The notes beneath the pieces were generated by a model. It was not told the origin of the DNA and searched no databases. It saw nothing but the letters and a program-made list of their open reading frames with translations. Both the position numbers and the translations under genes were made by a program. A stretch of DNA of 64,000 bases from Labia minor (lineage: Eukaryota; Arthropoda; Insecta; Dermaptera; Spongiphoridae): assembly GCA_963082975.1 (NCBI GenBank), contig OY720344.1, positions 71,514,546-71,578,545 of the forward strand. Reading direction: 5' to 3'. Below are positions 1 to 64,000 of the stretch, piece after piece. Within the stretch, counting starts at the first letter, position 1. Each line of letters begins with the position of its first letter.

Positions 1-1962
1 GACCATCCACCTCCCAATCCATCATCCTCCCAAACCATCCACCCGATAGAGATTATTACTTATATAGCTAGATGTATATATATCTAAGAAAAATCTAATA
101 GATAGTAGATAGTAGAGAGATGAAGAGAAGAGAAATAGTGAGAAGAGAAAGAGAGAGAAACACATATTAGTTGTATTTATATAAAAAAATCTAATAAATA
201 GTAGATAGTATTCAGGTGAAGAGAAGAGAAAGAGAGAGAGAGACAGAGAGAGAAAGAGAGGGAACCAACTATTAGGTGTATATATATAAGAAAAATCTAA
301 TAGATAGTAGATAGTAGAGAGATGTTGCTTGATGACCATCCACCTCCCAATCCATCATCCTCCCAAACCATCCACCCTATGGAGATTATTACTTATATAG
401 GTAGATGAATATATATCTAAGAAAAATCTAATAGATAGTAGATAGTAGAGAGATGAAGAGAAGAGAAATAGTGAGAAGAGAAAGAGAGAGAAACACATAT
501 TAGTTGTATTTATATAAAAAAATCTAATAAATAGTAGATAGTATTCAGGTGAAGAGAAGAGAAAGAGAGAGAGAGACAGAGAGAGAAAGAGAGGGAACCA
601 ACTATTAGGTGTATATATATAAGAAAAATCTAATAGATAGTAGATAGTAGAGAGATGTTGCTTGATGACCATCCACCTCCCAATCCATCATCCTCCCAAA
701 CCATCCACACTATGGAGATTATTACTTATATAGCTAGATGTATATATATGTAAGAAAAATCTAATAGATAGTAGATAGTAGAGAGATGAAGAGAAGAGAA
801 AGAGAGAGAAGAGAAAGAGTGAGAAGAGAAAGAGAGAGAAGAGAAAGAGAGAGAAGAGAAAGAGAGAGAAACATCTATTTGTTGTATTTATATAAAAAAA
901 ATCTAATAAATAGTAGATAGTATTCAGGTGAAGAGAAGAGAAAGAGAGAGAGAGACAGATAGAGAAAGAGAGGGAACCAACTATTAGGTGTATATATATA
1001 AGAAAAATCTAATAGATAGTAGATAGTAGAGAGATGTTGCTTGATGACCATCCACCTCCCAATCCATCATCCTCCCAAACCATCCACCCTATGGAGATTA
1101 TTACTTATATAGCTAGATGTATATATATGTAAGAAAAATCTAATAGATAGTAGATAGTAGAGAGATGAAGAGAAGAGAAAGAGAGAGAAGAGAAAGAGTG
1201 AGAAGAGAAAGAGAGAGAAACATCTATTAGTTGTATTTATATAAAAAAATCTAATAAATAGTAGATAGTATTCAGGTGAAGAGAAGAGAAAGAGAGAGAG
1301 AGACAGAGAGAGAAAGAGAGGGAACCAACTATTAGGTGTATATATATAAGAAAAATCTAATAGATAGTAGATAGTAGAGAGATGTTGCTTGATGACCATC
1401 CACCTCCCAATCCATCATCCTCCCAAACCATCCACCCGATAGAGATTATTACTTATATAGCTAGATGTATATATATCTAAGAAAAATCTAATAGATAGTA
1501 GATAGTAGAGAGATGAAGAGAAGAGAAATAGTGAGAAGAGAAAGAGAGAGAAACACATATTAGTTGTATTTATATAAAAAAATCTAATAAATAGTAGATA
1601 GTATTCAGGTGAAGAGAAGAGAAAGAGAGAGAGAGACAGAGAGAGAAAGAGAGAGAACCAACTATTAGGTGTATATATATAAGAAAAATCTAATAGATAG
1701 TAGATAGTAGAGAGATGTTGCTTGATGACCATCCACCTCCCAATCCATCATCCTCCCAAACCATCCACCCTATGGAGATTATTACTTATATAGCTAGATG
1801 TATATATATGTAAGAAAAATCTAATAGATAGTAGATAGTAGAGAGATGAAGAGAAGAGAAAGAGAGAGAAGAGAAAGAGTGAGAAGAGAAAGAGAGAAAC
1901 ATCTATTAGTTGTATTTATATAAAAAAATCTAATAAATAGTAGATAGTATTCAGGTGAAGAG

Positions 1963-1993
<31 letters not shown>

Positions 1994-3362
1994 TGAAAGA
2001 GAGAGAAACATCTATTAGTTGTATATATATAAGAAAAATCTAATAGATAGTAGATAGTAGAGAGATGTTGCTTGATGACCATCCACCTCCCAATCCATCA
2101 TCCTCCCAAACCATCCACCCGATAGAGATTATTACTTATATAGCTAGATGTATATATATCTAAGAAAAATCTAATAGATAGTAGATAGTAGAGAGATGAA
2201 GAGAAGAGAAATAGTGAGAAGAGAAAGAGAGAGAAACACATATTAGTTGTATTTATATAAAAAAATCTAATAAATAGTAGATAGTATTCAGGTGAAGAGA
2301 AGAGAAAGAGAGAGAGAGACAGAGAGAGAAAGAGAGGGAACCAACTATTAGGTGTATATATATAAGAAAAATCTAATAGATAGTAGATAGTAGAGAGATG
2401 TTGCTTGATGACCATCCACCTCCCAATCCATCATCCTCCCAAACCATCCACCCTATGGAGATTATTACTTATATAGGTAGATGAATATATATCTAAGAAA
2501 AATCTAATAGATAGTAGATAGTAGTGAGATGAAGAGAAGAGAAATAGTGAGAAGAGAAAGAGAGAGAAACACATATTAGTTGTATTTATATAAAAAAATC
2601 TAATAAATAGTAGATAGTATTCAGGTGAAGAGAAGAGAAAGAGAGAGAGAGACAGAGAGAGAAAGAGAGGGAACCAACTATTAGGTGTATATATATAAGA
2701 AAAATCTAATAGATAGTAGATAGTAGAGAGATGTTGCTTGATGACCATCCACCTCCCAATCCATCATCCTCCCAAACCATCCACCCTATGGAGATTATTA
2801 CTTATATAGGTAGATGAATATATATCTAAGAAAAATCTAATAGATAGTAGATAGTAGAGAGATGAAGAGAAGAGAAATAGTGAGAAGAGAAAGAGAGAGA
2901 AACACATATTAGTTGTATTTATATAAAAAAATCTAATAAATAGTAGATAGTATTCAGGTGAAGAGAAGAGAAAGAGAGAGAGAGACAGAGAGAGAAAGAG
3001 AGAGAACCAACTATTAGGTGTATATATATAAGAAAAATCTAATAGATAGTAGATAGTAGAGAGATGTTGCTTGATGACCATCCACCTCCCAATCCATCAT
3101 CCTCCCAAACCATCCACCTGATAGAGATTATTCCTTATATAGCTAGATGTATATATATATAAGAAAAATCTAATAGATAGTAGATAGTAGAGAGATGAAG
3201 AGAAGGGAAAGAGAGAGAAACATCTATTAGTTGTATTTATATAAGAAAAATCTAATAAATAGTAGATAGTTTTCAGATGAAGAGAAGAGACAGAGAGAGA
3301 GAGCAACTTCTATTAGTTATATATATATAAGAAAAATCTAAGATATAGTAGATAGTATAGAG
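1..3362. repeat. Satellite array with higher-order units of 333-379 bp
   Basis: Ten head-to-tail units begin with the same GACCATCCACCTCCCAATCC block at 1, 334, 667, 1046, 1394, 1727, 2077, 2410, 2743 and 3076; unit lengths are 333, 333, 379, 348, 333, 350, 333, 333 and 333 bp, then a diverged last unit. Each unit is built from three related ~110 bp monomers sharing the core AATCTAATAGATAGTAGATA, and differs mainly in the length of a GAGA-rich stretch. Variant markers (CCCGATAGAG versus CCCTATGGAG) define at least two unit types. The array runs off the left edge. The 105-codon open frames on the minus strand are a by-product of the repeat. Confidence 0.95.
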
Positions 3363-3689
3363 AAGATGATTTATTATTATTGATTTACTTAATTAATTTG
3401 ATTAAATTTAATTCGATAAATAAGTATAATTGGATTTACAATGAGAAGAGATTAGGGATTAAAGAGGAGAGGTATTGTGTATAATATATATATATAATAG
3501 GAGAGGTATTGTGTATAGTATATATATAAGAATAAATTTATGATTCGACATAATTTACAATATGTCAATCAACCTTCTTAAAATTAAGTGTCTTAGCAGG
3601 TAAACACATAGCAAGGAAAATTTTAAAGGTACACTTGTTAAATGTATATACTTGGAAATATTCTTTATGAGGGAGGGCAGAGTAATTTA
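3363..3689. other. AT-rich array edge, no gene seen
   Basis: Decaying satellite-like sequence, a short duplication of GGAGAGGTATTGTGTATA (about 3469 and 3500) and AT-rich DNA. Nothing coding was recognised. Confidence 0.6.
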
Positions 3690-4075
3690 TTGATACTTTC
3701 CCGCATACTTCGTATAAGGGAAGTATTGGAATCGTCAAAAATTTCGATTTCGAGATTTCGATAGATCTTGACGTTTTAGACCTCTCTGAGTCGGAAAATA
3801 CCATTTTTCGAATTATGTCTGTAACCAAGCTAGGACTTCGAAATTTGTTACACCGATAGATTTCTATCAAAATTTCGTCAAAATCGGTTAACCGGAAGTG
3901 GTACTTTACCTACAATGGTTGCGTTTACCTTTCAAGTAAAGTACCAGTTTGCATCGAGATATTTGCTTCATATTTTGTATATAGATTTAAAAATATGAAA
4001 AAAATTCAGATACCAAATTTCATCATGATCTGACTACCGGAAGTGACATTTTACCTATACAAGTAGCGTTTCCTT
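3690..4075 (+). repeat. Dispersed repeat related to family B
   Basis: Begins with a GGGAAGTATTGGAATCG block followed by TTTCGATTTCGAGATTTCGAT, the same order as the start of the family B copy at 45.48 kb but diverged. It then has two CCGGAAGTG blocks. It abuts the start of a family A copy. Confidence 0.5.
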
Positions 4076-4640
4076 TTTATCGACCGACGATAGTAAGGGA
4101 GGTATTGTTTTCACACCAAATTTCACCTGTGGATATTTTTAGGTACATATCTCCACGAATCATGCATTTTCTTAACAGAAAAAAGTATTTTTAGCATGAT
4201 GTCTGTCCGTCCGTCCGCTGTGTGTCCGTAGAGATGTGTACAGCTTGAATGGCTCAACGGATTTTGATGAAATTTGGTATATTTACTTAATGCATCAGTA
4301 TGATGAATGGATCAACTTTTAGTGCAAATCCGGAAACCGGAAGTGCTAGTATTGCCGATCGAAGAGAGGAAGTGAAGGGTTATTTTCATATCAAATTTCA
4401 CGTGAAGGCATATCTCCACGTGTTATGCACTTTTTATCCTCGAGAAAAATCATCTTCATTAGTTTTTTCTTAATTTAAAATTATATGACGTCACTCAGCA
4501 CTTCATGACGTCACAGCCAGCCCTTATATATTATAAATAAAATAAAATTAAAAATATTTATATTATATCCATATCTGTTTTTTTTTTACATTTAAAATAT
4601 CTGTTAACCGGAATTAGCACTTTATTACATTCTAAATATT
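4076..4640 (+). repeat. Family A dispersed repeat, near full length
   Basis: Starts with CGACCGACGATAGTAAGGGA, has a short GTCCGTCCGTCC microsatellite, an internal second copy of the start block, TGACGTCA sites near 4487 and 4505, and an AT-rich 3' part. The 3' end is diverged and lacks the usual CAGGTCAACTTATT terminus. Confidence 0.85.
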
Positions 4641-4668
4641 CATTCACAACTCTTTATACCTATTTATA

Positions 4669-5029
4669 TGCGGGAAAGTCTAGGGGAGGACACTCCCGCT
4701 TATTTACAGTTGCTGTCAAACACTCACCCTTGGAAGAGAAACTTTCAACATATGTCCGGGAAAACCCCTTCTTCATTTCATCCCTTCCCCACCCCCTTCC
4801 TTACTTTCTTGTTCAGGTGATATAAAAATGAAAATAGAAGCAACGAGGTGAACACTAGCGACTAGAGAGAGGAGAGATATTTTTAGAACAGACTGGAGTG
4901 TGTTCCAGTGCATTACCTTTCGGCCTTTGTATGATTGTATAAATTGTAATTTAAACTCACGAATAAAATTCTTACTTTTCTTAACTAAAAATAATTGCCT
5001 TTTATTCTTTACCCTTTAATTATCCATCA
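4669..5029 (+). mobile_element. Possible solo LTR (fossil)
   Basis: A non-AT-biased block with a TATAAAA-like box near 4822 and an AATAAA signal near 4969 followed by a pyrimidine-rich stretch, the U3-R-U5 order of an LTR. It can be framed by TG and CA but no flanking target duplication was found, so ends and identity are tentative. Confidence 0.25.
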
Positions 5030-5207
5030 TACCTGTGGATAAGGTAAACACATAACTTATATTATAAATAAATAATTTTTATTAATATGAGATTTTATAA
5101 ATGTATATATATATATATAAATATATACATTAATATATTTATAAATGTATATTTTATAAATATATATATATATATACATATATTGTCTTCATAAAAAAAG
5201 GTTATTC

Positions 5208-5238
5208 TACATGATACAAGAAAACAAGGTATGTTCAC
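5208..5238. repeat. P-element left terminal inverted repeat
   Basis: CATGATACAAG, an A-run, then CAAGGTATGTTCAC. It pairs with 6788-6816, with a 2-base length difference in the A-run and few mismatches. Confidence 0.88.
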
Positions 5239-5269
5239 TTCATAGCGAAAACTCGTCCTATTCTGCGCA

Positions 5270-5291
5270 TGACGTCAACCGGCAGGCAGAT
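5270..5291. repeat. P-element left subterminal inverted repeat with a CRE-like site
   Basis: TGACGTCAACCGGCAGGCAG plus two bases, repeated in inverse at 6734-6755 with one mismatch. In P elements internal inverted repeats lie near the ends and can bind host or element proteins. Here each contains a perfect TGACGTCA palindrome. Confidence 0.85.
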
Positions 5292-5591
5292 AAGTAAGTT
5301 TGTTACGCGGAGTAGCATGTAAATCACAGTTTTGTTTCAGTATTTTAACAAATTTTATGAAAATAAACATAAAACAGATATAATTACTTTTAAATGTTTA
5401 TTTTAAAAGTAAATTTTATTTTGTAAAAAATAAGTGATTACAAGCTATTATTATCATTTTATAAATACGATACAGTCTAGAAATAAATGAACAGATAAAA
5501 ATATAGAAAAATATTCGTAGTATATCAATTAATGTATATATGATATGTAACAGTAAGTATAAAATTAAAATTACCTAATATTAAAAATGTA

Positions 5592-6621
5592 TTATAAAAA
5601 TTTTTTAATTTTCTTTGTACTTGATTGTTTTTGTAAAAGTTCTCGATTAATTTTTTGAATTCTAATATACGTTCGTACTTTTATATAATATTTCAAAACT
5701 TCTATAGAAATATCTTCAATATGCTTAGTTTTAGTATGAATTTCATTAGCTAAATCTGTTATTATATTATTGTTTTTATTGAAATTATTTGCATGAAACT
5801 TTTGAAACATATCCTCTGCAACTTTAATAATTGCAAAGAAATTTTCATTTGGATAACTTAAATGTCCTTGAGATATAAATGTTATCCAGTTTAAAGTTTC
5901 ATCTATTTTATCAATTTTTTTTAAATTATTAACCAGAAATGAATATTTTGACCTAAAGCGATAAACGATATATCCAGCTAAGTACATAAGTGCATTATTA
6001 TCTAATTCAGTTTCACTAATTGGCCCTAATTCATGGGTAAGTTCTGGAGATTGTATTACAGCTATACAATCGTCATGCAAATCTTCTGTTTCTTTTTGAA
6101 AATTAATACTATTAAATAAAATTTCAGTCGCGTTAGCATCTACTTCCTCTTGTGAAAAACTACTCTCTGACAATGATGGTGATCTAGATTTTAATATTAC
6201 AGAAGATTCACAAGCCGGTTTAATTATGTTTTCATCAGATGAAGATATAAATTCTGTATTTTTACTGTTTACAAATACAGCTGAAGCATGTTTTCCCAAT
6301 ATGTACCATCTTAGTCGATGTTGAAAATCTATAGCAGTAAAATCTTCTTTTGTCAAGTCACGTTTATAACATTCAACATTAAAATGCTCGGAACATATTC
6401 TCGCTGTTTTTAAATATATTAATATAAATATTATTATAATAATAATTTTTACTTATTTAAAAAAAAAAACACTTACCATTTTTAACATTAATCTTATCAT
6501 CCCTGCCACAGGCATTTATCCACAATTTATATAAACTTTCATCCATTGGAAATCTATGATATATTATTCCAGATGTCTTTTTACTAAAATTACTACACCA
6601 ATGAACTGCACAATACGACAT
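5592..6621 (-). CDS. KP-like THAP protein of the P element (318 aa, two exons)
   Basis: Exon 1 is 6621-6477 and exon 2 is 6403-5592, separated by a 73 bp GT-AG intron (GTAAGTG donor, AAAAACAG acceptor). Joining them keeps one open frame and completes a THAP zinc finger: C4-x4-C9, a HRFP segment, a conserved Trp at residue 34, then C52-x2-H55 in ICSEHF encoded just after the intron. Residues ~170-318 include a NALMYLAGYIVYRF segment that resembles the C-terminal part of P-element/THAP9 transposases. The catalytic RNase-H-like core and GTP-binding part, expected between these, are absent, and the protein is far below the ~750 aa of full P transposase. Drosophila KP is a comparable internally deleted product that binds P DNA and represses transposition; by inference this protein could do the same. 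The start is the first ATG before CAVHWC. No stop or frameshift interrupts it. Confidence 0.82.
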
Positions 6622-6733
6622 TTTGACTTCACAGCTCAACAATTTACAGAAAGTAAAGCTAATCGTATGTTTATTATTGTAACGAATAGATAAATAAATG
6701 TTGCGATCCTATAATTTCAATAGTGGCACGACC

Positions 6734-6755
6734 ATCTGTCTGCCGGTTGACGTCA
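6734..6755. repeat. P-element right subterminal inverted repeat
   Basis: Inverse partner of 5270-5291; lies about 110 bp upstream of the gene's ATG, so it may also sit in the promoter of the minus-strand gene. Confidence 0.85.
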
Positions 6756-6787
6756 CAGTGAGCTAGAGAGAGGGGGAAAAATTGCGC

Positions 6788-6816
6788 GTGGACATACCTT
6801 GTGTGCTTGTATCATG
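6788..6816. repeat. P-element right terminal inverted repeat
   Basis: Reverse complement reads CATGATACAAG, CAC, ACAAGGTATGTCCAC and matches the left end. Confidence 0.88.
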
Positions 6817-6825
6817 GTTATTCTA

Positions 6826-7423
6826 TTGTTTTGTTTCCTTTCTATCGGGGACATATACAATGTATAAAAAAAAGATATTTTCTTTAGACCATCTGAGGGG
6901 AAGGAACCCCTCCACATTGGCGATACAACTGATTAATAAGAATTCATCATTAATTTTTATGCTATGAAATATTTTTAAATACGTTCAAAATGAAAATTAT
7001 CGTGAAATCAATATTTATGTTTCAAAATACGTTGAAAAAAAAATTAATCGAAGCAATATAAAAGGAGTTAGCTACTAAAAGTAATTAATCGCTAATTAAT
7101 TACAATTAATTAATTATAATTAAATTATATTTCTTCTATACCTTCTAGAATAAATATCTATAAAAATTTTCAAAAGTCTATCTCAATAAAAAGCCGATGG
7201 AAAATCGATTTCAATTTGTCAAAAGAGCGAACAGACAGAGAGACAGAGAGACAGACGCCAAGTGAAGTTAAGAAAAACTTTATAATTATAAAAACAATAG
7301 ATATTTGATTTTATTTAAATTTGTGGAGAGATCAAATAAGTTAAAAACGTTAGTTTTACTCTATAAAATGGCTAAATTTAATTGTGATAAAAATTATTCA
7401 ATAAACCAATGATAATAAAAAAT
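6826..7423. other. AT-rich spacer, no gene seen
   Basis: AT-rich sequence with a short GACAGAGA run near 7230. Nothing coding recognised. Confidence 0.55.
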
Positions 7424-8058
7424 AAGTTGACCTGTGGCCAGGTCCGAACCGACCGACGGTTTGAAGTAAATTAATTTCCAGCTACAGAAACAATTTCAAA
7501 TAATTTTAATATATCTATTAATGTAATAAAAAACAGATATGGATATAACATAAATATTTTTAATTTTATTTTATTTATAATATATAGCTGGAGTAGCCGG
7601 CGTTACCCGAGGCTGTGACGTCATGAAGGGCTGGGTGACGTCATATAATTTTAAATTAAGAAAAACATAATGAAGATGATTTTTCCCGAGGATAAAACCA
7701 ATACATTCGTGGTGATATGTAAAAAAATCTCCTTATGTGAAATTTGGTGCGAAAATAACCCTTCCCTTCTTATCGTCTATCGCTAATACTACCACTTCCG
7801 GTTTCCGGATTTGTACCAAAAGTTGATCAATTCATCCCACTGATGCATTAAGTAAATATACCAAATTTCATCAAAATCGGTTGAGCCGTTCAGGCTGTAC
7901 ACATCTATACGGACGGACGGACGGACGGACGGACAGACATCATGCTAAAAATACTTTTTTCTGATAAGAAAATGCATGATTCGTGGAGATATGTAAAAAT
8001 CTCCACATGTGAAATTTGGTGTGAAAACAATACCTCCCTTACTATCGTCGGTCGGTAA
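7424..8058 (-). repeat. Family A dispersed repeat, full length
   Basis: Minus orientation. It begins AATAAGTTGACCTGTGGCC and ends ACTATCGTCGGTCGGTAA. It has the CCGACCGACGG subterminal block, two perfect TGACGTCA sites (about 7616 and 7636), an internal duplicated block, and a GGAC microsatellite at 7910-7936. It serves here as the reference full-length copy (about 635 bp). Confidence 0.92.
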
Positions 8059-9139
8059 TAAAATTAAAAGAATCACTAAATTAATAGAAATCATTTGAAA
8101 TAAATCACTAATCAAATATTCATATAAGTAATTATTTTTTAATTATTTACCAATAATATATATTGCTAATATAAAATGAGAGTTATTATTTACTATACAT
8201 ATAATGTTTTTATTAGCATTTAATTGCTCTTTTCAGAAAAATTCGTTTGGCTAAAATATTTTTATTTCAAAAACCGATAAGCCTCTCAATTCCTTGGAAA
8301 CCAATAAAAAATAAAAGAAAATATATTTTCTATTTAGTTTGCTCTGGAAAGACCCGTTCTTATAGCTTATAGAAATTTTAACATAGAATATTCTCATTTT
8401 ATATTATTGTTATTATTGATATATAATTTTAAAATACTTATATGAGCGATAAAAAGGTTAAAAAATAAATAAAAGAAAATATATTTACTATTTAGTTTGC
8501 TTTAAACAGTGAATAAGACATTACAAGTTTGCTCTCTAAGAGGAATGGTAAGTAATAACTATTCTATTATTATTATATTATTATCATTAATATAAATAAT
8601 AGTAATTCGATATCTTCTATATATATATATAATTTTGCTTTATTTTAAATAATTATTACATAAATTATTTGATTAGTTTGTTATCTATTTTATTATTATT
8701 AAAGATCATTTCTCAAACCTTAAATGTAATTTACTTTTATATTTTCTTATATAAATTTATTTTTTATCTTTTACGGTATTATATATAGGATGTAAAACTT
8801 TTCATTTAAGGATAGTAGAATTTTCCAATAGTGATTTTCAACATTAATTTATTTTTATTTTGCTATTCATTTATAAAATAAACTAATTGATTGTAGGAAT
8901 ATGTATATTATAGAAAAATCCAAAAGATTTGGTTTCGCAGATATATAAATAAGAGCTTTTCTGTGTCATTTCAGTGTCTTTTATAGGAAAACTAAATTCA
9001 ATTTTCTATTCAAAATTATGAAATTTTCTGTCAGATCATTGAAATTTTAAAATATTCCTATATTTATGATATTTTTATTATACTATTTCAATAAGACCTA
9101 TAATATTTTTATATTTTTTTAAAAACTTTTTCAAAATTT
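8059..9139. other. AT-rich spacer with a local duplication
   Basis: A block reading AAAATATATTT[T/A]CTATTTAGTTTGCT occurs near 8320 and again near 8478. Otherwise simple AT-rich DNA with no recognised gene. Confidence 0.5.
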
Positions 9140-9330
9140 TTCTAAAATTTGTTGTCCCTATCAGAGTGCACGCCAGGGGCATGTGGCCTTCATATACCCT
9201 CTCCTCACTACTTATTACCACATTATGAGATCTGGGAGGAAATAGGATTTGGATGAGTGTAGCTCCGAACATATGGAGAAATGTGATTGCTGCGGCCAGC
9301 AACTTTCGTGTTACACAGAGATAGATAGAT
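9140..9330 (+). pseudogene. LINE 3' coding tail fragment
   Basis: Reads as the last residues of a LINE ORF2: a block equivalent to W-R-N-x-V-I-A-A-A-x-x-F just before the end, then an AGATAGATAGATAATAAT tail. Other copies lie at 16.3, 32.8, 46.2, 48.4 and 62.3 kb and in both Helitrons. Heavily truncated and not functional. Confidence 0.65.
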
Positions 9331-9893
9331 AATAATAATTTTTATGAATTTTCAATTTTTATTTCAAAAAAATTATATTATTTTATTAAACAATATTTAT
9401 ATATACATATATATATATCATTAATCAAGAAAGTTTTTCACGAATTAATAAATGTTCTCTACACTTTTACCATATACCACATTGTTTTAGTAGGGCAATT
9501 ATTACTTAATTTTCAATTATTCACATATATATTATTTTAAAAAACTACTTCCACAATGGGTTAGTTAAAATGACCAGCAATTATCGATGGCCATGTGTTA
9601 AATAATTTTAATGAATTTTCAATAAATATAGTAATAAACGAATATTTAAGAGAAATCGTGTTCATATTGACAGCCCTTTAATTAATTTTTTGCATACATT
9701 AAAATCTCAATTTAGATTATATATCTATATATTTAATACGACAATGTCCGTCCATACGCAAAAACTCCAGAGCCTAAAATACAAGGAGTAAGGTAACCAA
9801 ATTTTTTGAGGTGAAGGATACCTCAAATGATGAAAAATAAAAAAGAAATTAGAATCTTAGGTAACTCCTGAGCTGAGCTGCGGGTGTTCCATT
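9331..9893. other. AT-rich spacer, no gene seen
   Basis: AT-rich DNA. Nothing recognised beyond a short GTCCGTCC near 9750. Confidence 0.5.
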
Positions 9894-10059
9894 TTCCAGA
9901 AATATATATAAAGGAGAGTGTTTGTATGTATGTAATTTGTTTACTTTTTTGCTGTCATAGAAACAGATATATATATAATTAGAACATCTCTCTCTCCCTC
10001 TATTTAAAATTTTAAAAAATGGAGTGTTCTAGCCAAATTAAGAAATTTAAATGCCTTAT

Positions 10060-10935
10060 GCATACATTGATAGGTAAATGAATTGGACTGGAAGAGGAAA
10101 CATGTTATTAGAGAAATTGGGGAAAAATCAACCGAAATGTAATTAAACAAAAAAATTCAAGAATTATGATACGGATAAGACTTACATACAATTAACATAC
10201 AAAATGTAGAATTTGAAAAAGTATAAATATTTAAATACTTAAGATCTCTACTCACGAAGGATAATAATATTCGAGAAGAATTTAAATCGACGTTGTAATT
10301 GTGTAACGCCTGTTATTATGCAGTAAAGGGGATCAAAATTAAAATATATAAATCAATTATTTTACATGTTGATCGATGACTAGGGTGACCATATTTCGAA
10401 AACACCAAACCGGGACAAACGGTATACCTTTTTTTTAGAACTAAATTGAAAAAATTACGAAATGTCATAAATATTGAAAAAACGGGACAGTAGGGTGTCC
10501 CGAAGACATTTTTGGGACAGAGCACCTAAAGACGGGACGTTTGGTCACCCTATCGATGACTTTGGGAGACGAGAGTAGAGTATTTGTGAGATTAATAATG
10601 TTCGCAGCATTTATAGGCCAAAAGAAGATGAGGTCGCAGGGGGATTGCGGGAATGGCATAACGGGAAATAATGTCCAGATATAGTAAGGTTATAAAACCG
10701 AGAAGGCTGGGATGGGAAGGGGACATAGTTGGAATTGGAGAAACTAGAAATTGGGAGAAACCGATTGGGAAACATCAGGTGGAAGACCAAGGACCAAGGT
10801 GGGTGGACAATGAAGGAAGGGACATGGGAGAGATGGGACAGGGTAGGATTTGGTTGTAGCTCAGGATAGGGACGCTTAGAGAAATGTGGATGCTGCGGCT
10901 AAGAACTTTTGAAAACTGTAGAGACATAGAGTTAG
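10060..10935 (+). pseudogene. LINE reverse-transcriptase C-terminal fragment inside Helitron copy 1
   Basis: Parallels the fragment in Helitron copy 2 (13.8-14.2 kb): the K-D-N-N-I-x-E-E-F-K block, the ATTATGCAGTAAAG region, and near the end R-W-V-D-N-E-G-R-D-M-G-E-M-G typical of LINE ORF2 tails. Split by the MITE at 10381-10552 and by stops. Confidence 0.7.
10381..10552. mobile_element. hAT-type MITE (172 bp)
   Basis: 11 bp perfect terminal inverted repeats TAGGGTGACCA ... TGGTCACCCTA and an 8 bp target duplication TCGATGAC on both sides (10373-10380 and 10553-10560). It interrupts the LINE-derived part of Helitron copy 1, so it inserted after that. Confidence 0.93.
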
Positions 10936-11141
10936 ATAAATATAACATATATAATAATAATATACAATTAATTTAACGATTAAATTAAAATATATTTTAC
11001 AAGAAAACAAATAAATGTCTTATCTACTTATACTGATTGAAACAAAATGGATGAAAACCTTTTACATACAGACTTTCAACCAAATACTATGTATCACTCG
11101 GGGGTACAGGTGACGGAGCCCCTGTCTAGGTGTGAAGAGCG

Positions 11142-11166
11142 CCTGGAAGGCGCTCGGAGCAGCTAG
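11142..11166 (+). terminator. Helitron 3' hairpin and CTAG terminus (copy 1)
   Basis: 7 bp stem, 5-base loop, then CTAG|T. This is the Helitron replication-termination signal, not a transcription terminator. Confidence 0.75.
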
Positions 11167-12532
11167 TATTACATAATATGAAATTATATTAATAAGAAAT
11201 CTTTATAAAATACTTAATAATTTATTTAAAATTGTGATATTTTAAATTTGATAAGATTGTTTTATTACAATATTTAAATTTATTTAAAAAATTAAATAAA
11301 CAATGAATTATTATTTAAACCTGAACTAAAGTTAAAGAATAATTGTTTATTAACTATATTAAATTTATTTAAAAATATCTTTTAAACAGTATTTCCATAC
11401 TTTTATAAAAAACAAACAAACTAGAAACTGCTTTTTTGCAATCCTAAAATGAAAATATATATATATATATAAATATATATATATATATTTTCATTTTATT
11501 ATATATATATATATATATATGTAATACTATTCCCCTCTTTCCCCTTCCAATATGATTGTCAAGTAGTTATGTAATGTCTGAGATAGGTGGCGTTGAATAG
11601 GTGTTTCCTGTTTGTCATGATCAGTTGTCGGAAGGAACACTTATTTGATTCCACTTATTTCAGGTAAATAATATTAATTTATTAACTAATGTAAATATAT
11701 AAAATGTAAATAATAAATATCCACTTATTTCAGAATCATTTAAGGTTTCATTTACGAGAAAACACCCTTCCACGTCACCTTCTTACATATATATAAATAT
11801 ATATATATATATAATAATGATTCATTTGAGTTTTAAATAAAAAAAAACAAAATTCTATTTGCAGATGATCTTGTTAGGAGCTAGAAGGTGAATTGGAGCA
11901 AAGAACTTTGATTGCGACACGGATGAATCGACTTTTTAATGAATAATTCAATAATGAAACAACTCCGAGTGTTCAACTTACAAAGCAATTTTAATTCATT
12001 ATCGTATTTTAAAACTTGTCGTTAAAAGAAAGAATCATAATAAAAAAAAAGAATTCACAATTTCTAATGGAATTTAAATTTCTAAATGGATATTATTTTT
12101 AATAAGTAGGATATTTGAGATATAGGAATTTTTATTTTACAAGCAAAAACAAAAATCAATTTCATACTTTGAATGTGTTAGGTCAGTGATTTTGGTCTAT
12201 GGTCCTTTAAAAAGGAACTATAAAATAAAAAGAAAAAAAAAACTAAAAGAGAAAAGAATAATAAGAGAGTCATTGATAAAACTTCCCAAGAGAATAATTA
12301 ATTAAAGTAATTAAAAAAACACTAAAATTATTAAAAATATATTGTATTTATAAAATTATATATATTTTTATTAAAGGTTATTTTAAATTTTTATTAAAGG
12401 TTATTTTAAATTAATCATTTTAAAAACTAAAGCTAAATTTAAATATGGTTAGTAGATTCAATTATGTAGGTCCTGTATGATTTTTTTTTAATAAAAAATA
12501 CACATTTAATGATGATAAACAAACAAACTCAA
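11167..12532. other. AT-rich spacer with a long AT palindrome
   Basis: Contains a near-perfect palindrome near 11445-11498 (AAAATGAAAATATATA ... TATATATTTTCATTTT). Near 11650-11735 CCACTTATTTCAG occurs twice. No gene recognised. Confidence 0.5.
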
Positions 12533-14425
12533 TCTATATATATAAAGGAGAGTGTTTGTATGTATGTATGTATGTATATATGTATGTATGTATGTAATTT
12601 GTTTACTTTTTTGCTGTCATAGAAACAAACAAAAAAGAAATTTCCTACTTAACCGACACTTTACCGGTAATTTAGAATTATGAACATCAAAAAATAAGAA
12701 ACGATTTCTATGAAATTACATCACAATATTCTTATATATCTCTATGGTAACATAGGCTATAGATTTTATTAATATCTAATTCTAATCAATAACCGCAGAA
12801 TTTAATTTTTTAAAGTTTATATAGTTCTCCGTGTTGTTCATTCAAGAGCCAGGCGTGGCCCACTGACTGGCGGACTCATTTTACACAATGTATATAACTA
12901 GCAATCAAAGAATTATTATAATATTTAACTTTTTATTTTAAATTCTAATATTCAAATATCATTTCAATTAAATAATTTATTCTAAAAGTTCTCATTTTAA
13001 TTAATATAATAAAATATTTAAATCATATTTAACTTAAATTATTTTGTATTTATTCTTTCTATTATATATTTGAATACTTCTTTTATTTTAAGGGAGGGAA
13101 TTAACTATGATCTAAAAAAATTAATAAATGAACTTAATAATAAAAAATCAAATAAATCCATTAATTTAAATTAATACTATTAATGAATTTATATATTGTT
13201 AATTTATCTTTAGTTTTATCAATACTTTTATACCGTTAATTTTTATAAATTGTCTCAAGTCTCTAACTTTGCATTTTCTCAAATTTTATTATAATTAAAA
13301 ATATTCAATAAAAATCAAGCAATGAAATTAAAATATCAAAATGAAATGATCAAGAAATATTATACTCTATTATAACATATACAATACTTATAAACTATAG
13401 GCGGAGGAAATATTAGACGATATCATTGAGGGTTCATGCCAAATCGATCAACATTAATTAAGATATTTTCATTATGACAGATATTAAAAAAACCGCGAAT
13501 TCAATATCTCTGTTCACTAATTATTTGTAGACTTTAGTAAAACCTACGCATGACTCAATAGATCCGGATAAACTTTTTCAAATTTTGATCTTAAAATTTA
13601 TCTTGAAGGTAGTAAAGAAAGAGTAAGATGCGGAAATCAATTGTAAAATATTAGGTGATTCAGACGACTTAAATATAATAGGAGATTTCGGCAATTGCAA
13701 TTACAGATAGCGAGGAAAAAGTAATCGAGGTAGGAAAAGAGATGAGGTTTGAAATTAATAATGATAAATAAATATATTTAGAAACAAACAGGAGCAGTAT
13801 TAACATACAAAATGTAGAATTTGAAAATATACAAAAATTGAATGTAATCACGAAGGATAATAATATTGAAAAAGAATTTAAATCGAAGTTGCAATCGGGA
13901 AACGCCTGTTATCATGCAGTAAAGAGGCTTATCTCATCAAAATTATTATAAAAGGGAATGAAAATTAAAATATATAAAACAATTATTTTGTCTGTTGTAT
14001 TATATGAGTGTGAGACATGGTCTATGATCTTAGGAGATGAGAGTGGATTCAGAGTATTTGAGAATAGGATTCTTCCCAGCATTTATGGGCCAAAGATGAG
14101 GACACCAGGGAATGACGTAAGAAAGATGGAACAGAGGCTCAGGATAAGGACACTTGGAGAAATGTGGTTGTAGCTGCCAAGAACTTTCGAGTAGATAGTT
14201 ATAACATATTCAATAAATATATATATAATTAATTTACTCATTAAATTAAAATATATTTTAAATAAGAATAATAAGAAATGAATGTTTTATGTTATACATT
14301 GATTGAAACAAAATGGATGAAAACCTTTTACTACTTTCAACCAAATACTATGTACCACTCGGGGGTACAGGGGGCGGAGCCCCCGTCTAGATGTGAAGAG
14401 CGACGAAGGAGCTCTGAGCAGCTAG
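12533..14425 (+). mobile_element. Non-autonomous Helitron, copy 2, carrying a LINE fragment
   Basis: Clean Helitron ends: A|TCTATATATATAAAGGAGAG at the 5' end and GCAG-CTAG|T at the 3' end, after a GGGGGCGGAGCCCCC palindrome and a short AGAGC...GCTCT stem. It shares 5' and 3' blocks with copy 1, and both hold the same LINE RT tail in the same orientation. No Rep/helicase, so non-autonomous. Confidence 0.83.
13390..14215 (+). pseudogene. LINE reverse-transcriptase C-terminal fragment inside Helitron copy 2
   Basis: A weak motif-A-like D-F-S-K segment lies near 13530. At 13850-13935 is the K-D-N-N-I-E-K-E-F-K / S-G-N-A-C-Y-H-A-V-K-R-L block. An open stretch at 13958-14173 reads IYKTIILSVVLYECETW ... 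VFENRILPSIYGP, the Y-x-x-E-T-W and I-Y-G-P signatures of LINE RT C-terminal tails. The fragment ends with the N-F-R-V-like terminus. Several stops; not functional. Confidence 0.8.
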
Positions 14426-14666
14426 TTTAATATAAATTAACATAGATACACATATAATTATGTATTATATGATATATATATATATGGCTTTTATTGCTTT
14501 TTAAGGAAGTTAGGAAAATTTTTGAAATTTTATAATTTAACATACTCGTGTAGTTTTATCGATATAGAGTGCTATTATCTTTATATTTAGTCTGAATCTT
14601 TTCAGGCTACATGTGTTCTAAATTTGAATTTATTTATTTGATCCTTCATTTGTATTTCACTAAATC

Positions 14667-14755
14667 AGTGATTCAACCACTGTGCCGCGAGATTATGAGG
14701 CTCTTAAACATTTCCGACTTTTTTTTCTAAATTTTTTCAATATGGTTCTAAAAAG
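14667..14755 (+). mobile_element. hAT-like terminus, one end only
   Basis: CAGTGATTCAACCACTGTGC then CGCGAGATTATGAGG resembles common hAT left ends. The right end was not found; a family A copy follows directly. Confidence 0.35.
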
Positions 14756-15393
14756 AAATAAGTTGACCTGTGAGGTCCGAACCGACCGACGGTTTGAAAT
14801 AAATTAATTTCCAGCTACAGAAACAATTTTAAATAATTTTAATATATCTATTAATGTAATAAAAAACAGATATGAATATAACATAAATAGTTTTAATTTT
14901 ATTTTATTTATAATATATATGTAAGACCTGGCTGTGACGTCATGAATGACTGGATGACGTCATATAATTTTAAATTAAGAAAAACCTATAAAGATGATTT
15001 TTCTCGAGGATAAAACCAATACAAAGTGAATGATTCGTGATGATATGTAAAAAATCTCCTGAAATTTGGTGTGAAAATAACCCTTTCCTTCCTATCGTCG
15101 ATCGCTAATACTACCACTTCCGGTTTCCGGATTTGCACCAAAAGTTGATCAATTCATCCTACTGATGCATTAGGTAAATATACCAAATTTCATCAAAATC
15201 CGTTGAGCCGTTCAGGCTGTACACATCTATACGGACGGACAGACAGACGGACAGACAGACGGACAGACATCATGCTAAAAATACTTTTTTCTGTTAAGAA
15301 AATGCATGATTCGTGGAGATATGTAATAATCTCCACATGTGAAATTTGGGGTGAAAACAATACCTCCCTTACTATCGTTTGTCGGTAAAAAAG
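14756..15393 (-). repeat. Family A dispersed repeat, near full length
   Basis: Starts ATAAGTTGACCTGTGAGGTC, has two perfect TGACGTCA sites (about 14935 and 14955), an interrupted GGAC/AGAC microsatellite at 15233-15270, and ends TATCGTTTGTCGGTAA. Confidence 0.9.
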
Positions 15394-15414
15394 GTAAACC
15401 GTTTTTGAGACCAC

Positions 15415-15455
15415 TTTTTACCGACCGACGATAGTAAGGGAGGTATTGTTTTCAA
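15415..15455 (+). repeat. Inverted fragment of family A start
   Basis: ACCGACCGACGATAGTAAGG and the following block in plus orientation, ~25 bp after the end of the minus-strand copy, forming a small foldback. Confidence 0.8.
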
Positions 15456-16239
15456 TATGGTAAACTTTTACACTTATTTTTTTCTTTGTGTGACGCCAAA
15501 TTTTTAAATCGTTAAAAGTGTGCACTAGATAGTAGAATGAAAGTTTATAACTATGGTATAACTACAGAAATGTTCATTCAACTAAAATCTCATTCAACTA
15601 AAAAAAAACAATACAAAAACAATTTGAAACTACATTGAGTGTTTAACATTAATAAAATTATAAAATATGGATATAATTAGAAAATTTACTATAATAAATA
15701 GTTGAATTTAAAAAAAATTAAATAATTAATTCACATTGTAAATTCAAGCGAATGACAAGTTCATATTTCTTTTAATGAAATTTATTTATTATCGTTCTGA
15801 GTTATTAATATTTTCATTTAATGCGAGAAGAAAAACAAAAAAAAATTTACGTTTGAAACTAGAAGAAAATACTATTAACTGAGCGACCTATAGATCCCTA
15901 ATTATACTTTTAGTGCTAAATTATACCAATTATAAGAGGTTTGAAAATCAAGAATTTGTGTGTTAAAGGTAATTAACATACTTAACTACTTACGACAGTT
16001 TGGCCATATTCAAGTTGTTTATCTCATTTACTCCACTTATTTAGCTATAATAATTAAATTGTTTGTGTTGACGCGGGGTTTGAAAACTATTCTCACATCA
16101 CAGAGTGAGAGAAAATTAATAATTTTAAATTTTATAATAAAATAGGTAATTATGAAAAATGATTAAGATCAATTTGAAATATTTTTAATGAAATTAGCAT
16201 AATTATTTATTAAAATAATAAAATTGAATTATTAAAGTT
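15456..16239. other. AT-rich spacer, no gene seen
   Basis: No recognisable coding or repeat structure. A 61-codon frame at 15960-16145 has no recognisable features. Confidence 0.45.
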
Positions 16240-16345
16240 AGAGGACGAGTATTTTGTTATACCAGGAAGATAGGCGAGAATAAGTGTGGCTATGAACATT
16301 CACAGTTGAAGGAATGTGATTGCTGCTGTCCCAAAGGTAGATAAA
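16240..16345 (+). pseudogene. LINE 3' coding tail fragment
   Basis: Contains GGAATGTGATTGCTGCTG and a GGTAGATAAAT tail, matching the 3' ends of the other LINE tails. Confidence 0.5.
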
Positions 16346-17730
16346 TTATGTTTAACTGAAAGATATTTATAGTACTTATAATAAAATTATTTTCAAAAAC
16401 AGATCAAAAGGGTTATTTCAATCTCATTTTTTTTAACCCTTTGTTATTGATTGTAACTCTAAATTATAACTTATTAATCATGATAAACTAAATGCCGATA
16501 TATAATATTAATAAATTATGCCTTAATTTAAAAATAAAAAATATTTTTTCTTTTATATTTTCCATGAAAAATCATTGAATTACCTGTATTATTAATAAAA
16601 TTTGTTTTCCTCTATTGCTGACAGAGATAGAATTGAAAATCGATATTAAAGGAGGAAGAATAAAAAAGAAGAAAAAAAAAAACGAAATCAAAAAAGTAAA
16701 GTGTAGTGTAAATCAATTTGTGTATGAAATTGAAATTTTAACTATATAATGGCCTATGATTCAAGTAGACCTCTCAACAGAAGAGGAAATTATAAACACT
16801 CAAAGGTTATTCTTATTTCATTATAAAAAAATTTAAAGAAGACTATATTTAATTTTTTAAAAATAATGAAGGGATTAGCGAAGAATAGTAATTGTATGGA
16901 TATTTCGTTCATGATAGGAATAGATTCCATGGAAAAACTTTATTTACAAACAAATTAAAAAAGGTTAAATTAAACAAACTAGCTTAATCAGTATAAGTAT
17001 ATAAATTGTATTTTTTTAAAATTTCCTTAATTTATAAATAAATAATAAAAATCACCAGGATGCAAATTTTCTTATTAACTATTTAATAAAGAAATTATCA
17101 AAACTACCAAATAATAATAATAATTTTTGTCTAAAAAACCTTTGCAGAAATATATTTAAATAAAAATCATACATGGTATATCATTAAAATTAAAAATATA
17201 ATTGATATGATATTAAAACAAATAAGATGCCACGCATTCATGGAGTCTATACATTTCACTGTCAATCTCGTGACTTAGTGTTGAAGTTACAGGTCTGACA
17301 AATAACTTTCTCTCTAACTTGGGTCAGTGAAAACATCCACCCTATGTGATCAAAATTAAGATCCTTAAATAGAAAGTAGTACCCCAGTTATGAAAATCAA
17401 GATAACGGTTAGAAGGATCCGTTATTCTGATCATGCATCTTTATCCCGCTTAACTGGTAACCGACTAAATGTTCAAAAGTCAGGTTTTTAATTAAAAAAT
17501 ATATTTTTTTTTAATTCAATAAAATAGTCGTTTCATATAGAAATTGTTTGCTATCTTGACAAACTTACTTATTGCTTATAATTTTTGAGATAGCAAAGTG
17601 TTTAACTTACAAGAAGACCTCTATTTATATCTATATTTATACTCTATTTCTCTTTATATCGTTGACTTATTCACAGAAGTTTTTAAATTTTATTTCTTGT
17701 CTACAATAATTATTCATTTTAGGAGGAGTA
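16346..17730. other. AT-rich spacer, no gene seen
   Basis: A somewhat less AT-rich block lies at 17230-17470; no gene or known repeat recognised. Confidence 0.45.
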
Positions 17731-18197
17731 GGTCAATAAGTCCGTGACTTTTTGAATTTCCCGTCTTTTAAATGAAATGGCAATACTGCTCCTCTCAGTA
17801 GGTTGCTATCAGCTGACTCCTGTCGAAATTTGACCCAGTTGGGACTTTTAGTTTTTGTTTGATATCGATTAATGGCCAACTAACTCGTGTTTTGAGAAGA
17901 AAATTGAATTGGAATACGAATTGCTTCCTCATCCGTCTCTGAATTTAGCTTCGAGTGACTATTTCTTGTTTCCAAACCTGAAGAAATGGCTCGGTGGAAA
18001 GAGATTTGACTCCAACGATGAAATCATCTCACAAACAAATCTATTTTGAAGTCCTCGACAAATCTTATTTTTTGGAATGGATAAAAAAATTGGAGAAACA
18101 TGTTGGACGAAGTGTAAGAAGATTAGGTTGAAAAATAGAATAATTTTTTAATCCAAAAACCTGTGTTTCATTCAAAAAGTCACGGACTGACATGACC
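17731..18197 (+). mobile_element. Mariner transposon, internally deleted (467 bp)
   Basis: Inverted ends share AGTCCGTGACTTTTTGAAT with GGTCAATA at the left and GGTCATGTC at the right. The interior reads S-D-Y-F-L-F-P-N-L-K-K-W-L-G-G-K-R-F, the catalytic-region signature at the C-terminal part of mariner transposase. A DDE-upstream fragment joins directly to it, so most of the ~1 kb gene is missing, and stops occur. Not autonomous. Confidence 0.88.
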
Positions 18198-19324
18198 ACA
18201 TATAATCTTCCTTTATTATTATATCAATGTAGTTGGATTCCAAATAAATAACAAAAAAATTCATTCATTGAGTGTTTTCAATTAAAATTTTCTTTAAAAT
18301 TAATAGCTATTATTGTTAAAATCTGAAAGATGGTGTTTAATTCAAATTTATTTTAAGATTTTAATATATCAACAATGTTTCTTCAAACTGTTTCTATACT
18401 TGAAAAATTTAACTTCAACATTTTTATCAATAAATAAATTTTTATACTATCTGTATAATTGAAAGTTTTCATCTCGAAATGGTCCTTGACCTATAAATCA
18501 AAATTTCCAATATCAATTTCCAATACCAATTCACCTCTACAATTCAATACAAGTGAAAAAGAGAACATGTAAAGATCGATCTGTCGATATACTTTCTTTT
18601 TTTTTATCAAAAAAGTGTTGGTAACTTCTGTTTTCAGTTGTGTCCCTCGAACGATGGACACTCGGACAATTCGCAAAGACATTTCAAACGAGGAACCCAT
18701 CGTTTTTTCAAGGGCTTTTCTATTTATCTCGAAAGCTTTCAGGACCGAGCCATGAATCCTTCTGTACATTGTTCCCAACACTTTTTCTTCTCTACTGACA
18801 ATATTTATACACCAGAAAAGAAAGCTTCCAATCCCCGCTGGGAGTGAATGGGGTTAAAGTAAAGAAAAACGCTTTACACGAGACCACTTGTGATGAGATT
18901 TTTTTTTTTTGAATATTGAAAGTACTCATTTATTATTAAATAATGATATATTAGAAAAAAAATATAATTAACTATCGATCCTATGCAATCATTAGTGCAC
19001 CTGTTAAATTATTTATCTAAATTCAGAACATAGAAATGTATAATTTTTTATAGTAATATATTAATTACTTGTTATCAATTAAATTATTTAATATATAAAA
19101 TAAATTAAAAAGTAAAGTTTTTTCATGGTTAAGTAATTTTATTATAAATCCAATTAATATTTGAATAGATATAATTTTGAGAAATGTGTACAAAATCTAG
19201 TGAATGGTGAATGAAAATCATAATTAGAATTTTAATCTCTCTTTCTCTCTATTTATACATATGTGAAATATATGATTATGGAAAGTTGATTCCGGATTGA
19301 TTTAACTTATTTTTATAAGATTTG
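18198..19324. other. Mostly non-coding; unassigned less AT-rich block at 18.6-18.86 kb
   Basis: At 18491-18763 the minus strand has an open frame with an internal ATG (M-Y-R-R-I-H-G-S-V-L-K-A-F). The same block has an open frame on the plus strand. No family recognised and no clear splice sites, so no gene is called. Confidence 0.3.
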
Positions 19325-19430
19325 AATCTCAACGTTTTCGAAATTTCCCTGAAAATGACGCTGAAATGGACGCCGAAACGTGGAAATTGAAATTTCATAA
19401 AATACGTGAAAACAACCTAAAAATAACTTT
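19325..19430 (+). repeat. Family D repeat fragment
   Basis: Contains GGACGCCGAAACGTGGA followed by AATTTCATAAAATACGTGAAA. Related copies are at 30.4 (+), 42.1 (-) and 50.6 kb (-). Confidence 0.5.
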
Positions 19431-22394
19431 TCATGACTATTTAAATATATTTTTATATATTCGGATTTTATTCGCATTGTTATTTTGTTTCTATTGTTCT
19501 TGTCTTATTTTATTTTTGTCATGTATGTTCATAGTTCATATTATTTGAATTGAAACATAAATAAATGCGCCATCCCGTAGGAAAAAACATGAAAATAGTC
19601 ACAGTCAGATAAATATAAACAAATTACAGCGCCTCCACATGGAGAAATATACAAAATATTGAACCGGCGGGAATGTGTAAATTTAAAGTATCTTTTATAT
19701 TTTTCATAATTCGATTTTAAAGCATGAAAATTGCATTATAAATAATATTGAATTTTTTGATTATGATATTTAAATATAAAATTTAAAATTTCTAGTATTA
19801 AGCATTTTTGCATCATAAAAAATACCATTAGTTTTATTTCCTCTTCAGTTTTTTTTCTGTTAACTTCGACTTTTCCTAAATTTAACATATTTTTATATTT
19901 TTTGATCAGAAGTAATTAAAATCTATGTAAGGCTACAAATTTCACTTGCTTCTCTCTCTGTATGTTTCAATAAGAATAAATATTAAAATAAAATGGATAG
20001 GGATTTATGTGTGGTATGAGAATTCATTCGTTTAGTAATGGGGCGGTTGCAGTGGGTGTCCAAGTCTGCTAGTTAAATTGAAATATAATAATGAATCTTC
20101 GAATTTGAGATTTCAGTCCTTTATTCAAACTCTAATATATTATTAATTAATCTTGTTTAATTTTTGTTTTTTTTTCTTAATAGACTCCTTTGCTTATTTT
20201 CCTTCGAAAATGTTAAGTTATTAACTTGAGGCTGATGTAAAACATACGATCGAATAGAAATCTTGTCAAGAATATAAGAAAAGAAGCGGTGCTCTTCAGT
20301 TAAATGGAGACTTTGAGCTCATTTAACTTAGGCCTCATTAATAATTAACAAATCAATTAAAAGGGTAGGAGCAGCGTTTTGAAGGAAGGATTTAAAAAGG
20401 GGAGAAAAGGTCTGGCCTAAATAGAGGCTCCGGTCTGTAAAGTCTAACATCTTTAAATTTATTCTCCCAAAGGGTGTTTAATTAAATAATTTGCCTTGCG
20501 GTTAATATACGCGCTGATTATTACCAGAAAAGCTATGAACTTTTCCTAGAAGGCATATTTTCAAAGAGAAAGGGCCAGATTTAAATAGTTGTTCATTTAG
20601 TATGAAATAATCTAGTGGTTAATTAGAAATTTAATAAAAAGAGGTGTAAATAATTAAAATCATTACTTTTATAAGTTCTATATTTTATTTGTGTTACTAT
20701 CCTTTTATATCTATATAACAAATAAATTTTTTTTAGAAAAATTAATTGAGTAAAGTATATTTGAAATCTTTCCGATTTTTGACTTTCTAAGAATGATTTA
20801 ATTTTTAATAAATATTCAATTTATATAACATTAAATTTTATTAAAAAACGCCTCTAACTTTTGTACATTCTTTGAAAGGATAGCGCCTATCAAATTGGAT
20901 TGTCGTCTAAGCAAGGTAAATTTGTTATATGATCAGTACAACTAAACACTATCAACCTTTTACTTTTTGTTTCAAGTAGCTTTCCAATTGGGGTCTTGTT
21001 CCCATAGACCTCAGTTAGAGGGAAATTCCTTTTCCAGGCTTGAGACTTGAATCCGGAACTACGAGGTTGACGGTCAAGTGTATGACTGTGTGACTTCTTA
21101 AATCAAAGTAAAATGTACAAATAAATTAAACCATGGTCTACTCAGTATAGATGTAATTTTATTTTTTAAGGGTAAAAATATATTTATTTTTATATATGAA
21201 GTTTGATATTAGCATTTTTGAGTCAATTGGCAGCTAATATTACTTTATTCTTCATTCTCGTGTTTGTTTATTTTCATTATACGGTTGTGAATCGTAAAAT
21301 AAAACTCAAAAGAAAACAACTCGATAGAGCTTGTTGATATGATAATTGAATTAAGCAAATCTCCCTCCCTCTCACTCACTATTATATTCTCGAAGAAAAA
21401 GTAAGGGCTTGCATTCTGTTGCTTGTTGTATATTTATAGTTATATTTATTCACGTTTAGAATGGATACGTATTGGTACTTATGTTTTCTTTGACACGTTG
21501 AAAATACACATTTCACGAATGTAGAATGTAATTTCCCAAAAGGGATCTTGAACACTATATTTGTCGCCATTCCTATTCTAACTTACAGCTTTTTCCCTTT
21601 GGACGAGTTTTCAAGTGAGTGATGAGTTTGCTTTGGTCAGTTGCGAATGGGGTTGGGGCTGAAAAGAGTGGACAGATTTGAAGGGTATGAGAAGTGGGAC
21701 ATTTCATGAAGAGGTCAAAAAGGGGTTGGCCAACGGATGGTCGAGGTCACAGGGCCATACAACTTTCCATCGCTCAATCTGTATAATTACAAAACGCTCT
21801 CGAAATACCCGCTACCGTCCAGTCCACTTAACAGGATAGGCGCAAAAAAGAATATTATTACTTTTAATATAATTACTTTAATAAATGTCATCCATTTAAA
21901 CGATTGTACTCTTTTATCAATTAAATATTAGTGAATTTGTAGTAGGTGTATCGAATGAATTTAATTGCTTTTAAAAATAACACAGCTGTTAAAAGAAATA
22001 ATTATTGTTATCATTATTGGATTTTTTTTGCAACTTTTTAATACTCTTTATAGATTGAATTTCTTCTATTGAATTTTAATTTTCTTGTCTTTCATAAAAG
22101 GATGCATATAATGTTGTTTTTATTAGATATACAGTTTCTGTTTTTAAGTTCTTTAACTACAAAAAAAAAAAGAAAATAATAGTCAAACGTAATTATTATA
22201 AACAAAACTCAATTATTTTTTAATTAATCCTCAGGATCTAAGTACATTTTTAGCCAACTTTCACATCTATTTGATAATAATTATTTTAAATATTATAATA
22301 TTTAAATTTAATGAACATGTTGGGGTTCGAAACTACATTCGTAAGTTAAGAATGTCAAGACTAAAACGTTTGATTAAATATATGAGCTTGAGAC
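19431..22394. other. Long non-repetitive AT-rich stretch, no gene recognised
   Basis: Two less AT-rich islands, 20280-20580 and 21590-21850, stand out. The open frame at 21737-21931 (+) has no recognisable features. The islands could be regulatory or exonic, but nothing in them decides. Confidence 0.4.
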
Positions 22395-22870
22395 CAGGCA
22401 CAGAACCGACCAATTTGAAATAAATTAATTTCCAAACAATATTATATATATCGAACGAAATATTTTAAAAACTGGAATTAAAATGATTAAATTATATTAT
22501 CTGGGTTTTTATCTTTAGTTTAATTACTCAATTATTAATTACTAGTATATTTTAAGTGAAATATTTTCTAACAATGTATATAAAATTAATACTTTGTAAA
22601 CTACAATTTCCGGTTTCCGGATATACACCAAAAGTTGATGCATTCATGCTACTGAAGGATTAAGTAAATATACCAATTTTTATCAAAGTCCATTGAGCCG
22701 TTCAAGCTGTACACAACTATACGGACGGACGGATGGACGGAAAGACATCATGCTAAAAATACTTTTTTCTGTTAACAAAATAAATGATTCGTGGAGATAT
22801 GTAAAAATCTCTACATGTAAAAGTTGGTGTGAAAACAATACCTTCCCTTTCTATCATCGGTCTGTAAAAA
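22395..22870 (-). repeat. Family A dispersed repeat, diverged partial copy
   Basis: Minus orientation, with CAGAACCGACCAATTTGAAAT at one end, the GGAC microsatellite at 22723-22740, and a diverged start block ATCGGTCTGTAA. The TGACGTCA region is missing. Confidence 0.75.
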
Positions 22871-23117
22871 TTAATTTAAATGAGATTTAAAAACAATATT
22901 TAAAAAAAATATTCTTGTTCATGACTATAAACGTAAGGCAAAATCATTTCTGTTGGTAATTGTTATTTCATTCTTCTCATTTCTCTAAATCAATGGTGCA
23001 CAGACAATTTAAAATGACAATCTTACTGTAAATACACAATTTTGCAATAAGTCTGAAAAGATAGTAAATGTTTTTTTTAATTTAAAATTTTTCCATAGGA
23101 TTTGGGCTTACAGCATG

Positions 23118-24062
23118 TTAAAATAAGTTGACCTGTGGCCAGGTCCGAACCGACCGACGGTTTGAAATAAATTAATTTCCAGCTACAGAAACAATTTCAA
23201 ATATATCTATTAATGTAATAAAAAACAGATATGGATATAACATAAATATTTTTAATTTTATTTTATTTATAATATATATGCGAGACCAGGCTGTGACGTC
23301 ATGAATGGCTGGATGACGTCATATAATTTTAAATTAAGAAAAAAACTAATAAAAATGATATTTCTCGAGAATAAAACCAATACAAAGTGCATGATTCGTG
23401 GAGATATGTAATAAATCTGTACGACGATAGTAAGGGAGGTATTGTTTTCACACCAAATTTCACATGTGGAGATTTTTACATATCTCCACGAATCATGCAT
23501 TTTCTAAACAGAAAGTATTTTTAGCATGATGTCTGTCCGTCCGTCTGTCCGTCTGTCGGTCCGTCCGTCCGTCCGTATAGATGTGTACAGCCTGAACGGC
23601 TCAACCGATTTTGATGAAATTTGGTATATTTACTTAATGCATCAGTGGGATGAATTGATCAACTTTTGGTGCAAATCCGGAAACCGGAAGTGGTAGTATT
23701 AGCGATCGACGATAGGAAGGAAAGGGTTATTTTCACACCAAAGGAGATTTTTTTATATATCACCACGAATCATGCACTTTGTATTGGTTTTATCCTCGAG
23801 AAAGATCATATTTATTAGTTTTTTCTTGATTTAAAATTATATGACGTCATCCAGCCATTCATGACGTCACAGCCTGGTCTTGCATATATATTATAAATAA
23901 AATAAAATTAAAAATGTTTATATTTATTATTTATGTATCCATATCTGTTTTTTATTACATTAATAGATATATTAAAATTATTTGAAATTGTTTCTGTAGC
24001 TGGAAATTAATTTATTTCAAACAGTCGGTCGGTTCGGACCTGGCCACAGGTCAACTTATTTA
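23118..24062. repeat. Head-to-head pair of family A copies (foldback)
   Basis: A partial minus-strand copy (23122-23418) is followed within a few bases by a full plus-strand copy (23421-24062). Both outer ends carry the same terminus, AATAAGTTGACCTGTGGCC and its inverse. The pair forms an inverted repeat with ~300 bp arms. TGACGTCA sites lie at about 23296, 23317, 23842 and 23863. Confidence 0.85.
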
Positions 24063-24489
24063 ATTCAAGTTTTTAAAATATTTTTTTATACTTTATATAT
24101 ATACACTATATATATATTGTTTGGAAATTTATTTCAAATCGTCGCTAGGTTCTGTGCCTGGCCGCAATTCATTTTTATGTTTTTCATTTTCGAGATTTAT
24201 CATTTCTATAGTAGGGTTCAGTTAGGCTTGTATTGTTCAACACTAATTAATTTATTCTCAAACAGATAAAATATGTAAATTTCTTTATTAATTAATACTC
24301 ATTTTAAATATAGTTAAAATTATAGTTAATTATTTGTATATTCTCTATCAAAATTTATTTTAATAAAAAGCAATTTCAAAACAGAATATATTTAACCCAA
24401 CATTTAGAAACTCAATTAAATCCTTATTATATTTTTTAAATATTTAATATTTATGATTATTAAATATTTATATATATTTATTAATATTA
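24063..24489. other. AT-rich spacer with a family A terminus fragment
   Basis: 24115-24170 resembles the 3' end variant CAAATCGTCG...GTTCTGTGCCTGGCC. The rest is AT-rich. Confidence 0.45.
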
Positions 24490-24747
24490 TTTAATCAACT
24501 GATTTTGATAAAATTTGGTATATTTACTTAATGCATCAGTATGATGAATTGATCAACTTTGGTGTATATCCGGAAACCGGAAGTGGTAGTATTACAGATC
24601 GACGATGGGAAGGGAAGGGTTATTTTCACACCAAATTTCACATGAGGAGATTTTTTACATATCTCTACTCCAATCATGCACTTTGTATTGGTTTTATCCT
24701 CGGGAAAAATCATCTTCATTATTTTTTACTTAATTTAAAATTATATG
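24490..24747 (+). repeat. Family A partial copy before the gap
   Basis: From TTGATAAAATTTGGTATATT through the internal duplicated block to TTAATTTAAAATTATATG, where the assembly gap begins. Confidence 0.8.
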
Positions 24748-24947
24748 NNNNNNNNNNNNNNNNNNNNNNNNNNNNNNNNNNNNNNNNNNNNNNNNNNNNN
24801 NNNNNNNNNNNNNNNNNNNNNNNNNNNNNNNNNNNNNNNNNNNNNNNNNNNNNNNNNNNNNNNNNNNNNNNNNNNNNNNNNNNNNNNNNNNNNNNNNNNN
24901 NNNNNNNNNNNNNNNNNNNNNNNNNNNNNNNNNNNNNNNNNNNNNNN
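24748..24947. other. Assembly gap (200 N)
   Basis: Exactly 200 Ns within two family A copies, so the true distance and content are unknown. Confidence 0.98.
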
Positions 24948-25249
24948 GTTCGACCTCCTGTATAGATGTGTACAGCTTGAACGGCTCAACGGATTTTGAT
25001 AAAATTTGGTATATTTACTAAATGCATCAGTATCAGACTTAGGTGTATATCCGGAAACCGGAAGTGGTAGTATTACCGATCGACGATGGGAAGGGAATTG
25101 TTATTTTCACACCAAATTTCACCTGAGGAGATTTTTTATATATCTCCACTCCCCCCAATCATGCACTTTGTATTGGTTTTATCCTCGGGAAAAATAATCT
25201 TCATTAGTTTTTTCTTAATTTAAAATTATATGACGTCACCCAGCTCTTC
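24948..25249 (+). repeat. Family A copy, left part, interrupted by a 1.2 kb insertion
   Basis: Runs from the GATGTGTACAGCTTGAACGG block to GACGTCACCCAGCTCTTCA. The AT-rich 3' part resumes at 26459. Confidence 0.8.
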
Positions 25250-26458
25250 AAGTGCACGCCCATTTTTTTAAATAACATTTTTGAGAGACGCTGTAGCTGG
25301 AAATATTAATTATGTGGATTCAAAATTTTTATAGCAAATACTTATGCTATTGTTATTAATGGATCGAGAAATAAAAATAAGAAAGTATGAATAAAAAAAC
25401 GATTAGTTGAACACTTTTGTGAGAGGTTTGCATGGCACGCACTTCAAAGTGGGGTAAGAGCAGTTTGCCTCATTTCCCCAATAAACTATTTTGTTTTTGC
25501 GAGTGAGGTAAGTGTGTTGAATCAGCATTCTATCCTGAAAAATATTCTCTAAAAATTTTTAAAATAGGTACACGGATAGGTTTGAAAATAACTTTTTAAA
25601 TGACAGTATGATAAGATGATCATATGCTTACAACATAGTTTGATCAAACAAGGAAATTATAAAAGTTAGACTTGTTTTTTTTTATTGTATTCAAACATTA
25701 AATGGTAGTATAAATATAAAGATTAAGCTTATAAGATTGGCTGTAGCTATTATTAATTGTGTAAGAAGTCCATTTCTGACACTGAATACATCTTACGATT
25801 AGCTCGATACCTCGATATTTCAGTACATTTGTTCTGTCTGGCCATTTCCAAAGGCGATCAAAGCTTTCCATAGAGGAGAGTATTGTGACTTCATTGTCAT
25901 CAATCTCAGTTATTTTTCCTGGGAAAAACAAATCCTTGTTTTTGAATATGATGTACTCGCCGACAATTTTTCTGACCGGCTGACAATTGTATTCTCAGTT
26001 CAAATGTGTGATCACGTACAAGATAATAACTTTATGTATGTCTGCAGAGATACTCAATAAAAGACTTTTTGAGCTTGATCCACGCACTTATCCCACCATG
26101 CCAAAAACCCGGGATAAGTGCGAGCCCTTGTCTTAAATTCAAACTGAAAGTGTTTATGATATAAAAAGGTTTAGAATCACTAGTTTTTAAACAATAAAGT
26201 GATAATAAATCGAAATTTAAATAATAAAAACAACTGATTGAGAAAATAATTTAGGTTTAAAAGTACAAGTGTGATGACCGTCAATTTGTCTCACATATCA
26301 ATTGCCTTGATTTGTTTGCTTAGAGGTTCCAACAGATTATTTAGCAGTCATAACAAGAAAATCACCAATAAATGCAAAAGATTCGGGCCAAGTTTAAAAT
26401 AATATTAAGACTTTTGGTGGCCTAACTCGCACTTACCCAGTGCGCGCACTTCACCGAA
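25250..26458. mobile_element. Unclassified 1.2 kb element inserted in family A
   Basis: Left end AGTGCACGCCCA and right end GTGCGCGCACTT are roughly inverse. Several GCACTTACCC-like motifs occur (near 25438, 26083, 26424). A perfect 12 bp stem, CGCACTTATCCC / GGGATAAGTGCG, is at 26083-26094 and 26111-26122. It also holds a coding relic on the minus strand. About 30 bp of family A are missing at the junction and no target duplication is clear, so superfamily is unknown. Confidence 0.55.
25698..25985 (-). pseudogene. Relic of a transposon-associated protein with a WKWP segment
   Basis: The minus strand reads V-G-E-Y-I-I-F-K-N, then L-F-F-P-G-K-I-T-E-I, and S-F-D-R-L-W-K-W-P-D-R-T-N-V-L-K-Y. 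This 'PG-x-I ... M-E ... WKWP ... D-x-L-x-Y' pattern is familiar from the C-terminal part of uncharacterised proteins in many invertebrate genomes, often associated with mobile elements. No start, no full domain; identity inferred only. Confidence 0.45.
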
Positions 26459-26630
26459 CTTTATTATGAATAAAATAAAATTAAAAATATTTATGTTATA
26501 TCCATATCTGTTTTTTATTGCATTAGTAGATATATTAAAATTATTTGAAATTGTTTCTAAAGCTAGAAATTAATTTATTTCAAACCGTCGGTCGGTTCTG
26601 TGCCTGGCAACAAGTCCACTTATTTAATTA
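26459..26630 (+). repeat. Family A copy, right part
   Basis: ATGAATAAAATAAAATTAAA through CAAACCGTCGGTCGGTTCTG to a variant terminus CAACAAGTCCACTTATT. Confidence 0.8.
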
Positions 26631-28380
26631 ATTATAGCACTGTCGATAATTTTTTGAATTCCAACGTGAATCGTCAAAATAAGTACAAAATGAATTTTTA
26701 CAAAAAAATAAATAAATATAATTCAAAAACAATTATTAATAAAAAATAAAAATTTTATAAAAAAATAAATAATATCTTTAGTCCTGTTTGAAAGCGTCAA
26801 TGGAGCTCCAATTCTCATGAGAGTTTTTAATAGAAGGATGATCTTGACTAATGTTAATTAATAAAATGATTCATTATTTTTTAAAATAAATTAAATAAAT
26901 TTTATTTTAATAGTAAAATTATAATAATATGAATACTATCATTATTTTACTAGTGGAATAATAAAACAAGTAAATAAAAAGTAAATATATATGTATATAT
27001 ATATATACATATATATTTACTATATACTAAGGGGTTGCATCTTATATTATGTCTGTGGAGGAAAATCATATTTCCAAATATTATTTTAGTCATTGCATAA
27101 AATAGCGATATGAATGTTTGGGGTTCTATAATCTTGATCTCTTTATTCCTCCACGTGCTGCAAACAAATTATAGTTCACCAGGTGTTTGACTTAAGAAAG
27201 GTTTTGAATCTTCTCTTTAGCATAAATCTCACATTTTTATTAGAAAGAGATATTTTAATTTTTACTATAAAATGTTCTATACTGTATAATAGAAACATAA
27301 CATAAATTATACTAAATAAATTAATAAATTAAAGATAAGTACCAAATTATTTTATTGACAGTTTAGTTGAAAAAGCTTGTTTCTTATAAGCCATTCGCAT
27401 ATAAGCGAGTTTTTAGTGGTTGAGCATTAGGAACTGTATGCGTGTTGATTTGGCACTTAAAATCGTTAAGTGGAGATAACGAGAATGGAAACACCATATC
27501 ACCCGGCTTGACCCGTGCTTAATTCACTAGCCCTTACGAAGAGGGAGAGGAGTGTGCTTAAATCTTAAAGTTCCTCATCTGTGAAAAGGTCAAATCAATC
27601 ATAGTTTACCGCAAACTGAATACTCAATTCGGAAGCTGATCCAGAGTGAAGATTTGGTGCAACAAATTTAAACATGCCCATAAACAGGTTGCGAACCAAG
27701 CATATATCCGTCGTCCACCCTTTATATCAACGTAAAATTAAAAAACAAATTTAGAAAAATAATCGTTGAAATGTAGCTGTTTCATGTAAAATAAATTTTG
27801 TTTATATAGTTTTTATATTTGATATATGCATATAAATATTATACTAAATATTATATGCAGTTGGATTTAATGTCGATTATAGATACTTAAAATGTTAAAT
27901 TTGAACATAGACACTAATTGAAACATTTTTATCAAACTTAAAAAAATAAACAATTACCTAATGGCTTTTTTTATTTGGCAAACCTCAAAGAACAGACCAA
28001 AATTGTATCTTTGCTCTACTCGTATCTCCTGTATAATCGAGGTTTTCTTAAAGCCAACAAATTTATTACAATATTATTTCTATATTTGGCTTTTTCAAAT
28101 ATTTTATAATATTATAATATAATAATCTCTTAATATACCATATGAGTAATACATTTTTATGATTTCAATATTTAATGTTAATACTTGTATAATATATATA
28201 AATTCTAATTAATAATAATTTTTTTTTTTAATATTTAATATTGATATTTGAATCTTTGATTGGATTAAAATGACGAATTTTTAAATATATTTGTAAAAGA
28301 AATTAAATTTGTATGTAAAATAGTTAATATGTCTTTCCTATTATATATTATATCTCTAATGAAATTAGTTCCAATCAACT
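26631..28380. other. AT-rich spacer; unassigned less AT-rich block at 27.36-27.73 kb
   Basis: No repeat family or gene was recognised. A (TA)n-rich palindrome lies near 26990-27020. Confidence 0.4.
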
Positions 28381-28445
28381 GGGCTGGAGTGCGACATCTT
28401 ATAAGCGAAGATGCGGGTTATTTAAGTTTGTGAGAATGAAATTAA

Positions 28446-28634
28446 CTAGCTCTTTGATGACTTCGCCAAGTTGCTAGGCATCTCGTACATGATTAAATCA
28501 AAAGGGAGAACAATCGCGGAGAAAGGTGTGAGCAGAGGGTGAGGAATCAATCCAATAAACGACGCTCTCTTCCTTATTTCCATCTCAGGGAATAAATGTA
28601 AAGAGAGAACTGCCAAGTAGCTATTGACAGCCAT
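28446..28634 (-). other. Unassigned 62-codon open frame
   Basis: Minus-strand frame starting ATG (M-A-V-N-S-Y-L-A-V-L-S) in a block less AT-rich than its surroundings. No family recognised, and flanking splice sites are not convincing. Could be an exon or chance. Confidence 0.15.
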
Positions 28635-28639
28635 CAGCC

Positions 28640-30354
28640 TTAAAATAGATTGAAATCATTCAGTAAATCCAGGAAGCTTTAAAAATATCTCCATTCCGAA
28701 AGAACATTTCATGACTTTCAATTTGATTCCGTACAAGTTTGCTTTAGATAAAAATATTTTTATGTTCGAAGAAAACATCAACTTGGAGATTTATTACTTT
28801 TTCCCATTTTTAATCTTTTTATTGTTGTAATTTATTTTTTATTCAAGTGGAACCACTCATTAATATCCTCATTATCACGAAGTAAGAGTTATATATATAT
28901 ATATATTATGCTAATGACCATGCTACGTTCACGATTTCGTTTAAAAACCCATTTAAATAAAAGTAAATAATTTAGCAAAAAATTAAAAAAAAAAAACTAA
29001 ATATTCAAAAAATATCAGAGTGGCTATAAAGGGGCTATAATGAATAAATATTTTAACTAATGACCTCACCGGCTTAGAAATGACAAAATTGCATAGTCAC
29101 CTCTCTCTCTGTAATTTTTAAATATATTCAGGCCAAAGGAGATTTCTTATTACATTTTCTATTAATGTTCTAGGTCCATTAGGATTTACTCACCTATTTA
29201 TAAGAAAATAAATAAATAGTCAACTCCCAATAAGAGAAAGCGCTTTATATTTAAATCCGGAATTGTGATAGACAAAATCTCAGAATGTTTGCAATGAAAT
29301 GTTGCTGAGATAGGAAAGTTAAAGAATTTGCTCCATAACTTAAAAAAGCCTAATTTTACCCAGAAACAAAACAGTTTTGACAACCATACGTTAAAATTGT
29401 TACTTGCCTACCAGTGAGATCACGTGTTCTCCTAAAATAAAATTAATATTATAAATAAGGTAAGTCAAGATACTAACAAATTATTTATGATCGAAAAATT
29501 TAACTTATAAAAAGCAAATAAATTGTTGAAATTTAAATCCATATTATTTTGAGTAACCCCTAAAATAATAATAAAATAATAATCTTATACCGTATAATGA
29601 GAAAAAATTTAAATGATTTAAATCAATGATCACCAAAACATTTTTAATAGCATAAACTTAAAACAAATTGTACCCCTACTTAAAAATAAAGGTATATCAA
29701 AAATCATTTTATTTCAGAAAATAAACGAAAAAAACATATTTGTATTTATCAACATTTTAAATAAATATTGTAGTTTTTAATATTTATAATATATATATAG
29801 ATGTCACTGATCAAAATACATTCAAGGACCTATAAAAATTCAGGTATTTCCCCCTCTTTCAACTACAACATATTATGTTAATAATTACATTAAAAAAATG
29901 GTTGTTGTGTTGCATTACAAGAAAAAGAAAACAGTGAATATTATAAAATTCAGGTATTACCCCCTCTTCCAAATATAAAATATATTAGTCATGAAGCCAC
30001 TCACGCATGTAAGGCCATAAACCGACACTGTGAAAATTAAAATTACAATTAATTTTTTTTGTGTTTCGTGTTCGAGCAATATATACGTGAAAAAAAGTTT
30101 GGTGAATTTTATATCATATCTATTTTTGCGACATCCCCACTTTCTTTCCTCCTCAAGTAATCACAGAGCAAATATTATCAATGTATTATTTTCTTGTCGA
30201 TCTACATAGGCTTATAGGTAAAAATTTTAATTAATATTTTTTGAGAGAGTTTTTTGAAAAGTTTAGAGAGATTTATAAATTTAATTTAATATAATTTCTC
30301 CAAATCAATCGGGTAAAGTACAATGAAAGCAAAATTTCAATAATTGTCTTTTTC
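28640..30354. other. AT-rich spacer with a local duplication
   Basis: A block ATTCAGGTATT[T/A]CCCCCTCTT occurs near 29839 and 29949. No gene recognised. Confidence 0.4.
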
Positions 30355-30545
30355 CTTCACACATATCCAAAATCTACCACCCATTCAACCCAAAGTCTCA
30401 ATATCGACTCTTGGTTAAACAGACTACGACGTAGAATCTCAAATTAATTCCCTTTATCTTGATATGGCGGCAAATGGGCGCCGAAACGTCGAGACTCAAA
30501 TTTCACAATTAAACGTGAAAATAACCGGGAAATAATATTTTATAA
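30355..30545 (+). repeat. Family D repeat
   Basis: Matches, in inverse, the copy at 42.1 kb: CAACCCAAA...ATATCGACTCTTGGT, then GGGCGCCGAAACGTCGAGA. Family unknown. Confidence 0.6.
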
Positions 30546-32750
30546 TAATAAAAACTTTTACGGAAACCTAAAAACGAACATATATATATATATATATACT
30601 ATTCCCCATCATTTGAATAGATTATTAAATTTTAATAAAAAGAATAGAAAAGTAATTTTGAAATAGCTTATATTAATATTTATTGATAATTTTATATATT
30701 CATAGATTGAAATCGTAAATCTTCATTTGAAAATAAATATAAATCGAAAGTCCTTCAATATTAATTTTCATATTTGTTATTTGAATAAAACTAAGTATAA
30801 AAAATTAAAAAAATAAAATAAAATAACGACATTAATATTGGATCACAGGATATTTCAACAAGTTTGTTCGATAATAAATTTGCATTTATTCGATCTTTAA
30901 TATTGTTTATTGATCTTTGAATGGCGCTTTTATATATATGTAAGATAGATATTGTTCCAAACAAGCGTATATATCCATTTAAAAGCAAATGGAATTAGAA
31001 ATGGTCATTAGATAAGGAAAGCGAATTCATTTTTGGGTTGGAATTTACTTGTTTATTTTATTTCAGGGCGAATGGTTCGAGGTTTGAAACGGGAGGAGGG
31101 GTTGTTTTGATAGCGAGCGAGGTAGTAAATTTTCTAGACTGCCTCTTTAATGCCCCACAACGAAAACTCCCTTAATATCTTTTTGTTCTTGCTAACTTAG
31201 TTGGACCTCGGAAAAAGATAGAAAACTTTCTACTTTCTCGCTCAGCCTCTTATTACGTGACTAAAAAAAACTTGCCCATGTAATATAGCAATTATTATAC
31301 AAAATTTTCATTTAGATCAAGTTAAAAACTTTAGATATTGTTAATAATTTTTATTATATTTCTTTAAAGTATTATTCATAGTTCATAGCTTATTTAATGA
31401 TTAACTAACCGATTTTATTATAATTACTGTAGTTTTATTTAATCCGGAATTGGTTGGAATTCATGTGCATTGAGTAATTTACTTTGTGTTAATGTGCAAA
31501 TTTTTAATAAAAATACCTAAGGACTCTAAGACCTTAAGACTTTAAGATTACCATCTAAATTAGATTTGAAAATTTGATATATATCGTTAAGTTAATATTT
31601 ATTAATTTATTTATTTATATGCATAATACCTATTAGTAACTAAATTGATAAAACATTATTGAATAAACGTTTCTCAAAATTCAACTTAATTATATTTTAA
31701 TCAATGTATTTTAATATAAATTAATATTAAATTTATTATTATAATGTTTCCAATTAGATTTAATAGAAATACAATTGGAGCCATACATATTTATACTTAA
31801 AAATGAGAATAAATTAATTTCAAAATAATTAGTTAATTACAAGAAGATTTAAGATGTTTAATGAATCAGTGAATCGTCTAATTCTTTTGAAAGAATCATT
31901 ATCGCCATTTCAACGTTGTTTAAGAAAAAGGCAAAGAAGAGAAAAAAAAAATAATAATAAAGTTGTTTAAGTAACCACTAAAGTTAGACAATATTCATTA
32001 AACGTGGGTGGAAAGGGAATTTTAACCAAATAACATTTATAATGTAGTTAATTAGATGTTGAGAAAGGGTGCTCTGTGACAACAAAAGGGTGAATGAGAG
32101 GAGGTGCAAAGCGGACAACGGAAGGAGATAAATTGCTTCAGAATCTGATCTCGGTTTTCTATTTACTAAATGGTTTGGTTCTGTGCTTTTAAGGGTTTTA
32201 GCATTTGTGTTGGCTACTTATATGTTGATTTTACTTAATTATCTTTATCAATTTAAATGTGATTTTCATATACTATTGAAAAAGTTATTATTTTGAAAAT
32301 ATTTGTTTCTATTAATAATGTTTCATAGAACACGTCATTTTCAGTCTTGAGTTTAATGGGACACTAAATCTTAAAATTATTATTATAAAAGAATCAAAAC
32401 ATTTTTTTTTCTTAAAGAGAATTACTAGTTTTAAGTTATTTCTTGCCTATTCTGACTGTAGAATAAATTTATTGTAATAATAGTGCAATATATTTAAGGT
32501 TAAATTTCCATTTAATATTAGTGTTGAGGCACAAATAAATCGGTCACCATGATGTTCACTGAGCAATTCTGTGGCAATTTTATTAATCGAAAATGAAATT
32601 TTCAATAAATTTAAATAAAACAAAGACATATGCACAAGTTTGATGATTTTAAAGTAATTTTTCTCGAACATTTTTACTTTATTACTTTTTTGAGATTATA
32701 ATTTTTGTTTGTTTTATTTTGAAAATAAATATTATTATTATATATATATA
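30546..32750. other. AT-rich spacer, no gene recognised
   Basis: A block at 31060-31260 after TTTATTTCAGGGCG is less AT-rich, without a convincing coding frame. Confidence 0.4.
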
Positions 32751-33010
32751 TATCTGTGACTCTACGGAACTCGAAAGTTCTTAGCCGCAGCAACCAGATT
32801 TCTCCAAATGTCCCTATCCAGAGCCACAACCATACAACTCCTATCCTCTCCCATCTCCCTTACGTCCCTTCCTAAATTGTCCACCTACCGCGTCTTTTGA
32901 ATTCCAAGTGGACATTTCCCACTCGGTCTCCCCACCAAAATATTTTTCGCAATTCTTTCCTCTTTCATTCTAGCCACGTGTTCTGCCCATCGCAATCTCG
33001 ATTTTATAAC
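32751..33010 (-). pseudogene. LINE ORF2 C-terminal tail
   Basis: On the minus strand: L-R-W-A-E-H-V-A-R-M-K-E-E-R-I-A-K, then a G-R-P-S-G-K segment, R-D-V-R-E-M-G-E-D-R, and W-R-N-L-V-A-A-A-K-N-F-R at the end. This is the R-W-x-G-H-V-x-R-M tail of LINE ORF2. 5'-truncated, with at least one stop; the tail continues into a TATA repeat. Confidence 0.83.
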
Positions 33011-33477
33011 CCTTTAAGACCAGTGATAATCTTGTTTGAGTGAAGATTGATTAAGAATCTAACTGTGGGCATAAAGATTAGAAATAATTAAAAGCTATTT
33101 TGAAAGGATGACATATATAAACATTTTATAAAATGAATCTTTAATTACTTTAATCATTTTAATATAATAACGTTATTCATTTAATTGATATATTTTATAT
33201 TTAAAAATATTTACAATAAAAATTTTATACTTATAGAATATTTGGCTACACGTGGTTTCATATCAAAATTATCCATAATAAAACTTTTATGTACATGCCA
33301 AATTAAAATGAATACTAATTTTACATTCATTTATAAAATAGTAGGCTAGTCAAAACATTTTCCAATGTATTAATATTTTCATTTTGGACGTTCTATTTAC
33401 ATAAAAAATTAAATCCATAATAGGATTTTAATTTGAAATAATAATAATAATAAAATAGCAGTTAAATATTTTTTAAT
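33011..33477. other. AT-rich spacer
   Basis: Nothing recognised up to the LTR element. Confidence 0.45.
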
Positions 33478-33481
33478 ATAA

Positions 33482-34226
33482 TGTAATATTTTAATTTATA
33501 AATATTTTTATATATTATATATAATATATAAAAATAAATATAAATCGATTTTTTAATTAATAATATTTCTAAAATAATCGAGATTCGCAGAAGAGGGGAG
33601 TAAGGTGAACAAAGTACTTGAGGGGTCGATTGGTAGGTTCTGGGTGCGTGGAGGACATTCAAGAAGGAATCGTCTTGGTGTGCGGGCTTACCTGTGAGTG
33701 TGACCCTTTTCCCTTCCCCGCTGCACGTCTGGCTTATACTCAGAGGAGTGCGTATATATATTTGGTTTAAAAGTGATTATTTGTGAAGTGTTACAATAAA
33801 ATTTATATTATTTATCAAACAATATTAAATTAAGTGTTAATTAGAATTTATATTTATACTTATCAATTAATAAGTAATATAAATTCACAAGTTAAATAGT
33901 GTTAAGTGAAGATTAAAACTAAGTCAAGAAATCAAGTTAATTGGATTGGTGTTATAAATAAATAAGTTATTTTTATAGAATTAAACTATATTGTATTATA
34001 TTAAGAGTAAATATTTATAGTTGTTAATTTTAGTAATATATTAGTTAATCAATTATTTGTATGTATAAAATATATTAAATTAAGTGTATCATTTTAGTTA
34101 TAAGGATTACAACTAAATGTTAATTTAAAATTTTATTAATTTTTTTATTATTAAATCAAATAATTTAATAATATGTACATTAATAAAAGTTAGTGGTGTC
34201 TTAATTTAACAACAATTTTATCCCAC
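33482..34226 (+). repeat. 5' LTR
   Basis: About 745 bp; matches 35929-36673 almost base for base. A GC-richer part (33585-33750) precedes an AT-rich part. Confidence 0.88.
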
Positions 34227-34237
34227 TTCTGACACCA
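34221..34237 (-). other. tRNA-Leu-type primer binding sequence in inverse orientation
   Basis: The minus strand reads TGGTGTCAGAAGTGGGA, which is complementary to a 3' end ...CTTCTGACACCA as in animal tRNA-Leu. It lies two bases from the inverted LTR copy, where a primer-binding site would be for that copy. Confidence 0.7.
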
Positions 34238-34239
34238 TT

Positions 34240-34540
34240 TGTAATGTGGGAAAAAATTGTTGTTAAATTAAGACACCACTAACTTTTATTAATGTACATA
34301 TTATTAAATTATTTGATTTAATAATAAAAAAATTAATAAAATTTTAAATTAACATTTAGTTGTAATCCTTATAACTAAAATGATACACTTAATTTAATAT
34401 ATTTTATACATACAAATAATTGATTAACTAATATATTACTAAAATTAACAACTATAAATATTTACTCTTAATATAATACAATATAGTTTAATTCTATAAA
34501 AATAACTTATTTATTTATAACACCAATCCAATTAACTTGA
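34240..34540 (-). repeat. Inverted partial LTR copy
   Basis: Reverse complement of the last ~300 bp of the LTR, beginning TGTAATGTGGGAAAAA. Together with the 5' LTR it forms a long palindrome with a ~15 bp spacer. Confidence 0.88.
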
Positions 34541-34663
34541 TGTATAAAATATATTAAATTAAGTGTATCATTTTAGTTATAAGGATTACAACTAAATGTT
34601 AATTTAAAATTTTATTAATTTTTTTATTATTAAATCAAATAATTTAATAATATGTACATTAAT
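34541..34663 (+). repeat. Second direct partial LTR copy followed by an A-tract
   Basis: Matches the LTR from TGTATAAAATATATTAAATT to GTACATTAATAAAA, then a run of ~27 A before the coding segment. The A-tract could be a real polyadenylation trace or an assembly join. Confidence 0.75.
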
Positions 34664-34690
<27 letters not shown>

Positions 34691-34694
<4 letters not shown>

Positions 34695-35866
34695 GGAAAC
34701 CCTGGAAAGGACCTTTTCAGGTAACAGAAAAATTGTCAGAGCAAGTTTACGAAATAGAAACATCCCCAGATAATCGCTTAAGAGTTCACATCAACCGATT
34801 AAAACTCTCCACAATCAAGGGTAAATCTACTAGTCCGATTTCAGAGAAAAATGAAAACCTCTTTAGTCATCCGACTAATGAGCCTATTGGAGTCTGCATT
34901 GGTGCTGATTTGATTATGACCAAGGGCTTAGCTCTCGAAGTTAGAGAGAAGTTCAATGGATTAGACACTCTTAAAGCCCAACAACCCGAAGAGGGTAAAA
35001 CCCTAAAATTAAATAGAGGAAGTAGAAAAATATACTACTTGGTTACCAAAACCCGAAGCCATGAAAGGTCAAATTATGGCAATCTTAAAAGAGCATGTGA
35101 GTCAATGCTCAAACATGCAGAAGAGTTAGGGGGTAGCCTGATAGGCCTCTCAAAAGAGGATTTAGTAACAGATAGACTACGTTGGAACGTAATTAAATCT
35201 ATCCTTACTAAGTTATTAAAAAGATATTCCTCAAAAATAATTATATATATGAAACGGAATTCTGACGACAAAGAGAAAGAGTCTTCTAATGAAATACTGA
35301 ATTATGATCCAGCTATTGGAGGCAGAAGAACAGAGAGAATGGGTTGGAGGAATACAATGGAGTTTCTAGAGAGGGAAAAACCAATTGACGTGGAACAGTT
35401 AGAGAAAGAACCTAATTCAGAGATGGAGATGGAAAGGGATAACGGGAGAGCAACCAGCGATGTTGATTCCTCCAGTTCAGAAATAGAACCTCAGGACGAG
35501 CAGGTGTCATCATCGGAGCGAGAAAATAATAACTCCTATGATCACCCGGCTATTCTAGATTCGGAACAAGAGCCTAGAAGAGGTAAGAGACGTGGTCGCC
35601 CTCCTAAGAGGAAAATATTTAATTTCCACAAACGGAAAATTATCCCAATAGGAGGTGAACCCTCTGAAACCCCAGCATTTTTGGAAACGGAAGATCATCA
35701 ATACTCAGAGGAAGATGATCCAGGTACATTATCTGATTGTGTAATTCCACACCAAAGTGAATTGGGTAAAGATATTGTTCCCAGGAGAGGAAGAAGAGAG
35801 GGTCTAAGGAGCCAAACTTATTATAGTTCTCAAAGGCACCATTCCAAAGCAGTATTTTCTTATTAA
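34691..35866 (+). CDS. Fossil coding segment: integrase tail, macrodomain, acidic AT-hook tail
   Basis: Open segment inside the LTR element. Order of parts: the F-R-K-P-W-K-G-P-F-Q-V ... L-R-V-H-I-N-R-L-K segment, the 'GPY/F' C-terminal end of Ty3/gypsy integrase; about 25 linker residues; a ~125-residue stretch at 34886-35250 reading G-A-D-L-I-M-T-K-G-L-A-L-E-V, K-I-Y-Y-L-V-T-K, N-Y-G-N-L-K and L-R-W-N-V-I-K in the spacing of OARD1/TARG1-type macrodomains, which bind or remove ADP-ribose; then a Ser/Glu-rich acidic tail with KRRGRPPKRK (AT-hook) near 35590. In gypsy elements this position is usually the end of pol or env. The macrodomain is inferred to be host-derived. Whether it was ever active is unknown. 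The element is broken. Confidence 0.72.
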
Positions 35867-35909
35867 AAATTTTCGGAAAAGATTTTAACTAACTATAAGC
35901 TTAAATCTT

Positions 35910-35928
35910 TTTTTAAAGGGAGGAATAG
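35910..35928 (+). promoter_or_regulatory. Polypurine tract
   Basis: AAAGGGAGGAATAG immediately before the 3' LTR, the usual plus-strand priming site. Confidence 0.7.
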
Positions 35929-36679
35929 TGTAATATTTTAATTTATAAATATTTTTATATATTATATATAATATATAAAAATAAATATAAATCGATTTTT
36001 TAATTAATAATATTTCTAAAATAATCGAGATTCGCAGAAGAGGGGAGTAAGGTGAACAAAGTACTTGAGGGGTCGATTGGTAGGTTCTGGGTGCGTGGAG
36101 GACATTCAAGAAGGAATCGTCTTGGTGTGCGGGCTTACCTGTGAGTGTGACCCTTTTCCCTTCCCCGCTGCACGTCTGGCTTATACTCAGAGGAGTGCGT
36201 ATATATATTTGGTTTAAAAGTGATTATTTGTGAAGTGTTACAATAAAATTTATATTATTTATCAAACAATATTAAATTAAGTGTTAATTAGAATTTATAT
36301 TTATACTTATCAATTAATAAGTAATATAAATTCACAAGTTAAATAGTGTTAAGTGAAGATTAAAACTAAGTCAAGAAATCAAGTTAATTGGATTGGTGTT
36401 ATAAATAAATAAGTTATTTTTATAGAATTAAACTATATTGTATTATATTAAGAGTAAATATTTATAGTTGTTAATTTTAGTAATATATTAGTTAATCAAT
36501 TATTTGTATGTATAAAATATATTAAATTAAGTGTATCATTTTAGTTATAAGGATTACAACTAAATGTTAATTTAAAATTTTATTAATTTTTTTATTATTA
36601 AATCAAATAATTTAATAATATGTACATTAATAAAAGTTAGTGGTGTCTTAATTTAACAACAATTTTTTCCCACATTACA
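35929..36679 (+). repeat. 3' LTR
   Basis: 751 bp, TGTAATATTT ... CCCACATTACA, with 5'-TG/CA-3' termini. Confidence 0.9.
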
Positions 36680-36683
36680 ATAA

Positions 36684-37188
36684 CAATTAAAAAAAATAAA
36701 TAAATAAATCATTGTATATCATTATTTAATAATTTATTTTGTGTTAAAAAATATATTATATTTATTTTCGTGAATTAAAATGGATATTTTTTAAACATAA
36801 TCCATTAATCCAATTCATTTTTTCAATTAAAAATTATTATTCATTTATTAAATTGTTTAGGATTTTTTTTTGTTTGTGTTTTGTTTGTTTGTTATTTCAA
36901 TAATTTAAATTCAACCCCCTTGTTTTATAACTAAAAGCGCAGTGATGTTTCATGATAAGTAAATTAAGAACCCATGGAAAATTAACTTTACCTATGTTCA
37001 ATCCTGTGTTTGTAACAAATTAACAAATGTAAATTAGCCTTAATGTGTGATACCTAAGGTCAAAACATGTCAATCCCTTCTATGTATTTAAATTATCCAT
37101 TAGGATTAAGTAATTCTAACATTGATCTACAACCACCAATCAAAGCTCAATAGAAAACATTACACATCTAATTTTCAAATGATAATAA
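36684..37188. other. AT-rich spacer
   Basis: No gene or repeat recognised. Confidence 0.45.
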
Positions 37189-37520
37189 AAAATCTGGAGC
37201 GTCTCCACTCGACTATCTCGCAAATTTGAATTGGATTAATTAACATATATTGTCTTTAAATTAAATTTAATAAATTAAATTATAAACTATACAATTAATA
37301 AATAATATTTATTAAACCAGGGCGTGTGACCGCACCATGTCACGTGCTAAAATTGCCAGTCAACGTGTTAAAAAATTAATTCTGGTACTTTCAGCGATTC
37401 AATCAAGCTGAAATTCTATATATAGCAGTTTTATACAATTTTTAATCATGTGAAAAACTATCAAACATATATCTTTATTTTTAAGGTCAGTTTAGACGAA
37501 AAAAATGAAAACGTGGTAGA
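37189..37520 (-). repeat. Family B dispersed repeat, partial
   Basis: Starts TGGAGCGTCTCCACTCGACT, has CTTTCAGCGATTCAATCAAG then CTGAAATTCTATATATAGCA and TTTTTAAGGTCAGTTTAGAC, in the same order (inverse) as the copy at 45.5-46.1 kb. Confidence 0.85.
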
Positions 37521-38224
37521 TAGTAAAAAGTACAAAAAAAAACAATAACAATTTCTTCTAAAATAAAATAGATAGATAAAAAACAATGACCAATAACAGA
37601 AATAACTTCTAGTGTTTAAATCAGAGAATTTAGTCCTAATTTATATTTACGATGGTATTATTAAGCTTCTTATAGGTGAAATAAAATTTAAATATAAACA
37701 ATGCTGATTTTATAGTATGGTAGCTTTTCTTTTGTATGTTGGTCGTAAAATCTTTGCTTTATTTTTTTCCTTTTGATTTATTGATCTAAAGGGATTCATT
37801 TAATAGATATTATTCAAGGAGTATAAATATTTCAGTCTGACTAAGCGTTTCTTTAGTAGAATAGAAATTAAACATTCATATACCAATATACATATATATA
37901 TTTATAGCTCTATTCCGGCAAATTTCATCAAATTATTATTTATAATAATATAAATCAAAGATATCCAAACTTTTTGCCCCAAAAGCTCGATTGGGAGTTA
38001 TAGAGGTCCACATGATAAAGCGAATGGAAAAATTTAATTGTGATATACCCTATATTAACTAACATTAGATTTTTATAGCTCATTGAAAATACAACCACGA
38101 ATCCTAAACAAATATGATAAAAATCCAGTATAATTGTATAATATTTTATTTAAGCCTTTTTTATGATACATTTTAATATTTAGTTACATATAAAACAAAT
38201 AAAAATAACAATTATTTAATTATT
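37521..38224. other. AT-rich spacer
   Basis: No gene recognised. Confidence 0.4.
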
Positions 38225-38615
38225 TATCAGGCCCGTTTTGGGTATAGTCCTCTCCCATTTCTTTCCAAATTTCTCTTCTGTCATTTAAATTATACCAACT
38301 CTTGTGATGTCTTCCTTGTCATCTTTTTCTCTCGATAGGCCACCATTCCGTCACTACCTTCGTCCATCTTTCGTCGTTTAGCCTTGCTATGTGACCTGCC
38401 TATTTCCATTTTAATTTTCTTATTACTTTTGTTATATTTTGTAATTGTGTTTTATTGTATATATATTCACATTTATGACTATTTTTTTCTTTTAATATCT
38501 AGGATGCTCCTTAATTTAGCCCTTCTTGTCGTCTCTAGTTTATTAGTTATTTTTTCTGTAATGGGCCATGTTTGAGCTCCATGTAATAAAATTGGTACTA
38601 CATATTTTTTAACAA
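38225..38615 (-). pseudogene. LINE reverse-transcriptase C-terminal fragment
   Basis: Minus strand reads V-V-P-I-L-L-H-G-A-Q-T-W-P-I-T-E-K then R-R-A-K-L-R-S-I-L-D-I, the hG-x-x-T-W and R-x-x-L-R-x-I-L signatures of a LINE RT tail. It is from a different LINE than the Helitron-carried one, and stops interrupt it. Confidence 0.7.
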
Positions 38616-39519
38616 AAATTTATTTTGGAAATTAGGTCGAAATTACAAGAAGAATCAACTTGGTATGGAAGAAATTTTGGTCACAGCCAACGGGCCAAAT
38701 TTCGCCCGCGACCGAACTAAAATTGAAAAAAAAAATAATTAAAAAATGTTTTATCCTTTTAGTGAGTTGAAAATAAAATTAACAATATCATTTCAAACCA
38801 ATGTAAGTACAAGAAAGTAAAACAGTACAGGTAACTTCATCATCTTTTATTTAATAATGAATCTCCAAGGCGTGAATATAATTTAGACCTAATGTAATTC
38901 TGGGTCTTAGATTCGACACCACTAATCTAAATATATACTAAATTTGTTTTCCATGACACTTCAAAGAGTTAAAAAAAGAAAAAGAAAAAACGAACAAACA
39001 AATGGATAGATGATACTTTCATTTTTAGAATAATACATAAAAAATCTATTTCACTAAGTTGTATAGAAACCTTCATAACGCTGTATGAACTTTTATGTAT
39101 AATGATAAAAATTCCTGGTTTCATCCGTACATTTGTTAAATGGTCCACAAATAATGACTTTCCTCCAACTTATATTATAATAATGTATAATAAACCAGGG
39201 TGGAGTTCTCTAGACACTGAGGGCGATGCATTCGTCCATAGATCATCAAAGTTTATCCAAAATGCTATCCACAGGCTGGTTCCTTTTTGATTTATAGCAC
39301 AATCATTCGCCATATACGCTTACTAATCGGTGAAATAAAGTCATGCAAGGTTTTAAATGGAGAGAGAAATTATCCATATTACACTATGAAAATTTATATT
39401 CAAAATATACATTAAAATTTTAAATAATTTAAATAAACATCTATTTATAATAATATTAATTGCTTGATATTAAAAGAATTAAAAATAGAACTAAATAAAC
39501 AAGAAGCAACTCTTTACAG
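38616..39519. other. AT-rich spacer with an unassigned 62-codon frame
   Basis: Frame 39102-39290 (+) begins with ATG, but nothing in it is recognisable. Confidence 0.35.
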
Positions 39520-39780
39520 GTTGAGAAAAATGTATGTATGTGTGTGTGTGTGTTACGCAAAAACACTTTGAGCTAGAATAATGTTATTTGGTAAAGTTCA
39601 GTTGAAAAATCATTAATATGTAAACTGAGATGCAATGAAGAAGGAGAAATAGTATAAACTTTTTAATAGAAATGGATGACTATGTATTTAGTTGGAGTTA
39701 ATTGAAGACTGGGAGGAAGAATTGTGTAAAAATGTGGTTGTGCAACAAGCAAATATTTTGGTAGATAGAAAATTCAGGAA
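39520..39780 (+). repeat. Family B fragment followed by a LINE tail fragment
   Basis: GGTTGAGAAAAATGTATGTA plus a GT run and TTACGCAAAAACACTTTGAG match family B. From ~39690, AAAATGTGGTTGTGCAACAA and GGTAGATAGAAA match the LINE tail ends. Confidence 0.5.
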
Positions 39781-42064
39781 TATTTTAAATTAATTTTTAA
39801 AGATTTCAATAATTCCATATACTATGCTTAATTCAGTAATAATATTACAATTCAATCAATATTATGATATCGTTTAGTAATTATTGTTATTTATAGTGAT
39901 AAGTATATTATATGTTTTTAATTTATCATCATCAATTTATTTCAATCATTAATTCGATTAAACATAACTTCATATCATAATATTTTATTAGAAAAGTTTA
40001 TTTGGAAAATAATTATAAATCAATTCACATGTATATACTTACAATAAAGATATATTCAAAATTTTATTTTTATATATTTAAATATGTATTCATGATAGTA
40101 AACTCTATTTATCTCATAAGGTATAAATATTACATGAACAGAATAATGAACAAGCATGATCACGTAAATGAAACTTTAACCCTTAATGGATATCTCGTTT
40201 AAATATATCCATATAGGGTTTATTAGACATATTAGAGTTGTTCTTTGATATAATTATTAGTAAGAATTTAATTAAAAATTTTTGTTGTTTATATTAAAAA
40301 GAAGTTGATTTTTATGTATTTAAATTTCACAAAATATAATTAATCTAATACTTATTTTAGATTAATTATTTTTGTCTGAAGTTTGATTAAAATATTAACA
40401 CTGATATTTCTAATGTTTAACAATCTGTTCCAATTTTCAGCCAAACAATAATCATCATTAATCATAAAATTAATCAAAAAATGATCCAATAAATTGTATA
40501 AAATAAATTAATCAATATTCGAAAACCTCGAAATAGAAAAAACTGTAAAAATTAAATTTTGTAAAGTGGTCGGGATGTAGAGAAGAAAAATATCTAAAGT
40601 TTTAAATCCGATTGTGTTAAAACTCTTATCAAGGATCATTTTCTAAATTCATTTTAAAATAATAGTAGTAATATAATCATATACAGAATATCGGTTGCAT
40701 AAATATCAGGAGACATGTTTTCCTAGAGAGGGGATTTAAACATGCTTATCTGTTAATATAAGTACATATAAACATATATAAATAATAATCACTAATAAAT
40801 TTTTTAACTCTAAACTCATACCTTAACTCATTTCAAATTTTTAATAGTCAATAAAAATTTATTATTTTTTTAACAGTTGTCGATAAAATCTTAAATGAAT
40901 GAGAAGTAGAGTATAGTTATAGTACTTATATTAATAACCACTTGGTAATAAAATTTAAATTTATCACTAGACATTAAAGACTAGGATTTTCACAATTTAT
41001 AATAATTCTAAAAGAATATTTTTATTTTTCAATAAATATGAAACTTTTTATGTAATGTACCATAAATGAAAACTTAGAAAAGGTGATGTTGATACATTAA
41101 TTATCGTAATTTATTGGATACGGTCAAACAGTTTGGTATTTTTTTTATATTATTTAGCTTCTTAATCTTTCAAATAGATACAGGTGTTCTTTCATTCAAT
41201 TTGTATTTTCCTTCGTTCTTACAATTTTTCTTTTGTCTGCTCTTAATCAAGCCCCCTGAAAGATTTTGCAGAATGATCTTCGGAAGACGGTTATCATATA
41301 TTGTTTCCATAATCTGTCCAATATCATCTACTACCATTAACCCATTCAGTTATATCTTTTATACCGCTTCGCTTTCTTAGTTCTATTTAGTTTAGAACAT
41401 GATTTAATTACTTAATTATTCAACTATCAGAAAAGCAATTTATGACTTAGTGATTTTCATCAAAATTCTATAGAACTTATGGCAGAATGAGATTTGACAA
41501 CCCTCTTGTAGAAAACTTTACTTGGATTTCACACGATATACTACTCACTTCTAATTCACCTCATGACACTAACTATTCATATTTTAATTCAACACCTAGT
41601 TATACAAATATATGATATAAATCAGTGTCAAAAAGAAAAGTTCAAATTTAGCAACCAAAATGTCATTTGTGTTTTGTTTGTAAACAATAAAACATGAAAA
41701 TAACAAATAAGAAAAATAAAATGATTTTTTGGTAATTGTTAACAAAACGGGAAGCTTCATGGATTTGGTTGAAACTTTTCCAGAGGGATTCCGTGTATGA
41801 TTCTAAACAACTTTTTCAGATACATTTTTTCTCGGTCGCTTTTAGTTTAAAAGATACAAATAATTAATTTTTGTATGTATTTGCACCATTAAAACTGACT
41901 GTCACCTCAAGTAAACAATTACCGATTTTTTTTTTATTATATTTAATTTAATTATGAAATTATTAATGGAATATAATGGATAATTAATAAATAATTTTTA
42001 AACATCTTATAAAACAAAAATTAACAGATTATAAATGAATATATATTATCAGATTTATCCGGGA
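39781..42064. other. AT-rich spacer, no gene recognised
   Basis: Frames at 40002-40202 and 41114-41380 (+) are compositionally biased and without recognisable motifs. A possible old dispersed repeat lies at 41750-41870. Confidence 0.4.
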
Positions 42065-42250
42065 TATAATCACGTATGTTTGTGAGATTCTTTTCTCGAC
42101 GTTTCGGCACCCATTTTGGCGAGATGTTATTTAGGCGGGAATATTTTTGGGTTTCTGGGTCTTAGTCTGTGTGACCAAGAGTCGATATCGGGATTTTGGG
42201 TTGATAGGTTGGGTGATTTTGGACTTGCTGTGTTGTTGTAAAGCTCAGAA
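42065..42250 (-). repeat. Family D repeat
   Basis: TCTCGACGTTTCGGCACCCA and ACCAAGAGTCGATATCGGGA match, in inverse, the copy at 30.4 kb. Confidence 0.6.
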
Positions 42251-42887
42251 GAATCCTGGGCACTATCACTGACACTGACACGTCTGCACATGACAACAGT
42301 TCGAGGCTCACTGATCTATTTTAGTCAGCTTTCTCAGAATTGTTATGAATTAATTTTAAATCTTAAATCTAAATGACCTTGACGAGCTTCGATCCCTCGA
42401 ACTCAAGTTCGGCAGACCAGGTTTAAACCCTCCTGGTTCAATGAATACTTGCATGTAAAAAAAAATTCCTAGGTCATCTTAGTAGTTAAAGATAAATCTA
42501 ATCAATCATAAGGTTTCAATAAATTACATTTTAAATCCACTTTCAGCATTAAATCTATTCTATTTACCTTGATATGAGTAATTAAGATAAACATATAATG
42601 GTTCAAAAGGAAAATTCAATATAGTATATTTTTTATTATATAATAATAATAATATAAATATTTCTCTCACATCTATGTAATAAACGAATTCTTGTTTAAT
42701 CAAATGTCATTTCCCAATTGGTTTTTCTCAAAACCTCCTAGCAGTTCTTACCAATTTCTTCATTTATTTTACGATTATATTTTTAAAAAGGTCATGAAAT
42801 TTACCTTTGGGCAATCTTCGTTATGTTGCCATCTATTACTTATATATTTAACATGTAAAGATACCAATGTATTTAGTGCATTTGTAA
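42251..42887. other. AT-rich spacer
   Basis: No gene recognised. Confidence 0.4.
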
Positions 42888-42990
42888 CTCCCTAAAGCAC
42901 ACGTGGAAGCTCCTGTGGCAGGTTCCATGGCATTAGCGGGGGTGCTTTTGAAAATTGGGGGCTATGGACTAATGCGAACCTTAAAGTTAG
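42888..42990 (+). pseudogene. NUMT: fragment of mitochondrial ND4
   Basis: Read in frame it gives [14 protein letters not shown], then [16 protein letters not shown], the very conserved core of NADH dehydrogenase subunit 4 (proton-translocating membrane helix region). Only ~34 codons are present, without neighbours from the mitochondrial genome. Open, so recent or too short to have decayed. Its G-rich composition contrasts with the AT-rich flanks. Confidence 0.9.
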
Positions 42991-43251
42991 TGGAGGTTGA
43001 AGCCATGAAGTATTATATAATACAATTATAATAATATATTAATTTATTAAAATATATTTAATTTCATCAGACATACAAACTGGTCACTAAATATTTATCT
43101 ATTTTACAATTTACTAAAAAAAATGTTACAAGTTAAATTCTTAAGTATCTTCTCTCTCGATTCAACTTCATCATTGTCAATCAATTTATAGATAAAAGGT
43201 CTTTCATTATAATCTTCTAGATTTTATTTTTTAGATATGTATAAATATATC
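42991..43251. other. AT-rich spacer
   Basis: Nothing recognised. Confidence 0.4.
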
Positions 43252-43261
43252 ACGTATGTGT

Positions 43262-43264
<3 letters not shown>
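43252..43264. repeat. LINE target-site duplication, left copy
   Basis: ACGTATGTGTAAT, repeated at 43757-43769. Confidence 0.85.
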
Positions 43265-43309
<45 letters not shown>

Positions 43310-43756
43310 ATAAGGAGGGGAAAATCCACGCGGACACCCCGCTGTAAGTTGGTGTTCCAACGGGGTAGTGCCGGACTCTAACCGGCTAAAAACCCCCCCT
43401 TTTTTGGACCTTTGCAGGTGCCCCCCTGGAACCACCGTAAGGTATTACTTCAGGGGGGAGGCCCATCTACCCTCGGGGACCTGTTAGGATCCGCTTACAC
43501 GCATCGGCGACCGCGCGCCAGTTCTCTGGGCTGCCCAGCATTAACCCTATCAGGTTTTCAGGCGACGGTTCCTCGCCTAGCTCCAATGCAAGTCGACTTC
43601 TCAGTCGACACCATCTTCCGCATTCAAACAGGAGGTGTTCGGCAGTCTCGGGTACCCGGCACAGACCACACCGACCGTCGATCGTCTTCCCAATCCTCGT
43701 GAGGTACGCACCGAAGTCCCCATGGCCAGTGAGGATCTGAGTCAGATAAAAGTCCG
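43265..43756 (-). mobile_element. 5'-truncated LINE (I/R1/Jockey-like) with poly(A) tail
   Basis: A 42-base T-run at the left is the poly(A) tail on the minus strand. It is preceded by a GC-rich 3' UTR and an open C-terminal coding part. Perfect 13 bp target duplications flank it (43252-43264 and 43757-43769). GC content is far above the surroundings. Intact target sites, open frame and long A-tail show a recent, dead-on-arrival insertion. Confidence 0.92.
43467..43756 (-). CDS. LINE ORF2 C-terminal end (partial, 96 codons)
   Basis: Reads D-F-Y-L-T-Q-I-L-T-G-H-G-D-F-G-A-Y-L, then C-G-L-C-R-V-P-E-T-A-E-H-L-L-F-E-C, a CCHC-type cysteine-histidine motif (C-x2-C-x7-H-x4-C) after the RT (and RNase H where present) in I, R1 and Jockey-group LINEs. 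It ends with a TAG at 43467-43469. The N-terminal part, including RT and endonuclease, is missing by 5' truncation, so it makes no working protein. Confidence 0.88.
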
Positions 43757-43769
43757 ACGTATGTGTAAT
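43757..43769. repeat. LINE target-site duplication, right copy
   Basis: ACGTATGTGTAAT. Confidence 0.85.
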
Positions 43770-45029
43770 ACATCAGTTATTTAAATATCTCTTCCACTGT
43801 TAATTTTTAGCATAGAAAAGCTCAACTAATGTTTCTTCACAAAGAGCGGTTGCATAAATTAAAGGGACAAAACAACATTTCAGAAAATATTACTTATATA
43901 ATGCGGCAAAAAAATATCTGATGGTTTTGAAAATTTATAAAATATTTATTGTTTCACAAAAAAAAGATAACGCTTTATTATTTAATTTTAGTTGTTTTGG
44001 CATTTATAATTCTTATTCCCACCCTATATATTATTTACATATATAAATTCAATTATCCGCACATATATATATTTATATAATAATCAAAATATACATTACT
44101 CTTTTTATATTTTAAATTTTTCAAACAAAATATCTTTTGATGTTGAAATCCTCTAAAAATGATTAAATTTGCAATTGTTCCTTTTGAAGAAAATAAAACG
44201 CGATTCCCTTTAAAAAAAAATTCACTCACTGTTGTTTGGTTTCATCTCATAACAATAGAATTATATAATCATACATATAAAAAAATGAAATTGTTCGTGT
44301 TCTTCTAAAGCATAGAGGCTTAAAATGTTAATAAATCACATTTATATATTCAATAATTTGTAATTTTCCACAGATAAGATTAAAACAATTTCTTTCACAA
44401 TGTCCATGTATACAAGCTAAGAGAAGTCTTAATGGAGCCATTCAGGTTTATGGAATATGTTGAGTGCATTTATTTTTGTACAAATTTGAAAAATAAAAAA
44501 GGGTTATTTTGAAATGATAGCATATAGCAAAGTGTATAGAACAAAGAACAAAGATTGAGATTTATATGACTTACTTTTTAAGGAGAAAGGCTATTAAATA
44601 ATAATATAAGCTATTTAAATAGAATTTTATGGATATAATTTGAAAGAAAAGAAGTCGTTAAATAGAATAATGGACTTAATAATTGGTATATTAAATTAAA
44701 AATTCAACGCAATGAAACTGATAAAAAAAGAATAAGTAGTTCATGTAGTAACTCTTTGCTTCAATAGTAATAAAGTAGTTGAATATATATGTATATAAGT
44801 TTCCTAAATAATATTTATAATTAATATAATGTTTAATTTTTTTAAAAAATGGCATTTTTAAAAGATTAAAATTATTTTAATATTTTTAAATTTATATCTA
44901 GAAAGAAGAGGGCTTATTGAGATTGCAATTATTGAGAAAATATATGTTTGTATGTCTGAAATCACAAAAATTTCAATTTTATATCAATTTTTCTGAATTC
45001 TAAAAAATAAATTTTTAAAAGTGATATGA
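43770..45029. other. AT-rich spacer
   Basis: No gene recognised. Confidence 0.4.
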
Positions 45030-45450
45030 TATTTTTTGCCGACCGACGATTTTTACATATCTCCACGAATCATGCATTTTGTTAACAAAAAAAAAGTATT
45101 TTTAACATGATATCTCTCCATCTGTCCGTGTGTGTGTCCATATGGACGTGTACAGGTTGAACGGCTGAACTGATTTTGATAAAAAATCTGGTATATTTAC
45201 TTAATGCATTAGTAGCATGAATTCATTAACCGGAAATTTACAAAGTATTAATTTTATATTCATTGTCAGAAAATATTTTACTTAAAATAATATAATTTAG
45301 TCATTTTAATTCAAGTTTTAAGATTATTTTTGTTTTGATACTTTATATATATATACACTAATAATGTTGTTTGGAAATTAATTTATTTAAAATCGTCGGT
45401 CGGTTCTGTGCCTTGCAACAGCTCATTTTTACCGATCGACGATAGGAAGG
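45030..45450 (+). repeat. Family A fragments
   Basis: 45035-45240 carries the start and middle blocks with a reduced microsatellite. 45370-45450 carries the 3' terminus CGTCGGTCGGTTCTGTGCC and then a start block GATCGACGATAGGAAGGGAA. A diverged or rearranged copy. Confidence 0.7.
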
Positions 45451-45479
45451 GAAGATATTGTTTTATTTATTGTATTTTT

Positions 45480-45590
45480 ACTATATCGTAAGGGATAGTA
45501 TTGCGATCACGAAAATTTTCGATGTTGAGATTTTGATGTTTTTATACGTTTTGAAGGTTCCTGAATCATTTTCACTAAGGTTGAGAAAAA

Positions 45591-45635
<45 letters not shown>

Positions 45636-46105
45636 AACCAAGATTACGCAAAAACGATTTGAGTTAGAATGATGAAATTTGGTACATGAGCATTATTCAA
45701 AATTCGTAGTTTTCTATCAACTTTTGAGAAATGTAGCTCAACCGGAAGAGGATCATTACATACAACGTTTTTATTTTTTTCGTCTAAACTGACCTTAAAA
45801 ATAAAGATATATGTTTGATAATTTTTCACATGATTAATAATTGTATAAAACTGCTATATATAGAATTTCAGCTTGATTGATTCGCTGAAATTACCAGAAT
45901 TAATTTTTGAACACTGCAAATCTCACGCGCCAACATGTGACGTGGTGCCATCAACAAAAAGCCAAACATGCGCTGGTTTAATATTTATTATTTATAATTT
46001 ATAATTAATTAAATTTAATTTAAATATAATATATTATGTTATTTAATCCAATTCAAATTGCGAGATAGTCGAGTGGAGACACTCCAGCTAATTTATCTTT
46101 AAGAT
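45480..46105 (+). repeat. Family B dispersed repeat, reference copy
   Basis: Order of blocks: ATAGTATTGCGATCACGAAA, AGGTTGAGAAAAATGTCTG, a GT microsatellite (45594-45631), ATTACGCAAAAACGATTTGA, a TATATATAGAATTTCAGCTT block, and GCGAGATAGTCGAGTGGAGA at the 3' end. Other copies at 37.2, 54.5 and 55.9 kb. Confidence 0.88.
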
Positions 46106-46109
46106 CGAG

Positions 46110-46375
46110 AAATAAAAATATATCATTTAATTAAGTTTATCATATTTTTCATAATACAATTAATAGGAAAATAATAGTGAAAATCTTGTGGAGACCTATT
46201 GAAAAACAACCGGTTGGTAGACCAAAGTTGCCGTGGATAGAAAATATAGAGGGACATGAGGTGGTTAGGGTAGAATAGGAGTTTGATTGAGGGAAATAGA
46301 ATTGAGACATATGGAGGAATATGATTAATGCGGCTAAGAATCTTCAATAATGTCATTAAGATAAGTAGATAGAAT
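46110..46375 (+). pseudogene. LINE ORF2 C-terminal tail
   Basis: Contains blocks equivalent to W-R-P-I-x-K-Q-P-V-G-R-P-K and, near the end, GGAGGAATATGATTAATGCG-GCTAAGAAT, then a GTAGATAGAATAGATAAT tail. Stops interrupt it. Confidence 0.65.
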
Positions 46376-48344
46376 AGATAATATATATATATAGAATACT
46401 TCAAAAAAATTTTCAATTTGAATTATAATCTAGAGCCATAGTCGTTTGAGTTTCATGAAAACAAAAAAAAAAAAAAAAAAAAAAAACCGAGGAGAATTTA
46501 ATTAAGATTTTATTATATTTTAAGAGATATATAATCGATTGAAAGATATAAGTTTCATATAAACGGAAATTGGACTTATTTGTTAACCAATCTTAATTAA
46601 AATGAGTTCACTGTATGTATTCATTGCAATGGTTCGTGGTTCGGTATAAATGGCGATTAAGCAGGCAAAGTATCAGGTCAATGGAAAAGCTTACTGGATT
46701 CCGGAAAATCCATTTTTAGACTGAAAACGATTCGAGACATATCCGATTAGAGATAATTCAATGGATGTCATCGATTGGAGAGTATCAATAGAGTGAATGA
46801 ATGCAAAACCCTTAGAAAAGAATTTAAAAAATACATTAGTGTCATTCAATGCAAAACTCTCACAGAAGAAGAATTTTTAAAAAAATCTATTAGCGCTGTT
46901 CTTTTTAGATGATAGATTAATAGTGAATAGAATAAATAAAGTTTGAACGTTTTAATTTTAGTTATATTGAAATATTCTATATAAAACAAATAAATAATTG
47001 AAAACTATGATTACATTATATATGTAATTAATATTAAAATAGTTCATCTTTACAATATTATTTTGTTAATGTTTATGTTTAATATCTATTTTATCTATCT
47101 ATCTATCCCACACAACATTACTCAATTTTATATTTTAAAAAGCTTTTCCAAATTCTAAATAAATAAATAATATTTTATAATTAATTATTATTAAACTAAT
47201 CGTCTTATATGTGTAAAACAAATTAAACTTTATAACTTAAAAATCAAAATGTATAATGGGTAGTAGTATTTATAGTATATAAAAAAATATTATTAATTTT
47301 ATAATTTATAAACAGATATTAGCTTATTTATATGATATGGTATATATGAAAGAATCAAGTCGGTTACTGACTAAGCGTGATAAAGACATTGTATGATCAA
47401 TACAACGGAACCTACGAACCTATCTCTTGATTTTTTTTATTTCAAATAAAGTATAAAAATTATTTTTATATAGATAATTGGATAAAGTAAATTAATATAT
47501 TTATACATTGATTCGATTGTAAAATAGAAAAATAGTAAAAATTGTAAGTATTAAAGTACAAGGAATGTCAAATTTTTAATTCTTTCTTATTAAAAATAAA
47601 ACTCTAGTATAAGGGAAATTAAAAAAAAATATCTCTAATCATGATCAAATATAATAATTGAGATGTTCGTTGCTCAATTAATTAGAAAACTTTTTGAATA
47701 AACATATTTCATAATTTTATGTATAAAATAATTCCTATATTCATATATTTAACTTGGACTCGGCGCTAAATAGAGTCACGATAATTAAATAAGCTTTTCG
47801 TATGAACGTAAAGTGAAGTGTAGGTAATTTAATGCAAATTAAAACATTATATTTGGCATATTTAAGACAGAAACCGAACGAGGGACACAAGCACTTCTCA
47901 CGTCTAACTGTATAGTTGTTGGAAGGTATAATAACATCATTTTCAAATTTCTAAGATAACCTATGCATTCGTAATAAGTTCCAATGGGAATTATGATTAT
48001 CATTTATGTAATTTATAATATACAAGACATATAGAAAATATATATTATAACTTGAAAATTTAATTTAATTTTTTTTATTTAATCATTTTTGACATAATAA
48101 TATTTGATTTCAAATATAATAATAATTTTTGTTAACAATTCTTTTTTGAGGAATGAAACATTTTTAAATAAAAAGGCAATAACAAAAAATAAAATTAAAA
48201 ATTAGAATTGTTTTATTCTATATAAATCAATGGGGGTTTGTTTCCTTTTTTATAAAAATATTTAACTTAATAATCCTTAATAAATATTACATATATATAT
48301 GTATATATACATATATATATATATTTCCTTTTTATTTACTTATC
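46376..48344. other. AT-rich spacer with a 26-base A-run at about 46462
   Basis: A less AT-rich block at 46650-46870 contains AATGCAAAAC[C/T]CT[T/C] twice (about 46801 and 46848). No gene recognised. Confidence 0.4.
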
Positions 48345-48480
48345 TTCTTCAATTAGAAAGTTCGTAGGCGCACCAACCTCATTAACTTATCTGTCTTTAT
48401 TTTAATGCACCTCCATCCAATTTTTATCTTCTCCAGATTCCCTCACCTTTATATCGAAGGCTAACTGCATCTAAGTTTTA
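48345..48480 (-). pseudogene. LINE 3' coding tail fragment
   Basis: The minus strand reads V-R-E-S-G-E-D-K-N-W-M-E-V-H and ends near A-P-T-N-F, paralleling the R-E-M-G-E-D-R tail at 32.8 kb. Confidence 0.55.
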
Positions 48481-49190
48481 GAAATAAGTCTCACTTTCAG
48501 TAAATAAACTTAACACTTTATATAACTACCAAATCAATATAAAATTCTAAATTTTTATTTATGGTTAATATTCATTATTAATTAGAGAAGTAAAAAAAAT
48601 TTAATGTTATTGACACATTTAATTATCACGCTTAGGTATATTCTTGATGATAATATAAATCGAATATTGCCTCATTTGATATAATGTATAAATCATATAA
48701 TAAATTGCAAAATTCAATTATTTGAATTTAACTGAAAGATTAGTGGTGAAACATTATCTGAAACATTTTCTAATAATTAAATAAATTGAATAATTTTAAT
48801 AATCTAAAATAATACATACATATTAAATACAAAGTTTAAATTTCTTTTAATTAAATTATTAGAGAGTGTACAGTTAGTCGTTTACTATGTTTATTAGGTT
48901 TATATGAGATAATATAATATGCTTTCACACAAAAATTGTAAATAAATAATCGTAATAGTGTTTTTGCTTGAATGATGTAGAAAAGTGGTTTGTCTAGGTA
49001 TTCGTAATGTCCCAAGAGAACCCCTGGAAAGTAGTTCATGAGTGCATGAAAATGGATGTTGAGTGCATTTATTTAGTCATTGTGAAGAAAAGATTTTAAC
49101 CAACTAAAGTAAATTTATTTACATATATTCTTCTCTTACACCATTGAAATTCACTATTTTATTTTTCATAAAAATTATATTATAATATCA
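48481..49190. other. AT-rich spacer
   Basis: No gene recognised. Confidence 0.4.
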
Positions 49191-49540
49191 AATACCGGGA
49201 CCCCGAGCCTCGGCTCGGTACTTAAGTTAAAAAAAATGATTCATTATTATTGGGTTTGGCTGATAATATTAATACCTGGGATACCGAGCTGTCGCTCGAA
49301 AAAATGTTTAGACATTATTATAGACATTTTCATTCTGTAAATTAAATAATTTTATTTCATTTAAATAAATATCTATTTTTAAATATTTTTTCTCTCTACA
49401 TTATTTATCTAATTCTGACAATATATTAAGATCACACCGGGACCCCGAGCCTCGGCTAGGTAATTAAGTTAAAAAAAAATAATTCATTATTATATTGGGT
49501 TTGGCTTATAATATTAATACTTGGGACACCGAGCTGATAT
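49191..49540. repeat. Tandem pair of a ~105 bp block, spacing 242 bp
   Basis: CCGGGACCCCGAGCCTCGGCT occurs at 49195 and 49437, each followed by TTAAGTTAAAAAAAA, TTGGGTTTGGCT and TAATATTAATAC, then GGGA[T/C]ACCGAGCTG. The first copy contains an inverted repeat CCGAGCC-TC-GGCTCGG. Family unknown. Confidence 0.7.
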
Positions 49541-49799
49541 ACAATTCTTTAATTATTTATTACAATTATTAAATGTTGCATCATTGCATCAATCTGATTA
49601 AAATGAATGGAACTGGTCCTCAATAATACATAAATATGTATTATTAGGTATGTTTCTAAGTGCATGAATATTTTTTTTTATTGGAAGAATGATAAATATA
49701 TATCGTAATTTTTTATTGGAAGAATGATATAATTATAAAATATTATTAAAATATATATTTTTAATTTTATTTCGTAATTAAATAAACAATTTTAAAATA

Positions 49800-50124
49800 T
49801 TTTTCTTTTAAAAAAAGGCGGGAGTCAAATTTCAATATGAATGTCATATGTCATCGATATATAAATTAATAATAAATAATATTAATAAATATTAAATTTA
49901 ATAAAAGAACAATGAATAAATAAATATAAAATAGTAATTTATTAAAAAATAATAGATTAAAAAAAAAAAAAATTATTTTCCGCCGGTTTCGATCCTGCGA
50001 AGTTGACTCGTCAAAACATTGCCTCTAACCCACTGGTCTAAGATATTTAGCTAATCTTTTTACCATCTTCCGACAACAAATACCAAACCATTTTTTATTT
50101 TGTTGTTATTTTTTTTGAGAGAGA

Positions 50125-50160
<36 letters not shown>

Positions 50161-50340
50161 ATTAAAAATAAATATTTTTAATTTTATTTCGAAATTAAAT
50201 AATAAATTTTAAAATATTTTAAATATAAAAAAAATATTAATACAATATCCTTTAAAAAAAGGCGGGAGTAAAATTTCAAAATGGATGCCATTGACGTCAC
50301 CCATATATAATTTTTAATTAAGAAATAAATAATGAAGCTG
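49800..50340. repeat. Duplicated AAAGGCGGGAGT blocks flanking a tRNA-like region
   Basis: AAAAAAAGGCGGGAGTCAAA at ~49811 and the same with GTAAA at ~50257, each followed by ATTTCAA[T/A]ATG[A/G]ATG. This suggests two members of an unknown repeat, or a duplication around the tRNA-like block. A (TA)n run lies at 50130-50157. Confidence 0.5.
49976..50055 (-). ncRNA. tRNA-derived (SINE-like) segment
   Basis: The minus strand has an A-box-like TAGACCAGTGGGTTAGAGG and, ~30 bases on, a B-box-like GGATCGAAACC, with spacing as in a tRNA gene. The T-stem has a mismatch and no good acceptor stem is seen, so it is a SINE head or tRNA pseudogene rather than a tRNA gene. Confidence 0.42.
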
Positions 50341-50574
50341 TATGTTTCAAGAGATATGATAAATAAAACTTAATTTTTCTTTATAAATACTATATCTAGT
50401 GTGAATTTGAAAAAAATCGTTAGAGCGGTTTTTGAGAACCAATATATATAGATATATACAATTTTAGCTAGCATAATAAGATAAGATTTATTAGTTTTAA
50501 AGAAATCATTTATTACAATTAAAATGAAATTTCACTTTATTTTAATAATTTTAAAGTTTTGATTATGAAAAATT

Positions 50575-50735
50575 AATTCCGGCTAATTTCACGTTGGTTT
50601 TTAATTTCGAAGTTTCGATGGTCAATTTGACGCCATTTTCTAAAGAAATTTGGAAAGGTATTTTGGGATTCTGGGTCTAAGTCTGTGAGGTCAAATAATA
50701 TTTTGGATTAAATAGGAATTCGTAATGTTTGAATT
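50575..50735 (-). repeat. Family D repeat, diverged
   Basis: TCGAAGTTTCGATGGTCAAT, then ATTTTGGGATTCTGGGTCTA, in the order of the copy at 42.1 kb. Confidence 0.45.
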
Positions 50736-50848
50736 ACTTAGTTAAAACTCGTAAATATCCCCGACATTAAAGCTGCCACTACCCTTTAACATATAATTAA
50801 TTTTGATATTATAAGATTCTAAAATAAAGTTTTAAAGATTATTTTTTA

Positions 50849-50982
50849 CCGACCGACGATAGTAAGGGAGGTATTGTTTTCACACCAAATTTCACATGTG
50901 GAGATTTTTACATATCTCCACGAATCAATGAATTGATCAACTTTTGGTGCAAATCCGGAAACCGGAAGTGGTAGTATTAGCG
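50849..50982 (+). repeat. Family A copy, left part, interrupted by a Penelope-like element
   Basis: TTTACCGACCGACGATAGTA start block, a deletion of the microsatellite part, then CGGAAACCGGAAGTGGTAGT up to the 12 bp target site GTAGTATTAGCG (50971-50982). Confidence 0.9.
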
Positions 50983-51047
50983 TAATTATTAAGAGAATTT
51001 TTATTAAAAGACCACATTATTTGTATAAAATTATTTATTAAATTAAA
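50983..51047. repeat. Penelope-like element, left inverted segment
   Basis: 65 bp inverse of 53676-53740; begins TAATTATTAAGAGAATTTTT. Confidence 0.92.
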
Positions 51048-51048
51048 T

Positions 51049-53349
51049 GAGAAATATAACCTAAAAATTCAAAAGCAGGTAAGGAGTTATGATGGATTAA
51101 TTGTTAAAAAAGCAAAATTATTAAGTTCTTTGAATTTCTTAAAAAGATGTCGTGATCAAGATATTATACCAAAAGGCTTTTATATTAAGCGAGTTGTATA
51201 CACAAAAAGAGCGACTAGCATATATAATAATGCTAGTTTGGCTCTGTTACGAGAACGCATCACAAATATCAGGCAAGTTTTATTTACATTAGACACTGAT
51301 TTATTCAATATATATAATAATCTAAAATCTGTTTTAACCCAGGAAGAAATTTCTTATTTGCAGCACGTATCCCAGACACACTTTAAATTTACACATAAAA
51401 AACAAACCGATATTCAAAAATCAAAATTTGATAAACTTTCATTCAATAAGACTAAAACATCTATTCAGAATTTTGATAATAACAAATTAGTAGTCAATCT
51501 ATCAAATAAAAGTCTTGACAAAAATACCATCTCAGTGTTAGCAAAAGGACCAAAGTTCTCCATAGCACCGAATAAAATTCCAAAAATTGAGATAGTTAGT
51601 TCAATTGAATCATCCTTATATAACTTACCAAACAACATTGCAGAGGAAATTAGATTTGATACGATTAACATACTGAAAAATGCTAAACCACCCAAACCAA
51701 ATTTGACCAAATCTGAGATGCGTGCTCTGAAGGAAATTAGAAACGATGACTCTCTAAAGATTATCCCTGCCGACAAAGGTAACGCCACTGTTGTAATGAA
51801 TACAGCGGATTATAAACAAAAAATGGAAAATATTTTGAATTCTTCTACCTACGAAATACAGAAAAAAGATCCAACGGATAAATTCTGTAGAAAACTAAAA
51901 TCAATAATAAAGAATCTACCTATTGAGGAAAAAGATAAAGATAAATTAAAACCGAAAGATCCACAAATACCAAAAATATACGGTAATCCCAAAATCCATA
52001 AAACCAACAAACCTTTAAGACCAATAGTTAGTCAAATCAATTCAGTGACTTACAACTCATCAAAATATCTAGCACATTTGTTAAAACCATTTACAGGTAC
52101 TAATTTTTCATACGTTAAAAATTCCACCCACTTAGTAGAAATGTTATCAAAAGTAGAAATTACAAAAAATGATATATTGGTGAGTCTGGATGTGGACTCC
52201 TTGTACACAAATGTTCCTATTGACGAGACCATTGAGATTATAAAATCAAACATTACATTAGATAAAAATACTCTCGAATTAATAGAATTTTGCCAAAAAT
52301 CTACATACTTTATTTATGATAAAAAGATTTATAAGCAAAAAGAAGGATGTGCTATGGGTAGTCCACTAAGCCCAGTATTCGCTAACATATTCATGGAAGA
52401 ATTTGAATCAAAATTGATCAATAATGCAATAAAGAAACCAAAACTGTTTCTTAGATATGTGGATGATATTTTGATGATTTGGCCTCATGGTAAGGATTCT
52501 TTAGTTAAATTTGTAGAAGCAGCAAATAATTTACATAAAAATATAAAACTAAGCGTTGAATGGGAAATAAATGAAGAGTTACCGTTTCTTGATGTATTAA
52601 TTAAAAAGAAACAGAATGGATTAAGGTTTGATATTTTCAGGAAAACAACTCACACCAACAGATATATCCACGCAGATTCCCACCACCATCCATCACAAAA
52701 ATATGGAGTGATAAAAACACTGCACAAAAGAGCCGAAGAGATATGCTCAAATGAAAACATTAAAAAAGAAAAACAACGATTGAAGGAAGCTTTCATAAAC
52801 AATGGCTTCTCGGAATATGAAATTAGGAAATTCAGTAAAACAAAAAAGACAGAAATCAAAAATGAAAATGAAAAACCAATATACAGATCACAAATAACAT
52901 TACCTTATATAAAAGGAACAACAGAAAAAATAGCGTCAAAATTGAGGAAACACAACATCAGAGTAACATATAAACCTCATAAACAAATGTCTTCTCTCAC
53001 CTCAAATATAAAAGACAAAATTAAAAACGAAAATAATGGAGTTTATAAGGTAACTTGTGAATGCAAAAAAGTATACATTGGTGAAACAAGTAGAAAGATT
53101 TCTACAAGACTGTCTGAACATGAGAGAGCCATTAGATTGAAACATCCAAATCAATCAGCAATTGCAGAACATGCCTTAACAACAGGACATAAAATAAATT
53201 TAGATAATGTAGAAACACTTCATATTGAAAATAATTGGTGGAAAAGAAAAATAAAAGAATCTATAGAAATTGATAATCATCCCAATAATATTAACAAAGA
53301 GGATGGATATAGACTTAATAAGATGTGGAACATAGTGTTGGATGAGTAA
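51049..53349 (+). CDS. Penelope-like polyprotein: RT and GIY-YIG endonuclease
   Basis: Open frame to the TAA at 53347. It is open from 50986 but has no ATG before ~51718. Recognisable protein begins just after the inverted segment (N-L-K-I-Q-K-Q-V-R-S-Y-D-G-L), continuing through F-L-K-R-C-R-D-Q-D-I-I-P-K-G-F, which is near the usual N-terminus. Numbering from the TTG at 51130: the RT fingers Y-G-N-P-K-I-H-K near 280, G-C-A-M-G-S-P-L-S-P near 406, catalytic Y-V-D-D at 443-446, and P-F-L-D-V thumb region near 485. The GIY-YIG nuclease starts at G-V-Y-K-V-T (637) with C-x-C, V-Y-I-G-E-T-S-R and the R-x-x-E-H helix. RT copies RNA onto DNA cut by the nuclease. About 765 aa are present, near the family's size. 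The missing start codon shows 5' truncation or an absent upstream exon. Confidence 0.93.
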   Translation, partial: EKYNLKIQKQVRSYDGLIVKKAKLLSSLNFLKRCRDQDIIPKGFYIKRVVYTKRATSIYNNASLALLRERITNIRQVLFTLDTDLFNIYNNLKSVLTQEEISYLQHVSQTHFKFTHKKQTDIQKSKFDKLSFNKTKTSIQNFDNNKLVVNLSNKSLDKNTISVLAKGPKFSIAPNKIPKIEIVSSIESSLYNLPNNIAEEIRFDTINILKNAKPPKPNLTKSEMRALKEIRNDDSLKIIPADKGNATVVMNTADYKQKMENILNSSTYEIQKKDPTDKFCRKLKSIIKNLPIEEKDKDKLKPKDPQIPKIYGNPKIHKTNKPLRPIVSQINSVTYNSSKYLAHLLKPFTGTNFSYVKNSTHLVEMLSKVEITKNDILVSLDVDSLYTNVPIDETIEIIKSNITLDKNTLELIEFCQKSTYFIYDKKIYKQKEGCAMGSPLSPVFANIFMEEFESKLINNAIKKPKLFLRYVDDILMIWPHGKDSLVKFVEAANNLHKNIKLSVEWEINEELPFLDVLIKKKQNGLRFDIFRKTTHTNRYIHADSHHHPSQKYGVIKTLHKRAEEICSNENIKKEKQRLKEAFINNGFSEYEIRKFSKTKKTEIKNENEKPIYRSQITLPYIKGTTEKIASKLRKHNIRVTYKPHKQMSSLTSNIKDKIKNENNGVYKVTCECKKVYIGETSRKISTRLSEHERAIRLKHPNQSAIAEHALTTGHKINLDNVETLHIENNWWKRKIKESIEIDNHPNNINKEDGYRLNKMWNIVLDE

Positions 53350-53565
53350 AATTTGTCAAATTAAATTAAATATAATTAATCTAATGTGTATTTGTGTATA
53401 TATCTTGATTATGGAAATAATTTAGTATCTTCATTTTAGAGACATAATGCACTATCATACTTCTTGATTGTAAACGCTTGCTTTGACAATTGCTGCTGAC
53501 TTCATGTTGAGATTAAGAATTGGCGGTAAAAATTGGAGCCAAAAATTGGCGCCAATATCACTGCC

Positions 53566-53573
53566 TATATAAG
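53566..53573 (+). promoter_or_regulatory. TATA-like box in the Penelope 3' region
   Basis: TATATAAG, preceded by the palindrome ATTGGCGCCAAT at 53545-53556. The terminal repeats of Penelope elements carry the promoter, so the 3' copy can keep one. Confidence 0.5.
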
Positions 53574-53601
53574 AGGTGACGTGTCCCGACATGCATCAGT
53601 C

Positions 53602-53658
53602 CGCTTGAATCGGAGCAAGCGTACGGTTACTTGAAAACGACTGCAGAATAAGCAGTTG
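53602..53658 (+). other. Two stem-loops near the Penelope 3' end
   Basis: CGCTTG/CAAGCG (53602-53607, 53616-53621) and CGACTGC-AGAATAA-GCAGTTG (53638-53658, 7 bp stem with one G-T), followed by AAACGTT. A stem followed by GAAACGTT is common in Penelope-like termini. No full hammerhead core is seen. Confidence 0.55.
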
Positions 53659-53675
53659 AAACGTTGTACAATTAT

Positions 53676-53740
53676 TTTAATTTAATAAATAATTTTATAC
53701 AAATAATGTGGTCTTTTAATAAAAATTCTCTTAATAATTA
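53676..53740. repeat. Penelope-like element, right inverted segment
   Basis: Inverse of 50983-51047; a ~39 bp tail, TCAAAATAACCAC..., follows to the target duplication. Confidence 0.9.
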
Positions 53741-53779
53741 TCAAAATAACCACAAAAGCTTTAATAAATACATTTATGA

Positions 53780-54440
53780 GTAGTATTAGCGATCGACGAT
53801 AGGAAGGGAAGGGTTATTTTCACACCAAATTTCACATGAGGAGATTTTTTTATATATCACCACGAATCATGTATTTTCTTAACAGAAAAAAGTATTTTTA
53901 GCATGATGTCTGTCCGTGCGTCCGTCCGTCCTTCCGTCTGTCCGTATAGATGTGTACAGCCTGAACGGCTCAACCGATTTTGATGAAATTTGGTATATTT
54001 ACTTAATGCATCAGTGGGATGAATTGATCAACTTTTGGTACAAATCCGGAAACCGGAAGTGGTAGTATTAGCGATCGACGATAGGAAGGGAAGGGTTATT
54101 TTCACACCAAATTTCACATGAGGAGATTTTTTACATAGCACCACGAATGTATTGGTTTTATCCTCGGGAAAAATCATCTTCATTATGTTTTTCTTAATTT
54201 AAAATTATATGACGTCGCCCAGCCCTTCATGACGTCACAGCCTCGGGTAACGCCGGCTACTTCAGCTATATATTATAAATAAAATAAAATTAAAAATATT
54301 TATGTTCTATCCATATCTGTTTTTTGTTACATTAATAGATATATTAAAATTATTTGAAATTGTTTCTGTAGCTGGAAATTAATTTACTTAAAACCGTCGG
54401 TCGGTTCGGACCTGGCCACAGGTCAACTTATTTTATTTGT
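53780..54440 (+). repeat. Family A copy, right part
   Basis: Resumes at GTAGTATTAGCGATCGACGA and continues through an internal start-like block, the GTCC microsatellite (53918-53943), a second TAGTATTAGCGATCGACG block, TGACGTCA near 54230, and CCTGGCCACAGGTCAACTTATT. The second TAGTATTAGCG block suggests that two family A parts are joined here. Confidence 0.88.
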
Positions 54441-54483
54441 AATTTTAATACACAAGTTTTATTTTGACTACAATTATAGAATA

Positions 54484-55080
54484 AAAAAATCTGGAATGTC
54501 TCACCTCGACTAGTTCGCAAAAATTTGAATTGGATTAATTAACATATTTATTATATTTAAATTAAATTTAATTAATTATAAATTAAAATCAATCAATATA
54601 TATTGACTCTTTGTTGATGGCATCACGTCACGTACTGGCGCGTGATTGTCAGTCAACATGTTAAAAAATTAATTCCGGTACTTTCAGCGATTCATCAAGC
54701 TGAAATTCTATATATAGAAGTTTTATACAATTATTAATCATGTGAAAAATTATCAAACATATATCTTTATTTTTACGGTCACTTTAGAAAAAAAAATCAA
54801 AACGTTGTAGGTAATGACCTTCTTCCGGTTGAGCTACATTTCTCAAAAGTTGATAGAAAACTATGAATTTTGAATAATGCCCATATACCAAATTTCATGA
54901 TCCTAGCTCAAACCGTTTTTGCTTAATCTTGGTTACATATATACACACACACACACACACAGTCAGACATTTTTCTCAACCTTAGTGAAAATGATTCAGG
55001 AACCTTCAAAATTATAAAATCATCAAAATCTCAACATCGAAAATTTTCGTGATCGCAATACTATCTCTGACGAGATAATA
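54484..55080 (-). repeat. Family B dispersed repeat
   Basis: Near full length, with an AC microsatellite at 54944-54960 and the start block TCGTGATCGCAATACTATCT at its 3' end. Confidence 0.88.
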
Positions 55081-55887
55081 AAAATTATAAAAAATTGTGT
55101 ATTCTTGGTTTAATATTGTATATTCGTGCATATTGTAAGGTGATTTATATTTCCATTCAATATTTTTAATGTTCCTCAGAAAAGTTTGAAATTCATTGGG
55201 AAATAATATAAATTTAATGTTCATTTTCTGCTCAAATAAGTAATACCATTTTGACATGTGAATGACAACCTTAATAAATAATTAATGAATATATAGGTAT
55301 AACGCTGTTAATTGCCACTTTCGATTCCCTTCCATCTGATTCAATAATTTGTCAAATAGTCTTTTGAATTTGTTTCTGAAATAAATTTATAATAATTTGT
55401 GAGTTGAGACAATTCATTAAAAATTCAGGTTAAATTACATTCATTCTATAAGCAACTCAGAAAGTTATTATTGAATATTGGTGAAATCTGATTTTGGAAT
55501 ATTTCACATGAAACAATTAGATATGAATATATGCCTTAATTATAACATTTATTTCTAAAATTAAAATTAAATTTAAACAATAATCATAAAAGTATTACAT
55601 ATTAAAGACACATTAAAATTTAAACATTTCATTTGATTTTAAATAAATATAATTCTCTATTTCAAGGACATTTCAGTAATTATAACATCTTAATAAAGTT
55701 GATTTTATCAACTCTCTATTTAAAATGCACATAAAGTTTACCAGTTTAAAAAATGGAATTTTGCATTGTGTTAATTATTATTTAGTAGAAATATGAAAGT
55801 ATACATTAAAAACATAAGAATAGCTTTTAATTTCATTAAACGTAAATACATAAATCAAAAAATAAAAATTTGAAATCAGTTTAAATT
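55081..55887. other. AT-rich spacer
   Basis: No gene recognised. Confidence 0.4.
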
Positions 55888-56365
55888 AGCTGGAGTGTCT
55901 CCACTCGACTATCTCGCAATTTGAATTGGATTAAATAACATAATATATTATATTTAAATTAAATTTAATTAATTATAAATTATAAATAATAAATATTAAA
56001 CCAGCGCATGTTTGGCTTTTTATTGATGGCACCATGGCACGTGTTGGCGCGTGAGATTTGCAGTGTTAAAAAATTAATTCTGGTACTTTCAGCAATTCAA
56101 TCAAGCTGAAATTCTATATATAGCAGTTTTATACAATTATTAATCATGTGAAAAATTATCAAACATATATTTTTATTTTTACGGTCACTTTAGAGGAAAA
56201 AAAATCAAAACGTTGTAGGTAATGACCCTCTTCCACACACATATATATATATACACACACACAGACATTTTTCTCAACCTTAGTGAAAATGATTCAGGAA
56301 CCTTCAAAACGTATAAAAACATCAAAATCTCAACATCGAAAATTTTCATGATCGCAATACTATCT
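55888..56365 (-). repeat. Family B dispersed repeat
   Basis: GCTGGAGTGTCTCCACTCGA to TCATGATCGCAATACTATCT, with an internal deletion around the microsatellite relative to the 45.5 kb copy. Confidence 0.88.
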
Positions 56366-57322
56366 CTGGCGAGAGTAAAAAGAATGAGATTAAATGAAAA
56401 TGATTAAAAGTGAATACAAATAAAAAATACGATTACATCTATTTTTAAAAAGTTTATAAATATTCCTTTAATAAATGTTGTCTAAAATATTTATCGTTAT
56501 ATTACCTATTCTTTCAATCATATAATACAAATAAATATATCTATATATTATATAAAATCTTCACCGAATATTTTTAATAAAAATATGTATTTTCTATATA
56601 GGGTAAAAAATTAATCCAGTATAATCCGGATAATGTTTGATTATATTCGATTTATATTCATTTCTAGATTTATTACAATCTTTTTTTATTTACATAACAT
56701 AACGAATTTTTATCATGTCCGTCGAGAAGAGATAAATTTTCTACATATATGGAATTAGTAGACAATTGCTGCCTATAGCAAATATGAAATTAATTAAAAA
56801 TGAAATACCCTACATAAGAATAAACTCTTTATTTAAAAATTTTAATGATTTTTCTAATTTATATATGAATCAATTGTTTTGAAATTTAAAGAATGAAAGA
56901 AGTAAAAAAAAAATTGATACGAAAAAGATAATTAATTATTATTCAATGTGCATTTTTTATATGAAATGAATTTTATTATTTTAAATATATATATCCTATT
57001 TGAAAAATTTGAGATTACATTTTATTCTAAATATGCAAAATGTTTATTTTTTTAATAAAAATATTTGTCAATTTTTCATCATTGAAAAAATTAGAAATGG
57101 AAAAATATTATAGATATGTGAATTTGAAAAGTATAACTAATAAATTTATTACGGATTTCTCTTGCTTTTGTAAAGTTTCTAGAATGAATTAATGATATTA
57201 ACTCTTATGTAATTCTATGAATAATAATAATGAAAAATTTGAAAAGTGAACAAAAATAATATTTTTGATAATTAATTATTTAATACTCCGGAAGTTTTTG
57301 GCAAGAGTAACCACATTCCTTT
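56366..57322. other. AT-rich spacer
   Basis: No gene recognised. Confidence 0.4.
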
Positions 57323-57953
57323 TTACTGACCGACTATAGTAAGGGAGGTATTGTTTTCACACCAAATTTCACATGTAGAGACTTTTACATATCTCCACGA
57401 ATCATGCATTTTCTTAACAGAAAAAAGTATTTTTAGCATGATGTCTGTCTGTCCGTCTGTATAGATGGGTACAGCTTAAACGGCTCAACGGATTTTGATA
57501 TATTTGGTATATTTACTTAATGTATCAGTATGATGAATTGATCAACTTTTGGTGTATATCCGGAAACTGGAAGTGGTAGTATTACCGATCGTCGATAGGA
57601 AGGGAAGGGTTATTTTCACACCAAATTTTACATAAGGAGATTTTTTACATATCTCCACGAATCATGCACCACTTTGTATTGGTTTTATCCTTTGGAAAAA
57701 TCATCTTCATTAGTTTTTTCTTAATTTAAAATTATATGACGTCACCCAGCCCTTCAAGACGTCACAGCCAGCGCCTCCTTATATATTATAAATAAAATAA
57801 AATTAAAAATATTTATGTTATATCCATATCCGTTTTTTATTCTATAAATAGAAACATTTAAATTATTTGAAATTGTTTCTAAAGCTAGAAATTAATGTAT
57901 TTCAAACCTGTCGGTCGGTTCTGTGCCTGGCCACAGGTCAACTTATTCTGTCT
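57323..57953 (+). repeat. Family A dispersed repeat, full length
   Basis: TTACTGACCGACTATAGTAA start, a short GTCTGTCC microsatellite (57443-57461), GACGTCA sites near 57738 and 57759 (the second is AGACGTCA), terminus CTGGCCACAGGTCAACTTATT. Confidence 0.9.
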
Positions 57954-58302
57954 CTATTCAGAGCTTGTTCCATCCAAGTTCAATACTCTTCTAATTCCTT
58001 AACTATCTACGGTTGAATTTCCTATACACAAATTTCATGCTAAAAAATATTTTTTCATCATTTTATAGCATCTGATTTCACCTTTAGGGACATAAATTCA
58101 TAATTATATATAACTGTGAAACCTCGAGTAACGAATGTCCCGGTTTATGAGTTTGAGATATCTGTTTCGGTTTACGAGCAATTCAAGTCCGCTTTTTAAC
58201 TGCGCTGCGTACTTTGAGCATTATACGCTGTCCTTGCTTTAGGTATGCAATATTGTACGTTGCTTAAAACTCATCTACATAGCAGAGGTGGTTTTATAAT
58301 GA

Positions 58303-58761
58303 AACTTAGATTATGATGCCACAGACACAGTGAGTCGAAGATTCTGTCGAAGAAATTGTGTCACAAGGAAAATCTCTAGGCTTGATATGACTCGAAGAAC
58401 TCATTGCAAAACATAACGTGAACCTCAAAGTTGAAGCTTTTAATTCACGAGCAACACAATCAACTAAACGAGTTTCTCTCGAGAACGAAAGAAGATAAGA
58501 AGAAGAAAAAGAAACTGAGGACATGAGACATTCAAGAACATAGTTCCATATGGATAAAATTAAAACAATTTGTAAAAAAAGCCATCCTGATTAAGCAGCC
58601 GCTATTAGAGCTATTCACTTTTTACTCGTAGACAATGTAGCAAAGTCTTATTTCAACTCCTTTCTAAAAAGTCGTCAATATCAGTCAATTATAGATTTTT
58701 TTAAGAGAAAAGCTGATGAATCTGAACCATTATCATGGAGAAAAGTTAAATTAGATGAATA
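58303..58761 (+). pseudogene. Tigger transposase C-terminal remains
   Basis: Blocks equivalent to E-I-V-S-x-G-K-S-L-G-L-D-M, then C-K-K-S-H-P-D-x-A-A-A-I-R-A-I-H, V-A-K-S-Y-F-N-S-F-L-K-S-R-Q-Y-Q and I-D-F-F-K-R-K to a stop at 58759. These match the acidic tail and P-x-K-A-x-x-R-A / K-R-R-Q-K-Q C-terminus of pogo-group transposases. Stops and frame changes separate the blocks; not functional. Confidence 0.65.
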
Positions 58762-58851
58762 AACATTTGTTTTAATATTTCATATAAATATATATTACGT
58801 TATTATAAATAATATTGTTTATTATTAAAAATAATTTTTTATAGTAATATA

Positions 58852-59108
58852 CAGTGGTGTATTGGGAGGGGAACGCCGGGCCCTTACCTTTTTTCAGAAC
58901 CGGAACGCGATCCAGTACTTATTGATGTGCCGACAACTCCCACTTAAATCTACTGTTAGAATTTCTTTTTTTTGTGTTCGTTAATATTTTGTATAGTAAG
59001 AATAAGAAAAAATAAAAACTTATATGAAAAAAATAGTTTACTGAAAATAGGACTTTTTTTACATCCACTATTCGTTACCTTACTTCTTATTTTACCAATA
59101 TATCACTG
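58852..59108. mobile_element. hAT-type MITE nested in the Tigger relic (257 bp)
   Basis: Ends CAGTGGTGTATTGGGA and (inverse) CAGTGATATATTGGTA. Perfect 8 bp target duplication GTAATATA at 58844-58851 and 59109-59116. Confidence 0.9.
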
Positions 59109-59222
59109 GTAATATAGTCCAGATCGAATTAATTGCATTTACATTAAGTCTTATTAAAAACTTGATTCGGTTTTTGATACCAATTCAGGAACGAATTAAA
59201 CTCATAACCAGAGATTCTACTG

Positions 59223-59437
59223 TATAAAGAAGGGCGGAATATTAATTTTGGAGATGAAAGTAAGAGATAAAGTGCATATTATTTATGTGAAATTTTTCAA
59301 GATAAAGATTTAGAAAATTTGTTGTACAGATCACACAATAATCTAATCCCGCTTAGGCGGTAACTTACTTGATAGGCACGTTCCTTTTATAGAATGTATA
59401 AAAGTCAGTTTTTTATATATGCAATTTTTATTGAGTA
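59223..59437. other. Spacer
   Basis: No gene recognised. Confidence 0.4.
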
Positions 59438-59445
59438 TTTGTATG

Positions 59446-59812
59446 CAGTGGCGGATTAAGTTGATAGGGGGCCCCGGGCGGTAAAATTGAAATGGGCCCT
59501 CTGTTATTTATAATTATTATTGAAAGACAAATTTTGTTTATATTATATAGTACTTATGTAAAAAAATACATAATTTTTACTGTGGACGCCGAGACCCAAA
59601 ATTGATTATTTTTTCTTAAGTTAGTCGGGGTTCAAACATCTGTTTTTCAATAAAAATCTGTATCAAGAATAACTTGTTTTATTTAAACTCCGATTATCCA
59701 TAAACTCAACAGTTTTTTAAATTGTTTTTAAGGAAATATTTTTATTTAGGTTTCGGTGGGCCCCTCGGGCTGGTGGGCCCCGGACGGCCGCCCGGCGTTT
59801 AATCCGCCTCTG
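59446..59812. mobile_element. hAT-type non-autonomous element (367 bp)
   Basis: Ends CAGTGGCGGATTAAG and (inverse) CAGAGGCGGATTAAA, with 8 bp target duplication TTTGTATG at 59438-59445 and 59813-59820. GC-rich subterminal parts (GGGGGCCCCGGGCGG and its counterpart) flank an AT-rich core. Confidence 0.93.
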
Positions 59813-59820
59813 TTTGTATG

Positions 59821-60171
59821 AAACCCAAACAGATTTATGGTGGTGTTGTTTGTTAAATGTTGGTACAATTGATGGTATGGGTGTTAAATAAAGTTAATGT
59901 TTTACAAGGCGGTAAAATTAAAATTAGAATTGAGCCGCGTAATAAATAAACAAGGCATATCCATTGTCGATTTCACTTTCAACCATGACCATTACGAGCA
60001 TGGAATATGAGTGAGCTCCCAAAAAAGAATAAGTAATATAATACTATATAATAAATAAATAAATTTACTATATATACTGATATATTGATTAATTTGATTT
60101 ATAATAACTAGAGTCATTTATAAATATTATTAAAAATTATTTGCAATAATTAAAGTAGCGTTTAGTTTTAC
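59821..60171. other. Spacer, downstream of the candidate exon
   Basis: No further exon could be supported here. The donor of the next exon feature lies at its right edge. Confidence 0.4.
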
Positions 60172-60415
60172 CTGGAAATTTGTGAATCCGAGGTGATCGC
60201 AGGGACATCGACACTCAGCTAAATGCTGTCGGAGGGTCTCGTCCGCTGCAATATCCGGTTCTTCTTCTCTAGAAACGCGTACACCACCCACGCCTGAGCC
60301 ACTGCACCCACCAACACTGCTGTTCCGGGCCTCAATGGCAGCGGAAACCACACTGGGAAGAGTCCGATCTGCTGAACACGCGCGACGTAAAGAACGACGA
60401 CCGATGTCGTATCGA
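60172..60415 (-). CDS. Candidate internal exon of an unidentified host gene (81 codons)
   Basis: A GC-rich island in AT-rich DNA, bounded on the minus strand by a pyrimidine-rich acceptor (TTTTCTTCTATTTCTAG at the 60416 side) and a CAG|GTAAAA donor. It is open throughout in one frame: R-Y-D-I-G-R-R-S-L-R-R-A-C-S-A-D-R, a Gly/Ser-rich middle (V-G-G-C-S-G-S-G-V-G-G-V), then E-E-E-P-D-I-A-A-D-E-T-L-R-Q-H-L and C-R-C-P-C-D-H-L-G-F-T-N-F-Q. It is 1+243 bases, so it starts with the last base of a codon and ends on a codon boundary. No protein family recognised; the basic, acidic and Cys-rich stretches suggest a cytoplasmic region, by inference only. The upstream candidate exon at 61332-61386 ends two bases into a codon, which fits. 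Confidence 0.5.
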
Positions 60416-60691
60416 CTAGAAATAGAAGAAAATATTTTTCGATTAATAAGTATTAATTACTACATTCTTTTTTTAGATACCAAGTAAAAATATTCACAAG
60501 AGATCTAATATAAAAATAAATATTCATAAATTAATTATAATTTAATTTGTACCTTATTTTTATATATAGATAGGTATATATTAATGAACAAAATTTTTAA
60601 CTTTTTGATTAATATAAAAACCATTTAATGAAATAAAAAATAATGACAATCGTTGATTTTTTACTTTTAAAAGCGAATGAAAACAAAATAA

Positions 60692-60739
<48 letters not shown>

Positions 60740-61331
60740 CCTATTAAACCTATTTAAAGGTTAAAACTCGAATAAATAAAAGTTTTCATATATAAATATA
60801 AACTATATATACTGCTTTTAAAATGTCTATGCAACTTTTGATACATATTTAAAAGCCACTATTGTAATAATATAAAAAAACACACTTAAATTGTATCTTG
60901 CATATTTAAACAAAATAAAAGGCATTATAATTTTATCTTCTTGAGTCAAAAAAGTTATTTAATTTAATTTTTTTTTCTTTTTTTGTTCTTCCTTATTATG
61001 AGAATTGTGGAAGGGTGAGAAAAAAACTTTCTTTTAAGAAAGCAAGCAAGAGAAAAGAACAAAGAAAAAACAATTCAAATTACTTAAAAGAACTAATATA
61101 TAGATCGAATAATATTTTCATTTTATTTTTATAAAAGGTTAACTAATTAAACGGGAGAGAAGTACAAGAGAAATCAATTTGGAAAATAAATCTACTAGAA
61201 AAATTGATAAATGCATAATAGAAATAGTAAAATAGATATATTTTATTAGTAAGAGAATTAAAAAAAAGTTTTAAAAATCTATTGTAATTTAAATATAATG
61301 TAATTTAAATATAGCTTATTTTTTCATATAC
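60416..61331. other. Probable intron
   Basis: AT-rich with a long (TA)n run at 60699-60738. It would be the ~916 bp intron between the two candidate exons, GT at 61331-61330 and AG at 60417-60416 on the minus strand. Confidence 0.4.
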
Positions 61332-61386
61332 CTATAATAAGCACAGTAGGCTGAATTACGCATGTTGCGTTGGTTCAATTCTTTGA
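61332..61386 (-). CDS. Candidate small exon of the same host gene
   Basis: Minus-strand acceptor TTTATTTTCTTGTTCTCTACTAG, then 55 bases encoding K-E-L-N-Q-R-N-M-R-N-S-A-Y-C-A-Y-Y, then donor AG|GTATAT. Phase is 2+51+2, so splicing to 60415 makes an AGT (Ser) codon and keeps the frame. The frame is also open upstream to about 61510, with a hydrophobic V-I-F-I-L-F-S-C-S-L-L-V run, so the exon could be longer and include a membrane segment instead. No family recognised. Confidence 0.35.
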
Positions 61387-61510
61387 CTAGTAGAGAACAA
61401 GAAAATAAAATAAAAATCACAGAAGCTCGTGAATCAACAGTCCGACCATAAAAACGGGTGCTGAGCCCGGAATCTTTTGCGCTAATACAGGCATTTGAAA
61501 TGATAACCAA

Positions 61511-62224
61511 TCAGTAAGAACCTTCTGAAAATAACGGAGAGTGCAAGTAACATTAAATGAGAGGTTAAAGAAATTACGTTGAAATTAATTAAAAATGTGG
61601 AATTAGCTAAAGGAACTCCTGTGAAAACGTAGTTAGAAGAACATATTTAAATGAAAGAGAACACAAGAATTGATGTATCACTGTGAAACTCATTCTGAAT
61701 CTGAACCAGTGCTATAAAACAACGAGGAAAAGAAAATATCTGTTGAATCGCTACTGGAAGCCATGGAGAAGTTGGAGGATTATGCTGATTTCATCAAAGA
61801 CCAGAAAACACCTATAAAAGAGTTAAGGAGGATATTATCAACCTTTTTAATACCCCTGCAGAGTACGATGTTACGATTATAAAAACATTTTAAACAAATC
61901 TTGAACTCTTCCGTAAAATGAAAATGAAATTCATGAAAAATGTGCTGGGAAGATATATGTGTCAAAGTATGTCACAAAAAGCAGTTGATTACTGCCAGTG
62001 TTGACGAGGAATCAAGGGAAGTGCCCAGGCGTTTTGCTAACACGGTTCCTGTGTGTTTATTATTTTATTTGCGATGAGTTGACCTGATAAATGGGGTGCA
62101 CTTGAAGGATTTTGCCTCTCTCTTTAAAAAAAGAAAATTAAGTAGAAATATTAGAGAAAAGTTTATTTATGACAAAAACCATTTGGAAAAAGGTAAGTAA
62201 ATGAGTATCAGGAGAATTATAAAA
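61511..62224. other. Unassigned block, perhaps transposase remains
   Basis: The plus strand at 61740-61850 can be read as L-L-E-A-M-E-K-L-E-D-Y-A-D-F-I-K and I-K-E-L-R-R-I-L, resembling the helical C-terminal parts of pogo-group transposases. Support is weak; no ends found. Confidence 0.25.
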
Positions 62225-62320
62225 AATCAAATATGAATAAAAAGAAGGAATTGAATGTAAGTAGCTCAAGATATGAACAGTTGGAGAAATGTGGTTAGTG
62301 GTTAGTATTCCAAAAATATA
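62225..62320 (+). pseudogene. LINE 3' coding tail fragment
   Basis: ATGAACAGTTGGAGAAATGTGGTTAGTGG resembles the W-R-N-V-V block at the end of the LINE tails. Confidence 0.4.
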
Positions 62321-63714
62321 GACATTAAAATTATTATGTTTTTTCTGAAAAACTTCACATATATATCCGATTTGTCAATATAATTATAATATTTTATAGC
62401 AGAGGTGTTGTTATTTAGCAGCTAAGTCCAAAGTACAATTAATTAATGGTAAATATTGAAATGATAATAATGGATAAAATCAATGGAAATAATAATATAC
62501 CTAGCTTAGTCTTTTGAATATGTATATACATATTGGTTGGTCATTCAAATGTATTATTTGTGTAGAGTATAACATTTGAGTATAGAATATATGAGTTACA
62601 AGAGAGGAGGGATCAACATTAACCATATTGTCATTTGGTGATAAACTTTGATATAGTCAAAGAGAAATAACCAATAGAATATTCATATCATAATCATCCG
62701 TGTGGTCATTTGAATCTAATAACAAATTTGTTATGAATCTCTATATACGAATTTATTTTTCATTTTTTAGAAATTATGAAAAATAGTTAATATCACAAAA
62801 TATATAGCATTACTTTTTTTCTATATTTTTAATTTATATTTTGTATGAAGATAATTATTTATACTAACAATAAGAAATAATAAATATAATAAAATTGTCT
62901 TAAGGTGTATAGAGTCTTCTACGTAGAGGCACGGCTAATAAAAATAGACACTAACAAAATTGGGAAAATAATTTATTATTTCATTATCTTTTAATAGGTT
63001 TAGAAACATGATTCTGGGTATTTTTTTTATAATAAAATACATATTAGATCAAATTAATTATCGTTCAAACAGGTATAATATTTTTTTAATATTGTCTAAA
63101 TATTTATTTCTAGTCTTTTGGATAATATTAATATTTTTATTATATTTTTGTATTTATATATGAATTCTTTAAAGTATATATTATTCATTATCGCAAATCA
63201 TTCATTGTAGTGTGAGAAATCAGTATTTTAAATGAATAGAATATTTTCTAAAAACATTGTTTAGTTTTTCATTCATTCACTAAGATCAATTAAAGAACAA
63301 TAATTAAATTTAATTAAATAGCCATTTAACGTAAATTTGAAGACATTTATTTGAAAAGAAACTGGAAGTAAAAGTTTGATGGGGGAATAGCTTAACACAA
63401 TTAGAGATTTTTTTAAGAGAATATGGGACGAAAAAATAAATAAATTTAAGTTTAATTACTTTTAAGTACTTGTAATTCAATTGTATATAGAATATCTTTT
63501 AGAATATCTTCTTTATTGTTTATGAGTAGATTATCACTTTGCTAGTTTTAATCGAAATCTAGCTATATATAATCAATATTATATATAGGAAAATAAATTA
63601 ATAAAAAATCAATAATAGATTTTGATATTTAAGTTTTAAGGTCCTAGAAATACATTTTCATTTACATATATGCAGATGGAATACAAAATAATACAAACAA
63701 ATAATGAAAAATCT
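62321..63714. other. AT-rich spacer
   Basis: No gene recognised. Confidence 0.4.
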
Positions 63715-64000
63715 TTATTAATAGAGAATTGGATCACCCTTTCTTTGACTGTACACAATTATTTCGACATGAAATAGATGCATAGAGGCGATGGACAACA
63801 TTTAATGGGATATCAAGTCATTCTTCTTGCAGAGAGGTCACTAATTCCGTAAGTCCGGATGAAAGTGGAAATCAGAAACGGAATTTGGTCTCTAAATATT
63901 CCCATAAAAGTTCAATAACATTCATGTCTGGAGACTGTGGAGGCCAGATGGGATATTCAACTTCATCCTCAGGCTCTTCGACATATTCTTGAAGACACGC
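63715..64000 (-). pseudogene. Tc1-type transposase C-terminal remains, running off the window
   Basis: The minus strand reads W-P-P-Q-S-P-D-M-N-V-I-E-L-L-W-E-Y-L-E, the signature around the last catalytic acid of Tc1 transposases (W-P-x-Q-S-P-D-L-N-P-I-E-x-x-W). It continues with L-T-E-L-V-T-S-L-Q-E-E and I-P-L-N-V-V-H-R-L-Y-A-S-I. In-frame stops interrupt it. The N-terminal part lies beyond the right edge. Confidence 0.82.

Follow-up and report, generated by a model that had tools for sequence, protein, structure and literature searches.

The window, by which we mean the whole 64,000-nucleotide stretch of Labia minor DNA that was analyzed (C1:71514546-71578545 in a 604-Mb genome of 71 contigs), holds a copy of an LTR retrotransposon in which an integrase tail runs in frame into a macrodomain (Table 1). 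The copy has the hallmarks of the Ty3/gypsy type: paired LTRs with TG...CA ends and a flanking target-site duplication, a primer binding site adjoining an LTR end (inverted in this copy), and a polypurine tract. The LTRs are identical at 738/738 comparable bases, the 5' LTR being without its last 13 bases; this identity, together with the 4-bp ATAA duplication, indicates that the copy is young. Between the LTRs there is no pol domain besides the integrase tail. A single open frame of 407 codons spans 34643-35866 in the ORF listing of the window. The initial 16 codons consist of LTR sequence and poly(A) (34664-34690), and the coding part proper begins at about 34691. When 2000 random 1173-mers, generated by a first-order model of this segment, were read in six frames, the longest open run was 267 as against 391 in the real sequence, and a chance open frame was rejected on this control.

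Table 1. Features of the window copy, with two examples of domain order in related elements and the host OARD1 gene
Feature	Position	Strand	Basis or remark
Target-site duplication ATAA, left	33478..33481	.	
5' LTR	33482..34219	+	738 of 751 bp; matches offsets 0-737 of the 3' LTR without a difference
tRNA-type primer binding site, 18 nt	34220..34237	-	
Inverted LTR piece, 302 bp	34240..34541	-	identical to LTR offsets 449-750
Forward LTR fragment	34542..34663	+	offsets 581-702; AATAAA runs into A run
27-A run	34664..34690	+	source of K-run in open frame; probably a copied poly(A) tail
C-terminal 391 residues of pol frame (integrase tail, macrodomain, acidic tail)	34691..35866	+	open frame; stop TAA
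Integrase C-terminal domain, PF22938 Integrase_p58_C	34709..34804	+	Pfam
OARD1/TARG1-type macrodomain	34826..35248	+	PDB-chain match, BLASTP, predicted fold
Acidic tail with RGRPPK (35591-35608) and second RGR (35786)	35264..35863	+	matched only in the window's own family A
Polypurine tract AAAGGGAGGAATAG	35915..35928	+	adjoins 3' LTR
3' LTR, 751 bp	35929..36679	+	TGTAAT...ATTACA
Target-site duplication ATAA, right	36680..36683	.	
PF17919, PF00665, macrodomain in order	C4:80441100, 80441937, 80442804		example
PF17919, PF00665, macrodomain in order	C1:102827460, 102828324, 102829185		example
Host cellular OARD1 gene, two exon-like pieces	C2:49803555-49803878, 49803922-49804062	-	49% and 50% identical to mammalian OARD1

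Integrase_p58_C was matched at residues 7-38 of the window ORF (E = 1.6e-9, above the cut-off) and was the sole Pfam match in that ORF at E up to 10; no chromodomain was found there. Among PDB chains, phmmer matched the following domain to human OARD1/TARG1 (C6orf130) at 1.2e-17 to 2.2e-17 in five of the six sequences listed, the sixth being a designed protein (0.24), and BLASTP aligned it with human OARD1 at 40/131 identical residues and 0 gaps. The earlier note on this DNA had proposed an OARD1/TARG1-type macrodomain in frame after a gypsy-type integrase tail, which the Pfam match (1.6e-9) and the phmmer matches (about 1e-17) bear out. The Macro-profile check that it called for gave a divided answer: Pfam Macro (PF01661) misses the window copy, whereas the OARD1 chains of the PDB match it at about 1e-17. 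The Macro model is weak for the OARD1 subfamily, and the four OARD1 proteins tested score 23.3-28.2 bits against a cut-off of 22. Against the 120 OARD1 homologues listed (the best 120 of 3568 matched proteins, mostly named OARD1, with human OARD1 added to the query), the real domain reached 97.1 bits and the best of 200 shuffles 26.9, so chance similarity to OARD1 was rejected. The predicted fold is that of an OARD1/TARG1 macrodomain, and structure matching paired it with viral proteins, including several macrodomain-bearing ones from insect-associated RNA viruses. The window copy also matched phrog_335 of PHROGs, annotated "phosphatase" (5.4e-7), and had no match in NCBIfam. The acidic tail that follows (200 residues) includes KRRGRPPKRK, as the earlier note had reported. 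Its RGRP core in a basic patch might suit the label "AT-hook"; Pfam gave no AT-hook match in the tail, only CDC45 at 0.12, and a comparison of the tail with solved structures gave no matches.

The ligand pocket was assessed from the TARG1 contact list, the roles of the catalytic residues and the pattern TKx(30,35)Px[IL]GxGxD, as set out in PMC6397177. The window copy retains the contacts L21, F22, C33, T83, K84, D125, and Y150. The catalytic T83, K84, and D125 are thus all in place in the alignment, and the spacing from K84 to D125 is 41 residues in both the window copy and TARG1. Eight contacts are altered (D20N, H32V, S35G, I44L, L47E, P118S, G121D, and G123V); asparagine at position 20 also occurs in 3/24 homologues, so D20N alone is mild. 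Of 40 positions invariant among the homologues compared, 22 are retained, 22/35 outside loop 3 and 0/5 within it (residues 117-124). The pattern, which includes the GxG phosphate loop, fails in the window copy and passes in 109 of the 120 listed homologues. A compensated frameshift was considered as the cause of the loop-3 loss and rejected, since over 35117-35208 both alternative frames are interrupted by stops and neither contains GxG. The alignment of the window domain with mammalian OARD1 has 0 gaps in 132 columns. With these loops and contacts altered, recognition of ADP-ribose seems unlikely in the family to which the window copy belongs, called family A below.

Between 33482 and 34690 the LTR sequences form a palindromic structure with the 18-nt tRNA-type sequence at its center and the poly(A) run, an arrangement consistent with a self-primed reverse-transcription product as provirus. 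We infer that the odd stretch left of 34691 arose as a side product of reverse transcription. The tRNA-copied 3' end of plus-strand strong-stop DNA may have snapped back onto TCCCAC, which it matches in the end of the LTR, and been extended; synthesis would then have switched to a polyadenylated RNA end and from there to pol. The single mismatch at the inverted join is as expected of such a snapped-back primer. The stretch may instead be a chimera of the assembly, which would leave the integrase-macrodomain frame untouched. Rfam and tRNA scans of the window gave no matches. A second palindromic insertion of family A lies at C9:25096488-25102402, where the macrodomain pieces are opposed (25099174 on the plus strand and 25100849 on the minus strand).

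Elsewhere the window holds a 787-codon open frame (50986-53349) with a reverse transcriptase domain (RVT_1, 2.3e-16), the end of which resembles what we take to be the GIY-YIG part of a Penelope-type element. A THAP domain on the minus strand (6460-6708, 6.2e-8) adjoins a 286-codon open frame (5595-6452), and may belong to a DNA transposon or to a host gene. The 493 bp at 43264-43756 are 100% identical to a stretch of L018 and overlap a weak zf-RVT match (43470-43772; 0.0023, below the cut-off), and are perhaps the end of a recent non-LTR element. In the wider genome, the starts of contigs C1, C2, and C3 (L001-L009) are very AT-rich (GC 19-20%) and satellite-like in composition.

Searched genome-wide, the 391-residue query gave 106 matches of 133 candidates, and the macrodomain alone gave 117 (125 scored). 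The 117 rows were grouped into families by identity to the window domain and by frame length. Family A accounts for 27 rows, 93-100% identical plus decayed pieces at 73-83%, a few of these rows being two pieces of one copy; family B for 31 (28-29% identical); and family C with minor groups (C+) for 59 (25-27%), among them the row of the host OARD1 gene (29%). The domain is present in further copies of the window's family and in two or more other families, so the absence from other members that the earlier note had named as refuting it was not what we found. A stop lies inside the macrodomain in 3/117 rows, and 93/117 stand in open frames of at least 1000 residues (A 15/27, B 23/31, C+ 55/59), with typical lengths of 1490/1491 (A), 1527 (B), and 1628-1662 (C) residues. 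Because many copies are young, open frames alone are no proof of selection on the domain. The LTR query gave 40 near-full rows (of 281 candidates), which form 16 pairs and leave 8 unpaired; 12/16 pairs span 7,074-7,089 bp. A blind sample of 300 kb of the genome contained no LTR or ORF copy, as expected at such a copy number.

The integrase core (PF00665, rve; best 150 of 1555 candidates scored) lies upstream of the macrodomain in 25/31 B rows and 56/59 C+ rows, 81/90 in all, so that 81 of the 150 rve rows have a same-strand macrodomain row downstream. From start to start the two lie 849-871 bp apart, 870 (B) and 861 (C) being the commonest values, and the rows share an open-frame length in 76/81 cases. 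Among the same best 150 of 1555, PF00665 was upstream of 0/27 family A rows. The remaining 69/150 rve rows are without a downstream macrodomain row, which indicates that the domain belongs to some families and not to all. Other families, with frames of 1202, 1247, 1399, 1402, and 1529 residues, have integrase core or RNase H rows and gave no macrodomain row in the genome-wide macrodomain, OARD1, and Pfam Macro searches, which makes them suitable for comparison. RNase H (PF17919, best 150 of 1347 candidates scored) stands in the same frame in 12/12 family A rows with 1490/1491-residue frames, (for the macrodomain at C1:83192376, for instance, 1,689 bp upstream), and in the 1491-residue frame PF17919 precedes the integrase tail. 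Families B and C have PF17919, PF00665, and the macrodomain in that order with equal frame lengths, RT-RNase H preceding the integrase in one pol frame.

The aligned block shows no net change in length (137/137 residues in B and 136/136 in C), and the junction of integrase tail and macrodomain is collinear, typical B rows having 199 codons per 197 query residues and C rows 189/189. The acidic RGRPPK tail had 27 matches genome-wide (76-100% identical), all of them in family A, so the shared part is the macrodomain and not the tail. Compared with the window copy, seven family A copies of greater divergence show 97-98% identity in the macrodomain and 94-96% in the tail. Genome-wide, Pfam Macro found 92 places: 88 element rows (B 31, C+ 57) and 4 elsewhere, with zero family A rows among them. 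These 88 rows score above the cut-off at 29.9-37.8 bits, compared with 23.3-28.2 for the four OARD1 proteins. By this profile, family A appears the least canonical of the three.

In at least three diverged Ty3/gypsy-type families of this genome, the integrase continues in frame, at its C-terminal end, into an OARD1/TARG1-type macrodomain, and the arrangement is collinear between families. Identity between the window domain and the host OARD1 gene is 29% over the larger piece of that gene, and identity to mammalian OARD1 is 30%. With so low an identity to the host's own gene we rejected a recent capture from the present host, and the capture of a host macrodomain proposed in the earlier note is unsupported if it is taken as recent. 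Those element rows that span the domain (starting at 12-14 and ending at 150-152) share 28-32% identity with mammalian OARD1. The cellular gene is slow, coral and mammalian OARD1 being 63% identical over 113 residues; set against about 30% between element and mammal, this means that the element domains have diverged far more. The collinear junction makes a single old capture the simplest reading: a common ancestor of families A, B, and C would have acquired an OARD1-type domain from a cellular gene in one ancient event, and the lineages descended from it would have kept the domain. That the three families captured OARD1-like domains independently seems improbable to us. Family A is as near to mammalian OARD1 (28-30%) as to B (28-29%), and nearer to it than to C (25-27%), which could speak for separate events, but a slow cellular gene combined with fast elements would yield the same star-like distances, and separate captures sit poorly with the collinear junctions. 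Chance similarity, an assembly chimera, or a one-off fusion, for which the inverted LTR and poly(A) stretch directly upstream in the window copy might be cited, retains next to no probability: the integrase-macrodomain frame recurs at about a hundred places, the odd junctions all lie left of 34691, and the shuffle control separates the domain from chance.

That many occurrences suggests that the elements use the module, perhaps in steering or protecting integration. We tentatively favor, at somewhat below an even chance, a joint reading in which one old capture was kept, the domain docks the integration complex on an ADP-ribosylated target, and family A has been repurposed. The macrodomain would travel with the integrase and tether the integration complex at the target, either to chromatin or DNA that bears ADP-ribose or to a partner protein; this putative targeting role is argued from the position of the domain after the integrase. 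In B and C, erasure of the ADP-ribose mark might come in addition. In family A, where the phosphate loop is lost and the fold is kept along with the catalytic Thr-Lys and Asp, the domain would more likely be a protein- or chromatin-binding module, helped by the basic RGRPPK tail. A broader formulation, that this Ty3/gypsy clade reads or erases ADP-ribose at the integration site through an integrase-borne macrodomain and that family A lost the loop and re-used the fold, we regard as somewhat doubtful.

TARG1 acts on ADP-ribose on DNA, according to PMC9967889, and since it acts on ADP-ribose on proteins as well, removal of the mark by families B and C is the leading alternative to docking. An active ADP-ribosyl hydrolase might clear host-added ADP-ribose from proteins, RNA, or DNA ends of the element, in counter-defense or in control of repair. 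The equivalents of T83, K84, and D125 with their 41-residue Lys-to-Asp spacing, the placement of families B and C above the Pfam Macro cut-off, and the structural matches to proteins of insect-associated RNA viruses are all compatible with such an enzyme, but the window copy fails the pattern passed by most listed homologues and has lost S35 and the GxG loop; as an account of these elements we consider it rather unlikely. The simple counter-defense by erasure of ADP-ribose that the earlier note suggested is accordingly weakened for family A, where the phosphate-binding loop and other contacts have changed. The loss of pocket residues from a predicted fold that is retained in family A would also suit a purely structural part, a folded spacer or oligomerization piece of the integrase that binds no ligand, whichever the family. 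We think this unlikely, as B and C outscore the four OARD1 proteins on Pfam Macro, a difference that suggests, without proof, more canonical loops in those families.

In chromoviruses a chromodomain stands after the integrase. The present elements likewise carry an extra chromatin-type module in a Ty3/gypsy polyprotein; here it is a macrodomain, and the window ORF has no chromodomain match. Chromodomains are assumed to set the targeting preference of chromoviruses, and some have lost the ligand-binding cage yet persist (PMC6317226), a parallel to family A. Compared with human OARD1/TARG1 and its orthologues, the element domain differs in being fused to an integrase and, in family A, in having lost the GxG loop together with S35 and P118. 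Among RNA viruses (alphaviruses, rubella, and insect flavi- and virga-like viruses), macrodomains are carried in the viral genome and are structural matches to the window domain. Fish epsilon-like endogenous retroviruses join a retroelement to a macro domain as well, but there it occupies additional ORFs (Basta et al., 2009, cited by PMC4977317); in the elements described here, which are Ty3/gypsy-type, it is fused to the integrase itself. Bdelloid LTR retrotransposons captured enzymes beyond gag and pol (an esterase and a DEDDy exonuclease) as separate ORF3s, and the abstract names no macrodomain (PMC5408684). Searches of viral contigs, prokaryote genome contigs, and phages gave no matches. 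Protein searches with the window ORF or the domain alone, confined to candidates up to 1.75 times the query length and so leaving whole pol proteins outside their scope, found no relatives. Among the papers listed on macrodomains in retroelements, judged by titles and abstract openings, none showed an LTR retrotransposon with a macrodomain. The earlier note's remark that it knew of no described case agrees, for LTR retrotransposons, with the literature searched and gives way, for retroelements more broadly, to the fish endogenous retroviruses (PMC4977317). Capture of domains by LTR elements is known; we did not find a macrodomain at the integrase end described.

Chromodomains are the standard chromatin reader attached to an integrase, and a macrodomain in that place would link integration to ADP-ribosylation, a mark laid at DNA breaks and in antiviral responses. 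Canonical-looking and degenerate pockets occur together in one genome in young copies, and this would offer a natural experiment on whether the reading of ADP-ribose affects where elements land. If the proposed role is true, PARP signaling would be part of target choice or of the repair of integration gaps.
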